A stretch of DNA of 64,000 bases from Synechococcus sp. HJ21-Hayes (GTDB taxonomy: Bacteria; Cyanobacteriota; Cyanobacteriia; PCC-6307; Cyanobiaceae): NCBI RefSeq assembly GCF_024345835.1, contig NZ_JAGQBW010000005.1, positions 1 through 64,000 of the forward strand. Direction: 5' to 3'. A program made the position numbers and the translations under genes. Positions 1 to 64,000 of this stretch are shown piece after piece. The notes under the pieces are model-generated. The model did not search any database. It was not told the DNA's origin and worked only from the letters and a program-made list of their open reading frames with translations. Positions within the stretch are counted from its first letter, which is position 1. Every line of letters begins with the position of its first letter.

Positions 1-2132
1 GCTATCCCCTCAGCGCCGGTGCCGCCGCCGATGGCCGCACCCACCTCGAAGTGGCCACTACCCGCCCCGAAACCCTGCTGGGGGATACGGCCGTGGCCGT
101 GAACCCCAAGGATCCGCGTTACGCCGATCTGGTGGGCCAGACCCTCACCCTGCCGCTGGTGGGGCGCGAGATCCCGATCGTGGCCGACGACCACGTGGAT
201 GCGGAATTCGGCACGGGCTGCGTGAAGGTGACCCCGGCCCACGACCCCAACGACTTCGCCATTGGCCAGCGGCATCAGTTGCCCCTGATCACGGTGATGG
301 CCAAGGACGGCTCGATGAACGAAGCCGCCGGCCGCTTCCAGGGCCTGGATCGCTTCGAGGCGCGTAAGGCCGTGGTGGCCGCCATGGAGGAGGGCGGTTT
401 CCTGGTGAAGGTGGAGCCCTACCGCCACAGCGTGCCCTTCTCCGATCGCGGCAAGGTGCCGGTGGAGCCGCTGCTCTCCACCCAGTGGTTCGTGACAACC
501 GAGCCCCTAGCGGCCCGCTGCCGAGAGGCGCTTGAGAACGCCGATCCGCGCTTCGTGCCGGAACGCTGGAGCAAGGTGTACCGCGACTGGCTCACCGACA
601 TCCGCGACTGGTGCATCTCCCGCCAGCTGTGGTGGGGCCACCGCATCCCCGCCTGGTTTGTGGTGAGCGAAACCGGCGGTGTGATCACCGACAGCACCCC
701 CTACGTGGTGGCCCGCGATGAGGCGGAGGCCCGCGCCAAGGCGGAGGCGCAGTTCAGTGGTGGCACCCACCAGCACCCCGTGGTGCTGGAGCAGGACTCC
801 GACGCCCTCGATACCTGGTTTTCCAGTGGCCTGTGGCCCTTCTCCACCCTCGGCTGGCCCGATGCCGATGCCGCCGATCTGGCCCGCTGGTATCCCACCA
901 GCGTGCTGGTGACGGGCTTCGACATCATCTTTTTCTGGGTGGCCCGGATGACGATGATGGCCGGCGCCTTCACGGGCCGGATGCCCTTCCAGGACGTGTA
1001 CATCCACGGTCTGGTGCGGGATGAGAACAACCGCAAAATGAGCAAATCGGCGGGCAACGGCATCGACCCGCTGCTGTTGATCGAGCGCTATGGCGCCGAT
1101 GCTCTGCGCTTTGCCCTGGTGCGCGAAGTGGCGGGGGCCGGCCAGGACATCCGCCTCGATTACGACCGCAAGAGCGACACCTCCGCCACGGTGGAGGCCT
1201 CGCGCAACTTCGCCAACAAGCTCTGGAACGCCACCCGCTTCGCCCTGATGAACCTGGGCGGAGAGACGCCCGCCTCCTTGGGCGAACCGGATCCAGAGGC
1301 TCTGCAGCTGGCGGACCGCTGGATCCTCTCGCGGCTGGCGCGGGTGAACCGCGAAACCGCTGAGCGCTATGGCAGCTACGCCCTTGGGGAAGCGGCCAAG
1401 GGGCTCTACGAGTTCGCCTGGAATGAGGTGTGCGATTGGACCATTGAGCTGCTCAAGCGGCGCCTGCAGGACCCGGCGCAACAGCGCACCGCCCGTCAGG
1501 TGCTCGCCAAGGTGCTTCAGGAGCTGCTGGTGATGCTGCATCCCTTGATGCCTCACCTGAGCGAGGAGCTCTGGCATGGGCTCACGGGCGAGCCCGAGGG
1601 CACCTTCCTGGCCCTGCAGCCCTGGCCAACCCTTCAGGAGGCCGCCCTCAACGATGGCCTGGAAGCCCAGTTCGCCGAGCTGATCGAGGCGATCCGGGTG
1701 GTGCGCAATCTGCGGGCGGTGACAGGGCTTAAGCCGGCTCAGCCGGCGCCGGTCCAATTCGTGACGGGCCGCGGCGAGCTGGCGGCCCTGCTGCAGGACG
1801 CCACCGCCGACATCACCGCCCTCACCCGGGCCGAGAGCGTCACGGTGCTCGCTACCGCAGAACCTGGCCAGCGCTGCCTGGCCGGTGTGAGTGGCGAGTT
1901 GCAGGTGCTGTTGCCCATTGAGGGGTTGGTGGATCTCGAGGCGCTCAAGGGCCGTCTGGAGAAGGATTTGGCGAAGGCGGAGAAGGAGATGGCTGGCCTG
2001 TCAGGGCGCTTGGCCAATCCCAACTTCGCCAGCAAAGCCCCTCCGGACGTGGTGGTGGAGTGCAAGGCCAACCTGGCCGAGGCCGAAGCTCAGGCCGCCT
2101 TGGCCCGTAAGCGTTTGGCGGATCTGGGCTAG
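1..2132 (+). CDS. valS: Valine--tRNA ligase, 5'-truncated by the window edge
   Basis: Class I aminoacyl-tRNA synthetase charging tRNA-Val in the cytoplasm. The reading frame is open from base 3, so the N-terminal part with the HIGH motif lies outside the window. Visible in order: the end of the editing (CP1) domain with the [10 protein letters not shown] signature near base 60, a catalytic-core segment with GWPDAD and RKMSKSAGN (the KMSKS loop, near base 1035), the anticodon-binding helical domain, and a C-terminal coiled-coil arm ([16 protein letters not shown]). About 709 codons are seen of a protein usually near 900. The downstream membrane-protein gene starts 25 nt after the stop and may be cotranscribed. 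Confidence 0.97.
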
Positions 2133-2157
2133 ACCCGTTTCTCCGGCCTCGCCATTC

Positions 2158-2778
2158 ATGGATCTCCATCCTTCGCTCTGGCTGGAGCGGGTGCTGCCTG
2201 CCCTGCGCTCACCCCTGGGCTTTGCGGCGTTTGTGCCCCTCTATGCCCTCTGGGTCACCCTGCTGCTGCCAGGGGTGTGGGCATCAATGTTGGCTGGGGC
2301 CCTCTATGGCACCTGGTGGGGCAGTGTCCTGGTGTTTTTGGGGGCCTGTTTGGGAGCCGAGGCCTCCTTCCTATTGGGTCGCACCTGGCTGCGGGATTGG
2401 GCCCGCCGTCGGCTGCTGGCCTTCCCCAAGCTGCAAGCTATCGAGCAAGGTGTTAGCCGGGAGGGCTTGAGGCTGGTGCTGCTCACCCGGCTCTCGCCTG
2501 CGTTCCCCTTCAGCCTGCTCAACTTCGCCTATGGCCTCAGTGAAGTGAGCCTGCGCGATTACACCCTGGGCCTGATCGGCATCCTGCCGGGCACGATCCT
2601 GTTCTGCGGCCTGGGCGCCCTGGCGGGGGATGCGGCCCGCTTCGGTGAGGTGCTCTCCGGCCAGGCCGATCCCGGAACATGGGCCCTGCGGATCACGGGC
2701 ATCCTGGCCACCGTGGCGTCGGTGTGGCTGGTGGGTCGGGCCGCCCGTCGGGCCATCAAGGGCGGGGAGCTGGATTGA
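2158..2778 (+). CDS. TVP38/TMEM64 (DedA-like, SNARE-associated) membrane protein
   Basis: A 206-residue integral inner-membrane protein with about five hydrophobic segments. The family motif is clear in the middle: LLTRLSPAFPFSLLNFAYGL followed by a GILPGT segment, matching the F-x-R-x-x-P-x-x-P re-entrant loop of TVP38/DedA-type proteins. These are implicated in lipid or small-molecule translocation, but the substrate cannot be read from the sequence. The ATG at 2158 was chosen because the longer frame upstream runs inside the 3' end of valS and encodes Arg/Trp-rich shadow sequence. It follows valS by 25 nt on the same strand. Confidence 0.85.
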   Translation: MDLHPSLWLERVLPALRSPLGFAAFVPLYALWVTLLLPGVWASMLAGALYGTWWGSVLVFLGACLGAEASFLLGRTWLRDWARRRLLAFPKLQAIEQGVSREGLRLVLLTRLSPAFPFSLLNFAYGLSEVSLRDYTLGLIGILPGTILFCGLGALAGDAARFGEVLSGQADPGTWALRITGILATVASVWLVGRAARRAIKGGELD

Positions 2779-3035
2779 GCGGGTGGGCCGTGATGGCCAT
2801 GGGGCCGAGGTTGCCTTAGGGCTATCACAATGGCGGGTAAGCCTCTGTTCCTTCGGAGTGATCGCCCGGCGTGCTCAGCCGTCGGCCATTGCCGCCAATC
2901 CCTGATTAGTGGGTGGGGCTACACCGGGCCGTGTTCTGGCTTGCTTTATGCCCTGTTTTCATTTTTACTTTGCCTTCCCTTAGCCCGGAATGGGTGAATC
3001 GTTGGCAATTTTATAGCCATCCCTATCCAGGATTC

Positions 3036-6000
3036 ATGGCTTACGTATCGCCCCTGCTCGGCAGCATCAGCCTCACCCCAGCTGGCACCTCGGGAGAGCA
3101 ATTCCAGAGCGAAATCTCGGCTTACGTATCCATTGGTGGCAAGTTATTCGTGCTGTCCTCTGGCGGTGGCGACACCCTCCAGGTCACGGATGCCAGCGTT
3201 CCCTCCCTGCCAGTATTGCTGGAGCGCAAAGGCTATGGCGGCTACATCAGCACCTCCGTGGCTGCCTATAAGAATTTGGTGGCGGTGGCTCTGGTGCCTT
3301 CCAGCTACGACACCAACCCCTCCAAGGGTGTGGTGCGTTTCTACCGCATGGGCAGCAACGGAACCCTCACAGCCCTCCAGGATGTTGAGGTGGGTTACCT
3401 GCCCGACGGCATTGCCTTCAGTGGCAATGGCCGCCAGTTGGTGATCGCCAACGAAGGCCAGCCGAGCAGCAATTATGGCCTTGACCCGATTGGTTCGATC
3501 GGGATTATTGACATCACCAATCCAACCAAGACCCCCAGCTTCAGCTACACGGATCTCAGCTTTGCGGGCGTCAGCCTGCCGACCGGTGTGCGCGTTTCCG
3601 GCCCCACCGGTACGTCCCAGGCCAAGGATATTGAGCCTGAGTACGTGAGCATTCTCGGCGGCAAGGCCTACGTAACTCTGCAGGAAAACAACGCGGTTGC
3701 TGTGGTGGACCTGGCCACCCGCAGGATTCTTGAGGTGCGGGCCCTGGGATCGGTGAATTTCAGGAAGCAGGCCGTGGACCTGTCTGATCGGGATGGTGCT
3801 TCAAACGCGTCCGTCTTCCTGCCCAAGCTTGGCCAGGCGTTCGAAGGTCTGCGCATGCCTGACGGAATCGCTGCCTTCAGCGTGAGGGGTGAGAACTTCT
3901 TCATCACGGCCAATGAGGGTGATGCTCGGGAATACGGCTCCTATGTGGACGTGACCCGTAATGCTGCTTCTCCCAATGGTCGCCTCAACACCATCAAGAA
4001 TCCGGCTCCCTCTGGGCCCAACACCACGACGGCCATTGGTAGCCGCTCCCTCTCCATCTTCAATGCCAATACCGGCGCGCTCGTCTGGGACAGTGGCACC
4101 AGTCTCCAGACCATCGCCGTCGCCGCCGGTGTCTATGCAGATAGCCGCAGCGATGACAAGGGCGTCGAGGTGGAGAGTGTGATTACTACCAAGCTGAATG
4201 GTCGCACCTATGCCATTGCTGCTCTGGAGCGTTCAAGCAAGACGACCATTGTCGTCTTCGACGTAACCACGCCGGCTAAGTCCAGCTATGTGAGCCATTT
4301 GGTGATTGACGGAAGCGTCAGCCCCGAAGGCCTTCAGGTGATCCCAGCGAAGGACAGCCCCACCGGGCGTGCCCAGCTGATGATCTCCAATGAGGTGAGT
4401 AATACCCTCGATATGGTGGATCTTAAGGGTCTGATTGAATCGCCAGGTGTGGGCAGTGCTGGTTTCTTCCAGCCCACCATGCTCAAGGATGTGGCTGGTG
4501 GCCCTGCCCTTCAGGTGAGTAGCCTGATCACCAATGGCGAGTTCACGAACAGCCTCAACCGCGGCGAAGAAGTTTATGCCCCCACTGGCATTTTTGATGG
4601 CCTGGGTGCCTACGACAATCGCAATGGTACCTACACCGTATTGGCTAACAGTGAGCTCGGTAATACTGCTGGTGCTCCCTACCTCGTGGATGGTGTGGCG
4701 CTGACCGGTGCTCGCATCAGCAAGTTCATCATTGACAAGGACGTTGACAATGACGCCAGTAATGGCTACCAGTCGGCAGTGATTTCCGGTGGTATCGCTT
4801 ACAGCAAGATTGTTGACGCCAATGGCAATCGGGTCACTGATGCAGCTCAGATCAACGGTGGATTGAGCCGCTTCTGCTCTGGCAGTTTCGAGGAAGCTAA
4901 TCGCTTTGGCACGGGTCGTGGTTTCGCCAATGCGATCTATCTCACCGGTGAGGAAACAACGAACGGCCTTACCTACGCCCTCGACACCAAAACCGACACC
5001 ATGTATGCCCTGGCGGGTCTGGGCCGCGCTGGTTGGGAGACGGCCATCCAGGTGGATACCGGCAGCCGCAACACGGTGGGTTTGTTGGTGCTCGACGACA
5101 ACACCGCCCCGATCTACCTTTGGGTGGGTAGTAAGTCGAAGTTAAACGGTGCCGACTTTCTGCAGCGCAATGGCCTTGCTAAGGAACAGGGCAATCTCTA
5201 TACCTGGGTGCCCACCGCTAACAGCATTGGCACCAGCGCCGGTGCGGCAGGTGTGCCCGACTCCGCTGATCTCAATGCCCTGGCCCTCGGCACTGCGGCT
5301 TCCGGCCGCTGGGCGCTGATCGGTAGTGGCACCCAGGTGGCCGGTTGGGATCAAGCCACCCTGCGGGCCAATGCCAATGCCCTCGGTGCCCTGCAACTGA
5401 GCCGCCTGGAGGATGCCAGCATCAATCCGCTTAATGGCAAGCAGGTGGTATTCGCTACCACCGGTAACTCGGCCTTCGGCGGCGCAGATACATTTGGCAA
5501 CCTGATCACCCTCGACCTCAGCCGTGCCTTCAATGGCCTGGGTCTGATTAGCTCCAGTAACGCCACCAGCCTGAAGGTGATCTATGACGGCGATCGTCAG
5601 ATTGCCGCCTGGGATGCGGCCAATGGCAATAACAACGGTGTGATTGACGCTGCGGAGCGGGGTGCCTTTGGTGCCACGATCATTCGCAATCCCGACAACC
5701 TCACCTGGTCGAAGGATGGCTTCATCTATGTCCAGGAAGACCGTTCCGTGGATAAGGGGTTCTTCCAGGCCCAGGAGGCTTCGGTCTTCAAGGTGAATGC
5801 CAGTGCCGCTGACCCTGTTACCGGTCAGGCCGTCTCTGAGCGCTGGCTGCAGATTGATCGCACGGCTGTGCCCACCGTCTACGGCCAGTCGGATCCCCTA
5901 CCTTCGGATTTCGGCAACTGGGAATCGTCCGGCATCATCGATGTGTCGGCTTTCTACGGCGAAGCAGCCGGCAGCATGTTCCTGAGCGATGTGCAGGCCC

Positions 6001-6089
6001 ACAGCCTGAGCAATGGCAACTTGGGTGGCAATGGCTACCTGGTAGAGGGCGGCCCGCTCAACCTGATCCAGAACCCCGCCCTCTTCTGA
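3036..6089 (+). CDS. Choice-of-anchor I / PhoX-like (DUF839-type) large secreted protein
   Basis: About 1017 residues. The N-terminal half looks like a choice-of-anchor I beta-propeller (FVLSSGGGDTLQVTD, YLPDGIAFSGNG, FFITANEGDAREYG). The C-terminal half resembles PhoX/DUF839 phosphatase-esterase sequences (YTVLANSELGN, FANAIYLTGEET, NLTWSKDGFIYVQEDRS) with Asp/Asn-rich, possibly Ca-binding loops (DKDVDNDASNG, NGNNNGVIDAAERG). Extracellular phosphate-ester scavenging is the likely theme but is inferred. The frame extends upstream to a GTG at 2913 that would add a hydrophobic leader, but that stretch is AT-rich and looks intergenic, so ATG 3036 is preferred. The gene is visibly less GC-rich than its neighbours. 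A strong terminator follows. Confidence 0.75.
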   Translation: MAYVSPLLGSISLTPAGTSGEQFQSEISAYVSIGGKLFVLSSGGGDTLQVTDASVPSLPVLLERKGYGGYISTSVAAYKNLVAVALVPSSYDTNPSKGVVRFYRMGSNGTLTALQDVEVGYLPDGIAFSGNGRQLVIANEGQPSSNYGLDPIGSIGIIDITNPTKTPSFSYTDLSFAGVSLPTGVRVSGPTGTSQAKDIEPEYVSILGGKAYVTLQENNAVAVVDLATRRILEVRALGSVNFRKQAVDLSDRDGASNASVFLPKLGQAFEGLRMPDGIAAFSVRGENFFITANEGDAREYGSYVDVTRNAASPNGRLNTIKNPAPSGPNTTTAIGSRSLSIFNANTGALVWDSGTSLQTIAVAAGVYADSRSDDKGVEVESVITTKLNGRTYAIAALERSSKTTIVVFDVTTPAKSSYVSHLVIDGSVSPEGLQVIPAKDSPTGRAQLMISNEVSNTLDMVDLKGLIESPGVGSAGFFQPTMLKDVAGGPALQVSSLITNGEFTNSLNRGEEVYAPTGIFDGLGAYDNRNGTYTVLANSELGNTAGAPYLVDGVALTGARISKFIIDKDVDNDASNGYQSAVISGGIAYSKIVDANGNRVTDAAQINGGLSRFCSGSFEEANRFGTGRGFANAIYLTGEETTNGLTYALDTKTDTMYALAGLGRAGWETAIQVDTGSRNTVGLLVLDDNTAPIYLWVGSKSKLNGADFLQRNGLAKEQGNLYTWVPTANSIGTSAGAAGVPDSADLNALALGTAASGRWALIGSGTQVAGWDQATLRANANALGALQLSRLEDASINPLNGKQVVFATTGNSAFGGADTFGNLITLDLSRAFNGLGLISSSNATSLKVIYDGDRQIAAWDAANGNNNGVIDAAERGAFGATIIRNPDNLTWSKDGFIYVQEDRSVDKGFFQAQEASVFKVNASAADPVTGQAVSERWLQIDRTAVPTVYGQSDPLPSDFGNWESSGIIDVSAFYGEAAGSMFLSDVQAHSLSNGNLGGNGYLVEGGPLNLIQNPALF

Positions 6090-6123
6090 GTCGGGCGGGC
6101 CTCATCCGTCTGATTCGCTTCCC

Positions 6124-6148
6124 AGGGCCCCTGAATGGGGCCCTTTTT
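6124..6148 (+). terminator. Rho-independent terminator after the choice-of-anchor I gene
   Basis: Eight-base perfect stem AGGGCCCC / GGGGCCCT (6124-6131 with 6137-6144), 5-nt loop, then a run of five T. It lies 35 nt after the stop codon of the large secreted-protein gene and touches the 3' end of the convergent small gene. Confidence 0.9.
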
Positions 6149-6351
6149 CATGGCAATGGCCAATCTCTCAGTGCAGCCATCAGCACAAACCAGGCCAGCC
6201 GCAGCCTTGCGAGTACGCCAGTGCGGGCCGCCAGCTCGGCATATTTCGCCTGGCCACACTCGGTTTTCACCCAGCGGTAGACCCTGGGTTGGTGGCCGGT
6301 CATGGGGGTGTTGGCGAGCATCTGCACGCTAAAGCTGCCGGCCGCAGCCAT
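6148..6351 (-). CDS. Small conserved-looking hypothetical protein (67 aa)
   Basis: A 67-residue protein beginning MAAAGSFSVQMLANTP, with a polar middle (RVYRWVKTECGQAKYAEL) and an amphipathic or membrane-leaning C-terminus (LRLAWFVLMAALRDWPLP). The longer frame upstream is low-complexity Pro/Arg/Cys sequence, so the internal ATG at 6351 was chosen. It is preceded by a good ribosome-binding site, AGGGAGA, 8 nt upstream. I do not recognise the family. Support comes from the RBS, the balanced amino-acid composition, and its fit between the convergent large gene and the next gene. Confidence 0.5.
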   Translation of the reverse strand: MAAAGSFSVQMLANTPMTGHQPRVYRWVKTECGQAKYAELAARTGVLARLRLAWFVLMAALRDWPLP

Positions 6352-6380
6352 GCTTGAAGTCTCCCTGCCTGGAGCCTGCC

Positions 6381-6536
6381 ATGGTTCGCCATACCCTGTT
6401 GATTGCGCTGCGCCCCGTCTTGCTGGGCGTTGCGGCGTTGGTCCTTGGTGCCGGAGCCGCCCAGGCGGCCGTGTGTCTTCAGCCTGGCTTGGCCGTGGGC
6501 TGCACGGTGGGTGCCCCGAGCCAGGCGGCTCCGTGA
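6381..6536 (+). CDS. Possible short exported peptide with signal sequence (51 aa)
   Basis: ATG at 6381 with GGAG 6 nt upstream opens a 51-residue frame. The N-terminus is a textbook signal peptide: MVRHTLLIALRP, a hydrophobic core LLGVAALVLGAGA, then AQA-AVC suggesting signal peptidase cleavage. The mature part would be only about 22 residues with two cysteines (VCLQPGLAVGCTVG). It is divergent from the 67-aa gene with 29 nt between starts. No family is recognised, and a fortuitous frame in GC-rich DNA remains possible. Confidence 0.35.
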   Translation: MVRHTLLIALRPVLLGVAALVLGAGAAQAAVCLQPGLAVGCTVGAPSQAAP

Positions 6537-6559
6537 ACCGTGTTGGCTGGCGCTGATGG

Positions 6560-8653
<2,094 letters not shown>

Positions 8654-9076
8654 TCAGGCAGCGGCGAGCTTCTGGATGCGATCGATGCGCCAGTCGTCTT
8701 CCACCTTCACGAAGGTGAAGTCGAGGGGTAGCTCCTCGTTGTTCTCCGCCTTCAGTTTCACCGTGAGAATGATCTGGTCCTCCTGGATGCGGGGGCGCCC
8801 CGATTTGAGGTTGTTGTACTTGTTCAGTTTCAAGCCCGCCAGGAACTGCAGGAACTGCTTGCGGTTCACGTGGGAGCGGTAGTTCTTGGTGGTGATCAGG
8901 TAGGCCGCATCGATGCGGCCGGAGGCCACCTGGGTGAAGAACTGCTTGATCACCGGGTTGATGCCGCGGGCATTCAGCACCAACTTCACGGCATTCACCG
9001 TCCAGTAGAGCAGCAGGGATCCGGCGCCGGCGGCCAGGGCCTTGGTGCCGATCTCACGGGTGATACCCCAGTCCAT
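8654..9076 (-). CDS. Conserved hypothetical protein, N-terminally membrane-anchored (140 aa)
   Basis: 140 residues from ATG 9076 (MDWGITREIG). It has one short hydrophobic N-terminal segment (LAAGAGSLLLYWTVNAVKLVL) and a soluble remainder (VIKQFFTQVASGRIDAAYLITTKNYR ... FVKVEDDWRIDRIQKLAAA in pieces). This pattern resembles DUF4864/NTF2-like small cone folds, in which a short helix region precedes beta strands ending with a 'DWRI' strand. Function is unknown. The frame extends further upstream, but that extension overlaps the promoter region of the divergent SprT-like gene and looks like shadow sequence. It sits directly upstream of ligA with a 6-nt gap. Confidence 0.7.
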   Translation of the reverse strand: MDWGITREIGTKALAAGAGSLLLYWTVNAVKLVLNARGINPVIKQFFTQVASGRIDAAYLITTKNYRSHVNRKQFLQFLAGLKLNKYNNLKSGRPRIQEDQIILTVKLKAENNEELPLDFTFVKVEDDWRIDRIQKLAAA

Positions 9077-9177
9077 GGGCAGCTCGACGGGAGGTGAACA
9101 GTCGGCTGATTCTGCAGGACAACCCCCGGCCGTGGCGGTGTGGTTTACCCCAGCAGCCCGGCGCGTTCCCCAACACA

Positions 9178-9753
9178 ATGGAGGCCACATCAGTGCCTTG
9201 CACCACCGGCGTGCCCCTTGCTCCGCTGTTGCCGCTGTTTCACCGGCTCAACCGCGAGCATTTCGAGGGTGTGCTCGCCCCTGATGGCGTCAGCCTGGTG
9301 AGCGTGCGCTGGAGCGATGGCCGCATGCGGCGCACGGCGGGGATGTATCGGTTTGGCCGCCGGCCCGATGGCACGGCCCTGAGCGAGATCGTGCTCTCGC
9401 GACCCCTGCTGGAGCCCTTGCCCCTGGAGGCCACCACCAGCACGCTGTGCCACGAAATGATCCACGCCTGGATTCACCGGGTGCTGCAGGTGGAGGAAGT
9501 GCACGGCCCCCACTTCCGGGCCCGCATGGCCGCCATCAACGCCGCCCAGACTGGGTTCCAGGTGAGTGTGCGCCACCGTTTCCCCGTACCGGCCCAGGCG
9601 CCCCGCTGGCTGGCCCGCTGCCCTGGCTGCGGCCTGGTGGCCCCCTACCGCCGCCGGGTGAAGGGGGTGGCCTGCCGCTTTTGCTGCGACCGCTTCCATG
9701 GCGGTCGTTGGAGTGCCCGCTACCAACTGGTGTTTGAGAGCACCGCCGCCTAG
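9178..9753 (+). CDS. SprT-like zinc metalloprotease
   Basis: 191-residue SprT/Spartan-type protein. The gluzincin motif HEMIH is at residues 92-96, with a downstream His (VHGPHFRARM) as likely third ligand. A C-terminal zinc ribbon follows (CPGCG ... CRFCCDRF). Homologues cleave or are proposed to cleave DNA-protein crosslinks, but bacterial members are poorly studied. The ATG at 9178 was preferred to a GTG at 9094 in the same frame because the extra 28 residues overlap the intergenic region shared with the divergent gene. It is followed after 10 nt by a tiny candidate gene. Confidence 0.85.
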   Translation: MEATSVPCTTGVPLAPLLPLFHRLNREHFEGVLAPDGVSLVSVRWSDGRMRRTAGMYRFGRRPDGTALSEIVLSRPLLEPLPLEATTSTLCHEMIHAWIHRVLQVEEVHGPHFRARMAAINAAQTGFQVSVRHRFPVPAQAPRWLARCPGCGLVAPYRRRVKGVACRFCCDRFHGGRWSARYQLVFESTAA

Positions 9754-9763
9754 GTTGCGGGCC

Positions 9764-9865
9764 ATGGCCACCTTCCTCTGGGTCCTGCAGTTCAGCGGCG
9801 TCGGTATCGCCGTGCTGGGGATGGGTCGTGATCGCTGGTTACGGGCCCGTCGCCTCGATCGTTGA
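9764..9865 (+). CDS. Candidate 33-aa single-span membrane peptide
   Basis: ATG at 9764 starts a 33-residue frame (MATFLWVLQFSGVGIAVLGMG then RDRWLRARRLDR). It has one hydrophobic segment followed by a strongly basic tail, an N-out/C-in topology typical of small membrane proteins. It begins 10 nt after the sprT-like stop and ends 20 nt before the next gene, so it would sit neatly in a co-directional operon. No family is recognised and no strong RBS is seen. Confidence 0.4.
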   Translation: MATFLWVLQFSGVGIAVLGMGRDRWLRARRLDR

Positions 9866-9885
9866 GCAGTCCCTAGCCTGCGGCC

Positions 9886-10410
9886 ATGGTGGATCAACCC
9901 CGTATGCCCCGTCGCGGCGACCCACGCCTCGAGGACCGATTTGATCAGTGGGTGTCGGCAGGACGCCAGCTGGTGGATGGCGTGTCCGGGGCTCGTCCGG
10001 GCTCGCGTCCTGGGGCTCGGGGAGCCACGGGTCGTGCCGCAGGTCGCCCCAGCCTCGATGGCCTGGGCCGCTGGGTGGAAAACAAGCTCGATTGGCTGCT
10101 GGAGGAGGACGACGACTGGCGGGAGCCCTGGGAACAGCCCGCTCCCCGTCGGTCTGAGCCCCCAGTCCCGCAGGCTGCCCCCGTGGTGCCGAAGTCGCAG
10201 GGGCGCCGGCCCCTGGAGGCGATCTCCCGCCGCGCCACCCCGCAGCTAACCCAGGCGGCCCCGCCCGCCGCCCCAGGCGATTGGCCGGAGGACGATGCCT
10301 TCAGCGTCAGCCGCTGGCAGCGGCAGCCCTCAGCCCCTTCACCCCTGGTCGATCAGCCCAGCTCGGGTGGACGTGCGGTGCCCCGTTCGAGCCGGCGTCG
10401 GTTCGATTGA
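9886..10410 (+). CDS. Hypothetical protein, disordered, Arg/Pro-rich (174 aa)
   Basis: 174 residues starting MVDQPRMPRRGDPRLEDRFDQW. The only ordered-looking part is a Trp-rich acidic helix in the middle (LGRWVENKLDWLLEEDDDW). The flanks are low-complexity Pro/Arg/Ser and probably disordered. It reads like a lineage-restricted picocyanobacterial hypothetical with a single conserved patch, and no function can be assigned. Its 3' end overlaps the convergent gene by 72 nt, an unusually long overlap if both are real. Confidence 0.6.
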   Translation: MVDQPRMPRRGDPRLEDRFDQWVSAGRQLVDGVSGARPGSRPGARGATGRAAGRPSLDGLGRWVENKLDWLLEEDDDWREPWEQPAPRRSEPPVPQAAPVVPKSQGRRPLEAISRRATPQLTQAAPPAAPGDWPEDDAFSVSRWQRQPSAPSPLVDQPSSGGRAVPRSSRRRFD

Positions 10411-10848
10411 GCGGTGGGCCCGCTGCTGGCGGCCCTGCACCTGAAAGCCACAGCCCAGCTCCCGTAGCTGTTGATTCACCGGCTCCACCAGCTCGCCGGG
10501 CAGTTCCTCGGCCATCTGGGCCGCCGAGGTGCTGATGGAGGGCGAGCCCTCGCTCAGGGCGGCGAGCAGCTCGGCCCATTGCTGGATCAGCGTGGACTGG
10601 TGCAGCGGGCGCAGGCCGCTGGCCTCGAGGCTGGCGCGGCAGCCTTCCCGGTTCCAGAGGGCATGGCGATGGCTGTGCTGGGGATGTCGCACGAAGGCTT
10701 GGCCCTGCTGCAGGGCGCGCTGGCTGGGTTGCCCATCACGGGCCCGGAGCCCGGCCTGGCTGAGCAGGCGGCCGCAGTGCACGGCGGAGATGCCGTAGAG
10801 GCGCCCCAGATCGGTGAGGCTGAGCCAGATCGCGGAGGTGGCGTCCAT
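10339..10848 (-). CDS. Hypothetical protein with possible N-terminal helix-turn-helix (169 aa)
   Basis: From ATG 10848: MDATSAIWLSLTDLGRLYGISAVHCGRLL, where SLTDLGRLYGISAVHCGRLL has the spacing of a winged or MerR-like helix-turn-helix. A His-rich segment (RHPQHSHRHALWNREGC) follows, then a helical part with QQWAELLAALSEG. Earlier in-frame ATGs would add up to 15 residues. The last 24 codons overlap the convergent 174-aa gene and look less constrained. Function unknown. Confidence 0.55.
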   Translation of the reverse strand: MDATSAIWLSLTDLGRLYGISAVHCGRLLSQAGLRARDGQPSQRALQQGQAFVRHPQHSHRHALWNREGCRASLEASGLRPLHQSTLIQQWAELLAALSEGSPSISTSAAQMAEELPGELVEPVNQQLRELGCGFQVQGRQQRAHRSIEPTPARTGHRTSTRAGLIDQG

Positions 10849-10929
10849 GGCATCACAGGGTCGGATGCCCTCCATGCTGGGTCGAGCACACAAGTGCGCA
10901 AGGTGTCAAGCCATAACTGCAGGCGGTCG

Positions 10930-11565
10930 TTACAGTCTTTGCAAATCGTCATGACGATTGGTGTGGCGTGGGGCGCGCGCTTCGGCGGGGCCCAGCCAGT
11001 GCTCCAGGGCCGGTGAAAACACCTCCCGGATCACCGTGAGTTCACGCCCCTGGTGGAAGAAGCGGTAGTGGCGGCTCCAGAAGGGGCCAGTGCTGCCCAG
11101 ACCTTGGGAGAGCCAGGGGGCCTCCACGAGGGCCAGTCCATCCACTTCCCGATAGAGCTCAGCGCGCTCGGCCATGAGGCTCTTCCAGATGGGCTGGTTG
11201 CGCTGCTGTAGGTGCTCCGCCGCCGTGCTCTGGTTCCACCAGCTCTCCGCCCAGGCCAGGGTTTGCTCACCGCAGCGCAGCCACACCTGGCGGCGCAGCA
11301 GCGGCGCCTTGAGTTCCGTCACTTCGGTGGGGGCTTCTGCGCCGGGGTTGGCGTCGGCGGTCATGGCGATCACCTCCACCTCCACCGGCAGCCCGGTGAG
11401 GGATTGCAGATGGCGGGTGGGGCTGCCATCGCCCAGTAGCAGCAAGCGCCAGGGGCCGGTCAGGTCCCGGCCGCTCTGGGCGTTGGCCACATCGGCATAG
11501 GACGCCTGCCACAGCGGTCGCGGCGACGGCCAGAGCGGCCCTGGCGGCGTGGGGGTTGCGCCCAT
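10930..11565 (-). CDS. Chorismate lyase-like protein (DUF98 family)
   Basis: 211 residues matching the chorismate pyruvate-lyase / DUF98 family, which in cyanobacteria makes 4-hydroxybenzoate for the plastoquinone head group. Recognisable parts are RDLTGPWRLLLLGDGSPTRHL near the N-terminus, LLRRQVWLRCGEQTLAWAES in the middle and FWSRHYRFFHQGRELTVIRE near the end. The R-x-V-x-L and final R-E-x-F features fit the ligand pocket of this fold. It starts 15 nt after the stop of the gene upstream on the minus strand, so it is probably the last gene of the dnaB-mnmG run. Confidence 0.8.
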   Translation of the reverse strand: MGATPTPPGPLWPSPRPLWQASYADVANAQSGRDLTGPWRLLLLGDGSPTRHLQSLTGLPVEVEVIAMTADANPGAEAPTEVTELKAPLLRRQVWLRCGEQTLAWAESWWNQSTAAEHLQQRNQPIWKSLMAERAELYREVDGLALVEAPWLSQGLGSTGPFWSRHYRFFHQGRELTVIREVFSPALEHWLGPAEARAPRHTNRHDDLQRL

Positions 11566-11580
11566 GGCGATGGTTCCAGC

Positions 11581-12333
11581 TCAGAAGCCACTGCTGATGC
11601 TGATGCGTCGGGTGATCCCAGCGCGTTCGATCACTGCCGCATCCCCGGAGGCGGATTGCAGGCGCCAGCCGCTGTTGCCGATGCCTTCGCCCACCAGGGC
11701 ATTGGTGGAGCTGCCCCCCACCTGGAAAATGGCAGACCCGGGTTTGCCGGGAATCTGCACCACCCCCAGCAAGTCCGGCAGACTGCCCCCTCCGGCCCCA
11801 CCGCTGCTGTTGGTGGCCGGCGGAGCTGAGGCATGGAGGGTGCCGCTCACGGGCACTCTCAGGGGTGGCGCGCCTCCTGGGGACTCCCCCGCGGGCAGTT
11901 GGCCGAGCTCCTCGATCCACGGCTCACCCGGTGGTGGCGGTGGTGGCAGGTCGGCCTGCGCGTTGTTGGTGGTTGCTGCGGTGGCCGCGGGGGCGGGGCT
12001 GCCTAGCCCCCGGATGCCCTCCAGGAGCCGCAGGGTTCGCTCCTGGCGCAGATCCAGGTTGGCCTGGGTCCAGCCGCGCCAGAGGGCAAAGGAGGTGCCG
12101 CCGCTGAGCAGCAGGATCGAGCCGGCGATGGCCATGAGCAGCTTGGGCTGGTGTGCGGAGCTGCCGGGGGCTGCTGCCGAGGGGTGCTCCTCGCGGATTT
12201 CAACCTCGATGGTGTCGGTGGGAGCGGTCGGGGCCGGCACGCCGAGGGCCTTGCTGAACACCCGATCCATCACCTGTTCGGCCTTCAACTCCCAGAGCGC
12301 CCGTGATGGGCTGGGCGAGCGGCCGGAGGTCAC
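11581..12333 (-). CDS. Membrane protein with GspC/PilP-like C-terminal domain
   Basis: 250 residues from GTG 12333. Order: a cytoplasmic N-terminus (about 65 aa), one transmembrane helix (LLMAIAGSILLLSGGTSFALW), a periplasmic Pro-rich linker (LPPPPPPGEPW), and a small C-terminal beta domain (LLGVVQIPGKPGSAIFQVGG ... GEGIGNSGWRL ... AVIERAG). The pattern 'L-x-G-V-x-x-x-P ... A-x-F-x-x-G-G ... G-E-x-I-G-x-x-G-W-x-x ... V-x-I-x-R' is that of the GspC homology region and PilP. Cyanobacterial proteins of this layout are usually annotated hypothetical. It may couple inner-membrane parts to a secretin. It lies 39 nt downstream of mnmG on the minus strand. Confidence 0.7.
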   Translation of the reverse strand: MTSGRSPSPSRALWELKAEQVMDRVFSKALGVPAPTAPTDTIEVEIREEHPSAAAPGSSAHQPKLLMAIAGSILLLSGGTSFALWRGWTQANLDLRQERTLRLLEGIRGLGSPAPAATAATTNNAQADLPPPPPPGEPWIEELGQLPAGESPGGAPPLRVPVSGTLHASAPPATNSSGGAGGGSLPDLLGVVQIPGKPGSAIFQVGGSSTNALVGEGIGNSGWRLQSASGDAAVIERAGITRRISISSGF

Positions 12334-12372
12334 GAGCTGCTTCTGGGCATTGGGGAACGGCGTGGGCGCACC

Positions 12373-14307
12373 CTATCGCTCACCTGCCGCGTTGACGAGC
12401 GGCTGCTGGCGGCGCGCCTCCAGCTCCAGCCACAGCATCAGGGCGGTGATGTCGGCGGGGCTGACCCCGGGGATGCGCGAGGCCTGGCCCAGGCTGTGGG
12501 GCTGCACGGCCGCCAGCTTCTCGCGGGCCTCCTTGGAGAGGGTGCCGATGGCCGCGTAGGGGATGTCTGGGGGGATGGGGCGGTGCTCCTGCTTTTTCAC
12601 CTGGTTGATCTGCTGCTGTTGGCGGGCCAGGTAGCCGCTGTATTTGATGTCGATCTCCGCCCCCTCGCGCACGTCCTGGGGGAGCTGGGCATCGGCCAGG
12701 CCGTGCTGCACCAGGTCTGCGCTGTGGAAGCCGGGGCGGCGCAGCAGGTCGGCCAGGGTGATGGAGCCTTTGATCGGCGCGCTGGTGGCGGCCTCCACCG
12801 CTGGAGCCGCCGGGTCGCTGCCCTTGAGGCGCACCGTTTCGAGCCTCTGCTTCTCGGCCTCGATCGCCTCCTGTTTGCGGGTGTAGAGGTCCCAGCGGCG
12901 GTCATCGATCAGCCCCAGCTCGCGGCCCAGGGGGGTGAGGCGCCGGTCGGCGTTGTCGCCCCGCAGCACCAGCCGGTATTCACTGCGGCTGGTGAGCACT
13001 CGGTAGGGCTCGCGCAGATCTTTGGTGATCAGATCGTCGATCATCGTGCCGATGTAGCTGCCCTCCCGCGGGAAGTGCACGGCGGATTGGCCGCGCACCT
13101 GCCGGGCGGCGTTGAGGCCGGCCACCAGCCCCTGGGCAGCGGCCTCCTCGTAGCCGGTGGTGCCGTTGAGCTGGCCGGCACTGAACAGGCCTTGCACCCG
13201 TTTGGTTTCCAGCGAGGGCTTGAGCTGGGTGGCGGGTAGATAGTCGTAGTCCACCGCGTAGGCGGGTCGCAGCATCACGCACTGCTCCAGCCCCGGCAGG
13301 GTGCGCAGCAGCTCCAGTTGCAGCCGTTCCGGCAGGCCGGTGGAGAAGCCCTGGATATAGAGCTCGGGGGTGTCCCTGCCCTCAGGCTCCAGGAAGATCT
13401 GGTGGCTCTCCTTATCGGCGAAGCGCACGATCTTGTCTTCAATCGAGGGGCAATAGCGAGGGCCCTTGCTGTCGATGAAGCCGCCGTAGATCGGCGTGAG
13501 GTGCAGGTTGTCGCGAATGAGTTGGTGGGTGGCCGCCGTGGTGCGGGTGATGTGGCAGCTCATTTGCGCATCGCTCACCCAGGCCGCTGGATCAAAGGAG
13601 AAGAAGCGATCGGCGGCATCGCTGGGCTGCTCCTCCAGCTGGTCGAGGGCCACACTGCGGCGATCCACCCGGGCGGGAGTGCCGGTTTTGAGGCGGCCCA
13701 TGCTGAACCCCAGGGCCTCGAGGGCTTCGGTGAGCCCCTCGGCAGGCTGCTCCCCGGCCCGGCCGGCCGGCATCGATTGGTTGCCCACCCAGATCTGGCC
13801 CCCCAGGAAGGTGCCCGTGGTGAGGATCACGGCCGGCGCGGCGTAGACGCTGCCGAAGTAGGTGCGCACGCCGGTGATCCGGCCACCGCCGTCCGCTGCC
13901 CCCTCCACCTCCAGTCCCGTCACCATGGCCTCGCGCAGGGCCAGGTTGGGGCTGTGCTGCAGCAGCTGCAGCATCTGGCGGGCGTACTGGCGCTTGTCGG
14001 TTTGCGCACGCAGGGCCCATACGGCCGGGCCGCGGCTGGCATTCAGCACCCGCTTCTGCAGGGCCGTGGCATCGGCCAGGCGGCCGATCACGCCGCCCAG
14101 GGCATCCACCTCATGCACCAGCTGGCTCTTGGCCGGCCCGCCCACCGCTGGGTTGCAGGGCTGCCAGGCGATGCGGTCGAGGTTGAGGGAAAACAGGGCC
14201 GTATTCAGCCCCAGCCGCGCCGCGGTGATGGCGGCCTCGCAGCCGGCATGGCCGCCCCCCACAACGATCACATCGAAGGATTCGGTGGGGGGAGCGGTGA
14301 AGGCCAT
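12373..14307 (-). CDS. mnmG: tRNA uridine-5-carboxymethylaminomethyl(34) synthesis enzyme MnmG
   Basis: FAD-dependent enzyme that, with MnmE, modifies the wobble uridine of several tRNAs. 644 aa, normal length. The N-terminal dinucleotide-binding motif is [13 protein letters not shown]. The family signatures [27 protein letters not shown] and [17 protein letters not shown] are all present, and the C-terminal helical domain ends with [17 protein letters not shown] at 14307. It lies 50 nt downstream of dnaB on the same strand with no terminator visible between. Confidence 0.97.
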
Positions 14308-14357
14308 GGGTTCAATGTATGGCCCAGCCCCTGGAGGGTGCTGGTGGCGAGGCCTGA

Positions 14358-15776
14358 TCAGAGCCCGCCTGGGGCTGCCAGGTTGCGGAAGCGGGTGTAT
14401 TGGGGTTCAAACAGCAGTTTCACGGTGCCCACGGGGCCGTTGCGGTGCTTGGTGAGGATCACCTCGGTGATGCCCCGGTCCGGGGTGTCGGGGTTGTAGT
14501 ACTCGTCGCGGTAGATCATCAGCACCAGGTCCGCGTCCTGCTCGATCGAGCCGGATTCCCGCAGGTCTGAGAGCATTGGGCGCTTGTTGGTTCGGGCCTC
14601 CACGCCACGGCTCAGCTGGGAGAGGGCCACCACCGGCACGTTGAGCTCACGGGCCATCTGCTTGAGGCCCCGGGTGATGCGGGAGAGCTCCTGCACCCGG
14701 TTGTCGGAGCCCGACCCCTCCATCAACTGCAGGTAGTCGATCACGATCAGCCCCAGTTCCTTGCCGCTTTCGGCCATCAGCCGCCGGCACAACGAGCGCA
14801 TCTCCAGCACGCCTGAATTGGGCTTGTCGTCGATGTAGATCGGCATCTGGCTCAGGGTGCTGATGCCCTGGCCCAGCAGGGGCCACTCCTCTGGATTGAG
14901 CCGGCCGGTGCGCAGGCGGCCGCTCTCGATGCCCACCTCCATAGCCAACAGGCGGTAGGTGAGCTGCTCTTTGCTCATCTCCAGGCTGAACACGCACACC
15001 GGCAGGTGGTGCAACTGGGCCACGTTCTTGGCCAGGTTCAGGGTGATCGCGGTTTTGCCCATGGCGGGGCGGCCGGCCACGATGATCAGATCGCTGCGCT
15101 GCAGGCCCTGGGTCATGGCGTCCAGGTCGTAGAAATTCACCGGGATGCCGGCCACCGCCGTGCCCAGGGAGCGGCTCTCGATCTCGTTGAAGGTGGCGGT
15201 GAGGATTTCCGCGGTGGGGGTGAGGCCAGTGCTGGGTTTTTCCTGGCTGATGGCGAAGATCTTGGCCTCGGCCTCATCGAGCACCTGCTCCATGGGCTTG
15301 CTCTGGTCGAAGCCCAGCTGGATCACCTCGTTGCCGGAGCGGATCAGCTGGCGCCGCAGGAATTTGTCCATCACCAGCCGGGCCACCTGGTCGATGGAGG
15401 CCGTGGACAGGGTGCGCTCTACCAGTTCCACCAGCCGGTTGCTGCCGCCCACCTTCTCCAGGGCGCCTGTATCCGCTAGCCAGGCGGTCATGGCGGTGAG
15501 GTCGGTGGGTTTGCCCTGGCTGTGCAGCATCAGGGCGGTGCGGTAAATCTCCCGGTGGGCACTGAGATAGAAGGCCTCCGGCTGCAGCACATCGGCCACG
15601 CGGCCGATCGCATCCGGGTCGAGCAGGATGCCGCCCAGCACGGCCTCTTCAGCCTCCAGGTTCTGGGGCGGCACCGAATCGGGCAGGGCCTCGAAGTTCG
15701 CCTCCTCCCGCTGGCGGCCCCGGTTACCCAGGCGCCCCCGGCTTTCATCTGAATTGGCCAGGGGAACGCTCGCCAT
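14358..15776 (-). CDS. dnaB: Replicative DNA helicase
   Basis: Hexameric helicase unwinding DNA at the replication fork. From ATG 15776 it is 472 aa. The N-terminal DnaB domain begins [16 protein letters not shown]. The RecA-like domain has Walker A GRPAMGKT, Walker [11 protein letters not shown] and the arginine-finger region [21 protein letters not shown]. There is no intein, although dnaB inteins occur in some cyanobacteria. The longer upstream frame runs through the rplI terminator, so it was rejected. It is separated from rplI by that terminator and probably has its own promoter. Confidence 0.97.
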
Positions 15777-15811
15777 GGTGGGCTGGGCTGCTCGGGCTGA
15801 GGAGGGATCCA

Positions 15812-15847
15812 ACAAAACGCCGCCAGACCCAAGGGGCCTGACGGCGT
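15812..15847 (-). terminator. Rho-independent terminator between rplI and dnaB
   Basis: Reading the minus strand, a 10-bp stem ACGCCGTCAG / CTGGCGGCGT with one wobble pair (15838-15847 with 15817-15826) is followed by TTTTGTT. A second, weaker hairpin built on CCCCCAG/CTGGGGG lies nearer the rplI stop, around 15886-15906. Confidence 0.8.
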
Positions 15848-15935
15848 GGGGCCGGTCATTCTGGGGCGACCAAGCCGGAGCCAAAGCCCCCAGGGATCAG
15901 CTGGGGGAGTGGGCTGACGCTGATGGCGGGTGTGC

Positions 15936-16394
15936 TCAGTGGCTCACCACTTCCAGGTTGATCTCGGCGGTGACTTCCGAGTGCAGCTTCACCTGCACTT
16001 TGTAGTTGCCGGTGCGGTGGATTTCGGGAACGATGATGTCGCGGCGATCCACTTCCTTCTTGGTGGCGGATTCGATGGCTTCGGCCACGTCGCCGTTGGT
16101 CACGGTGCCGAACAGCACATCGTCGCCGCCGGTCTGCTTCTTCACCGTGAAGCGGCCGATGGTGTCCAGGGCGGTGCGGAAGGCCACGGCCTCAGCCTTG
16201 AGGGCAGCCTGGCGCTCGGCCTCCTTGGCGCGGCGGTGCTCCACCTGACGCATCACGGCGGGAGTCACTGCAACGGCCTTGCCCTGGGGCAGCAGGAAGT
16301 TACGGGCGTAGCCAGGGGCCACATCCACCAGATCGCCGTCCTTGCCCAGGCTGAGGACGTCCTCGCTGAGGACCACGGAAACGCGCTTAGCCAT
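15936..16394 (-). CDS. rplI: 50S ribosomal protein L9
   Basis: 152-residue L9. The N-terminal domain [18 protein letters not shown] ... [14 protein letters not shown] carries the L9 signature, then a long connecting helix and the C-terminal domain ([34 protein letters not shown]). Binds 23S rRNA and extends from the L1 side of the large subunit. ATG at 16394. It is followed by a terminator before dnaB. Confidence 0.98.
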
Positions 16395-16432
16395 GGGAAT
16401 TCGGTAAAACGATCAACGTCTTGAGCGATGGA

Positions 16433-16849
16433 TCAGCCTACGCCACGGCTTGGGGTGATCAAACGCAGCCCGGGAAAGGCCTGGCGGTACCGGCGCTGAT
16501 CCCGCGTGAGCAGGGCGCAACGCTCAACCAGTGCATGGGCCCCGATCAGGAAATCGGGAAGAATCATGGCCCTGGTGCCTCCGCGTTCCCGATAGGCCGC
16601 ATGGGCTCGGGCCGCCAGGAACGAGGCTTCTCGAGGCATTGGGCGGTAGTCGTAGAGGTGGGGCGGCAGCAGCTCGTCCACGTCCTCAATGCGGTGGCAG
16701 GCGAAGGCGATTTCGCCATACACGATGGCGTTGATCAGAACGGGACCTGCATTCAGCCAGTGCATCAGCTGTGCGCTGCTCCAGTGGCCCCACTGCGGGT
16801 CGGCGGTGGCCACATCGAGGATCACGTTGGCATCCACGAACACCGTCAC
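16433..16849 (-). CDS. PIN-domain toxin, VapC-like
   Basis: 138-residue PIN-domain protein, a presumed metal-dependent RNase toxin. The first acidic residue is in MTVFVDANVILDV, the second in NAIVYGEIAFAC (Glu), and the third and fourth acidic sites are probably ILPDFLIGAHA and LLTRDQRRY, the usual PIN quartet pattern. The start is GTG at 16849. It overlaps the antitoxin stop by 4 nt (GTGA), giving translational coupling. Target RNA cannot be predicted. Confidence 0.85.
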   Translation of the reverse strand: MTVFVDANVILDVATADPQWGHWSSAQLMHWLNAGPVLINAIVYGEIAFACHRIEDVDELLPPHLYDYRPMPREASFLAARAHAAYRERGGTRAMILPDFLIGAHALVERCALLTRDQRRYRQAFPGLRLITPSRGVG

Positions 16850-17082
16850 ACGGCATCACCGCGGGTGAGCGCCAACAGCTCGTCGGTGCTGAGGTTGGTG
16901 CGCAGGCGGGCTCGGCGCAGGCGCTGCACGGCTTCTTCTCCCCGGCCGGGCTGATCAGGTTGTGGCTCCAGGAACACCCGTCCGTCCTCCTCCACGAACC
17001 GCACGGCGGTGTGGGGGAGGAGGCCGCAGCGCTCGCGAATGGCCAGGGGAATGGTCACCTGACCCTTGCTGGTGACCCGCAT
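16846..17082 (-). CDS. AbrB/MazE-type antitoxin, VapB-like
   Basis: 78-residue swapped-hairpin AbrB-family DNA-binding antitoxin: MRVTSKGQVTIPLAIRERCGL is the classic N-terminal beta-hairpin. The C-terminal half (GRGEEAVQRLRRARLRTN, then LSTDELLALTRGD) should wrap the PIN toxin. ATG 17082 was chosen because a GGGG lies 7 nt upstream. An ATG four codons earlier at 17094 has no RBS. A 13-nt inverted repeat at 17102-17114, just upstream, is a candidate autoregulatory operator. Confidence 0.85.
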   Translation of the reverse strand: MRVTSKGQVTIPLAIRERCGLLPHTAVRFVEEDGRVFLEPQPDQPGRGEEAVQRLRRARLRTNLSTDELLALTRGDAV

Positions 17083-17101
17083 CGAACACCCCATCGGCAG
17101 A

Positions 17102-17114
17102 GTAAGAATCTTAC
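17102..17114. promoter_or_regulatory. Inverted repeat, candidate vapB operator
   Basis: GTAAGA-A-TCTTAC, a perfect 6-bp inverted repeat around one base. It lies 20-32 nt upstream of the antitoxin ATG and contains the stop codon (17111-17113) of the upstream desaturase gene. AbrB-type antitoxins commonly bind such short palindromes to repress their own operon. Binding here is inferred. Confidence 0.45.
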
Positions 17115-18016
17115 CGAGGTCGGGTTCTCAGGGCTTCAGGCAGCCGCACCCTGGTGGCGAGGCCCAGGCGCTGCATCAGATGGATGTGCATCCAGGTGAG
17201 GTCGGGCTCGCGGCGGCCCCAGCCATGGCGCGCGGAGTGGGGGTAGGCGTGGTGGGTGTTGTGCCAGCCCTCGCCGAAGGTGAGAGCAGCCACCCAGGGG
17301 TTGTTGCGGGAGCCGTCACCGCTGTTGTGCAGCACGTAGCCCCAGCGGTGGGTGGCGGAATTCACCAGCCAGGTCACGTGGTACACGAGTGCCAGGCGCA
17401 GGGGGATCCCCCACAGCACAAGGGCCCAGCCGCCGGCGCCTGTGATGGTGCCGATCCAGAACAGCAGGCCGGCCAGGGGCAGTTGCAGGATCAGGAACCA
17501 CGTGTTCAGCCAGCGGTAGTAGGGGTCTGCGGCCAGATCGCCGCTCAGGCGGGGGATGGCCGCCGTGGCGGGCACCTTCTCGAGCATCCAGCCCATGTGG
17601 CTCCACCAGAAGCCGCGGTGACTGTTGTGGTGATCTGCATTCGTATCGGAAAACTTGTGGTGGTGGCGGTGCAGGCCCACCCAGTCGATCGGGCCCTGCT
17701 GGCAGCTGAGGGCACCGCAGGTGGCAAAGAAGCGCTCCAGCCAGCGTGGTAGCTGGAAGGCGCGGTGGCTGAGCAGGCGGTGATAGCCGATGGTCACGCC
17801 CAGGCAGGCGGTGACCCAATAGAGGATCAGCAGGCTGGCCGCGGCCGGCACGCTCCAGAACCTGGGTAGCAGAGCCACCAGGGCCAGGGCGTGGATGACG
17901 GCCATGAAGGCCACGATTCCCCAGTCGCGGCCTTGGGGTGCAGCAGGCAGCGCCGCGCCGGGTTGGCGGCGATGCAGGGCCCGGGCCCGGGCTGGGGCGG
18001 TGATCGAGGCCGTCAT
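17111..18016 (-). CDS. Acyl-lipid/acyl-CoA Delta-9-type fatty acid desaturase (copy 1)
   Basis: 301-residue membrane di-iron desaturase, DesC-like, which introduces the first double bond into membrane acyl chains. The three histidine boxes are HRLLSH, HRHHH (GLHRHHHKFSD) and HNTHH (EGWHNTHHAYP), with hydrophobic segments between. ATG 18016. Divergent from an HTH-like gene with 53 nt between starts, holding a 12-bp palindrome. The stop codon sits inside the inverted repeat that precedes the VapB-like gene. Confidence 0.93.
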   Translation of the reverse strand: MTASITAPARARALHRRQPGAALPAAPQGRDWGIVAFMAVIHALALVALLPRFWSVPAAASLLILYWVTACLGVTIGYHRLLSHRAFQLPRWLERFFATCGALSCQQGPIDWVGLHRHHHKFSDTNADHHNSHRGFWWSHMGWMLEKVPATAAIPRLSGDLAADPYYRWLNTWFLILQLPLAGLLFWIGTITGAGGWALVLWGIPLRLALVYHVTWLVNSATHRWGYVLHNSGDGSRNNPWVAALTFGEGWHNTHHAYPHSARHGWGRREPDLTWMHIHLMQRLGLATRVRLPEALRTRPR

Positions 18017-18053
18017 GGGCCTGCTCCATCGGTTTCCGATAAAATGGTAGCAG

Positions 18054-18065
18054 TACGGATCCGTA
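18054..18065. promoter_or_regulatory. 12-bp perfect palindrome between desaturase and HTH gene
   Basis: TACGGATCCGTA is its own reverse complement. It lies 5 nt before the GTG of the rightward regulator-like gene and 38 nt before the desaturase ATG. A -10-like TAAAAT (18040-18045) precedes it for the rightward gene. On the other strand TTGATA overlaps its edge with CATTTT 17 nt further on. This is a plausible shared operator. Confidence 0.5.
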
Positions 18066-18069
18066 TCAA

Positions 18070-18858
18070 GTGCAATATCGGGATGAACTCGAAGCGGGCC
18101 GGGATGCGTTCGGGCACCTGATCAGGGTTTGGCACGAGCGCAACGGCTGGAGTCAGCGGGTGCTGCCGGCCCTGGCCGAGCGGCTGGAGCTGGGCCGGGT
18201 TCACAACTCCCAGCTCTCTAACCTGCGCAACCGCAAGCTGGCCTCCCCGGGCCCCGAGCTGTTTGTGGCGTTGGGGCGCATCAATCAGATGTTGGCGCAG
18301 GAGGGTGGTGTCGAGGGGCCCTCGCCCCAGCTCGCCGGGCAGTTGGCCGATCAGCCCGAGCTGCTCTCAGCGCTCCAGGTCTCCGCCTTGCCCCTGCTGG
18401 CGGATAACGGCCAGCCGCTGGGGCCAGCCCAGCTGTTTGAGATCTTCGTGGGCCTGCGCCAGCCCCCCAGCGCCTTCGATCTGCGCATTGCCGAGGCTGA
18501 GGCCGCGGGCTTGAGTGCCGCTCTGGCGGAGCTGTTCACGGCGGGGCGGCCGTGGCGCAGCTGCCGGGACCAGTTGCTGGAGGCCTATCCCGCCGAGAAA
18601 CGCCAGCGCCGTGAGCGGTTTGCCGAGGTGATGGCGGGCCAGCGCGACTACACGGCCGCCGAGTTGGACGGGGAACTGGCGGATCTGCGGCGCACCCTGG
18701 CGGTGCTGGGGGCCGCCGATGAACAGGCTCTCAGCGCCGACCAGTTCCTGGAGTTGCTGCGCCAAAAAGCCCGTCAGCATCAGCGGCCGGGCGGCGGTGG
18801 TGATCGCGATGATCTGGGGGAGGCGATCCGGCGGGAATTAGGCCGTCAGCCCGGATAA
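18070..18858 (+). CDS. HTH-like putative transcriptional regulator (262 aa)
   Basis: From GTG 18070. Residues about 15-70 (HLIRVWHERNGWSQRVLPALAE, then RVHNSQLSNLRNRKLASPGPELFVALGRIN) look like an XRE-type or related helix-turn-helix, with the second half 'NSQLSNLRNRKL' as the recognition helix. The rest is all-helical with no recognised fold (FEIFVGLRQPP, AELDGELADLRRTLAVLG) and could be a ligand or oligomerisation domain. It lies between two desaturase genes, divergent from one and convergent (13-nt overlap) with the other, so control of lipid unsaturation is an attractive but unproven role. Confidence 0.65.
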   Translation: MQYRDELEAGRDAFGHLIRVWHERNGWSQRVLPALAERLELGRVHNSQLSNLRNRKLASPGPELFVALGRINQMLAQEGGVEGPSPQLAGQLADQPELLSALQVSALPLLADNGQPLGPAQLFEIFVGLRQPPSAFDLRIAEAEAAGLSAALAELFTAGRPWRSCRDQLLEAYPAEKRQRRERFAEVMAGQRDYTAAELDGELADLRRTLAVLGAADEQALSADQFLELLRQKARQHQRPGGGGDRDDLGEAIRRELGRQPG

Positions 18859-19892
18859 CGGGCTTCGCGAATGCGCTTGGCCCAGCCGAGGCTGCGCAGC
18901 AGCTTGATGTGTTGCCAGGTGATGTCGAACTCGAACCAGCGCAGGCCGTGGCGGGCGCTGGAGGGGTGGGCGTGGTGGTTGTTGTGCCAGCCCTCGCCGA
19001 AGCTCAGGATCGCCACCCACCAGCAGTTGCGGGAGAGATCCGGGCAGTCGAAATTGCGGTAGCCGAACGCGTGGGTGGCGGAGTTCACCAGCCAGGTCAC
19101 GTGGTACACGAGCACCAGACGCAGGGGAATCGCCCACAGCACCAGGCCCAGGCCACCGCCATGCACCTGGGCGGCGTTGCCGTACCAGTACAGACCCAAA
19201 CCGAGGGGAAGCTGCAGCAGCAGGAACCAGCGGTCCAGCCAGCGATAGAGAGGGTCCTGGAGCATGTCGCCGGAGAAGCGATGCAGCTCCTTGAGGGCGG
19301 GGATCTCGTGCAGCATCCACTCGCTGTGGGCCCACCACAGCCCGCGGGCCGCGTCGTGGTGGTCGTTGGGCTGGTCGGAGAACTTGTGGTGATGGCGGTG
19401 CAGGCCCACCCACTCGATCGGACCGCTCTGGCAGGCCAGGGTGCCCATCAACACCAGCAGGCGTTCCACCCACTTGGGGGCCACGAAACTGCGGTGCGAC
19501 ACCAGCCGATGCAGGCCCAGGGTGACTCCCAGCACCGTCATCCAATAAAGCAGCGCCAGGGCGGCCACAGCCTGCCAGCTCCAGAACTGCGGCAGCAGGG
19601 CAAACACCGCCCCCACGTGCATCACCAGCATGAAGCCGGTGGTGCCGAGCTTCAGCTTCCGCTGACTGGGGGGCAGGGGCGCTCGGGGCACCACCAGGGC
19701 GGCGCGCATGCGCGCTTCCTGGGCTGCCGTCAGCCCTGCGCTGCTGCCTTCGGTGGCGCCGTCGTTGCCCGTTGCCGGACGGTTGGAGCGGGCTGCCGAA
19801 GCGGCATCTGGAGCAACGACCAATGTGATCTCCTGAAGGATGCGCAGGCTCTGGTTCGCTGGGGTGTCCCCTGGAGGGGGACTGCGCACCAC
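18846..19892 (-). CDS. Acyl-lipid/acyl-CoA Delta-9-type fatty acid desaturase (copy 2)
   Basis: Up to 348 residues. A second DesC-like membrane desaturase with His boxes HRLVSH, HRHHH (GLHRHHHKFSD) and HNNHH (EGWHNNHHAHP). It is clearly paralogous to copy 1 over the core (VYHVTWLVNSATH is shared). The N-terminal 60-70 residues before RKLKLGTTGFMLVMHV are not conserved with copy 1, and the true start could be one of several GTG/ATG codons downstream of the GTG at 19892. Its 3' end overlaps the convergent HTH gene by 13 nt. Confidence 0.9.
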   Translation of the reverse strand: MVRSPPPGDTPANQSLRILQEITLVVAPDAASAARSNRPATGNDGATEGSSAGLTAAQEARMRAALVVPRAPLPPSQRKLKLGTTGFMLVMHVGAVFALLPQFWSWQAVAALALLYWMTVLGVTLGLHRLVSHRSFVAPKWVERLLVLMGTLACQSGPIEWVGLHRHHHKFSDQPNDHHDAARGLWWAHSEWMLHEIPALKELHRFSGDMLQDPLYRWLDRWFLLLQLPLGLGLYWYGNAAQVHGGGLGLVLWAIPLRLVLVYHVTWLVNSATHAFGYRNFDCPDLSRNCWWVAILSFGEGWHNNHHAHPSSARHGLRWFEFDITWQHIKLLRSLGWAKRIREARYPG

Positions 19893-19993
19893 TGGCCTGG
19901 GATGCCGGCTGTAGCCAGAGCATCAATCGAAAAAATCTAGCCGCGGGCTCCCCCTCCCCCGCGAGTCAGCATGCCAAGGCGCCACCGCTTGCC

Positions 19994-21268
19994 ATGAGCC
20001 TCCCCACCAGCGCCTGGGCTGCCGACCAGGTGGCCGCCGCCAGCGCCCGCATTGCTCCCCTGGCGGCGGAGCGAACCGCCGGGGTGAAGCCCCGCCTGGA
20101 TCGCGTGCTCCAGGCCTTCACGGCGGAGCGGCTGGGGGTTCATCACTTCGCCTCGGTGAGTGGCTATGGCCACGGCGATCTGGGGCGTGAGGTGCTTGAT
20201 CGGGTGTTTGCGCGGGTGCTCCAGGCGGAGGCCGCCGCCGTGCGCCTGCAGTTTGTGAGTGGCACCCACGCCATTGCCTCTGCGCTGTTCGGGGTGCTGC
20301 GCCCCGGCGATCGCCTCCTGGCCCTCAGCGGTCGCCCCTACGACACCCTTGAAGAGGTGATCGGTATCCGCGGCAGCGGCCAGGGCTCCCTGGCCGAGTT
20401 CGGCATCGTCTACGACGAGCTGGACCTCTTGGCCGACGGCAGCGTGGATGAGGCCGGCATCGCGGCGGCCCTGGCTGTGCCGACCCGGATGGTGTTGATC
20501 CAGCGCAGCTGTGGCTACAGCTGGCGGCCGTCGCTCACCGTGGAGCAGATCGGCCGGCTGGCGGAGCGGGTGAAGGCCCTCCAGCCCCACTGTCTGGTGT
20601 TCGTGGACAACTGCTACGGCGAGCTGGTGGAGCTGCAGGAGCCCACGGCGGTGGGTGCCGATTTGATGGCCGGTTCCCTGATCAAGAACTTGGGCGGCAC
20701 CATTGCGCCCACCGGCGGCTATGTGGCGGGCCGCCGTGAGCTGGTGGAGCAGGCCTGTTGCCGGCTCACCGCTCCGGGCATCGGCAGTGAGGGGGGCACC
20801 GGTTTTGATCTGCACCGGCTCCTGTTCCAGGGCCTGTTCCTGGCCCCCCAGATGATCACGGAAGCGCTGCTTTGCGCCGAGCTCACCGCAGCTGTGTTTG
20901 ACGGTCTGGGGCTGGCGGTGAACCCCCTGGTGGGTGGCGTGCGTAGCGACGTGATCCAGGCGGTGCGCTTCGGTGCGCCTGAGCCCCTCAAGGCCGTGTG
21001 CCGCGCCTTCCAGGCCTGTTCCCCGGTGGGCTCCTACCTCGATCCGATCCCGGCGCCCATGCCGGGCTACGCCAGCGACCTGGTGATGGCCGGCGGCACC
21101 TTCATTGATGGCAGCACCAGCGAGTTCTCCGCTGATGCCCCCCTGCGTGAGCCCTACGTGCTTTATGCCCAGGGCGGCACCCACCGTGCCCACGCGGAGC
21201 TCGCCCTGGAGCGGGCCCTCGTGGCCCTGGCGGAGGCGGGGCTGCTGCCGGTAGGCCCGACCCCCTGA
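19994..21268 (+). CDS. PLP-dependent methionine gamma-lyase family protein ('aluminum resistance' type)
   Basis: 424-residue fold-type I PLP enzyme of the Met_gamma_lyase (PF06838-type) family. HFASVSGYGHGDLGREVLD near the N-terminus and VSGTHAIASALFG, which binds the cofactor phosphate, are typical. Lys-231 in GSLIKNLGGTIAPTGGYVAGR is the likely Schiff-base lysine. The family is often named after cystathionine beta-lyases involved in aluminum resistance, but the real substrate is uncertain. It lies upstream of gcvH and gcvP on the same strand, so a link to amino-acid catabolism is possible. Confidence 0.85.
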   Translation: MSLPTSAWAADQVAAASARIAPLAAERTAGVKPRLDRVLQAFTAERLGVHHFASVSGYGHGDLGREVLDRVFARVLQAEAAAVRLQFVSGTHAIASALFGVLRPGDRLLALSGRPYDTLEEVIGIRGSGQGSLAEFGIVYDELDLLADGSVDEAGIAAALAVPTRMVLIQRSCGYSWRPSLTVEQIGRLAERVKALQPHCLVFVDNCYGELVELQEPTAVGADLMAGSLIKNLGGTIAPTGGYVAGRRELVEQACCRLTAPGIGSEGGTGFDLHRLLFQGLFLAPQMITEALLCAELTAAVFDGLGLAVNPLVGGVRSDVIQAVRFGAPEPLKAVCRAFQACSPVGSYLDPIPAPMPGYASDLVMAGGTFIDGSTSEFSADAPLREPYVLYAQGGTHRAHAELALERALVALAEAGLLPVGPTP

Positions 21269-21410
21269 GGGTTGGCGCAGCCTCCGGAGTCCTGTCCAGC
21301 CTGTACAAGTTTCAGCAGGGCGATCGGAAGTCTTGCTGTTCCAGCGGCTCTGTTGGCCTGGGAGGCCCCAGGTCCGACAAACTGGGGGCACCTTGCATTC
21401 GGCCTCGCCG

Positions 21411-21800
21411 ATGGCGCTCAGCTACCCCGACGACTGCCGCTACGCCGACAGCCATGAATATGCGCGGCGCGATGGCGAGTTGGTGCGCGTGGGCATCAGT
21501 GCCTTCGCCGTGGATCAACTGGGCGACATCGTGTTCGTGGAGCTGCCGGAGGTGGGCAGCACCCTCACCCAGGGGGCCGGCTTCGGTTCGGTGGAGTCGG
21601 TGAAGGCTGTGGAGGATGTGATCGCCCCCATCAGCGGCACGGTGGAAGCCCGTAATGAAGCGGTGCTGGCCAGCCCGGAAGAGTTGCAGAACGACCCCTA
21701 TGTCGAGGGTTGGCTGTTGTTGGTGCGACCCAGCGATCCCGCCCAGGTGGACGCCCTGATGGATGCCGCCACCTACGGCGCCAAGGTGGACGGCCACTGA
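21411..21800 (+). CDS. gcvH: Glycine cleavage system H protein
   Basis: 129 residues from ATG 21411. The lipoylated lysine is Lys-65 in GSVESVKAVEDV. The protein carries the aminomethyl group between the P, T and L subunits of the glycine cleavage complex, important for photorespiratory glycine. The longer upstream frame (from 21333) is not conserved-looking and was rejected. The 142-nt gap upstream shows no glycine riboswitch features. gcvP follows after 82 nt. Confidence 0.97.
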   Translation: MALSYPDDCRYADSHEYARRDGELVRVGISAFAVDQLGDIVFVELPEVGSTLTQGAGFGSVESVKAVEDVIAPISGTVEARNEAVLASPEELQNDPYVEGWLLLVRPSDPAQVDALMDAATYGAKVDGH

Positions 21801-21882
21801 GGGTCGCCCGAATCCAATCCCCAAACCTCCTCGATCCAGCGAGGCCCTCTTCCTAGGATCCGGCCACGCTTGAAACAGGCCT

Positions 21883-24822
21883 GTGTCCGCAACGGTGCCG
21901 CTGGATGGATTCCTGATGCGGCACATCGGCCCCTCCCCTGGGGAGCAGGCCCGCATGCTTCAGGATCTAGGAGCGCCCGATCTGGATCAGTTTCTGGCGG
22001 AGGTGGTGCCCGCCGGGATCCTGTTGGAGGCTGCCACGGCGACGGCCGGATTGCCGGAGGGCTGCAGTGAGGCCCAGGCTCTGGCTGAGCTCCAGCAGAT
22101 CGCCAGTGCCAACCAGGTGCGCCGCAGCCTGATTGGGCTCGGCTATTACGGCACCGTGACGCCGGCGTTGCTGCAGCGCCATGTGTTCGAGAACCCTGCC
22201 TGGTATACGGCCTACACCCCTTATCAGGCCGAGATCGCCCAGGGGCGCCTCGAGGCGTTGCTCAATTTCCAGACCCTGATCAGCGAGCTCACTGGCCTGC
22301 CGATCGCCAATGCCTCGCTGCTGGATGAGGGCACGGCGGCTGCCGAGGCCATGAGCCTCAGTTTTGGGGCCTGCCGCGATGGCGCAGCCCGCCGCTTTCT
22401 GGTGGATGCCGATGTGTTTCCCCAAACCTGGGCGGTGCTGCAAACCCGGGCCGAGCCCCTCGGCATTGCGCTGGAGCGGGTGGATCCCAGTGCGCTGCTC
22501 GCCCAGGTGGAGGCGGGTGGCCAACCCTTTGCGGGCTGCTTTGGCCTGCTGCTGCAACTGCCTGGGGCCAGCGGTCGCCTCTGGAATCCCGCGGCGTTGA
22601 TCGCCGCCGCCCAAGCGGCCGGTGCCCTGGTCACGGCGGCGGTGGATCCCCTGGCCCAGGTGCTGATGGCGCCTGTAGGGGCCTTGGGCGTAGAGATCGC
22701 CGTGGGCAGCACCCAGCGCTTCGGCATCCCCATGGGGTTCGGCGGACCCCATGCCGCCTTTTTTGCCACCACCGAGGCTCATAAGCGCCAGATTCCCGGG
22801 CGCCTGGTGGGGCAGTCCGTGGATGTGGAGGGCCAACCGGCCTTGCGGCTGGCCCTCCAGACCCGTGAGCAGCACATCCGCCGCGACAAGGCCACCAGCA
22901 ACATCTGCACGGCCCAGGTGCTGCTCGCCGTGATGGCGGGGTTCTACGCCGTGCACCATGGCCCGGAGGGCCTGGCGGCCATTGCCCGGCGCTTGCTGCG
23001 CCTGCGCTCCGCCTTGGCCCTGGGCCTAGAGCTGCTGGGCCTGCCCCCGCGCCGTGAGCCGGGGCTCGACACCCTCAGCCTGGATCTGGCTCCAGCCCAG
23101 CGGGACGCCGTGCTGGAGCGCGCGGAAGCGGCCGGGTTCAACCTGCGCCGTGATCCCGCCGGCTGCGGCATCAGCCTCGATGAGCTCACGGATGGGCCGG
23201 AACTGGATCGCCTGCTAGCGGCCCTGGCGGGGCCCGGGCAGCCCGTGCCCGCTGCGGCCGAGCTGCTGGCGCGGGTGGATCAGGCGCCGCTGGCGGAGCA
23301 GGGCTGGGCTGGCGCTGGCCTCCCCCTGCGCGATGGCCCCTGGCTCACCCAGGAGGTGTTCCACCGCTATCGCAGTGAAACCGAATTGCTGCGCTACATC
23401 CAGCGGCTCGTGTCGCGGGATTTCTCCCTGGTGCACGGGATGATCCCCCTGGGTAGCTGCACCATGAAGCTGAATGCCGCCGCTGAGCTGCTGCCGGTGA
23501 GCTGGCCGGCCTTCGCGGGCCTGCACCCCTTTGCGCCCGAGGCCCAGACCGCCGGCTACCGCCGTCTGCTGAACGATCTCGAGCAGTGGCTGGCGGCGAT
23601 CACCGGGTTTGCCGGTGTGTCCCTGCAGCCCAATGCCGGCTCCCAGGGCGAATATGCCGGCCTGTTGGTGATCCGTGCCTTCCACCGCAGCCGCGGTGAG
23701 GGGCATCGCCAGGTGTGCCTGATTCCCACCAGTGCCCATGGCACTAACCCGGCCAGCGCGGTGATGGCAGGCCTCACGGTGGTCCCCGTGGCCTGCGACG
23801 CCCAGGGCAACATCGATCGTGCCGATCTGGCGGCCAAGGCCGAGGCCCATGCTGATCAGCTGGCGGCCCTGATGGTGACCTATCCCTCCACCCACGGGGT
23901 GTTCGAGGCCGGCATCGAGGAGATTTGTGCCCTCGTGCACCGCCACGGCGGCCAGGTGTACCTCGATGGCGCCAACCTCAACGCCCAGGTGGGTCTGTGC
24001 CAACCCGGCCGCTATGGGGCCGATGTGTGCCACCTCAACCTGCACAAGACCTTCTGCATCCCCCACGGCGGCGGTGGCCCCGGGGTGGGCCCCATTGCTG
24101 TGGCGGAACATCTGGTGCCCTTCCTGCCCGGCCATCCGTTGGCCCCTGGCAGCGGAGCCCAGGCCATCGGCCCGGTGAGTGCCGCCCCCTGGGGGAGTGC
24201 TTCGATCCTGCCGATCAGCTGGATGTACATCCGCATGATGGGTGGGGCCGGCTTACGCCAGGCCAGTGCCGTGGCCTTGCTGGCCGCCAACTGGATCGCC
24301 GAGCGGCTGGAGCCCCATTTCCCGGTGCTCTATCGCGGTGCTAGCGGCCGCGTGGCCCACGAGTGCATCCTCGATCTGCGGCCGCTCAAGCGCAGCTGTG
24401 GCCTGGAGGTGGACGATCTAGCCAAGCGCCTCATGGACTACGGCTTCCATGCCCCCACCGTGAGCTGGCCCGTGGCGGGCACGGTGATGGTGGAGCCCAC
24501 CGAGAGCGAGGCCTTGCCGGAACTGGAGCGTTTCTGCGACGCCATGGTGGCCATCCGGGCGGAGGCGGCCGCGATTGAATCCGGCCGCAGTGACCACCTC
24601 GACAACCCGCTCAAGCGTGCCCCGCACACCTTGGCGGCCCTCACGGCCGACGACTGGTCGCGCGGCTACAGCCGCCAGCAGGCGGCATTCCCCGCCGGCC
24701 CGCAGCAGCAGGCCCAGAAGGTGTGGCCCGCCGTGGCCCGGATCGACAACGCCTTTGGCGATCGCCATCTGGTGTGCACCTGCCCATCGGTGCAGGAGTT
24801 GGCGGGCGTCACGGCGGCCTGA
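21883..24822 (+). CDS. gcvP: Glycine dehydrogenase (decarboxylating), P protein
   Basis: 979-residue single-chain P protein, the PLP enzyme that decarboxylates glycine and loads the H protein. It starts with GTG 21883, and the expected N-terminus [17 protein letters not shown] follows. The PLP lysine is in [18 protein letters not shown] (about residue 721), after the glycine-rich and [10 protein letters not shown] segments. Full length for the family. It is adjacent to gcvH. gcvT is not in the window. Confidence 0.97.
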
Positions 24823-24935
24823 GCCGGCTAGATTCTCTTGTGAAAGGGAAATTTCCGAATTTCTTTCTGCCGTTGCTCTTGCTTTTCCCCCAGGATCTGC
24901 TCCAACTGCAGGCATCGCCGCGCCTCTGGGGCTCC

Positions 24936-25202
24936 ATGAACGACGACAACGCTCCATCCGCGGCTCTCTTCCCCGTCTCCTCGCCCAGCTGTGACGTGAA
25001 GCTGCCTGGGATCGCTGGTTCCCTGTCCCACTCCTCTGCCAGCGGTCAGACCCTGCGGGTGGATGGAACCAACGTGGTGCGCGTTCCCTTTGGCGTGCGT
25101 CAGCCCCGCCGCGCCCGTCCAGCCCGCCCGGAGCGTTGGGCCACCGTGGTATTGCCCTTCCAGTTGGGTGGTTCTACGCCCCCGCCCCCTCAGGCGGCCT
25201 GA
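24936..25202 (+). CDS. Small hypothetical protein, basic and Pro-rich (88 aa)
   Basis: 88 residues from ATG 24936 (MNDDNAPSAALFPVSS), preceded by TGGGG. The middle segment LRVDGTNVVRVPFGVRQPRRARPARPERWATVVLPFQLGG is the only part that looks constrained, and the end is proline-rich. No family recognised. A ten-base perfect palindrome GGAAATTTCC lies upstream at 24847-24856. It overlaps the convergent 63-aa gene by 13 nt. Confidence 0.5.
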   Translation: MNDDNAPSAALFPVSSPSCDVKLPGIAGSLSHSSASGQTLRVDGTNVVRVPFGVRQPRRARPARPERWATVVLPFQLGGSTPPPPQAA

Positions 25203-25381
25203 TTCAGGCGCCAGTCCACGAGGGCTTTCACATCGTCGATGGAACTGGCCGGAGCCCTGAAGGGCAGCTGCTCCATGGGGCTCCGTTCGGGCCGTACCAG
25301 CCAGGAGAGGTCGCTCTGGGGAATCAGCACAAAGCCCCGGTAGCGCACCACCCAGCGTTGTGTGTCCAGGGCCGTTGCCAT
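25190..25381 (-). CDS. Small conserved-looking cyanobacterial protein (63 aa)
   Basis: 63 residues: MATALDTQRWVVRYRGFVLIP, then SDLSWLVRPERSP and SSIDDVKALVDWRLNQ. The balanced composition, alternating strand pattern and final amphipathic helix look like a genuine small alpha/beta protein. I recall similar short proteins in picocyanobacteria but cannot name a family. ATG 25381. The 226 nt between it and flv1 hold no gene that I can support; they contain a small hairpin GACAC-tctc-GTGTC near 25547. Confidence 0.6.
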   Translation of the reverse strand: MATALDTQRWVVRYRGFVLIPQSDLSWLVRPERSPMEQLPFRAPASSIDDVKALVDWRLNQAA

Positions 25382-25607
25382 GGCTGAGCGTTAGATCGGA
25401 GCGGTGGCATTTCAACCTCTGATTTGGGGCGTGCTCCCAGAATTTCGTTTGTCTTTAGGTTACTTGCAACGTCCCGTAAGTGTCGCTGAAGACGCCGTTG
25501 AAATCTCTGGCCAGAACTGGGATCCTGCTGAATCTGCCGAGGTGCGTGACACTCTCGTGTCGGTTGTGCTGGATACAGTGCGCGGTGCGGAACTGTGTAG
25601 CCCAGAA

Positions 25608-27452
25608 TTAGTAATTGGCTCCGCTGCGGCGCTGATGCACGGCGGTGGTGGAGCTGGCATCCAGGAGGGCACCGCTGCTGGCCTCGGCATAGATCAGCCA
25701 GTGGTCGCCGCATTCCATGCGCTGCTTCACGCGGCAGTCGAGCCAGGCCAGGGCCTGCGGCAGCACGGGCTGCCCGGCGGGGCTGGCCTCGAGTTCCAGG
25801 CCGGCAAAGCGGTCGGCGCCGGGGGCGAAGGGCTGCAGGAACTGTTTCATGGGCCCGGTTTCCCGGCCCTCAGCCAGCACGTTGAGGGCAAACCCATCGC
25901 CCACATGCAGCAGCGCTTCCACGGCCCGGTCCCTGGCCACGGCCACCGTGATGCCGGGCGGGCTGAAGCTGGCCTGACTCACCCAGCTGGCCACCATGGC
26001 GCCACTCAGGCGCGCGGCTCCCTCGCCCTTCACGGTGGTGAGCACGCATAGGGAACCCACCACCCGGCCTAGGGCCAGAACGGCTGGATTGCTGCGGCTC
26101 TCGCTCAGGCCACCGCCGGAGCTGGCCCGCCGCTGGGCTTTGCGCTGATCGTTCAGCAGGCTGCGTCCGAGGGCCGTGCCGGTTTCCTCGCAGGCTTTGA
26201 GGGTGGCGGCATCGGGGCTGAACTTCACCTTGATGGGTTCAAAGGCGAAGCGGAAGCCGCCATCCCGCAACTTGCTCTCAAGCAGGTCGAGGGCTTCCCC
26301 GCTCCAGCCGAAGCTGCCGAAGACCCCCACGGGTTTGGACCGGTCGCCCTCGGCCAGCAGGGTGCCGAGGGCCGACACGATCGGCGTGGGGGCATGGCCC
26401 CCCAGGGTGGGGGATCCAATCAGCACGGCATCGCACTGGCGGATCGCTTCCAGAAGCTTCTCGGCGGGAGTGAATTCGCAGTTGATGCTCTCCACCCGCA
26501 CACCGGTGCGCGCCACCCCCTGGGCCAGGGCATCGGCGATGGCGGCCGTGTTGCCATAGGCGCTGGCAAAGAGCAGCGCCACCGACAGCTTGGACCGCTC
26601 CTGAGTTGAGCCCCAGCGGCGATAGTCCACCAGCAGGCTGCGCCAGCTCTCGGCGATGGCCGGTCCATGGCCGGGGGCAATGGTGCGGATGGGCAGTTCG
26701 TCCACGCGGTTCAGCACCGCCTCCACCTGGCGCACCATCGGTGCCATCAGGCAGTCGTAGAAGTAGCGGCGGTCTTCCTCCGTGCTGCTGCGGTTGGCCT
26801 CGGCGAAGGCCTCCGTGCACAGGTGGGCGGCGAAGAATTTGCCGCTCATCAGCAGGCCTGTCTTCTGTTCGAAGGCGATCAGTCCGCCGGGCCAGCGGGG
26901 GGTTGGGGTGGAGATCAGGGTGATGGCATAGCCGTCCGCGAGGGCGCGGCTGGCCTCCTGCTTCACCACGTCAATGCCGGGCAGGGGCGGAATCGCCTCC
27001 TCGCTGGTGGCGGTCGTTCCGGGGGGTGAGGGCCTGCGCTGGTCCCACAGCTCCGTGAGCAGCTTGGCCCCGGCGTTGGAGGCCACCAGCATCAGGTGTG
27101 GCCACTGAGCGGCCAGGCGCCGCAGCAGGCTCACCCGGTTGGGGTTCACGTGACCCACCACCACCTTCAGGGCCGCCTCGGCGGGCACCAACCCGGCCAA
27201 CTGCTCCAGGAACGGCGCGGCGAAGGATTCTCCCGGTGGATGCACCAACACCGGCGGCACCGGCTGGCCAGCCGTGGTGGTGCCGGCGCTGAACAGAAAG
27301 CTGTTGGCGCTCGTGCCCCGTTCGAGGCCATACTCCACTTCAAAGCGGAGCCGATTCGGACTGAGCCCCCGCAGGCAGAACAGGCCGGGCTCGATGGCCA
27401 GCTCAATCACCCGGCGGCTGGCTGCGGCAGGGTTGGCGGTGTCGAAGACCAT
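25608..27452 (-). CDS. Flavodiiron protein, Flv1-like with degenerate metal site
   Basis: 614 residues: beta-lactamase-like domain, flavodoxin domain (LFASAYGNTAAIADALAQGV), and the C-terminal flavin-reductase-like domain that is unique to photosynthetic flavodiiron proteins (AMVASWVSQASFSPPGITVAVARDRA). The canonical H-x-E-x-D-H di-iron ligands are replaced in VVGHVNPNRVSLL (Asn, Asn, Arg), as in Flv1/Flv4-type subunits. It should pair with the adjacent canonical subunit to reduce O2 after photosystem I without releasing ROS. Its ATG overlaps the upstream stop by one base (TGATG). Confidence 0.9.
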   Translation of the reverse strand: MVFDTANPAAASRRVIELAIEPGLFCLRGLSPNRLRFEVEYGLERGTSANSFLFSAGTTTAGQPVPPVLVHPPGESFAAPFLEQLAGLVPAEAALKVVVGHVNPNRVSLLRRLAAQWPHLMLVASNAGAKLLTELWDQRRPSPPGTTATSEEAIPPLPGIDVVKQEASRALADGYAITLISTPTPRWPGGLIAFEQKTGLLMSGKFFAAHLCTEAFAEANRSSTEEDRRYFYDCLMAPMVRQVEAVLNRVDELPIRTIAPGHGPAIAESWRSLLVDYRRWGSTQERSKLSVALLFASAYGNTAAIADALAQGVARTGVRVESINCEFTPAEKLLEAIRQCDAVLIGSPTLGGHAPTPIVSALGTLLAEGDRSKPVGVFGSFGWSGEALDLLESKLRDGGFRFAFEPIKVKFSPDAATLKACEETGTALGRSLLNDQRKAQRRASSGGGLSESRSNPAVLALGRVVGSLCVLTTVKGEGAARLSGAMVASWVSQASFSPPGITVAVARDRAVEALLHVGDGFALNVLAEGRETGPMKQFLQPFAPGADRFAGLELEASPAGQPVLPQALAWLDCRVKQRMECGDHWLIYAEASSGALLDASSTTAVHQRRSGANY

Positions 27453-29194
27453 CAGTAGTGGTTGCCGACTTTGCGGTGGTGCACGGCGGTAGAGGCCTCC
27501 ATGTCGGAGACATTGCCCTCTTCCACTTCGGCGTAGATGATCCAGTGGTCGGGCCCCTCCATCCGCTGGGATACGCGACAGCCCAGGTAGGCGAGGGCAT
27601 CTCCCAGCACCGGCCCACCGGTGGCGACGCCCTCCAGGGTGTTGATGCCGGCGAAGCGGTTGGCGCCGGGGGGGAAGCGCTTGAGGAAATGGCGCAGGAG
27701 CTGCTGGTGGTTGTCCTCCCGCAGGATGTTGAGCACGAAGCGGTCGCCCACCTGCATCAGGGCCTCGATGGCCCGGTCCTTGGCCACGGCCACGGTGAGT
27801 CCCGGGGGGGCGAAGCTGGCCTGGCTCACCCAGCTGGCCACCATGGCGGAGGCGCGCTCCTCCTGCCGGGCTGTCACCACGTAGAGCCCGCCGCTGAGGC
27901 GGCCCAGGGCCTTGTCGAGGTCGCCATCCAGCGACTTCATCGCCGCGATGGTCTTCTCCCGCGTGAGCAGTTGGCCCAGGTCGGTGCCGGCCTCCTCGCA
28001 GCGCTGGTAGTCGTTGCCGTCAGGCACCTGGCGAATACGCAGCGGTTCGAAGGCCTCCTTCTGGCCGAGGCTGCGCAGCTGGGTGGCCACGGTGTCGATG
28101 GGTTCGTCGTTGCCGCCGTAGGCGTCGTAGGTGGCCACCCATTGCTTGGGCTCCAGGGCCGCCAGCAGGGTGCCGATCGAACTCTGCAGTTCGGCATCGG
28201 CGTTGGCGGGCCAGGTGGGCACTACCACGGCGCTGGCCTCGCCGATCAGGGCACTGAGCTCCTGGGCATCAGTGGCCCGCAGGTCCACCAGCTGCACCTG
28301 GGCTTCGGCCTTGCCGATGCCGCGGGCGATGGCCTGGCTGAGGCGATCGCAGAAGCCGTACTGACTCACGTAGCAAACAGCCGCATAGGCCTCGCCCTTG
28401 CTGCGGCCGGTGCTCCAGTCGCGGTAGTCGGAGAGCCACAGGCCCAGGTGCTCCCGTAGCAGCGGGCCATGGCCCACGGCCACCGTTTGGATGGCCGGAA
28501 GGGCATCCATGCGTTTCATGGCCTGCAGCACGCTGCGGGCGTTGGGGCCCATCAGGCAGTCGTAATAAAAACGGAAATCCGGCGCGATGGCGCCTGGATC
28601 CACATCGAACACCTCATCGGAGCAGTAGTGCAGGCCGAAGGCATCGCAGGTGTAGAGGATGCCGGTGCCGTGGTCGTAGGAAAAGATCGTGTCTGGCCAG
28701 TGCAGATTCGGAGCACTGAGGAACTCGAAGCGGTGCGGCACCCCGCTCTCGGGGTTGGTGCCCAGATCCAGCTCCTCGCCGCTTTTCACGGCCCGACTTT
28801 TGAACGGCCGGTGCACCTGGCTCTCCAGGAACTGGATGGCCACCTTGGAGCCCACAATCTCGATCTCGGGGTGGAGATCGATCAGGTGGCCGATCAGCCC
28901 CGAGTGATCCGGCTCGGTGTGGCTCACGATCAGGTGATCGATCGCCCTGGGATCGATCTGCTCTTGGAGCAGCGGCAGCCAGGTGCCCTCGAACTTGAGA
29001 TGGCTGGTGTCGATCAGGGCGGTCCGCTCCCCCCGCACCAGAAAACTGTTGTAGGTGGTGCCGTTGCGCAGGCCGAACTCAATGTCGAAGCGGCTGCGGT
29101 CCCAGTCGAGTGAGCGGATCGTGGTGGTGTCGGGGCCAATGGCCTCACACTGGAGGCTCAGCCGTGGGGTCGTGGCGGTTGCAGCGGCGGCCAT
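27452..29194 (-). CDS. Flavodiiron protein, Flv3-like with canonical metal site
   Basis: 580 residues with the full di-iron ligand set: H-x-E-x-D-H in SHTEPDHSGLIGH, then LHWPDTIF, YTCDAFGLH and VGHGPLLREH. A flavodoxin domain (CYVSQYGFCDRLSQAIARGI) and C-terminal flavin reductase domain follow. With its partner it catalyses Mehler-like O2 photoreduction using NADPH or ferredoxin electrons. ATG 29194. It overlaps the next gene by one base, so the pair is translationally coupled. Assignment to Flv1/3 rather than Flv2/4 is inferred from the lack of a Flv2/4 neighbour protein. Confidence 0.92.
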   Translation of the reverse strand: MAAAATATTPRLSLQCEAIGPDTTTIRSLDWDRSRFDIEFGLRNGTTYNSFLVRGERTALIDTSHLKFEGTWLPLLQEQIDPRAIDHLIVSHTEPDHSGLIGHLIDLHPEIEIVGSKVAIQFLESQVHRPFKSRAVKSGEELDLGTNPESGVPHRFEFLSAPNLHWPDTIFSYDHGTGILYTCDAFGLHYCSDEVFDVDPGAIAPDFRFYYDCLMGPNARSVLQAMKRMDALPAIQTVAVGHGPLLREHLGLWLSDYRDWSTGRSKGEAYAAVCYVSQYGFCDRLSQAIARGIGKAEAQVQLVDLRATDAQELSALIGEASAVVVPTWPANADAELQSSIGTLLAALEPKQWVATYDAYGGNDEPIDTVATQLRSLGQKEAFEPLRIRQVPDGNDYQRCEEAGTDLGQLLTREKTIAAMKSLDGDLDKALGRLSGGLYVVTARQEERASAMVASWVSQASFAPPGLTVAVAKDRAIEALMQVGDRFVLNILREDNHQQLLRHFLKRFPPGANRFAGINTLEGVATGGPVLGDALAYLGCRVSQRMEGPDHWIIYAEVEEGNVSDMEASTAVHHRKVGNHY

Positions 29195-29224
29195 GGATCC
29201 CCGTGGATGCTCATCAACTTTAGG

Positions 29225-29250
29225 AAAAAGCCCCGGCCGTCAGGCCGGGG
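29225..29250 (-). terminator. Rho-independent terminator after hsp20
   Basis: Minus strand: stem CCCCGGCC / GGCCGGGG with TGAC loop (29231-29250), then CTTTTT (29225-29229). It lies between the end of the small heat-shock gene and the start of the flavodiiron pair on the same strand, so the two are separate transcripts. Confidence 0.92.
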
Positions 29251-29303
29251 CAGGGTCCCGTGGTCTCGATTGGTGTGATCTGGAGTTCGCTGATGGCGCT
29301 GGC

Positions 29304-29696
29304 TCAGCCCTCCACCGTCACGTTCACGCTGGTCATGGTCTGGGCTTTGGGGGCCTGAACCGTGAGCAGTCCGTCGTGGTAGCGAGCCTTGAGGCCCTCG
29401 CGGGCAATGCCGGAGGGGAAGCGGAAGCTGCGGCTCCAGGTGCCGTAGCGGAACTCGCTCAGCAGAGGGCCGGGGGCATCGGCTTCGTCGCTGGATTGCC
29501 GCACGGCGCTGATCACCAGGGTGCGGTCGGTGGCTTTCACTTCGATGGAGTCTTTGGCAACGCCGGGCAACTCCAGGCTGATGGTAAAGCCCGTGTCCGT
29601 TTCATGCACTTCAGCGGCGGGAACGCGCTCGGCCTGTTGCACTTGTTGCTCGAGGCGCTCGAACAGATCGAAGGGGGATTGGCGCAGGGTGAGCAT
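29304..29696 (-). CDS. Small heat shock protein, Hsp20/alpha-crystallin family
   Basis: 130 residues from ATG 29696 (MLTLRQSPFDLFERLEQQV). The alpha-crystallin domain runs from AAEVHETDTGFTISLELPGV to the conserved GLLTVQAPKA strand. ATP-independent holdase that binds unfolding proteins. The frame continues upstream to 29807, but that 37-residue leader is Pro/Gly-rich and lacks the N-terminal helix, so it was rejected. GGAG lies about 10 nt before the ATG. A hairpin upstream could shield the 5' leader, but a thermometer is speculative. Confidence 0.93.
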   Translation of the reverse strand: MLTLRQSPFDLFERLEQQVQQAERVPAAEVHETDTGFTISLELPGVAKDSIEVKATDRTLVISAVRQSSDEADAPGPLLSEFRYGTWSRSFRFPSGIAREGLKARYHDGLLTVQAPKAQTMTSVNVTVEG

Positions 29697-29813
29697 GGTG
29701 ATGGCTCCGAATGTTGCGGGTGCGGGGTGTTCACCCGCCACGCCAATGTGCCCGGGTTGCGGCATCACCAGAAGGGCAAGAACCGCCCCTTTCAGTACGG
29801 CGCTCACGCCTCA

Positions 29814-29853
29814 GGTTCGGCTGGCACCACACAGCTGTGGGGGCAGCCGAACC
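29814..29853 (-). other. Large near-perfect hairpin at the end of the helicase/TA operon
   Basis: Ten-bp perfect outer stem GGTTCGGCTG / CAGCCGAACC (29814-29823 with 29844-29853) enclosing an inner 5-bp stem CCACA/TGTGG. It begins 6 nt after the MEKHLA gene's stop codon. No T-run follows on either strand, so it is a non-canonical terminator or a 3'-end stabilising structure. Confidence 0.6.
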
Positions 29854-29859
29854 ATCGCC

Positions 29860-30348
29860 TCACAGCCACCACCAATCGCTGAAGGCCGCCGCTTGGCCGC
29901 AGGGTTCCTGGGCTTGGTTCCAGAGGGTCCACAGGCGGGCGCCCCGAATCACGAAGCGGCGCCCAGCGCTGTCGATGCGGATGCCGCAGTAGCCGCTGAT
30001 GGCGTGCTGTTCCTGGGCGCTCACCAGCATCTGGGCGCGGCTGGAGCGCTCGGCCGGTTCTGCCGTGAGCCGCGAGGGCATGCCCACCTGCTCGGCCCAG
30101 GGCCGGCGCCACAGGGCCAGGGCGGCCCCGTTGGCATAGGTGAGGCGGGGGCCCGGGTCGCCACTGGGATCCGCGCCGTCATGGGCGAGCACCACCGTTC
30201 CGGCGGCAAACAGCGCCTGGCCCCGTTGCTCCAGGCTGGTGTCGGCACCCAGACCAGCGAGCAGCGGCCGGCCGAAGCCCCGCTGATGGGAGTGGAGAAT
30301 GCGCGCCGCCAGCTCCAGGGCCTCGGCGCTCAACCAGGGGGCGCTCAC
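29860..30348 (-). CDS. MEKHLA-domain protein
   Basis: 162 residues from GTG 30348. MEKHLA domains are PAS-related modules found in plants (HD-ZIP III) and in stand-alone bacterial and cyanobacterial proteins. Here the diagnostic stretches are LTYANGAALALWRRPW, PAERSSRAQMLV and GYCGIRIDSAGRRFVIRGARLW, with a Trp-rich end. Likely a small-molecule or redox sensor, ligand unknown. It starts 5 nt after the SWIM-protein stop, as the last gene of the helicase operon, and is followed by a large hairpin. Confidence 0.82.
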   Translation of the reverse strand: MSAPWLSAEALELAARILHSHQRGFGRPLLAGLGADTSLEQRGQALFAAGTVVLAHDGADPSGDPGPRLTYANGAALALWRRPWAEQVGMPSRLTAEPAERSSRAQMLVSAQEQHAISGYCGIRIDSAGRRFVIRGARLWTLWNQAQEPCGQAAAFSDWWWL

Positions 30349-30353
30349 GCTGC

Positions 30354-31295
30354 TCAGGATCCGCTGCTGCTGGCGGCCTCGTCGCGCCCGGAGCCGGCGG
30401 CCATGGCTGTGGTCATGGCTTGGCTGCTGAAGCCGGTGCCCTGGCCCTTCAGCCGCTCGAGGAAGTGCTGATTGGCGGTGGGGAAGCGGCCATCCTCGGC
30501 GAGGGGCAGCGGCCCGGCCTCGTCGAGGCCGGTATCGCCCTCCATGGCCGGGGTGATCACCACGAGCCCCGCATCGAGGGCGGCGTCGTAGCGCCACCAG
30601 CGGCTGGGATCCTTGATGGCTGCAGGGATGGGCTGCAGGGAGCCATCGGCGGTCGGCTGTGGCAGGCCGGCGGCTGGAGTGCCCTCCTTGTGAGCCTTGG
30701 CTTTGGCTTCCCTGGCCTTCTTGGCCAGGAGCTCGCGGCGCTGGATGGCCAGGTCGGCCAGCAGCTGGTTGCGGGTGCGGCCCCGCATCTGGAACAGCAC
30801 GAAGGGATCTTCGCTGAAGCGCTCGCCCATCAGGTAGTACACGGCGCTCACGTGCTTGCAGGGGTTCACCTTGTCCGGACAGGTGCATTCACTCCGCACC
30901 TCCTGCAACTTGAAGGGGAACAGGCGCTTGCCGCTGGCGGCAAAGGCCCGTTCGATGTCCTGCGGCATCACCCCAGCCAGCAGCTGGGCCGACCAGCGGG
31001 CCTTCTGCCCTAGGGCCTCGAGCACATAGCCCCAGTCCTCGTCGTTGAGCACATCGAGCCAGAGCTTCACCTTGTAGGGCTCGTCTCCGGTGCCCTGCAC
31101 CCGTGCATGCACGCGGCGCCCTTCGAAGCGGATCGAGAGCACGTTGCCCTCGCGGGCATAGGCCCAGGCGCGCTCCAGCCGTTTCTTGAAGCGGTAGCCG
31201 TTGATCAGCTCCATCCACTGCTCCACCCACCAGGGCTGCTGGCCCAGGCCCTGGTCGCCAAGTTGGGTGGTGATGCTGTTGGGGGTGGAGTTCAT
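30354..31295 (-). CDS. SWIM zinc finger protein
   Basis: 313 residues. The SWIM motif C-x-C-x(n)-C-x-H is in ECTCPDKVNPCKHVSAVYYL near residue 140. The N-terminal part (WVEQWMELINGYRFKKRLERAWAYAREGNV) and FVLFQMRGRTRNQLLADL are typical of the SWIM proteins encoded beside SNF2 helicases in bacteria and thought to act with them on DNA or RNA. The C-terminus is low-complexity. ATG 31295. It overlaps the nucleotidyltransferase stop by 4 nt (ATGA), so it is translationally coupled to the toxin-antitoxin-like pair. Confidence 0.9.
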   Translation of the reverse strand: MNSTPNSITTQLGDQGLGQQPWWVEQWMELINGYRFKKRLERAWAYAREGNVLSIRFEGRRVHARVQGTGDEPYKVKLWLDVLNDEDWGYVLEALGQKARWSAQLLAGVMPQDIERAFAASGKRLFPFKLQEVRSECTCPDKVNPCKHVSAVYYLMGERFSEDPFVLFQMRGRTRNQLLADLAIQRRELLAKKAREAKAKAHKEGTPAAGLPQPTADGSLQPIPAAIKDPSRWWRYDAALDAGLVVITPAMEGDTGLDEAGPLPLAEDGRFPTANQHFLERLKGQGTGFSSQAMTTAMAAGSGRDEAASSSGS

Positions 31296-31597
31296 GGGAA
31301 GAGTTTGCCGGCGCGCTGGATGTGGTCCCGCAGGCCCTCGTGGCGGAGGGACTCCCAGTGGGTCACATCAAACAGGTAGGGGGTGGGGAGTGCATCGAGG
31401 GCCTCGCGCAGCTCGGCGCCGCAGTCGTCGGGGGCGCTAAAGGCCAGGTCAATGTCGGAGCCGCGCCAGTGGCTCCCCAGGGCGCGGGAGCCATAGAGCT
31501 TCACCCACTGGATCTGGGGGAAGCGTTGCAGGCAGCCCTGGATCTCGGCCACGGTGTCCTCGGGCAGGCCGTGGCTGCTGGCGGGCGAGGGGGTCAT
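31292..31597 (-). CDS. MntA-like minimal nucleotidyltransferase (antitoxin candidate)
   Basis: 101 residues. The nucleotidyltransferase signature G-S-x10-D-x-D is complete: Gly-36 and Ser-37 in KLYGSRALG and Asp-48/Asp-50 in RGSDIDLAF. In type VII toxin-antitoxin systems MntA AMPylates a tyrosine of the HEPN toxin to neutralise it. Here the gene follows the HEPN gene with a 4-nt overlap, the usual HepT-MntA order. It is shorter than characterised MntA (about 139 aa). Confidence 0.85.
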   Translation of the reverse strand: MTPSPASSHGLPEDTVAEIQGCLQRFPQIQWVKLYGSRALGSHWRGSDIDLAFSAPDDCGAELREALDALPTPYLFDVTHWESLRHEGLRDHIQRAGKLFP

Positions 31598-32016
31598 GGC
31601 TTGGCTTCCTGGCGGACACGCTCCTCCAGGCTGTTGTGCAGCCCTTGCAATTCTGGCCAGTAGCGCTCGCAGATCAGCGCGGCGGCCTGCTGAGCGCGGG
31701 CTTGGTCGTAGGTGTGTGCCATCAGATTGCGCTGCTCGAGCATGTCGATCCAGAGCTGGCCGTTCTCCAGCAGCCCGGTGGCAAAGGCTTGCTTGAGCAC
31801 CTCCCGCGGCAGCTTCACATCGAGGCCGTTCCAGCTGAGCAGATCTTTGAGGGTTTTCCAGCTGAGCTCAAAGCTGAACTCGTAGGCCTTGATCAGGGCG
31901 ATCACAATCAGCTCGTCGTCTGGCTTGGCGTCGTGGGCTGTGATGGCCGCCTGGAGCTGCTTGAGAGCCCGCTGCAGGTTCTCGAAGCGCTGGTGCCAGC
32001 GGAGGTCGGCGCTCAT
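31594..32016 (-). CDS. HepT-like HEPN-domain RNase toxin (HI0074 family)
   Basis: 140 residues, all helical. The active motif R-x4-H-x-Y is intact: Arg-96, His-101 and Tyr-103 in EQRNLMAHTYD, where the Tyr is the residue AMPylated in HepT. The rest matches the HI0074 'nucleotidyltransferase substrate binding' family ([37 protein letters not shown]). Predicted RNase neutralised by the MntA-like neighbour. ATG 32016 overlaps the helicase stop by 4 nt, and its own stop overlaps the mntA start by 4 nt. Confidence 0.88.
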   Translation of the reverse strand: MSADLRWHQRFENLQRALKQLQAAITAHDAKPDDELIVIALIKAYEFSFELSWKTLKDLLSWNGLDVKLPREVLKQAFATGLLENGQLWIDMLEQRNLMAHTYDQARAQQAAALICERYWPELQGLHNSLEERVRQEAKP

Positions 32017-35000
32017 TCGTCCGTGAGGGCCACCAGTTCCTTGAGCTGGCCCATCTCCAGACCACCGAGCCAATCTTCGCCGGAGCCCACGATCTCTTCG
32101 GCCAGTTTCGACTTCTCCTTGATCATGCGGTCGATCCGCTCCTCCACCGAGCCGCTGGTGATGAACTTGTGCACCAGCACGCGGTTTTGCTGGCCGATGC
32201 GATAGGCGCGGTCGGTGGCCTGGTTTTCCACGGCCGGGTTCCACCAGCGGTCGATGTGGAACACATGGCTGGCCCGGGTGAGGTTGAGGCCCACGCCGCC
32301 TGCCTTGAGCGACAGCAGGAACAGCTGCGGGCCGCGGGGATCGTCCTGGAAGCGATCCACCATCGCCTGGCGCTCCACCTTGCTGGTGTTGCCGTAGAGG
32401 AACGGCACCTCCTGGCGCCACTTGCGCTCCAGGTGGGCCTTGAGCAGGTGGCCCCACTCGGCGAACTGGGTGAACAGCAGGGCCCGATCGCCGGCTTCGA
32501 TCACCTCCTCGAGGATTTCCTCCAGCCGCTGCACCTTGGCGCTGCGGGCGGCGAAGCTGCTGGCGGCCTCGCCCTGGGCGGCGGCTTCGGGGTCCTCCTT
32601 GAGGGCCAGGGCGGGGTGGTTGCAGATCTGCTTGAGCTTGGTGAGCAGGGCCAGCACCTGGCCGTGTTTCTGGCCCAGGGGCGCCCGGGCGATGGCATCG
32701 AGGCTCTGCTCAACGGTGGTGTTGTAGAGCTTCTTCTGCTCGGGGGCGAGGCCCACCCATTCGCTCAGTTCCACCTTTTCGGGCAGGTCGGAAATGATCG
32801 ACTTGTCGGTTTTGAGGCGCCGCAGGATGAAGGGGCCCACGCGGCCCTTGAGGTCCCGCAGGGACGACATATCGCCGTAGCGCTCGATCGGCAGGCGGTA
32901 GCGCTGGCGGAAGAAGGGCTCATCACCCAGCACTTTGGGGTTGAGGAAATCCATCAACGCCCACAGCTCGCTGACGCGGTTCTCCACCGGCGTGCCGGTG
33001 AGGGCGATCCGAAAACGACTGCCCCCCTTGCCACCCCGGCCCGGGCGCCCCAGATCCCGCGCCGCCATCGATTGCTTGGCGTTGTGGTTCTTGATGGCCT
33101 GGGCTTCGTCGATCACCACGCCCTGCCAGTCCACGCTTTCCAGCAGCTCGCTATCCCGCTGCACCAGCCCATAGGTGGTGAGCACCAGATCCACCCCCTT
33201 GAGGGCTTTCTTCAGGGCCGCATCGGTGTTGGGCCGGCGGGGACCGTAGTGCTCGCGCACCTCCAGATCGGGGGTGAAGGCGGCGGCTTCCCGCTTCCAG
33301 TTGGTGAGCACCGAGGTGGGTGCCACCAGCAGCACGGGGCGCTTGAGCTCCTCCTCGGCTTTGAGGTGCTGAATGAAGGCCAGCAATTGGATCGTTTTGC
33401 CCAGGCCCATGTCGTCGGCCAGGCAGGCGCCCTGGTCGAACCGGTGCAGGAAGGCGAGCCAGCCGAGGCCGCGTTCCTGATACGGCCGCAGCTGGCCGGC
33501 GAAGCCAGGCGGTGCCGGCAGGGGGTCGGGCGCCTTCTGCTGGTGGTATTGCTCCAGCACCGCTTGCAGCCGTGGGCCGGAGTTGAAGGCGTGCACCGGC
33601 AGGCGCTGCAGGGTTTCCCCCTCGTTGCCGGTGATGCGCAGGGCGTCGTCGAGGTGGAAGGGGGGCTCCGCGGCGCAGAACTTCTCGGCGTTCTTGAGGT
33701 CGAGGGGCCGCAGTTCGATCCACACGCCCTTGTGTTGCACCAGCGGGCTGCGTTTTGCCGACAGCCGCTCGAGGTCCTTGAGGGTGAGGGTGACGCCGCC
33801 GATCATGAAATCCCAGCGCCACTCCAGGCTTTCGCCCAGGGTGAACCCGCGGGACTTCTCCGGCAGTTCGGCCGTGATGGCCAGGCCGAGGCGGGAGGCC
33901 AGACCCCCCGAGAGGCTGGCGGGCAGCACCACGCCGACGCCCACATCGCGCAGTTTGGCGGCGGCGGTGCGCACCAGCACGAAGGCCTCAGCTGGCGTGA
34001 GTTGCATCGCCTCGGGGGTGGCCGCATCCAGGCCCCGTTCGATCGGCTCGAAGGCCAGCAGCGCCCGGCCCATGCCTTCCAGTAGCAGCGCCCCCGGCTG
34101 CTCCAAGCTCAGTTCGCCCAGGGCCAGGGGCTTGTCGCCCGCCGCCCACACCAGCCCCGCGGCCACCCGCAGGCTGGGATCGGCTTCCGCTTGCAGCCCG
34201 AAGCGCAGCTCCCAGAGTTCTTCGCCCTCGGGCGGGGTGAACAGCTCGAGGCAGGCCCGGGCTGGAGCCACCTTGCCCGCCACCGCCTCGCGCCAGTGGT
34301 GGCTGGCGATGCCAAGGCGCTCGCTGTCCTCCTCATCGAGCTCGAGCTTGCCGTCGTGGGAGGCCAGGCCCGCTTCCCAGGCGGCCAGCAGGGGATCGAG
34401 GCCCTCGCCACCGGGCGCGAACGCCGCCCGCAGCTGGCCGTCCACCAGTTTCTCCACCAGGCTGGCCACGAACAGGCGGTTCGAGCGGGGTCGTCCGCAG
34501 GCCAGGTGGGAGTCGGTGCTGGCGGCGGCCACCACCTGGGGCATCTGCCCGGCGAGATCTTCCAGGCGGCGCCGATCGTCCTCCCGGTTGAGTAGCGGCT
34601 TCCAGCTGGCCTTGCCCTCGCCCGCATCCGGTAGCCAGCGCCCGCGGGCGATCAGGCTCAGGCACCAGCGCTGCAGGTGGGCCCACCAGCGCAGATCGTC
34701 GGCCAGGCCTGCCTCGGCGAAGCCGGAGAGGGGCAGCAGGTTGAGCCACTCGGCGGCCGGGCCCGGCTTGAGCAGCCAGCCCTCCACCTGCCAGGGCCAC
34801 CAGCTGATCTCCTTGGGCAGGGGTTCACCGGCCTGCATCGGCAGCCCGCTCCAGGCGGCGCTGTGGCTGGTTTTGGTGCCCTTGGCCCCCTGCTGACGGC
34901 TGGGCAGGGTGAGGGTGGCGCTGGCTTGGCGCAGGTCTTCCGACCAGAAGTGGTTGTCGTCCAGCCAGGTGGCCAGCTCGTCGAGGTCGAGGCCCAGGGG

Positions 35001-35147
35001 GTGGAGCGGCGCTTCGGTACCAGGCTGCACCGGTTCGGCCACCCGCCAGGTGTCCGCCCAGATCAGCAGGCCCGCGGAGGGGGCCTTGCCTTTGGCGAAG
35101 CTTCCCGCAGGGACAGCGGGCAGCCAGGTGGCGTGCAGCAGGCTCAT
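32013..35147 (-). CDS. SNF2-family DNA helicase/translocase with DUF3670-type N-terminus
   Basis: 1044 residues. The N-terminal half has the SNF2_assoc (DUF3670-like) region typical of bacterial HepA-like enzymes paired with SWIM proteins. The ATPase core follows: Walker [13 protein letters not shown] (about residue 580), DEAQ box [11 protein letters not shown] (about 680), [19 protein letters not shown], and motifs V-VI near 980 ([23 protein letters not shown] split around the arginine fingers). ATP-driven dsDNA translocase, target unknown. ATG 35147. First gene of a five-gene minus-strand operon. Confidence 0.95.
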
Positions 35148-35193
35148 GGGGGCGGGGGAGGTCGCCTGGGCGCAACGGTCGCTGGAGTGGCCT

Positions 35194-35616
35194 TCAGGTT
35201 CGGAGCGCTGGCAGCACCCGTGTCGCGAAGGCTCGTGTTCCGTGCAACAGCAGGGCGGCGCCGATCAACGGCAGCCATGCACGGATTAACCCCATCATCA
35301 CAGCTGGCCCGACCATGGCCAAGGCCTGGGGGATCGGCTCGTCAGCCGGCCAGGACACAACCGCCGGCAATCCCAGGCTGTGGATGCCGCATACGGCCCC
35401 CACCAGGCCGGCCTGCAGGTGGCTGTCGTCCGGGTCCACCCGTTGCAGGTGGAAGGCCAGCAGGCCGTAGAAGAACCCGCAGCCCCCGGCCCGCAGGGCC
35501 GCTCCCAGCCCGAGGGGAAGCCCGAGGGCCAGGGCGGCCAGGCCGGCCCCGAGGGCCCAGGCAATCGAGCGCAGCCGCAGCTGCTGGCGTGTTGGCGCGC
35601 TCAAGGTCTGCGGCAA
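35194..35616 (-). CDS. Hypothetical integral membrane protein (about 140 aa)
   Basis: Very hydrophobic, with about four predicted spans ([70 protein letters not shown]). No family recognised. The apparent start is a TTG at 35616, and a second TTG four codons later is equally possible, so the N-terminus is uncertain. It is divergent from alaS with 53 nt between starts and sits upstream of the helicase operon on the same strand (46-nt gap), so it might be cotranscribed. Confidence 0.6.
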
Positions 35617-35669
35617 GCCGGGTCCTGTGCTGGGCGATCATGCCCTGTTCAGGGTTGTTTTGCAGAGTC

Positions 35670-38351
35670 ATGGCCGGCGCCGCCCCTCGCACTGGTTGCC
35701 CCCGAAGCGGTGCTGAGATCCGGGCGGCCTTCCTCGCCTTCTTTGAGCAGCGGGGCCACAGGCCGATGGCCAGCGCCTCGCTGATCCCGGACGACCCCAC
35801 GGTGCTGCTCACCATCGCCGGCATGTTGCCCTTCAAGCCCGTGTTCCTCGGGCAGCAGGAGCGGCCGGCGTCGCGGGCCACCAGTTCTCAGAAATGCATC
35901 CGCACCAACGACATCGAGAACGTGGGCCGCACGGCGCGGCATCACACCTTCTTCGAGATGCTCGGCAACTTCTCCTTCGGCGATTACTTCAAGGAGCAGG
36001 CGATCCAGTGGGCCTGGGAGTTGAGCACCGAGGTGTTCGGGCTCTCGCCGCAGAACTTGGTGGTGAGCGTCTTCCGCGAGGACGACGAGGCTGAGGTGAT
36101 CTGGCGCGATCGGGTGGGGGTGAACCCCAAGCGGATCATCCGCATGGATGAGGCCGATAACTTCTGGGCTTCAGGCCCCACCGGCCCCTGCGGCCCCTGC
36201 TCGGAGATCTACTACGACTTCAAGCCCGAACTCGGCGACGAAGGCATCGATCTGGAGGACGACAGCCGGTTCATCGAGTTCTACAACCTGGTGTTCATGC
36301 AGTACAACCGCGACGCAGAGGGCACCCTCACGCCGCTGGCCAACCGCAACATCGACACCGGCATGGGTCTCGAGCGCATGGCTCAGATCCTGCAGGCGGT
36401 GCCCAACAACTACGAAACGGATCTGATCTACCCGCTGATTGAAACGGCGGCGGGCCTGGCCGGGATTGAGTACCCCGCCCTCGACGACAAGGGCAAGACA
36501 AGCCTCAAGGTGATCGGCGACCACAGCCGTGCCATCACCCAGCTGATCTGCGATGGTGTGACGGCCTCAAACCTCGGCCGCGGCTACATCCTGCGTCGGC
36601 TGTTGCGCCGAGTGGTCCGTCATGGACGCCTTCTCGGTATCGACAAGCCGTTCTTGACGGCGATGGGTGAGGCGTCGATTGCCTTGATGCAAGCGGCCTA
36701 CCCGCAGCTACTGGAACGCCGCGAGGTGATCCTGGCCGAGCTCGCCCGCGAGGAGGCCCGCTTCCTGGAAACCCTGGAGCGGGGCGAGAAGCTGCTGGCC
36801 GAGGTGCTAGTGGCCAAGCCCACCCAGATCAGCGGCGAACAGGCCTTCGAGCTCTACGACACCTACGGCTTCCCGCTTGAGCTCACCGAGGAGATTGCCG
36901 AAGAGCACGGCCTCACCGTGGATCTGGCCGGCTTTGAGGCGGCCATGGAGGCCCAGCGCCAGCGGGCCAAGGCCGCGGCGGTGAGCCTCGACCTCACTCT
37001 GCAGGAGGCGATTGATCAGGTGGCCGCCGCCGCCGAGGCCACCGCCTTCAAGGGCTACGAGCAGCTGGAGCACCCCAGTTGTGTGCTGGCCCTGGTGGTG
37101 AACGGTGAACCGGCCGAGCGCGCCGGCGCCGGCGATGCCGTGCAGCTGGTGCTCGACACCACGCCTTTCTATGGCGAGGGCGGCGGCCAGGTGGGCGATC
37201 GGGGCGTGCTCTGCGGTCAGGGGGCCGATGGAGCTGGCTTGATCGTGGCGATCGAGGCGGTGTCGCGCAACCGCAGCGTGTTTGTGCACACCGGTCGGGT
37301 GGAGCGCGGCAGCCTGGCCATCGGTGATCTTGTGAACGCCCAGGTGGATCGCGCCTGCCGGCGTCGCGCCCAGGCCAACCACACGGCCACCCACCTGCTG
37401 CAGTCGGCCCTCAAGCAGGTGGTGGATCCGGGCATCGGCCAGGCCGGTTCCCTGGTGGATTTCGACCGCCTCCGTTTCGACTTCCACTGCCCACGGGCCG
37501 TGACGCCGGCGGAGCTGGAGCAGATCGAGGTCCTGATCAACGGCTGGATCGCTGATGCCCACACCCTCCAAGTGCAGGAGATGGCGATCGAGCAGGCCAA
37601 GGCCGCCGGCGCTGTGGCGATGTTCGGGGAGAAGTATGCCGATGTGGTGCGGGTGGTGGACGTACCCGGCGTGTCGATGGAGCTCTGCGGCGGCACCCAC
37701 GTGGCCAACACCGCCGAGATCGGCCTGTTCAAGATCGTTGCGGAATCCGGGGTGGCCGCCGGGATCCGCCGGATTGAGGCGGTGGCCGGCCCGGCGGTGC
37801 TGGCCTACCTCAACGAGCGCGATGCCGTGGTGAAGCAGCTGGGCGAGCGCTTCAAGGCCCAGCCGGCGGAGATCGTGGAGCGCGTTGCGGCGCTGCAGGA
37901 GGAGCTCAAGGCCACCGGTAAAGCACTGGCGGCGGCCCGCGAGGAGCTGGCCCTGGCCAAGTCCGCGGCGCTGGCCGGCCAGGCCGAAGCGCTGGGCGCT
38001 TTCCAGCTGCTGGTGGCGCGCCTGGATGGCGTGGAGGGTGGTGGCCTGCAGAGCGCCGCCCAGGGCCTGGCCGATCAGCTCGGCGAGGGCGCGGCTGTGG
38101 TGCTCGGCGGCCTGCCCGATCCCGCCGATCTGGGCAAGGTGATCCTGGTGGCGGCCTTTGGCAAGGCCGTGATCGCCGAGGGGCAGCAGGCGGGCAAGTT
38201 CATCGGTGGTGTGGCCAAGCGCTGTGGTGGTGGCGGCGGCGGCCGGCCCAACCTTGCCCAGGCGGGTGGGCGCGATGGCGCGGCCCTCGCGGGGGCCCTG
38301 GATGCCGCCCGGCAGGAGCTGGCGGTGGCCCTGGGCCCAGCCAGCTGCTGA
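35670..38351 (+). CDS. alaS: Alanine--tRNA ligase
   Basis: 893 residues from ATG 35670, normal length. The class II catalytic domain begins [21 protein letters not shown], with [18 protein letters not shown] and the [12 protein letters not shown] loop. The editing domain has the zinc-binding HTATHLLQ and [13 protein letters not shown] motifs, and the C-Ala domain follows ([14 protein letters not shown]). Charges tRNA-Ala and clears Ser/Gly mischarging. The long frame upstream of 35670 runs antisense to the helicase gene and was rejected. Confidence 0.98.
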
Positions 38352-38393
38352 ACCGTTCCCCGTGGCTCACGCCCTGCTGGTGCTGGCCAGGCC

Positions 38394-40361
38394 TCAGCCC
38401 TGCAGGTAGGTGGTCTGCCGCAGGCTGGTTTCCAGGTGATCCATCAGGCGGCGGGCATCGCTGATCTTGAGGTTGCCGCGTTGGATCGCGGTTTCGCTGG
38501 CCACCCGCAGCCGTTCCAGTAGCAGCTCGGGGTTGTGCTCCATCGCCTCCAGCACCTGGGCGTTGGTGTTGCCCCGCACCACGTGGTCCACCTGGTAGCC
38601 ACCCCCTGCCGCCAGGCGGATGTGAACGGCATTGGTGCTGCCGAACAGGTTGTGCAGGTTGCCCATCACCTCCTGGTAGGCGCCCCCCAGAAACATGCCG
38701 ATCAGGTAAGGCTCGCCGTCCCGCACGTCGTGGAGCTCCAGCAGCGGCTTGGCCTGGCCCGCGCCGATGAAGCGCGCCAGTTTGCCGTCCGAATCGCAGG
38801 TGAGGTCGGCGAAGTGGCCGAGCCGTTTCGGTTCCTCCTGGAGCCGGTGGATCGGCATCAGCGGGAACAGCTGTTCGATGGCCCAGGTGTCGGGCGCGGA
38901 GCGGAACACCGAGAGGTTGGCGTAGTAGGTGCTGGCCAAAGCAGCCCGCAGGGCCTTGAGGTCGTCCGGTACCGGGCCGTTGGTGGGGAGCCGATCCACG
39001 ATCGCCTCCGCGCAGGCCCAGGTGAGCTGTTCGGCCATGGCCCGCTGGGGCAGGCCCAGGTAGCCGAGGCGGAAGGCCGAGAGGGCATCCTCCTTGAATT
39101 TGATCGCGTCGTTCCAGGCTTCCTGCAGCCGCTCCAGGCTCGCCTCCTGGTGGGCTTCATTCGCCGTGATGCCGGCCAACGTCTCCCGCAGGTTGCGAAC
39201 GGTGAGGGGCTCGTCCTGGGTGGGCGCTGGAACGGTCCCCGGAACGCCACCGGTGCCGAGCACATCGAACACCAGAACGGAGAAGTGGCTGGCGATGGCA
39301 CGGCCGCTCTCGCTCACGAGGGTGGGCACCGTCACCCCATGCGGTTCGCAGCACTCCCGCACGGTGGCCACCACGTCGTTGGCGTAGTTCTGCAGGGAGT
39401 AGTTGGTGGAGGCGGCGGTGGCGGTGCGGCTGCCGTCGTAGTCGATCCCCAGGCCGCCGCCCACATCCAGGTAGCCCATGGGGGCGCCCAGCTTGGTGAG
39501 CTCCACGTAGATCTGGCCCGCCTCCTGCAGGGCGTCCTTGAGCACGGCGATGTCGTTGATCTGGCTGCCCACGTGGAAGTGGAGCAGCCGCAGATCCGCC
39601 AGCAGGCCCGCCTCGCGCAGGGCCTCCACCGTGGTCAGCACATCGGGGATGGCCAGGCCGAACTTGGCCTTCTCGCCCACGGAGCTGCCCCAGCGGCCGG
39701 TGCTGCGGCTCGACAACTTGGCGCGGATGCCGATGAAGGGCGCCGCCCCCAGCTCGCGACTGGCGCGGATGATGCGCTCCACCTCATCCGGTTGTTCGAT
39801 CACCACCACGGGTTGGCGCCCCAGGCGGCGGGCCAGGATGGCCGTCTCGATGTAGCGCTGATCCTTGTAGCCGTTACAGATCAGCAGCGCCTCGGGGTCG
39901 TCGATCAGCGAGAGGGCGATCAACAGTTCGGCCTTGCTGCCGGCCTCCAGGCCGAAGTGCCAGCGCTTGCCGCTGGCCACCAGCTCCTCCACCACGTGGC
40001 GCTGTTGGTTGCACTTCACCGGGAACACGCCCTGATAGCGGCCGCCATAGCCGTACTGGGCGATGGCGCGGCCGAAGGCAGCATGCAGCCGCTCCAGCCG
40101 GTCTTCGAGGATGTCGTCGAAGCGGATCAGCAGGGGCAGGCCGAGATTGCGGCCCTGCAGGCCCTGCACCAGCTCCACGAGATCCAGCGATCCACCCCGC
40201 TCCCCCTGGGGCTGCACCAGCACATGGCCGCGAGAATTCACCGAGAAGTAGGGATCGCCCCAGCGATCGAGGCCGTAGAGGGCAGCGCTGTCGGCGGTTG
40301 TCCAGTTGGAGCTCGTGGCGGCGGCCATGGTCCCAGTGGTGGCGGATTCGGCTAGCACCAT
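38394..40361 (-). CDS. speA: Biosynthetic arginine decarboxylase
   Basis: 655 residues from ATG 40361 (an ATG at 40328 would give 644). PLP-dependent fold-type III enzyme making agmatine for polyamine synthesis. The PLP lysine is in GVFPVKCNQQRHVVEE. GLEAGSKAELLIALS, GGGLGIDYDGS and the C-terminal GMFLGGAYQEVMG are family hallmarks. Divergent from ndk with a 138-nt intergenic region in which no clear operator is seen. Confidence 0.96.
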   Translation of the reverse strand: MVLAESATTGTMAAATSSNWTTADSAALYGLDRWGDPYFSVNSRGHVLVQPQGERGGSLDLVELVQGLQGRNLGLPLLIRFDDILEDRLERLHAAFGRAIAQYGYGGRYQGVFPVKCNQQRHVVEELVASGKRWHFGLEAGSKAELLIALSLIDDPEALLICNGYKDQRYIETAILARRLGRQPVVVIEQPDEVERIIRASRELGAAPFIGIRAKLSSRSTGRWGSSVGEKAKFGLAIPDVLTTVEALREAGLLADLRLLHFHVGSQINDIAVLKDALQEAGQIYVELTKLGAPMGYLDVGGGLGIDYDGSRTATAASTNYSLQNYANDVVATVRECCEPHGVTVPTLVSESGRAIASHFSVLVFDVLGTGGVPGTVPAPTQDEPLTVRNLRETLAGITANEAHQEASLERLQEAWNDAIKFKEDALSAFRLGYLGLPQRAMAEQLTWACAEAIVDRLPTNGPVPDDLKALRAALASTYYANLSVFRSAPDTWAIEQLFPLMPIHRLQEEPKRLGHFADLTCDSDGKLARFIGAGQAKPLLELHDVRDGEPYLIGMFLGGAYQEVMGNLHNLFGSTNAVHIRLAAGGGYQVDHVVRGNTNAQVLEAMEHNPELLLERLRVASETAIQRGNLKISDARRLMDHLETSLRQTTYLQG

Positions 40362-40499
40362 CGGGCCTGGCGGCAGTGGTCGGATTGGCCGAAATCTAGG
40401 GACCGGCGCCAGCGCGGCCAGGCCAGCCAACGGCACGGGTGCTTGCCAACCGGCAGGGCGGCCGCAGACGATGGGCCGGATCTATTGGTTTGTTGATCC

Positions 40500-40958
40500 A
40501 TGGCCGCTGAACGCAGCTTCGTAGCCATCAAGCCCGATGGCGTTCAGCGCGGTCTGGTGGGTGAGATCCTTGGCCGCTTCGAGCGCAAGGGCTTCAAGCT
40601 GGTGGGCCTGAAGCAACTCACCCCCAGCCGCGAGCTGGCCGAGGCCCACTACGGCGTGCACCGCGAGCGCCCCTTCTTCGCCGGCCTGGTGGACTTCATC
40701 ACCTCCGGCCCTGTGGTGGCGATGGTGTGGGAAGGCGATGGTGTGATCGCCAGCGCCCGCAAGCTGATCGGTGCCACCAAGCCCCTGGAGGCTGAGCCCG
40801 GCACCATCCGCGGCGACCTGGCCGTGAACATCGGCCGCAACGTGATCCACGGCTCCGATGCTCCCGAGACCGCCCAGTTCGAAATCGGCCTGTGGTTCCA
40901 GCCCGCTGAACTGAGCGACTGGACCCCCTCCGACCAAGGCTGGCGCGTCGAGGCCTGA
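40500..40958 (+). CDS. ndk: Nucleoside diphosphate kinase
   Basis: 152 residues. Equilibrates NDP/NTP pools through a phospho-His intermediate. The catalytic residue is His-117 in [12 protein letters not shown], and the N-terminus [18 protein letters not shown] is typical. ATG 40500. Monocistronic: it has a terminator 22 nt after the stop and a divergent speA upstream. Confidence 0.98.
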
Positions 40959-40980
40959 TCGGCCCCAAGGGGTGCCCTCG

Positions 40981-41009
40981 AGCCCCTGCCTTGCGGCGGG
41001 GGCTTTCTT
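40981..41009 (+). terminator. Rho-independent terminator after ndk
   Basis: Ten-bp stem AGCCCCTGCC / GGCGGGGGCT with one wobble pair (40981-40990 with 40995-41004), TTGC loop, then TTTCTTG. Confidence 0.85.
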
Positions 41010-41021
41010 GTGGGCTAGGGC

Positions 41022-42131
41022 TCAGCGAAAGCGATCCCAGCGAAACCGCTCCAGCTGCCGCGTCTGCGCGGGATCCGGCCCTGCAGGGCTCAGGGCTGCC
41101 GCCAGCAGCTCGGCGGTGATGGCGGCCAGCAACACGCCGTTGCGGTGGTGGCCGGCGGCCAGCCACAGCCCCGGAATCCCACTGGTGCCCAGCAGCGGCC
41201 CCTCATCGGGGGTGCAGGGCCGAAAGCCCCACCAGCGTTCCATGGGTGGCCAGCTGGTGGCGGCGGGCAGCAGGGCGGCGATGCCCTCCTGCAGCTGGCG
41301 TTGGCCAGCGGGGGTGAGTCCTTCGCTGAACCCTGCCTGGGCTTCGCTGGTGGCACCCACCACCAGTAGGCCGTCCTCCCGTGGCACCAGATAGGTGCCC
41401 GGCCCGAAGATCACCCGCTGCAGGGCCTCGCGGGGCCCTTGCAGAGACAGCATCTGTCCCTTCACCGGGGCAATCGGCAGTTCGGGGAGCAACTGGGTGC
41501 TCCAGGCCCCGCAGGCGAGCACCGCCTTGGTTGCCGCCAGGCACTGCTCGTCGCCCTCGGCGGTGCGCAGGCGCACGCCCTGGAGTGCTCCGGTCGCGCC
41601 CTGCTCCAGGCTCAGCACCTCGGCTCCTTCCTGGAAGGTCACCCCCAGGCCCACGCAGGCCCTCTCCAGCGCACGCATCAGTCGGCGGCGGTTGTCGATC
41701 TGACCGTCCTGCGCGAACAGCAACCCCGCTGGCCAGCCCTCGCCGATGCCGGGGATCTCCCGGGCCAGATCGACACGGTCGAGGGACTGGCCGAAGGGGG
41801 CGGTGGGGTAGGCGTCCCGTTCGGCGGCTGAGCGGAACGGCACCACGATGCCGCAGGGCCGGAGCCCGCAGCGCAGGCCGCTGTCGGCCTCGATCTGCTC
41901 CACCCAGGCCGGAATCCGTTCCAGGCTGCGCTGGCCCAGCTCCAGCAGATCGCCGCTGAGCCCTTCGGCGTGGGGTGCCAGCATTCCCGCAGCCACGAAG
42001 CCCGCCGCCTCACTGCGGCGGCGGCTTAGCACCAGCACCCGGTCTCCCCGGCGGGCCAGCTGGTGGGCGATGGCCAGGCCCATCAGGCCGCCACCAAGGA
42101 TCAGCACCGGTTCCGGGTTGGCCGCTGCCAT
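41022..42131 (-). CDS. thiO: FAD-dependent glycine/D-amino-acid oxidase, ThiO-like
   Basis: About 369 residues from ATG 42131 (a GTG two codons upstream is in frame). The N-terminal Rossmann motif LILGGGLMGLAIAHQLA binds FAD. AAGMLAPHAEG, APVKGQMLSL and the final GHHRNGVLLAA fit ThiO glycine oxidase, which supplies dehydroglycine for the thiazole of thiamine. A general D-amino-acid dehydrogenase remains possible because no other thi gene is nearby. It is divergent from gatB with 106 nt between. Confidence 0.85.
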   Translation of the reverse strand: MAAANPEPVLILGGGLMGLAIAHQLARRGDRVLVLSRRRSEAAGFVAAGMLAPHAEGLSGDLLELGQRSLERIPAWVEQIEADSGLRCGLRPCGIVVPFRSAAERDAYPTAPFGQSLDRVDLAREIPGIGEGWPAGLLFAQDGQIDNRRRLMRALERACVGLGVTFQEGAEVLSLEQGATGALQGVRLRTAEGDEQCLAATKAVLACGAWSTQLLPELPIAPVKGQMLSLQGPREALQRVIFGPGTYLVPREDGLLVVGATSEAQAGFSEGLTPAGQRQLQEGIAALLPAATSWPPMERWWGFRPCTPDEGPLLGTSGIPGLWLAAGHHRNGVLLAAITAELLAAALSPAGPDPAQTRQLERFRWDRFR

Positions 42132-42237
42132 GGCCACAACGTCTGTTCAGGCTGGTCTCAGTGTTTCAGCTCAGCGGCTCAACGGGCTGGCCCCGCTTCC
42201 ATAGGATCGGGCCACGCCCAGGAGTTGGAGATCGCAG

Positions 42238-43716
42238 ATGGCAGCGGCAGCACAGGCCGAGTGGGAAGCCGTGATCGGCCTGGAGACCCACGTGCAGCTG
42301 GGCACCAACAGCAAGATCTTCACCAGCGCCTCTACCACTTTCGGCGACGACCCCAACACCCACATTGACCCGGTGGTGTGCGGTTTGCCCGGCACCCTGC
42401 CGGTGTTGAACCAGAAGGTGTTGGAGTACGCCGTGAAGGCCGCCATGGCCCTCAACCTGAACATTGCGGAGCACAGCAAGTTCGACCGCAAGCAGTATTT
42501 CTATCCGGATCTGCCCAAGAACTACCAGATCTCCCAGTACGACGAGCCCATTGCCGAAGAGGGCTGGATTGAGGTGGAGGTGGCGGAGAAGGGCAGAGAC
42601 ACTTACCTCAAGACCATCGGCATCGAGCGCCTGCACATGGAGGAGGACGCCGGCAAGCTCGTGCACGCCGGCAGCGACCGCCTGGCCGGCTCCACCCACT
42701 CCCTGGTGGACTACAACCGCGCCGGCGTGGCCCTCGCCGAGATCGTGAGCAAGCCAGATCTGCGCACCGGCCGCGAGGCGGCGGAGTATGCCTCGGAGAT
42801 CCGCCGGATCATGCGCTATCTGGGCGTGAGCGACGGCAACATGCAGGAGGGATCCCTGCGCTGCGACGTGAACATCTCCGTGCGCCGCGGCCCCGATGCC
42901 CCCTTCGGCACGAAGGTGGAAATCAAGAACATGAACTCGTTCTCCGCCATCCAGAAGGCATGCGATTACGAGATCCAGCGGCAGATTAAGGCCTACGAAT
43001 CCGGCGAGCCGGTGGTGCAGGAAACGCGCCTCTGGGATGAGGGCAAGCAACTCACCAAGAGCATGCGCAGTAAGGAGGGCGCCAGCGACTACCGCTACTT
43101 CCCCGATCCGGATCTCGGCCCGATCGAGGTGAGCGCCGAGCAGCGCGAGGGCTGGCGCGCTGAGCTACCCGAGCTGCCGGCGGCCAAGCGCCATCGCTAC
43201 GCCGAGACGCTGGGTCTCTCGATCTACGACGCCCGGGTGCTCACCGATGAGCGCCCGATGGCGGAATACTTCGAGGCCGCCGTGGCGGCCGGCGCCGATG
43301 CCAAGGGCGTGGCCAACTGGATCACCGGCGACATCGCCGCCCATGTGAACAGCAACCGCCTCTCCTACACCACCTTGCCCTTTCGCCCCGAGCAGCTGGC
43401 CGAGATGGTGCAGTTGATTGAGGCCGGTGTGATCAGCGGCAAGATCGCCAAGGAGATCCTGCCGGAGCTGCTGGAGAAGGGTGGTTCCCCCAAGGCGATC
43501 GTGGCGGAGCGGGGTCTGGGGATGATCAGCGACCCTTCGGCGATCACGGCGATCGTGGAGCAGCTGCTGGCGGCCCACCCCGAGGAAGTGGAGGCCTTCC
43601 GCGGCGGCAAAACCAAGCTGCAGGGCTTCTTCGTGGGGCAGCTGATGAAACAAACCGGCGGCAAGGCCGATCCCAAGCTCGCCAACCAGATCCTGATCCA
43701 GAAGCTCAACGGCTGA
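42238..43716 (+). CDS. gatB: Asp-tRNA(Asn)/Glu-tRNA(Gln) amidotransferase subunit B
   Basis: 492 residues. With GatA and GatC it converts mischarged Glu-tRNA-Gln to Gln-tRNA-Gln, the route used by cyanobacteria, which lack GlnRS. Signature segments are VIGLETHVQLGT, FDRKQYFYPDLPKNYQISQYD and YRYFPDPDLGP. The C-terminal YqeY-like tail domain binds tRNA (GGKADPKLANQILIQKL). ATG 42238 is preceded by GGAG. Its 3' end overlaps the convergent coaE by 11 nt. Confidence 0.98.
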   Translation: MAAAAQAEWEAVIGLETHVQLGTNSKIFTSASTTFGDDPNTHIDPVVCGLPGTLPVLNQKVLEYAVKAAMALNLNIAEHSKFDRKQYFYPDLPKNYQISQYDEPIAEEGWIEVEVAEKGRDTYLKTIGIERLHMEEDAGKLVHAGSDRLAGSTHSLVDYNRAGVALAEIVSKPDLRTGREAAEYASEIRRIMRYLGVSDGNMQEGSLRCDVNISVRRGPDAPFGTKVEIKNMNSFSAIQKACDYEIQRQIKAYESGEPVVQETRLWDEGKQLTKSMRSKEGASDYRYFPDPDLGPIEVSAEQREGWRAELPELPAAKRHRYAETLGLSIYDARVLTDERPMAEYFEAAVAAGADAKGVANWITGDIAAHVNSNRLSYTTLPFRPEQLAEMVQLIEAGVISGKIAKEILPELLEKGGSPKAIVAERGLGMISDPSAITAIVEQLLAAHPEEVEAFRGGKTKLQGFFVGQLMKQTGGKADPKLANQILIQKLNG

Positions 43717-44338
43717 GCGGTCCTGCTGCAGGGTCCGTGAGGTCCTGGAGCAGGGTGTGCAGCTGCTCCAGCGACCCCCGGTTGTCGATCAGCTGATCCG
43801 CTAAGCCGCGCTTGCGGGCCATCGGCCATTGGCAGCTGATCCTCGCCCTGGCATCGGCGGCGCTGCTGTGATCGCGGTCCATCAGCCGTTGCAGCTGCTG
43901 GTTCTCCTCGCAGTCCACCAGCCACACCTCGCTGCAGAGGCCCTCCAGGTTGGCCTCAAACAGCAGCGGGATCATCAGCACCACCGCTGGTGCCGCCTTC
44001 AGCCGGTCGAGCTCCGTGGCAAAGCGGTGGCGCACGATCGGATGCACCAGCTGCTCCAGCCAGTGGCGCTCGGCCGGATCGCTGAACACCACGGCTCCCA
44101 GGGCGCGTCGGTCGATCCCGCCGCCGGCCGCTTGCACCCCTGGGCCGTGGCGGTTCAGCACCGCCTCGGAGGCCGCGGAACCCGGTGCCAGGGCCTCACG
44201 TGCAAACCCATCCGCATCCAGCAGTGGCAGGCCAGCCTGCTGCTGCAGCCAGCGGCCCACGCTGCTCTTGCCCGTGGCGATGCCGCCGGTGAGGCCGATG
44301 CGGCGTTGGGGGCCTTGCCAGCGGAGGGTCGCGGCCAT
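43706..44338 (-). CDS. coaE: Dephospho-CoA kinase
   Basis: 210 residues, last step of CoA synthesis. The P-loop is GLTGGIATGKSSVG, the substrate Asp is in LLDADGFARE, and IPLLFEANLEGL is the lid-side signature. ATG 44338. Divergent from argJ (60-nt gap) and convergent with gatB (11-nt overlap). Confidence 0.96.
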   Translation of the reverse strand: MAATLRWQGPQRRIGLTGGIATGKSSVGRWLQQQAGLPLLDADGFAREALAPGSAASEAVLNRHGPGVQAAGGGIDRRALGAVVFSDPAERHWLEQLVHPIVRHRFATELDRLKAAPAVVLMIPLLFEANLEGLCSEVWLVDCEENQQLQRLMDRDHSSAADARARISCQWPMARKRGLADQLIDNRGSLEQLHTLLQDLTDPAAGPLSR

Positions 44339-44398
44339 GGCGATTTGGCGAGGGGCGGGGCGCTATTCCATGCTCAGGTTCGTAGCACAGGCCGCCCC

Positions 44399-45628
44399 GT
44401 GACCCATTCCTGGCACCCGATTCCCGGCGGCATCACCGCCCCCAGCGGCTTCGTGGCGGCGGGGATCACGGCGGGCTTGAAGGCCTCCGGCAATCCCGAT
44501 CTCTCCCTGCTCCTGGCTCCGGAGGGGGCCGTGTGTGCCGGCACCTTCACCACCTCATTGGTGCGGGCCGCCTGTGTGGATCTCTGCGCTGAGCGGCTGG
44601 TGGCCAGCGGCGGCAAGGCCCGGGCGGTGCTCACCAATTCGGGCCAGGCCAATGCCTGCACGGGCGATCGGGGCCTGATCGACAGCCTGCGCGCCACCCA
44701 GGTTGTGGCCGATCTGATCGGCCTTGCGCCTGAGGAGGTGCTGATTTGCTCCACCGGCGTGATCGGCGTGCCGATTCCTATGGACACCCTCCTGGCGGGA
44801 CTTGATCCCCTGGTGGCGGCCCTGGACCCGCAGGGGGGCGCTGCGGCGGCTCGAGCGATCCTCACCACCGATCTCGTGGACAAGCAGATCGCCCTTGAGG
44901 CGGATCTGGGCGGCCGTCGTGTGCGTATCGGCGGCATGGCCAAGGGGTCGGGAATGATCCACCCCAACATGGCCACCATGCTGGGCTATCTGAGCTGTGA
45001 TGCCAGCGTGCCGGCCGATGTCTGGCAGCCGATGGTGAAGCGGGCGGTGGATCGTTCCTTCAATGCGATCACGGTGGACGGCGACACCAGCACCAACGAC
45101 ACGTTCCTGGCTTTTGCAGCCGGCGAGCCCTTAAGCCCAGGGCACTTCGACGCGCTGGAGGCCGGCTTGACGGCAGTGTCGCAACATTTGGCCAAGGCGA
45201 TTGCCCGTGATGGCGAAGGTGCCACCTGCCTGCTGGAAGTCCAGGTGGAGGGGGCAGCCGATCACGCCGCTGCCCGCGCCATCGCGCGCACCATCTGTGG
45301 TTCCTCGCTGGTGAAGTGCGCCGTGCACGGCCGCGACCCCAACTGGGGCCGGATCGTGGCGGCGGCAGGCCGCGCCGGTGTGCCGATGGATCCTGAGGCC
45401 GTGGCCCTGTGGCTGGGGGAGCACCAGCTGATGGCGGCCGGTCAGCCCCTGGCCTTTGATCGTGCCGCCGCGTCCCAGTACATGCGCCAGCGTGGCGCCG
45501 GGGCCTACCTGCAGGACGACACCGTGGAGATCCGCCTGGTCGTGGGCAGCGGGGCTGGCGCGGGCCGTGCCTGGGGCTGCGACCTCTCCGACCAGTACGT
45601 GCGCATCAACGCCGATTACACGACCTAG
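44399..45628 (+). CDS. argJ: Bifunctional ornithine acetyltransferase / N-acetylglutamate synthase
   Basis: 409 residues from GTG 44399 (reading MTHSWHPIPGG). ArgJ recycles the acetyl group in arginine synthesis. The autoproteolytic cleavage site Ala-192/Thr-193 is in MIHPNMATMLGY, creating the N-terminal Thr nucleophile. NSGQANACTG and the C-terminal RINADYTT are typical. The frame extends upstream over coaE antisense sequence, which was rejected. Confidence 0.96.
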   Translation: MTHSWHPIPGGITAPSGFVAAGITAGLKASGNPDLSLLLAPEGAVCAGTFTTSLVRAACVDLCAERLVASGGKARAVLTNSGQANACTGDRGLIDSLRATQVVADLIGLAPEEVLICSTGVIGVPIPMDTLLAGLDPLVAALDPQGGAAAARAILTTDLVDKQIALEADLGGRRVRIGGMAKGSGMIHPNMATMLGYLSCDASVPADVWQPMVKRAVDRSFNAITVDGDTSTNDTFLAFAAGEPLSPGHFDALEAGLTAVSQHLAKAIARDGEGATCLLEVQVEGAADHAAARAIARTICGSSLVKCAVHGRDPNWGRIVAAAGRAGVPMDPEAVALWLGEHQLMAAGQPLAFDRAAASQYMRQRGAGAYLQDDTVEIRLVVGSGAGAGRAWGCDLSDQYVRINADYTT

Positions 45629-45665
45629 GGCCAGAATGCGCCCATTCGGTGAGACCCAGCCATCC

Positions 45666-46130
45666 ATGGCCCAGGCCCGACCCGCCGCTGTGGAGTCCCG
45701 TCGCCGTCGAGCGGGGTTGTGGCCGGGCCCTCTGGTGGCTGGTCTCTGTTTTGGTCTGGCCTACGGCATCACCCAGCGACTGTTCGCGTTGAACGTTGCT
45801 GATTGGGGGCAATCTGGCCAGGGCTTTGATGTGCAGCCCTTCCCGGGTACCTCCGCGGACAGCCTGAAATTGCGCTTTGGCGTCCCGGATGCCGATCTTC
45901 GAGGCGATTTGGAACGTCACGAGCTTGAGCGCCAGCAGGCTGACCAAGACACGCCCAAGACACAGCAGCCTGCCGGAGCGGATACTCCCGCTACTGACGA
46001 CCTAACGGCCCCGGAGCCCATGGAGCTGCCTGATCCAGTGGATCTTGGGCCGCCGCCGCGGGCTGTGCAGGGTCCCCTGACTGCTCCGCCTGAGCCAGTT
46101 CCGCTGGCCCCTGCCGCTGGCCAGCCCTGA
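45666..46130 (+). CDS. Single-span membrane protein with Pro-rich periplasmic tail (154 aa)
   Basis: 154 residues from ATG 45666 (an in-frame ATG at 45636 would add ten). A basic N-terminus (ESRRRRAGLWPG), one hydrophobic helix (PLVAGLCFGLAYGITQRLFAL), a conserved-looking segment (FDVQPFPGTSADSLKLRFG) and then a Glu/Pro-rich tail. It resembles hypothetical proteins seen in marine Synechococcus. Function unknown. It is the first of three co-directional genes leading to the ABC1 kinase. Confidence 0.6.
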   Translation: MAQARPAAVESRRRRAGLWPGPLVAGLCFGLAYGITQRLFALNVADWGQSGQGFDVQPFPGTSADSLKLRFGVPDADLRGDLERHELERQQADQDTPKTQQPAGADTPATDDLTAPEPMELPDPVDLGPPPRAVQGPLTAPPEPVPLAPAAGQP

Positions 46131-46143
46131 TCTGCCACAGTTT

Positions 46144-46160
46144 GGCCATTCCCAATGGCC
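46144..46160 (+). other. Short perfect hairpin just before a start codon
   Basis: GGCCATT-ccc-AATGGCC, 7-bp perfect stem with 3-nt loop, ending 4 nt before ATG 46165. It would occupy the ribosome-binding region of the 104-aa gene in the mRNA. Confidence 0.5.
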
Positions 46161-46164
46161 TGCC

Positions 46165-46479
46165 ATGAGCGCGCCCCAGACCCTGGTTCAGGCCGCCCTC
46201 AATCGCTTCACGGCTCGCCTGGGCAGCGGTCTTGCCGATGCAGCGGCCAGCCTGGCTGTGCTTGTCCAGGACGCCCCCGACAAGTTGCGCCAGGAGTGGC
46301 AGTTGTTCCTGGAGGAGGTGGAGCAGGAGGCCGAGCGCCTAGAGCAGCCCGAAGTGGAGGTTGCATCGGCCTCCACCCCCCCCTGGCCGGAGCCGGCTGC
46401 CGCTGATCCCCAGGAGCAGATCGACGAGTTGCGGGCCCAGGTGGCCCGGGTGGCTCGCCGGCTTGAGGATCGCTCCTGA
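46165..46479 (+). CDS. Hypothetical protein, helical/coiled-coil (104 aa)
   Basis: 104 residues, mostly helical and acidic: LVQAALNRFTARLGSGLADA, then KLRQEWQLFLEEVEQEAERL, and a C-terminal heptad helix (EQIDELRAQVARVARRLED). The layout resembles small cyanobacterial thylakoid- or chaperone-associated helical proteins, but no family can be named. Its stop overlaps the next start by one base (TGATG), so it is coupled to the ABC1 kinase gene. Confidence 0.7.
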   Translation: MSAPQTLVQAALNRFTARLGSGLADAAASLAVLVQDAPDKLRQEWQLFLEEVEQEAERLEQPEVEVASASTPPWPEPAAADPQEQIDELRAQVARVARRLEDRS

Positions 46480-48152
46480 TGCCCGGTTTGCTGCACGGGC
46501 TGAGGGGCTTGCGGCGCTCCCTGCGCATCTGGCGCGCGGTGCTGCAGCTGCTGCTTGGCCTCTGGTGGGATGCCGCCAGCTGGACCTACCCCGGTGGCGT
46601 GAACGACGACAGGCGCGCCGCCCGCCAGCGCCGCCGCGCCCGCTGGCTCACCGCTGAGCTGTTGCAGCTGGGCTCGGCCTTCATCAAGTTGGGCCAGTTG
46701 CTCTCCGCCCGGCCTGATGTGCTGCCGGCCGGCTATGTGGAGGAACTGGCGCACCTGCAGGATCAGGTGCCCTCCTTCCCCTTCGGCACGGTGCAGGCGC
46801 TGCTGGAGCAGGAGCTAGGGGAGCGCTGCGCGGAGATCGTGGATCTTGAGGCGGTGCCCCTAGGGGCCGCCAGCCTGGCCCAGGTGCACCGGGCCAGCCT
46901 GCGCAGCGGTCGTCAGGTGGTGTTCAAGATCCAGCGCCCTGGGCTGGAACGCCTGTTCCGGCTGGATCTTGAGGTGTTGCAGCAGGTGGCGGCTGTGTTG
47001 CAGCGCCACCCCCGCTGGGGTGTGGGCCGCGACTGGGTGTCCATTGCCCAGGAATGCCGGCGGGTGTTGCTGCGGGAGCTCGATTTCCGCGTGGAGGCGG
47101 AGCATGCGGCCCGTTTTCGCCAGCAGTTTCTCGACGACCCGGGCATCCGCGTGCCGGCCGTGGTGTGGGAACTCAGTACCCGCCGGGTGTTGTGCCTCGA
47201 CTATCTACCTGGCATCAAGATCACCGACCGTCCGGCGCTGATCGAGGCCGGTATCGATCCTTCGGCGGTGGCGGAGAAGGGGGCCGCCAGCTACCTCCAG
47301 CAGCTGGTGCGCTTCGGCTTCTTCCATGCCGATCCCCACCCTGGCAATCTCGCGGTGGCGGCCGATGGCGCCCTCGTTTACTACGACTTCGGGATGATGG
47401 GGCAGATCTCCCAGCGACTGCGCAGCCGGCTGGGACGCATGGTGACTGCCGCCGCCGCCCGCGATGCCTCCTCCCTCGTGCGTGAGCTGCAGGCTGCCGG
47501 GGTGATTGCCGAGGGCATCGATGTGGGCCCGGTGCGGCGGCTGGTACGCCTGATGCTCGCCGAGGCCCTCACCCCGCCCTTCTCCTCCAACGTGATCGCC
47601 AAGTTGTCGGGTGATCTCTACGACCTGGTGTACGGCCAGCCCTTCCGTCTGCCGCCCGAGCTGATCTTCGTGATGCGCGCCCTCTCCACCTTTGAGGGGG
47701 TCGGCCGCAGCCTCGATCCCGGCTTTAGTTTGGTGGCGATTGCCCGTCCTTACCTCCTGCCTCTGATGACTGCCAGCGGTAACGGGCCCAACGATCTTTT
47801 CAACCAGCTGGGCCGTCAGGCCGTGGAGGTGGGCACCCGGGCCCTCGGCTTGCCCCAGCGGCTGGAGGACAGCCTCTCGCGCATCGAGCAGGGCGACTTG
47901 CAGGTGCAGATCCGTGCTGGGGAAACCGATCGCCTGCTGCGTCGCCTGGCCATGAGTCAGCAGACCGCCGGTCAGGCGGTGTTGCTGGGGGCCCTGGCGG
48001 TGGCCGCTGCCCTGCTGGCTGCCAGTGCACGCCCGGCCCTCACGGCCATCCCCTTGGTGTGCGGGCTGCCGGTGGGGCTGAGCTGGCTCAAGCTGCAGGC
48101 GCGCCTGCGCCGTGACAGCCGCCTGGAGAAGCTGCCGGGCGCTGGCGGCTGA
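46479..48152 (+). CDS. ABC1/AarF/UbiB-family atypical kinase
   Basis: 557 residues. The family-defining K-x-G-Q motif is in FIKLGQLLSARPDVLP. The ATP-binding A-rich loop (PLGAASLAQVHRASL) replaces the kinase P-loop. The catalytic region is RFGFFHADPHPGNLAV and the metal motif YYDFGMMGQ. The C-terminus has two hydrophobic helices (AVLLGALAVAAALLAAS, LTAIPLVCGLPVGLSWL). Homologues act in quinone/prenyl-lipid metabolism in plastids and cyanobacteria. Substrate unknown here. Confidence 0.93.
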   Translation: MPGLLHGLRGLRRSLRIWRAVLQLLLGLWWDAASWTYPGGVNDDRRAARQRRRARWLTAELLQLGSAFIKLGQLLSARPDVLPAGYVEELAHLQDQVPSFPFGTVQALLEQELGERCAEIVDLEAVPLGAASLAQVHRASLRSGRQVVFKIQRPGLERLFRLDLEVLQQVAAVLQRHPRWGVGRDWVSIAQECRRVLLRELDFRVEAEHAARFRQQFLDDPGIRVPAVVWELSTRRVLCLDYLPGIKITDRPALIEAGIDPSAVAEKGAASYLQQLVRFGFFHADPHPGNLAVAADGALVYYDFGMMGQISQRLRSRLGRMVTAAAARDASSLVRELQAAGVIAEGIDVGPVRRLVRLMLAEALTPPFSSNVIAKLSGDLYDLVYGQPFRLPPELIFVMRALSTFEGVGRSLDPGFSLVAIARPYLLPLMTASGNGPNDLFNQLGRQAVEVGTRALGLPQRLEDSLSRIEQGDLQVQIRAGETDRLLRRLAMSQQTAGQAVLLGALAVAAALLAASARPALTAIPLVCGLPVGLSWLKLQARLRRDSRLEKLPGAGG

Positions 48153-48155
48153 GCT

Positions 48156-49475
<1,320 letters not shown>

Positions 49476-49578
49476 CTATGGGTCGCCCCTGCCGGGCCCG
49501 TTGTGCCCGTTGGCACCGAACAGGGCTCCTGGCTGACAGGGCTCGTCAGAATGGACGTCCGGCCGGACTGCTCCGTTC

Positions 49579-49969
49579 ATGCGCTTGCTCCACACGATGC
49601 TGCGGGTTGGAAACCTGGAGCGTTCGCTGGCCTTCTATACCGACGTGCTGGGCATGCGCCTGCTGCGCCGCAAGGATTACCCCGGTGGCCGTTTCACCCT
49701 GGCCTTCGTGGGCTATGGCGACGAGCGTGATCACACGGTGCTCGAACTCACCCACAACTGGGACACCAGCCACTACGAGATCGGCACGGGCTATGGCCAC
49801 ATTGCCCTCGGGGTGGATGACATCCAGGCGGTGTGTGAGGACATCCGGGCTAAGGGCGGCAAGGTGGTGCGTGAGCCCGGTCCGATGAAGAACGGCACCA
49901 CGGTGATTGCTTTCGTGGAAGATCCCGATGGCTACAAGGTGGAGCTGATTGCGATGGGGTCCCGGTCCG

Positions 49970-49980
<11 letters not shown>
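49579..49980 (+). CDS. gloA: Lactoylglutathione lyase (glyoxalase I)
   Basis: 133-residue VOC-fold enzyme detoxifying methylglyoxal with glutathione. The four metal ligands are visible: His-5, Glu-56 (TVLELTHNW), His-74 (GYGHIALGV) and Glu-122 (GYKVELIAM), the pattern of Ni/Co-type bacterial GloA. ATG 49579. The clpB2-like gene begins inside its last codons. Confidence 0.95.
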
Positions 49981-52771
<2,791 letters not shown>

Positions 52772-52833
52772 GGTGGCTGTTTGCTTGTTCTTGTCGCCCT
52801 GTGGCGGCCTGAACATCCCGGCGACCCCCCTGA

Positions 52834-53097
52834 GTGGACTCCCAGACCGACCCACGCCCAGCCGCTGATTCGGCGCCCTCCGCCGAGCCGGCCCCCGCCA
52901 CGGCAACGTCTAGCGACGCTGCCAAGCCTGGTTTTGTGGCCTCCACCGTGGAGGAGCTCCGCAAAGTGGTCTGGCCCAGCCGCCAGCAGCTGTTCAGTGA
53001 GTCGGTGGCTGTGATCCTGATGGTGACGCTGTCGGCCTTTGCCATCGCCGCGATCGATCGCTTCTACAGCTGGGCCAATACCCAGGTGTTCCGCTGA
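52834..53097 (+). CDS. secE: Preprotein translocase subunit SecE
   Basis: 87 residues from GTG 52834. Disordered Ala/Pro N-terminus, then the amphipathic FVASTVEELRKVVWPSRQQL and one transmembrane helix (VAVILMVTLSAFAIAAID), as in single-span cyanobacterial SecE. Immediately upstream of nusG (42-nt gap) in the classic secE-nusG-rplKAJL order. Confidence 0.96.
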   Translation: MDSQTDPRPAADSAPSAEPAPATATSSDAAKPGFVASTVEELRKVVWPSRQQLFSESVAVILMVTLSAFAIAAIDRFYSWANTQVFR

Positions 53098-53139
53098 GTT
53101 TCCAGCTGTCTGTTCCCCATACCTCCCTTCCCACGCCCT

Positions 53140-53814
53140 GTGTCCGACGTCGACCTGATCACTGACGAATCCCCCTCTGTCGATCCGGTTGACGGCGGAG
53201 AGGCCGTGCTGGATCTGGCCGCCGCTGCTGCCCCGGCCGAGGGTCGGGCGCCCGTGGCCCGCTGGTACGCCGTTCAGGTGGCCTCCAGCTGTGAGAAGAA
53301 GGTGAAGGCCACCCTGGAGCAGCGCGCCGTGACCCTCGGCGTGGACAACCGCATCCTCGAGATCGAGATCCCCCAGACCCCGGCGGTGAAGATCAAAAAG
53401 GACGGCAATCGCACCAGCACGGAGGAGAAGGTGTTCCCCGGCTACGTCTTGGTGCGCATGGTGCTGGATGAGGACACCATGATGGCCGTGCGCAGCACCC
53501 CCAACGTTATCAACTTTGTGGGGGCGGAAGATCGCCGTGCCACCGGCAAGGCCCGCGGCCACATCAAGCCCCGGCCCCTCAGCCGCCAGGAAGTGGATCG
53601 AATCTTCAAGCGTGCCGCCGAGAAGAAGCCTGTGGTGAAGGTCGACCTCACCGAGGGCGATCAGATCCTGGTCACGGCTGGTCCGTTCAAGGACTTCCAG
53701 GGCGAGGTGATCGAGGTTTCCGGCGAGCGCAACAAGCTCAAGGCCCTGCTCTCGATCTTCGGCCGGGAGACCCCGGTGGAACTCGAGTTCTCCCAGATCA
53801 GCAAACAGAGCTGA
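53140..53814 (+). CDS. nusG: Transcription termination/antitermination protein NusG
   Basis: 224 residues from GTG 53140. NGN domain ARWYAVQVASSCEKKVKATLE with VFPGYVLVRMVLDEDTM, then the C-terminal KOW domain (LTEGDQILVTAGPFKDFQGEVIEVSGERNKLK in pieces) contacting Rho or S10. The 30-residue N-terminal extension before the NGN domain is acidic. Followed by a 181-nt hairpin-rich spacer before rplK. Confidence 0.97.
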   Translation: MSDVDLITDESPSVDPVDGGEAVLDLAAAAAPAEGRAPVARWYAVQVASSCEKKVKATLEQRAVTLGVDNRILEIEIPQTPAVKIKKDGNRTSTEEKVFPGYVLVRMVLDEDTMMAVRSTPNVINFVGAEDRRATGKARGHIKPRPLSRQEVDRIFKRAAEKKPVVKVDLTEGDQILVTAGPFKDFQGEVIEVSGERNKLKALLSIFGRETPVELEFSQISKQS

Positions 53815-53822
53815 CCACCTGC

Positions 53823-53976
53823 GGCCGCCTCCCTGCGGAGGGCGGCCTTAGCGGGCTCCGTTCCGGAACCTGCCGCAGCGCCGACCCTGGGTCGGCGATC
53901 CGCAACACTCTCTCGTGTAGACAGTGTCCTCCCGCACTCCATTCCGGAGTGCAGTCCCGCACTCCCCTCGGGGAGT
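53823..53976 (+). promoter_or_regulatory. Hairpin-rich nusG-rplK spacer / L11 operon leader
   Basis: Five inverted repeats in about 155 nt: GGCCGCCTCC/GGAGGGCGGCC (53823-53847, one bulge, weak T after), GTTCCGGAAC (53860-53869), CGCCGAC/GTCGGCG (53879-53897), GCACTCC/GGAGTGC with 5-nt loop (53934-53952) and ACTCCCC/GGGGAGT with 2-nt loop (53961-53976), 19 nt before the rplK ATG. The first may attenuate. The last two are candidates for an L1-type feedback site by analogy with other bacteria, which is inference. Confidence 0.55.
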
Positions 53977-53995
53977 TCATTACGTAGCCCAGCCG

Positions 53996-54421
53996 ATGGC
54001 CAAGAAAGTCGTAGCTGTGATCAAGCTGGCCCTCCAGGCCGGCAAAGCCAACCCCGCGCCGCCGGTGGGCCCTGCCCTCGGTCAGCATGGCGTCAACATC
54101 ATGGCGTTCTGCAAGGAGTACAACGCTCGGACGCAGGACAAGGCCGGTTATGTGATTCCGGTTGAAATTTCGGTCTTCGAAGACCGCAGCTTCACCTTCA
54201 TCACCAAGACCCCTCCCGCTTCCGTGCTGATCTCCAAGGCAGCCGGCATCGAGAAGGGCGCCGCCACCTCCGCTAAGGGTGCTGTGGGCGCCATCAGCCG
54301 CTCCCAGCTCGAGGAGATCGCCAAGACCAAGCTGCCCGACCTCAACTGCACCAGCGTCGAGTCGGCCATGCGCATCATCGAAGGCACCGCCCGCAACATG
54401 GGCGTCGCCGTTAACGACTGA
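53996..54421 (+). CDS. rplK: 50S ribosomal protein L11
   Basis: 141 residues from ATG 53996 ([20 protein letters not shown]). It has [22 protein letters not shown], which includes the L11 signature region, and the C-terminal rRNA-binding half ([17 protein letters not shown]). Part of the GTPase-associated centre. The in-frame extension to 53924 runs through the two leader hairpins and was rejected. rplA follows after 50 nt. Confidence 0.98.
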
Positions 54422-54471
54422 TCCACCACTACCGGGGGAGACCGCACGGTCGTCCGCACCCCATCCTTGCC

Positions 54472-55179
54472 ATGCCCAAAATTTCCAAGCGTTTTTCCGC
54501 TCTCGTCAACAAGGTCGAAGACCGCACCTACACCCCGCTGGAAGCAGTGGAACTGGTGAAGGCCAACGCCACTGCCAAGTTCGACGAGACCCTTGAGGCC
54601 CATGCTCGTCTGGGCATCGACCCCAAGTACACCGACCAGCAACTGCGCACCACCGTGGCCCTGCCCCACGGCACCGGTCAGAGCATCCGGATTGCCGTGA
54701 TCGCTCGCGGTGAAAAGGTGGCTGAGGCCAAGGCCGCTGGTGCCGACCTCGCCGGTGATGACGAGCTGGTGGAGACCATCGCCAAGGGCGAGATGGAGTT
54801 CGATCTGCTGATCGCCACCCCAGACATGATGCCCAAGGTGGCCAAGCTCGGCCGCGTGCTGGGCCCCCGGGGCCTGATGCCGAACCCCAAGGCCGGCACT
54901 GTGACCACCGATCTCGCTGGTGCCATCAACGAGTTCAAGGCCGGCAAGCTCGAGTTCCGCGCCGATCGCACCGGCATCGTGCACGTGCGGTTCGGCAAGG
55001 CCAGCTTCGATGCGGCCAAGCTGCTTGACAACCTCAAGGCTCTGCAGGAAACCATCGACCGCAACAAGCCCAGCGGCGCCAAGGGGCGTTACTGGAAGAG
55101 CCTCTACATCACGTCCACCATGGGTCCCTCGGTGGAAGTGGATGTGGCTGCCCTGCAGGACATCAAGCAGGAGGGCTGA
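54472..55179 (+). CDS. rplA: 50S ribosomal protein L1
   Basis: 235 residues, normal for the family. [33 protein letters not shown], the signature around [18 protein letters not shown], and a C-terminal [17 protein letters not shown]. Forms the L1 stalk and in many bacteria represses its own operon. Followed by a strong terminator, so rplJL is a separate transcript. Confidence 0.98.
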
Positions 55180-55211
55180 GTCGCCCACACCACCGCGCGT
55201 TTGCGGTCTTG

Positions 55212-55247
55212 CCCCATGCCTGTCCACGATAGGCATGGGGTTTTCTC
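55212..55247 (+). terminator. Rho-independent terminator after rplA
   Basis: Ten-bp perfect stem CCCCATGCCT / AGGCATGGGG (55212-55221 with 55231-55240), 9-nt loop, then TTTTCTCTT. It separates rplKA from the L10-leader-controlled rplJL transcript. Confidence 0.95.
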
Positions 55248-55279
55248 TTGGTGACGGCCGGCCTACCGCCGTGTACTAT
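55248..55279 (+). promoter_or_regulatory. Candidate promoter of rplJL
   Basis: A -10-like TACTAT at 55274-55279, with TTGGTG (55248-55253) as a poorly spaced -35 (20 bp). It falls exactly between the rplA terminator and the L10 leader, where a promoter is needed. Confidence 0.5.
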
Positions 55280-55299
55280 TTCAAACTGGCTTAGGCCAG

Positions 55300-55375
55300 A
55301 AGGGCACGCGCCCAACCCCAGACAGCAGGTGGGCTTTGTTGCCCGTAAGTCCTGCCGAGGACAACGCGACAGGTT
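55300..55375 (+). promoter_or_regulatory. Ribosomal protein L10 leader (autoregulatory RNA)
   Basis: The conserved halves of the L10(L12)4-binding kink-turn stem are visible: AGACAGCAGGT (55320-55330) and CCTGCCGAGG (55351-55360), with an internal GGGC/GCCC pairing between them. This matches the consensus of the L10 leader family known in bacteria, where excess L10-L12 complex represses rplJL. It lies about 130 nt before the rplJ ATG in a 311-nt gene-free stretch that otherwise holds a terminator, promoter and short hairpins. Confidence 0.8.
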
Positions 55376-55490
55376 TTTGCCCCTAGGGATTTTTGTCCTG
55401 ATTGGGAGCGGAGCATGCAGCGGCCTCGCCACCTTCCCGGTGTCACAGGGCCGCGTACCCGGCTTGTTCCCCCGATCCGTTCCACCTCCT

Positions 55491-56024
55491 ATGGGCCGCA
55501 CGCTGGAGAACAAGCAACAGATCGTCGAAGAGCTCAAGGGGCTCCTCGGTGAGGCCGAAATGGCGCTGGTTCTTGATTTCAAGGGCCTGTCCATCAAGGA
55601 GATGTCTGATCTGCGGACCCGTCTGCAGGCCAGCAACGGCATTTGCAAGGTGACCAAAAACACCTTGATGCGCCGTGCCATTGATGGCAACAGCGCTTGG
55701 TCGGAACTCGATTCCCTACTCACTGGCACCAACGCCTTCGTCCTGGTCAAGGGCGATGTTGGCGGTGCTGTGAAGGCCATTCAGTCCTTCCAGAAGGACA
55801 CGAAGAAGTCTGAAGTGAAGGGCGGCCTTTTCGAAGGCAAGCTCCTCTCCCAGACCGACATCAAGGCCATTGGGGATCTGCCCTCCAAGGAGGTGCTCAT
55901 GGCGCAGATCGCCGGTGCGATCAACGCCGTGGCCACCAAGGTTGCTGTGGGTATCAACGAAATTCCTTCCGGTCTTGCACGGGCGCTCAAGCAGCACGCC
56001 GATGGCGAGGGCAAGGCCTCCTGA
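55491..56024 (+). CDS. rplJ: 50S ribosomal protein L10
   Basis: 177 residues from ATG 55491 ([19 protein letters not shown]), with CCTCCT-rich sequence just before the start and no clear [18 protein letters not shown] and [11 protein letters not shown] are the L10 signature region. The C-terminal helix binds L7/L12 dimers. The frame extends to 55248 through the L10 leader and was rejected. Confidence 0.97.
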
Positions 56025-56092
56025 GGCCTGCTCTGCTGAGCTCAACCGATCCTCACTGTTCAACCAAACAGATCTGTTGCTGATTCCCAACC

Positions 56093-56476
56093 ATGTCTGC
56101 TACTACTGACCAAATTCTCGAGTCCCTGAAGACTCTCTCGCTGCTGGAAGCCTCTGAGCTTGTCAAGCAGATCGAAGAGGCCTTCGGTGTCTCCGCCGCC
56201 GCTTCTGCTGGCGTCGTGATGGCCGCTGCTCCTGCAGCTGCCGCTGAGGCTGTTGAAGAGAAGAGCGAGTTCGATGCCATCCTCGATGGTTTCGACGCCG
56301 CCGCCAAGATCAAGGTGCTGAAGGCCGTCCGCGAAGCCACTGGCCTCGGCCTGGGCGAAGCCAAGGCCCTGGTGGAAGGCGCTCCCTGCCCCATCAAGGA
56401 AGGTGTGTCCAAGGCTGACGCCGAGGCCATCAAGAAGGCCGTTGAAGAAGTGGGCGGCAAGGTCACCATCAAGTGA
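56093..56476 (+). CDS. rplL: 50S ribosomal protein L7/L12
   Basis: 127 residues: N-terminal dimerisation helices ([20 protein letters not shown]), Ala-rich hinge ([15 protein letters not shown]) and globular C-terminal domain ([38 protein letters not shown]). The multi-copy stalk protein recruiting translation factors. 68 nt after rplJ, followed by a terminator. Confidence 0.98.
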
Positions 56477-56522
56477 TCGCCAGGGCGGGCCGCTCCGGCA
56501 GCCCGCCACCACGTCGTTCACC

Positions 56523-56551
56523 AGCCGGCTCCTGCGGGAGCCGGCTTTTTT
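56523..56551 (+). terminator. Rho-independent terminator after rplL
   Basis: Ten-bp perfect stem AGCCGGCTCC / GGAGCCGGCT (56523-56532 with 56537-56546), 4-nt loop, T6 tail. Confidence 0.95.
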
Positions 56552-56577
56552 GTGCTTCGGTCTGCCCAGCGCGGCCA

Positions 56578-56607
56578 ATAAAAAAGCCCCGCCGACGGCA
56601 GGGCTTT
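56578..56607 (-). terminator. Rho-independent terminator on the minus strand
   Basis: Minus strand: AAAGCCC-t-GCC-GTC-GGC-g-GGGCTTT (56583-56607, one internal mismatch), then TTTTTTATT. It is 147 nt beyond the stop of the nearest minus-strand gene, with a promoter-like sequence between, so it probably ends the candidate small RNA as well as the gene's read-through. Confidence 0.85.
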
Positions 56608-56675
56608 GAGCAGGAACGCTTCTGGGAGTCTGTCCTCGTTTCGACCCCGGAAGTGGTGTCCCTCACTCCTCACAC
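56578..56675 (-). ncRNA. Candidate orphan small RNA (about 98 nt)
   Basis: A minus-strand unit with a good -35/-10 pair (56706-56711 and 56682-56687), a predicted start near 56675 and a strong terminator at 56578-56607. No convincing reading frame lies inside. The predicted 5' end reads GUGUGAGGAGU (56668-56678), the exact complement of the ACUCCUCACAC motif that is invariant in the cyanobacterial sRNA Yfr1. Exact ends are inferred. It could instead be the 3' UTR of the DUF3747 gene. Confidence 0.5.
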
Positions 56676-56681
56676 TCACAG

Positions 56682-56711
56682 ATCATACCGTGAGAGAAAA
56701 ACAACCAGCAA
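56682..56711 (-). promoter_or_regulatory. Orphan sigma70-type promoter on the minus strand
   Basis: Reading the minus strand: TTGCTG (56711-56706), 18-bp spacer, TATGAT (56687-56682). It sits in the gene-free 277 nt between rplL and the DUF3747 gene and points to the terminator at 56578-56607. Confidence 0.6.
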
Positions 56712-56753
56712 GGGGGGCGCATGCCGCAATCGCAACTGTCCGTGCCGGTTGGC

Positions 56754-57449
56754 TTATTCCCGGAAGGGGATCACCTCGAGGGCGATCGGGCCCTGGCTGA
56801 TGCGGCCTGTGTCGTCGTTGTTGTTGCTGAGTGGCGGCGTGAGCGGGCGCAGCGGCACGCTGTTGGCGTTGGTCCTGCTTTGGCTGGCGGCAAGCAACTG
56901 GGCCAGGGGGGTGCCGTTGGCAAAATAGATGTGGCTGAGGGTCTGGCTGCCGTACACCCGGCGCTCCAAGGTCCAGCCGGGTTCGAGGCTGATGGGCACG
57001 AAGCCATCACGATCCCGTTGGTTCACGGTGCCGCGGCCCACCACCATCTCGTTGGCCTGGCTGGGGCTCATGGCCAGCAGCCGAAGGCTGGTGCCCTGCT
57101 GCTGCAGCCGCAGCCTGTAGCTGGTCGCGAGATCTTCCTGGCCGATGCGTAGTGAATAGCCGTTGCTGTCTAGGTAACGGCTACAGATGCCCGTGAAGTC
57201 GAAGCGGTTGAGGCTGGGATCCACCAGGCCGTCGGGCCGGGGTTCCCAGCAGCGCGGTGCGGCAGCGATTTGCTCGAGCACCAGCAGGGTCCAGTCGGTG
57301 CGGCCCACGGGCTTGCCCAGCACCGCGAAGCGCGTGCCATCCAGGCCCTGGCTGCTGAACAGGCCAGCCGCCAGGGCCTGGGGCTGCAGGGCCGCGGCCG
57401 TGATGCCGGCGAGGGAGAGGCCCAGGGAGGCCAGGTAGGTTCGCTTCAT
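56754..57449 (-). CDS. DUF3747 exported protein
   Basis: 231 residues with a clear signal peptide ([27 protein letters not shown]). The body matches the cyanobacterial DUF3747 family: [63 protein letters not shown] and a polar, Asn-rich tail. Periplasmic or lumenal, function unknown. ATG 57449. Divergent from rnhA with 62 nt between. Confidence 0.9.
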
Positions 57450-57511
57450 GGAGTGGTGTCCTCGACGCCGCCGGAGTAACGCGTTGTACCGGATTTTGTT
57501 GGAGCAGCCCA

Positions 57512-58291
57512 GTGGCGTCTAAGCCGCAATCCCCGCGGGTGGTGGCCGCCGCCTGTGATGGCGCCTGTAGTGGTAATCCGGGGCCCGGCGGCTGGGGATG
57601 CCTGCTGCGCTTCGAGGACGGCTCAGTGCAGGAGTTCGGGGCCCACGATCCGGCCACCACCAACAACCGCATGGAGCTCGCTGCCGCCCTCACGTTGCTG
57701 GAGAAGCTCAAGACGCTTCCCCGCCATCCGGATCTGACGATCCGGACCGACAGCAAATACCTGATCGATGGCTTCAGCAAGTGGATCAGCGGCTGGAAGC
57801 GCAAGGGCTGGCGTACGGCCTCTGGCAGCCCCGTGCTCAACCGCGACCTGTGGGAGGCCCTTGATGCCGCTCGCATCGCCGGTTTGCCCTTCACCTACGT
57901 GAAGGGTCACAGCGGCGATCCCGACAACGACCGCTGCGATGCCATCGCCGTGGCCTTCTCCAAGGGTGGCAAGCCCCAGCTGGCCCATGGGGAGTATGGC
58001 GGCCTGGTGCTGCCAGAGCCTGCGGCCACGGCCGATCAGGCGCCGCCGGCCCTGCAGCAGTTGCTCAGCCGCCTGGAGGTGGCCGATCGGTTGGCGGCCG
58101 GTGGCTACGGGCTCAGCCTGGTGGAGCTTGCCCAGCTGGTGGGGATGCCGCTCAAGAAGCTGGAGGTCAAGCAGGGCCCCTGGCCCTGGCGGGATTGGAC
58201 TGTGGTGCCCTCGGCTGACGGCCGCTGGCGCTTGGAGCGTGGCGCGGCAGGATCGGGTGACGCGAGCAGCGGGGATGAAGGCCATGGCTGA
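57512..58291 (+). CDS. rnhA: Ribonuclease HI with C-terminal extension
   Basis: 259 residues from GTG 57512. The RNase H domain (first 150 aa) has the catalytic acids in [32 protein letters not shown] and [12 protein letters not shown]. About 100 further residues follow, including a helical module ([30 protein letters not shown]) that looks like a small DNA-binding or protein-binding domain. Removes RNA from RNA-DNA hybrids. Overlaps pyrD by 8 nt. Confidence 0.94.
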
Positions 58292-59444
58292 GGCTGGAAC
58301 CGGCGCCCTGTATCAGCGCTTCGTTGGGCCGCTGCTCAGTCGTGATGATGGCGCTGACGCCGAGCAGCTGAGCCAACTCACGCTCACCGCCTTGGGCCAG
58401 GCCTCGCTGCGGCGTCACTGGCCCCTGGTGAGCGGCAGCCTGGCCGGGCTCGGTGCCCAGCTGCAGCGCCGCGATCTGCGGCTAGAGCAGACCCTGTTCG
58501 GCTGCCGCTTCAGCAACCCCGTGGGACTAGCGGCCGGATTTGACAAGAACGCCGTGGCGGCCGGCATCTGGCATCTGTTCGGCTTCGGTTTTGCCGAGGT
58601 GGGCACCATCACCTGGCATCCCCAGACGGGTAATCCCAAGCCGCGCCTGTTTCGCCTGGCGGCGGAGCGGGCCGCCCTGAATCGGATGGGGTTCAACAAC
58701 AACGGGGCCGAGGCGGCGCGTCGCACCCTGGAGCGCCAGGGGTTGCCCCCCGCCGGCCAGCGGCCGGCCGTGCTGGGCATCAACCTGGGCAAATCCAAGA
58801 TCACGCCCCTGGATCTGGCGCCCGACGACTACGCCTCCTCCCTGGAGCTGCTGGCGTCGCTGGCCGACTATGCCGTGATCAACGTGAGCTCGCCCAACAC
58901 CCCAGGACTGCGCGAATTGCAGGACGAGAGCCAGCTGCGGCGGCTGGTGGAGCGCCTGCGGCGGCTGCCTGCCTGCCCGCCGTTGCTGGTGAAGATCGCC
59001 CCCGACTTGGAGGATGAGGCCATCGATGCGATTGCCCGCCTGGCCTACGAGGAGGGCCTGGCCGGGTTGATTGCTGTGAACACGAGCCTCAACCGCCTGG
59101 GCCTGGAGGGGCGCCGCATCGCCCAGAGCGGCAAGACCCTCGGCGAAGAAGCCGGTGGCCTCAGCGGAGCCCCCCTGCGGGCCCGGGCCCTGGAGGTGAT
59201 GCGTCGGCTGCGGGTCACCGCTGGGCCTGGCTTGCCCCTGATCGGCGTGGGCGGGATCGATTCCCCGGAGGCGGCCTGGGAGCGGATCACGGCCGGGGCT
59301 TCGCTGATTCAGCTCTATACGGGTTGGATCTATACCGGCCCCGAGCTGGTGCCAGCGATTCTTGAGGGCCTGAGCCAGCAGCTCGATCGCCATGGTTTCC
59401 GCAGCATCAGCGAGGCGGTGGGCAGTGGTGTGCCCTGGCAGTAG
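58284..59444 (+). CDS. pyrD: Dihydroorotate dehydrogenase (quinone), class 2
   Basis: 386 residues from ATG 58284 (ATG 58275 also possible). The N-terminal membrane-associating helices ([14 protein letters not shown]) mark class 2. FMN barrel: [23 protein letters not shown], the catalytic Ser in [14 protein letters not shown], and [15 protein letters not shown]. Couples pyrimidine synthesis to the quinone pool. The frame upstream runs over rnhA and was rejected. Confidence 0.96.
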
Positions 59445-59487
59445 GTGATTTCGGCGATAACTTTTCGGTAGACGGGAGTCAAGGGCG

Positions 59488-60426
59488 TTGTTGCTCGCTG
59501 GAGTTCAGGAGCGTCTGGCCCCCTTTCAGGCCTGGTTATTCCCCAGGCGTGTGCTCCTGGAGTTGAGTGATCAGGCCATCACGGCCATGGCGCTGCGTCA
59601 CGGCCAGGTGGTGTGGCTCGAGCGCATTCCCTTGCCTGAAGGCCTGTGCCAGGGGGGCGAGCCCCAGCAGCCCGAGGCCCTTGGCGACCTGATCGGCGAT
59701 CTGCTGATTGAACGGGGGTGGGCCCTGGCCCATGTGCGGGCCCTTTTGCCAGCGGCGGCAAGCCATTGCCGCCTGGTGCAATGGCCAGACGGCCAATGGC
59801 CTGCTGATCCGGAGGCCGTGCTGCTGGAGCGCCAGGCGCAGCTGGCCCTGCCGGTTCCCCTGCAGGAGGCTGATCTGCGCCTGGTGCCGCTGGCGTTGGA
59901 ACCGCCCACCTCACTGCTGGTGGCGGTGCCCGCCGATCTGCTGGAGGCCTGGATTGCGGTGTTCGCCACGGCGGGGGTGGCGTTGGATGGGCTGGAGGCT
60001 GCGCCCCTGTGCCTGTGCCGCGGGGTGGAGCCACTGTTGCGTGATGCTCCCGGTGATCAGCTCACCGCTTTGGTGGAGCTGGGCGCCCAGGGCAGCCAGC
60101 TGCTGCTGGTGCGCCAGGGTCTGCCGGTGTACGAGCGGCGCTGGCCCGCTGCCCTGGAGCCCGCAGAGCTGGCTGCTCAGATCCGCCAGTGTCTGAGCTT
60201 CTGGCGCCAGCAGGATCCCGGAGCGGCTCACTTGCAGGTGCTGCTGCATGGCCCCCGGGCGGCCGCCCCTGGCTTTGCCGCGGCCCTGCAGACTCCGGCC
60301 AGCGTGGTGGATCCCCTGGCCCTGGGGTGGTTGCAGCCCGCAGAGAGGGCCCGATCCAGTGCAGCGCCGGCTGGCGTGGAGTTGCTGGGGCTCTGGGGGC
60401 TGGTGATGGCGGAGCAGAGCCCATGA
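59488..60426 (+). CDS. pilM: PilM-like protein (degenerate actin-like ATPase)
   Basis: 312 residues from TTG 59488. Low overall similarity to PilM, but the position (before PilN/PilO-like genes and a secretin), length and strand pattern fit: VLLELSDQAITAMALRHGQ at the start, LLVAVPADLLEAWIAVF and LTALVELGAQGSQLLLVRQG in the second half. The ATP-binding loops look poor. Cytoplasmic partner of the PilN N-terminus in type IV pilus assembly. 43 nt after pyrD, overlapping pilN by 4 nt. Confidence 0.7.
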   Translation: MLLAGVQERLAPFQAWLFPRRVLLELSDQAITAMALRHGQVVWLERIPLPEGLCQGGEPQQPEALGDLIGDLLIERGWALAHVRALLPAAASHCRLVQWPDGQWPADPEAVLLERQAQLALPVPLQEADLRLVPLALEPPTSLLVAVPADLLEAWIAVFATAGVALDGLEAAPLCLCRGVEPLLRDAPGDQLTALVELGAQGSQLLLVRQGLPVYERRWPAALEPAELAAQIRQCLSFWRQQDPGAAHLQVLLHGPRAAAPGFAAALQTPASVVDPLALGWLQPAERARSSAAPAGVELLGLWGLVMAEQSP

Positions 60427-61133
60427 GCGGGATGCTGCCGGGTTCTCTGGATCTGCTGCACCAGCGGCGCCTCGAGCGGGGTCTGCCGCCTGAGGGCCCT
60501 GCCCTGGTGTCGGCTCGGCGGTTGCTGCTGATCGGCGCCGCTGCGGGCCTCGGGGCTGTAGCGGCGGCCCTGCTGGTGTGGGCCTTCCTGGGGATGCGCC
60601 AGGGGCAGGTGTCGGCGGAGCTCGATGGCCTGCGGGCCATCCCTGCCGCCGTGCGCGGCCTGGAAGCCAAGGCCCAGGCGTCGCGGCTGCGGCTTCGCAA
60701 GTTGCAGGCCAGCAATGGGGCCCTGGCCAAGGGGCTGGTGGCCGTCTCCTCCGGTTCAGCCCTGGTCACGGAGCTGGCGGCGATCACCCCCGAGGGGGTG
60801 CAGCTCACCGAGGCGGTGGTGACCGGTTCGGCCCTGCAGCTCAAGGGCGTGGCCCGGGATCCGGAGGCGTTTCGGCGGGTGAATGCCCTGCAGCTGCTGC
60901 TGAAGCAATCGCCGTTGTTTGTGGCCGAGAGCGTGCAGGTGCTCAAGTTGGCGCGGGAGCAGGAGGCGGGAGGCACAGCGGCGAAAGGGGCGGTGCCGCT
61001 GGTGGCCTGGGAGCTGGCAGCTGAGTTTGCCCAGCTCAGCCCCGCGGCCCAGCGGAGCCTGCTGCAGCGGCTGGACGCCGATGGCATGGCCAGGCGCCTG
61101 CAGGTGTTGGCCCGGGCGGGGGTGCTGCCATGA
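60423..61133 (+). CDS. pilN: PilN-like inner-membrane protein
   Basis: 236 residues. A short cytoplasmic N-terminus (LDLLHQRRLERGLPPEGP, where PilM would bind), one transmembrane helix (LLIGAAAGLGAVAAALLVWAFLG), a coiled coil and a ferredoxin-like periplasmic domain (ELAAITPEGVQLTEAVVTG, LQLKGVARDPEAFRRVNALQ). The C-terminal about 60 residues (AWELAAEFAQLSPAAQRSLL) are extra to most PilN. ATGA overlaps on both sides. Confidence 0.75.
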   Translation: MSGMLPGSLDLLHQRRLERGLPPEGPALVSARRLLLIGAAAGLGAVAAALLVWAFLGMRQGQVSAELDGLRAIPAAVRGLEAKAQASRLRLRKLQASNGALAKGLVAVSSGSALVTELAAITPEGVQLTEAVVTGSALQLKGVARDPEAFRRVNALQLLLKQSPLFVAESVQVLKLAREQEAGGTAAKGAVPLVAWELAAEFAQLSPAAQRSLLQRLDADGMARRLQVLARAGVLP

Positions 61134-61834
61134 CCAACCTCACCCCCGGAGCCCAGCTCCGGCCCAGCCGGAAGCAGGTGTTGCTGGCTGCCCCGGCCCT
61201 GCTGGGGGTGCTGCTGGCCCTGGGTGTGGCTGCTGGCCTGGTTTGGCCGGCCTGGCGGCGCTTGCAGCAGGATCAGCGGGAGCTCAGTCAGCTGCATGAG
61301 CAGCAGCAGCGCCTCCCCCTGCTGCGCCGCCAGATCGCCAAGGCCCTGGAGAACGAGGAGCAGGGCCAGGCCATGAGGGAGCAGATCCTGGGGCTGATTG
61401 CCGGCAGTGGCGAGATCTCCACCTTCATGACCCAGCTGGCCGTGGAGGCCCAGAGCAGCGGAGTGCAGTTGGATGGCTATGAACCCGTGGTGATCCAGGC
61501 GGAGGCCCAGCCGAAGGGGGGTGCAACGCAGAGCCGGGAGCAGCAGAAGGAGGTGCCCAGGCCTACGGATCCGCTGCTGGCACCGGGCCTTGAGAAAACC
61601 ACCCTGCTGCTCACGGCCCGGGGCACGGCTCCCCAATTGCAGGATTTCCTGAGGCGCCTGGAGGCCCTGAGCCTGCTGGTTGTGCAGAGCGATCTGAGCC
61701 TGAAGGCGGAGAGCCCAGAGCCGGGGGCGAAGACGTCCCAGACCAGGCGTGGGCAAACCAGCTTGAAGCTCAACCTTGGCCTCTATGCCAAGGGCGGTGA
61801 GCCCCCTGCGTTTCGGGCCGCCACACCGCCCTGA
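61130..61834 (+). CDS. pilO: PilO-like inner-membrane protein
   Basis: 234 residues: TM helix (LLAAPALLGVLLALGVAAGLVWPAW), coiled coil (QDQRELSQLHEQQQRLPLLRRQ) and a periplasmic domain with the PilO pattern (ISTFMTQLAVEAQSSGVQLDGYEP ... LLTARGTAPQLQDFLRRLEALSLLVVQSDL in pieces). Forms the PilN/PilO alignment complex. Overlaps pilN by 4 nt and is followed after 60 nt by the secretin. Confidence 0.78.
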   Translation: MTNLTPGAQLRPSRKQVLLAAPALLGVLLALGVAAGLVWPAWRRLQQDQRELSQLHEQQQRLPLLRRQIAKALENEEQGQAMREQILGLIAGSGEISTFMTQLAVEAQSSGVQLDGYEPVVIQAEAQPKGGATQSREQQKEVPRPTDPLLAPGLEKTTLLLTARGTAPQLQDFLRRLEALSLLVVQSDLSLKAESPEPGAKTSQTRRGQTSLKLNLGLYAKGGEPPAFRAATPP

Positions 61835-61894
61835 GCCAGGCACGCTCGCACTGGTGGCCAGCGGTGAGCACCGGTACCATCCGCCAAAACCCTG

Positions 61895-64000
61895 GTGTTC
61901 TCAAGCGTGGTGGTTCGTGGTCGTCACCGCCTGATCCTGGTCTTGCTGGCGGCAGGCGTTGCGATCAACCCGCTGCAGGCGGCGCCCCTGTCGGTGCAGC
62001 CGGCATCTGCCGCTGGGAGTGGCCCTCTGGCCCTCAGCCTGCGCCGTAGTACCGGGGCTGTGGAGATTGTGATTGAGGGCACGGGGCTAGCACCCGTGCT
62101 GCAACAGGGCACCACGGCCGGTGGTGGCTGGGCAGGGCAGTTGCGCACGGCCACGCCCTCTGGCCTGCGGCTGGGGCCCCAGCGCCTTTCGCTGCCGGAG
62201 GCGGGGCTGCAGCTGGTGAGCTTTCAGGGTTCTGGCAATACCTTTCAAATTCAAGTGGAACCGATGCCAGGTGCACCCTTGGGCCGGCCCGTGGTGAGTG
62301 CCGATGGTCGCAACCTGGTGATCACCTTCGCCACGGTGTCCCAGGTTTCTGAACAAACCGCGCGCCTGGATCTGCGTACACCGGGCGCCGTGCCGCAGCC
62401 CAGTTATGCACCGCCGCTGCAGCCCCGAGCCGTGGCGCCACCGCTGGGCGATATGGCGGTGGGGAGCATGGTGCTGCGCAATCGCAGCTTCCTGAATGTG
62501 AGTGGCCCGGCTGTCTCGATGACGATGCGCAATGCCCCGGCCCGTGATGTGTTGATGGCCTTGGCCCAGATGGGTGGCTATGGGTTTGTCTATGTGGATG
62601 ATGTCGCGTCCACAGGCACCTCGCCGGCAGCTGGAGCGACAACGGGCACCGGATCCGCCATGCCACCGCAGGTCCGTCTAGTGTCCATTGCCTTTCGAGG
62701 GGAAAGTTATGCCAGAGCCCTGAATTCCGTATTGCTGGCGGCTGGCCTGCAGGGCAAGATGGAGGGGAATATGATCCTGGCCGGACCATCGGTGCTGGGT
62801 AAAACTTTCGGCGCTCAGCTGTCCAAGGTGTATCGCCTGAATCAGGCCACAGCGGCCTCGGCGGCAGACTATCTGGCCAGTCTCGGGGCCATGATCACGA
62901 AGGTGACACTGATCACCAACACGGTGAGCCAGGGACAGTCTCAGGCTAACCAGGTGGCCGGGGCACCCGACTCACAGCAGACGCAGACCCAGCGAATTAC
63001 CACCACTGAAACCTATGGCGCCAGCGCCGGTCCATTGAAGGGGGTAACGGGTACAACCGATTCACGCCTGCAGACCATCACGTTGGTGGGAGATCCCCAG
63101 GTGGTTGCGGTGGCTGAGAGCTACCTCAGGCAAATTGATCTCCGCCAGAGGCAGGTGGCGTTGTCGGTGAGAATTTTGGATGTCACGCTCCGAAATGATG
63201 CAGATATTAAAAATAGTTTCGCCTTTCGCTATGGTAACAATTTTATTGTGAGTGAAGAGGGTCGTCTAATAGGCGCGTTCAACGATCGGCTGCCTCCGGC
63301 ATTGGGTCAGTTTGATGCGATGAGTGGTGGGGCTTCAAGTGCTAAGCCTGTTTATGTTGGCAAGGATGAATCTAGCGTTGCTCGGTCTCCTTTGGCCCCC
63401 TCGCCCATCAATCCTTCGGCGGCATACTCGCCGAACAACTTTTATGATTTAGTTCGAGCCCAGGTGCAGTCAGAAAGCACGAAGGTTTTGGCTAGCCCAA
63501 CGTTGATTCTCAGTGAAAATCCGGAGCCGATTCAGGGTGGTCAAGCCGTGGCTGCTGGCTCCGCTGGCGGTGATAATGCCGTCCTAAATACGGCATCCAT
63601 TGGGCGACCATTTGCCAACGAATCCTTTGTGACTGTTGGAACCCAGGTGATTACGGATTACGCCGTCCAGGCGGGCCAAAACGGTGCTCCAAATACCTGC
63701 CAGCCTAAATTCGGCACTTCCGGCCTCACTTTCGGGGCGAAGGTCTCTAAGATTGATGATAATGGCTTTGTAACTTTCTCTCTGTCCCCGGCTGTTTCTG
63801 CGGTGGCTGATACCCCGCAGCAGATCCAGGGTTGTGGCAATGTCAGTATCCTAAGGGTCCGTCGTCTGGATACGGGCGATGTGCGTGTTCGTGATGGCCA
63901 AACACTTATCCTTACGGGTGTGATTGCCGATGAAGATAGGCAGGCGGTGACCAAATGGCCGGTTCTGGGAGATATCCCTTTTGTGGGTCAGTTCTTCCGC
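61895..64000 (+). CDS. pilQ: Type IV pilus secretin PilQ-like, 3'-truncated by the window edge
   Basis: 702 codons seen, open at the end. Probable GTG start at 61895 (GTGs at 61907 and 61910 are alternatives) with a signal peptide (RHRLILVLLAAGVAINPLQAA). Then an AMIN-type peptidoglycan-binding domain (residues about 45-110), N0/N1-like domains (VSMTMRNAPARDVLMALAQMGGYGFVYVDD; LVGDPQVVAVAESYLRQIDLRQRQV in pieces), and the secretin core (KVLASPTLILSENPEPIQGG, VRDGQTLILTGVIADEDRQ, WPVLGDIPFVGQFF). Forms the outer-membrane pore for the pilus. GC content falls after about 63.17 kb. Confidence 0.9.
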   Translation, partial: MFSSVVVRGRHRLILVLLAAGVAINPLQAAPLSVQPASAAGSGPLALSLRRSTGAVEIVIEGTGLAPVLQQGTTAGGGWAGQLRTATPSGLRLGPQRLSLPEAGLQLVSFQGSGNTFQIQVEPMPGAPLGRPVVSADGRNLVITFATVSQVSEQTARLDLRTPGAVPQPSYAPPLQPRAVAPPLGDMAVGSMVLRNRSFLNVSGPAVSMTMRNAPARDVLMALAQMGGYGFVYVDDVASTGTSPAAGATTGTGSAMPPQVRLVSIAFRGESYARALNSVLLAAGLQGKMEGNMILAGPSVLGKTFGAQLSKVYRLNQATAASAADYLASLGAMITKVTLITNTVSQGQSQANQVAGAPDSQQTQTQRITTTETYGASAGPLKGVTGTTDSRLQTITLVGDPQVVAVAESYLRQIDLRQRQVALSVRILDVTLRNDADIKNSFAFRYGNNFIVSEEGRLIGAFNDRLPPALGQFDAMSGGASSAKPVYVGKDESSVARSPLAPSPINPSAAYSPNNFYDLVRAQVQSESTKVLASPTLILSENPEPIQGGQAVAAGSAGGDNAVLNTASIGRPFANESFVTVGTQVITDYAVQAGQNGAPNTCQPKFGTSGLTFGAKVSKIDDNGFVTFSLSPAVSAVADTPQQIQGCGNVSILRVRRLDTGDVRVRDGQTLILTGVIADEDRQAVTKWPVLGDIPFVGQFFR

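Follow-up and report, generated by a model that had tools for sequence, protein, structure and literature searches.

In picocyanobacteria, an HTH protein encoded divergently from a DesC-type desaturase gene (here des1) is likely to be a dedicated, local, one-component regulator, most likely a repressor, of des1 and of its own gene, and would act through a palindromic operator (O1) in the short region between the two. The gene arrangement, the co-occurrence of the two genes, the conservation of O1 and its decay where the HTH gene has been lost, and the codon choice at a second, operator-like site (O2) inside des1 are shown below; binding, dimer formation, the direction of control, the signal and looping are inferred. 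There is no direct binding or expression evidence for the HTH protein, and the case is inferred from sequence and predicted structure. The arrangement is a classic one. The novelty lies in an undescribed family of regulators tied to a single desaturase in most of the picocyanobacteria searched, in its operator, and in a likely second operator encoded by the codons next to a histidine box.

The locus was analysed in a 64-kb stretch of Synechococcus DNA (the window, meaning that whole stretch). On its minus strand, des1 (17111..18016) encodes a fatty-acid desaturase of 301 aa with a PF00487 domain (Pfam E 2.7e-19) and, in the translation, the histidine boxes HRLLSH, HRHHH and HNTHH of a DesC-type membrane desaturase. 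The criterion for an acyl-lipid delta-9 desaturase (DesC), namely PF00487 together with three histidine boxes, is met by this protein, regiospecificity not being covered by it. The GC content of des1 is 68%. The HTH gene, an open reading frame on the plus strand (18070..18858), begins with GTG and encodes 262 aa. A second desaturase gene, des2 (18846..19892, minus; PF00487), is convergent with the HTH gene and overlaps its end, a feature to be added to the earlier note on this DNA, which had been made from sequence alone. Across the family the usual gene order is rplI, des1, HTH, des2 and the next gene.

That note had pointed to a perfect 12-bp palindrome, TACGGATCCGTA, at 18054-18065 within a 53-nt intergenic region between the desaturase and the HTH gene. 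Both claims are confirmed, the divergent gap running from 18017 to 18069 between the ATG of des1 at 18016 (minus) and the GTG of the HTH gene at 18070 (plus), and the extent of the element needs correction. On the evidence of the family motif, a leave-one-cluster-out test and a de novo motif, the conserved element, which is the predicted main operator O1, is the 16-bp word AGTACGGATCCGTATC at 18052..18067, which contains the palindrome. The window holds one exact copy of TACGGATCCGTA and two places at no more than 2 mismatches, a number reached by 5 of 100 shuffles (mean 0.44), and in the whole genome the single exact copy is joined by one more place at 1 mismatch, a total equal to that of a reversed-pattern control. 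Within one genome the 12-mer alone is statistically unremarkable, and the striking feature is its conservation.

When 40 relatives were searched with the HTH protein, a match was found in 23, one of these (G004) being merely a weak paralogue, and there was no match in the 15 genomes from other families of the same class. There were 22 orthologous same-genus loci including the window's own, 21 of which covered the gap; the exact 12-mer occurs in 17 of these 21 (the window's own counted), and TACG-N4-CGTA is kept in all 21, variation being confined to the four central bases. Lack of conservation beside orthologous gene pairs had been named beforehand as an outcome that would refute the idea; this test was passed, and conservation extends across the family. 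In a profile search of 400 family genomes, an HTH match at E<=0.001 was detected in 333, spanning 54 of 59 genera. A scan of named genomes gave 334 HTH relatives, and in the best 80 that were kept, from Synechococcus, Cyanobium, Vulcanococcus, Prochlorococcus and others, des1 lies divergently upstream of the HTH gene without exception (80/80, listing read by eye). The same holds for 133 of 134 HTH loci, the remaining one stopping at a contig edge; L021, whose contig ends before the gap, was excluded from this comparison. Some genomes are included twice among the 134 (e.g., L002 and L033), and the main tests used cluster representatives. In other genera the outer bases of the site frequently read GATA...TATC; examples are GATACGGATCCGTATC (G348, L165) and GATAAGGATCCTAATC (Prochlorococcus). 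The left half of O1 in the window has AGTACG instead.

A run of a motif sampler without palindrome constraint matters here because the first choice of sites relied on a palindromic consensus. With one locus per cluster as input (33 clusters at 72% HTH-protein identity), the sampler returned a 16-bp palindrome, GATAAGGATCCATATC, which correlates with its own reverse complement at r = 0.94 in register and at -0.29 to -0.02 when slid by 1-4 bases. The sites of this motif match those chosen first in 30 of the 33 clusters. In the leave-one-cluster-out test, for which the motif was learnt without the cluster being scored, the highest-scoring place anywhere in the locus fell within the des1-HTH region for 30 of 33 clusters, against 1.6 expected, with failures in L057, L149 and L157. 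Of 133 loci, 132 have an O1 score above the 99th percentile for shuffled gaps, the motif in this case having been built from the same loci.

The co-occurrence of the two genes was assessed in 178 near-complete family genomes (at least 99% complete, the window's own added to the set), using cut-offs of E<=1e-112 for des1, placed between the values of des1 and of des2-like proteins, and E<=1e-40 for the HTH protein. Among the 178, des1 is present in 161 and the HTH protein in 159: both genes occur in 159 genomes, des1 only in two (G126 and G267), the HTH gene only in none, and neither in 17. As 16 of the 17 genomes with neither gene belong to one genus, the losses amount to few independent events. 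Within that genus, five des1-less loci (L170, L171, L173, L175 and L176) could be examined, and in four of them rplI lies 80-96 nt from des2; L173 has no rplI within the available stretch. In G126 and G267 the HTH gene alone is absent from the gene order. The two genes of G218 are found on different contigs, which reflects an assembly break, its HTH contig ending inside des1. The pair is divergent, shares a conserved site and is kept or lost together, and by this criterion it is a local regulator-target pair.

Loci with des1 and its upstream DNA and without the HTH gene serve as natural controls, and three were available: G126 (L167), G267 (L204) and G063 (L169). A fourth, L168 (G004), was left out, des1 being a fragment at a contig end there, with the upstream DNA missing. 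O1 scores in HTH-bearing loci centre on a median of 20.3 and go down to 7.8, with the 5th percentile at 11.8; for shuffles the 99th percentile is 9.2. Nothing operator-like was detected upstream of des1 in G126 and G267 (best scores -4.3 and -3.2), and in G063 the best score, 7.4, falls on another word, with a half-site, GATAAGGAT, visible by eye near 2456. O1 is thus gone or broken in all three HTH-less loci, and the operator decays after regulator loss though des1 persists. G126 and G267 are of one genus, so these loci represent about two independent cases. Conservation, co-occurrence and site loss in HTH-less loci all support the idea, already put forward in the earlier note, of a divergent regulator-target pair sharing a palindrome; its further suggestion of a regulator of membrane unsaturation is compatible with the data, both binding and an effect on unsaturation remaining inferred.

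A generic promoter scan gave no sigma-70-like site in 16500-19500, and the promoter calls made here consequently rest on conserved spacing. The predicted -10 element of the HTH gene is TAAAAT at 18040..18045 (plus), and TANN[AT]T is found at that offset in 37 of 43 GC-rich representative loci; a start site near 18052 may be inferred, in which case O1 would cover about +1 to +16. For des1, an extended -10 element, TGCTACCAT, is predicted from 18052 down to 18044 (minus), overlapping both the HTH -10 and the edge of O1, with TANN[AT]T at a fixed offset in 39 and TGn directly upstream in 40 of the 43 GC-rich representative loci. No -35 is visible for des1, whose predicted start site lies some 22 bp downstream of the O1 centre. 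The spacing of -10 elements to O1 is less regular in the 19 AT-rich loci (best offset kept in 9 and 8 of them); six of the 68 loci, with an O1 match under 11/16, were left out of the count. The earlier proposal that the palindrome lies downstream of a TAAAAT box for the HTH gene was upheld; as to its placement over a plausible -35/spacer of the desaturase, it falls upstream of an extended -10 candidate, with no convincing -35.

Since O1 overlaps both predicted promoters, the likeliest mechanism is repression of des1 combined with autorepression. A dimer of the HTH protein would bind the 16-bp palindrome, which adjoins the predicted des1 -10 on its upstream side and covers the predicted HTH start site, and would keep RNA polymerase off both promoters. 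A signal, for example cold or a change in membrane or acyl-lipid state, perhaps sensed by the C-terminal part of the protein, would release the repression. In many GC-rich lineages, including the present one, O2, some 380-530 bp away, would probably strengthen repression by looping or as a roadblock.

The regulator looks dedicated to one place, since matches to its site outside the gap are at control level and share no gene. A degenerate 16-mer with at most 1 mismatch was matched in 17 of 22 further genomes, and 14 of these 17 have a match in the des1-HTH gap, where all four exact matches lie. In G055 and G115 the matches are elsewhere only, and in G090 one lies inside des1 (its O2) and one elsewhere. 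Scattered 1-mismatch places numbered 11, versus 11 for the reversed pattern in the same 22 genomes. Around seven of these 11 and the 1-mismatch place of the window's own genome, no common gene (ORFs, E<=1e-5) and no desaturase was found. A wider regulon, which was also considered, is unsupported, the scattered matches being at the level of the reversed control and the eight places examined having no gene in common.

At E<=1 the window protein matched none of the Pfam, NCBIfam and PHROG families, and the observation that its C-terminal 190 residues match nothing recognised held for these searches. Among 30 orthologues, HTH_3 was hit in three (best E 0.024), HTH_31 in two (0.096) and Myb_DNA-binding_2 in four (0.022); the curated cut-offs of HTH_3 and HTH_31 were not reached by the window protein, which is therefore called XRE-like rather than a listed XRE member. 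An AlphaFold2 model is nearly all helical (mean pLDDT 85, pTM 0.65), with an XRE-like N-terminal HTH at about residues 1-80 followed by a helical region without a match among the family models searched. Almost all of the top VIA-align rows belong to XRE proteins (SinR, C.BclI and DdrO; Z 5.5-6.5 over 68-75 residues, rmsd 2.4-2.8), below the caution line of the tool at Z 8, and Foldseek gave no match to the full model at E<=0.001. A profile search of solved structures returned one chance-level hit. On this basis the evidence leans towards a five-helix cro/C1-type (XRE-like) fold at the N-terminus, the structure being a model prediction, the matches moderate and the sequence membership in HTH families weak. 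The C-terminal part modelled alone (pLDDT 80) had no Foldseek match in the PDB and viral models at E<=0.001, which does not prove a new fold. Its best VIA-align rows are again XRE proteins, with a weak match to C.Esp1396I (Z 6.0, 76 residues, rmsd 3.2). The tandem HTH hinted at by this match is unsupported by sequence, an internal HTH repeat receiving an hhalign probability of about 0.5% or less and a mean z of 0.18 in Smith-Waterman shuffles.

O2 is an operator-like 16-mer, GATCTGCATTCGTATC, at 17632..17647 inside des1, in the codons D-T-N-A-D by His box 2, and was characterized by motif scan, codon null and position histogram; its centre is 420 bp from that of O1. It is the second-best motif place of the window, at 17.4 versus 19.5 for O1, the next places scoring 15.1 and 13.1 elsewhere. 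O2 took no part in building the motif and was noticed after the scan had been viewed, not predicted beforehand. The third and fourth motif places of the window are at 21979 (15.1) and 51116 (13.1). The coding strand at O2 reads GAT ACG AAT GCA GAT C, uncommon codon choices in a gene of this GC content.

A synonymous-codon null was exceeded at p<=0.05 by 28 of 46 GC-rich des1 clusters (formed at 90% identity) and at p<=0.01 by 17, and in 30 of the 46 no other word in the des1 gene matches the operator better than O2. The codons change together, 30 clusters having GAT-ACG-GAT, 10 GAC-ACC-GAC, 4 GAC-ACC-GAT and 2 mixed or other combinations; 14 of the 46 thus carry GAC-ACC codons in place of O2. 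GAT is used at the two O2 Asp columns in 70% and 78%, compared to 7-44% at other conserved Asp columns, and ACG at the Thr codon in 65%, compared to 0-55% at comparison columns. In 68 representative loci, places scoring 12 or more number 72 in the first 100 bases from O1 and 30 at -600 to -301; the remaining listed bins together contain 6, and one lies further out. The codons of des2 at its own His box 2 are not operator-like (mean score -13, none above -0.2, 21 loci). Neither are seven desaturase motifs from other cyanobacterial families, a control that is weak because their amino acids differ from those of des1. The His-box word was not found in L005, L036 and L103, which were left out of the codon analysis. 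O2 is probably a second operator, though short of proof, with binding and looping inferred.

The alternative that survives best concerns this second site: O2 may be no operator at all, the GAT-ACG-GAT codons reflecting translation pausing, RNA structure or inheritance. Several points favour it. The amino acids D-T-D-x-D alone allow an operator-like word, none of 37 loci under 50% GC exceeds the synonymous-codon null at O2, and G126 retains the site (18.0) without an HTH gene. The O1-O2 spacing of 378-528 bp shows no helical phasing (Rayleigh R 0.17, n = 25), O2 strength shows no link to, or compensation for, O1 strength (rho -0.09, p 0.55), and the site was found post hoc. Against it stand the block-wise codon change, the excess of GAT and ACG over other columns, the clustering of strong operator-like words at this position and almost nowhere else but O1, and the low scores at O2, 4.0 and 1.9, of G267 and G063, which also lack the HTH gene. 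On balance we find this alternative less convincing than a second operator.

It is unlikely that the protein is an activator of des1 that represses its own gene, O1 occupying a MerR-like position in the spacer of the des1 promoter and binding re-aligning a poor promoter without a -35. The absence of a visible -35, the position of the O1 centre relative to the predicted des1 start and the persistence of the two genes together would fit such a model, as would the two genomes without the HTH gene that keep des1 with an altered upstream region. However, the fold matches are to XRE repressors and controllers and not to MerR, the des1 -10 resembles an extended -10, an element that needs no -35, and O1 would lie across the HTH start site, as is classic for autorepression.

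A plain autorepressor, with O1 as a private operator and des1 a mere fixed neighbour, fits the location of O1 over the predicted HTH start site, equally predicts site loss after HTH gene loss, and is in line with some related proteins adjoining a VRR-NUC or helicase gene, as might be expected of self-controlling mobile-element regulators, but is very unlikely given that the HTH gene never occurs without des1 in 178 genomes, that O1 also lies at the predicted des1 promoter and that O2 sits in the des1 coding sequence.

The preferred reading, a local repressor of des1 and of its own gene, may be compared to several known systems. The protein resembles the XRE/cro-C1 repressors (SinR and DdrO) and restriction-modification controllers (C.BclI and C.Esp1396I) in its N-terminal HTH of about 75 residues, which aligns with SinR, C.BclI and DdrO as described above, and in having a palindromic operator over the predicted start site of its own gene, which is the operator habit of that class. 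It differs in falling below the Pfam cut-offs of the class, in carrying about 180 additional, mostly helical residues that no family model covers, and in its retention beside a single metabolic gene in most of a bacterial family. In the lac system, O1 lies at the promoter and O2 inside lacZ, about 400 bp downstream; the combination of an operator at the promoter with an operator-like word 420 bp away in the target gene recalls that layout, whereas the protein is different, O2 is absent in some lineages, the variable spacing lacks phasing, and looping is inferred. Known controls of desaturases include Hik33 in Synechocystis, DesK-DesR in Bacillus and DesT in Pseudomonas. Like these, the HTH protein would adjust membrane unsaturation to conditions, but it is a one-component XRE-like protein divergent from its apparently sole target.

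The absence of des1 from 17 of the 178 genomes, all but one of which belong to a single genus, resembles the distribution of desC4 (Cyanorak CK_00008117). That gene is reported from every brackish isolate and from 47 of 48 freshwater ones, and 22 of 48 marine strains, of clades II, III, WPC1, XX and UC-A, lack it (PMC9361551). It is likely that des1 is desC4, an identification inferred from distribution only, without comparison with a labelled desC4 record. desC4 is absent from warm thermotypes and, in WH7803, responds to low temperature and to other stresses with strong differential expression (PMC7393227), which favours the main reading. A point against that reading comes from WH5701, in which desC4 was reported up at high salinity and the cold-induced genes were desC6 and desA4 (PMC12834511). 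The WH5701 locus is L062 in the present data. Upregulation of desaturases in the cold has also been described in Prochlorococcus MIT9301 (PMC10294614). No regulator of desC4, nor a recognisable desaturase regulator in these organisms, was found in the open-licence literature searched, judged partly from titles and the openings of abstracts.

Among very abundant ocean phototrophs, cold and warm ecotypes differ in their complement of desaturases and in its expression, and the finding offers a candidate regulator, an operator resolved to the base, HTH-less lineages as natural controls and a testable prediction on O2 codons, namely that changing them synonymously would affect expression. A bolder reading, which we hold only tentatively and rate as rather less probable than its contrary, is that picocyanobacteria, including the streamlined Prochlorococcus, run membrane unsaturation via a one-component repressor of an undescribed family, with O1 and, in many lineages, an O2 loop, and with the C-terminal part (perhaps a second XRE-like fold) directly sensing temperature or lipid. 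If this were true, joint loss of repressor and desaturase would be one step in the warm-water adaptation of some marine Synechococcus lineages.

Weaker relatives of the HTH protein (26-37% identity) are also present in this genome and others. Five of their surroundings were inspected: L028 and L024 have no VRR-NUC or helicase neighbour, L030 has a VRR-NUC gene (Pfam), L027 a similar ORF by eye, and L026 a gene with a helicase C-terminal domain.

When residues 139-239 of the HTH protein (the XRE-like putative regulator encoded divergently from the DesC-type desaturase gene des1), encoded at 18484-18786, were modelled alone, the best alignments were to XRE controller proteins (structure-match score Z 6.0 over 76 residues). 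Such a match would imply two HTH units in tandem within the protein, an arrangement for which sequence provided no support. Relatives of the HTH protein at five loci (L026, L027, L028, L030 and L024) share 26-34% identity. The L030 relative adjoins a VRR-NUC gene (assigned by Pfam), the L027 relative an ORF that by eye resembles this gene, and the L026 relative a helicase C-terminal domain. The relatives in L027, L028 and L030 also have, close by, ORFs that resemble one another and encode about 240-255 aa. The desaturase regulator may have originated from a mobile element.

In genomes without des1 and the HTH gene (L170, L171, L175 and L176), rplI and the second desaturase gene, des2, are spaced 80-96 nt apart, an arrangement indicating that des1 and the HTH gene were cleanly lost together. 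Between rplI and des1 in the window lie a PIN-domain gene (16433-16849) and an AbrB/MazE-like gene (16846-17094), both on the minus strand and overlapping by 4 nt, which resemble a VapBC-type toxin-antitoxin pair inserted at this place. This pair is absent from L007, L199 and L205, where the rplI-des1 distance is about 40-60 nt.

A second operator-like 16-mer was observed within or near the des1-HTH gap, 29-85 bp from the putative operator O1, at seven loci (L099, L135, L145, L148, L149, L151 and L164). Lone operator-like 16-mers away from O1 and O2 (the similar site inside des1) were located at L159 position 3188 (score 18.7), L111 position 37 (17.7) and window positions 21979 (15.1) and 51116 (13.1), and these may be chance matches.
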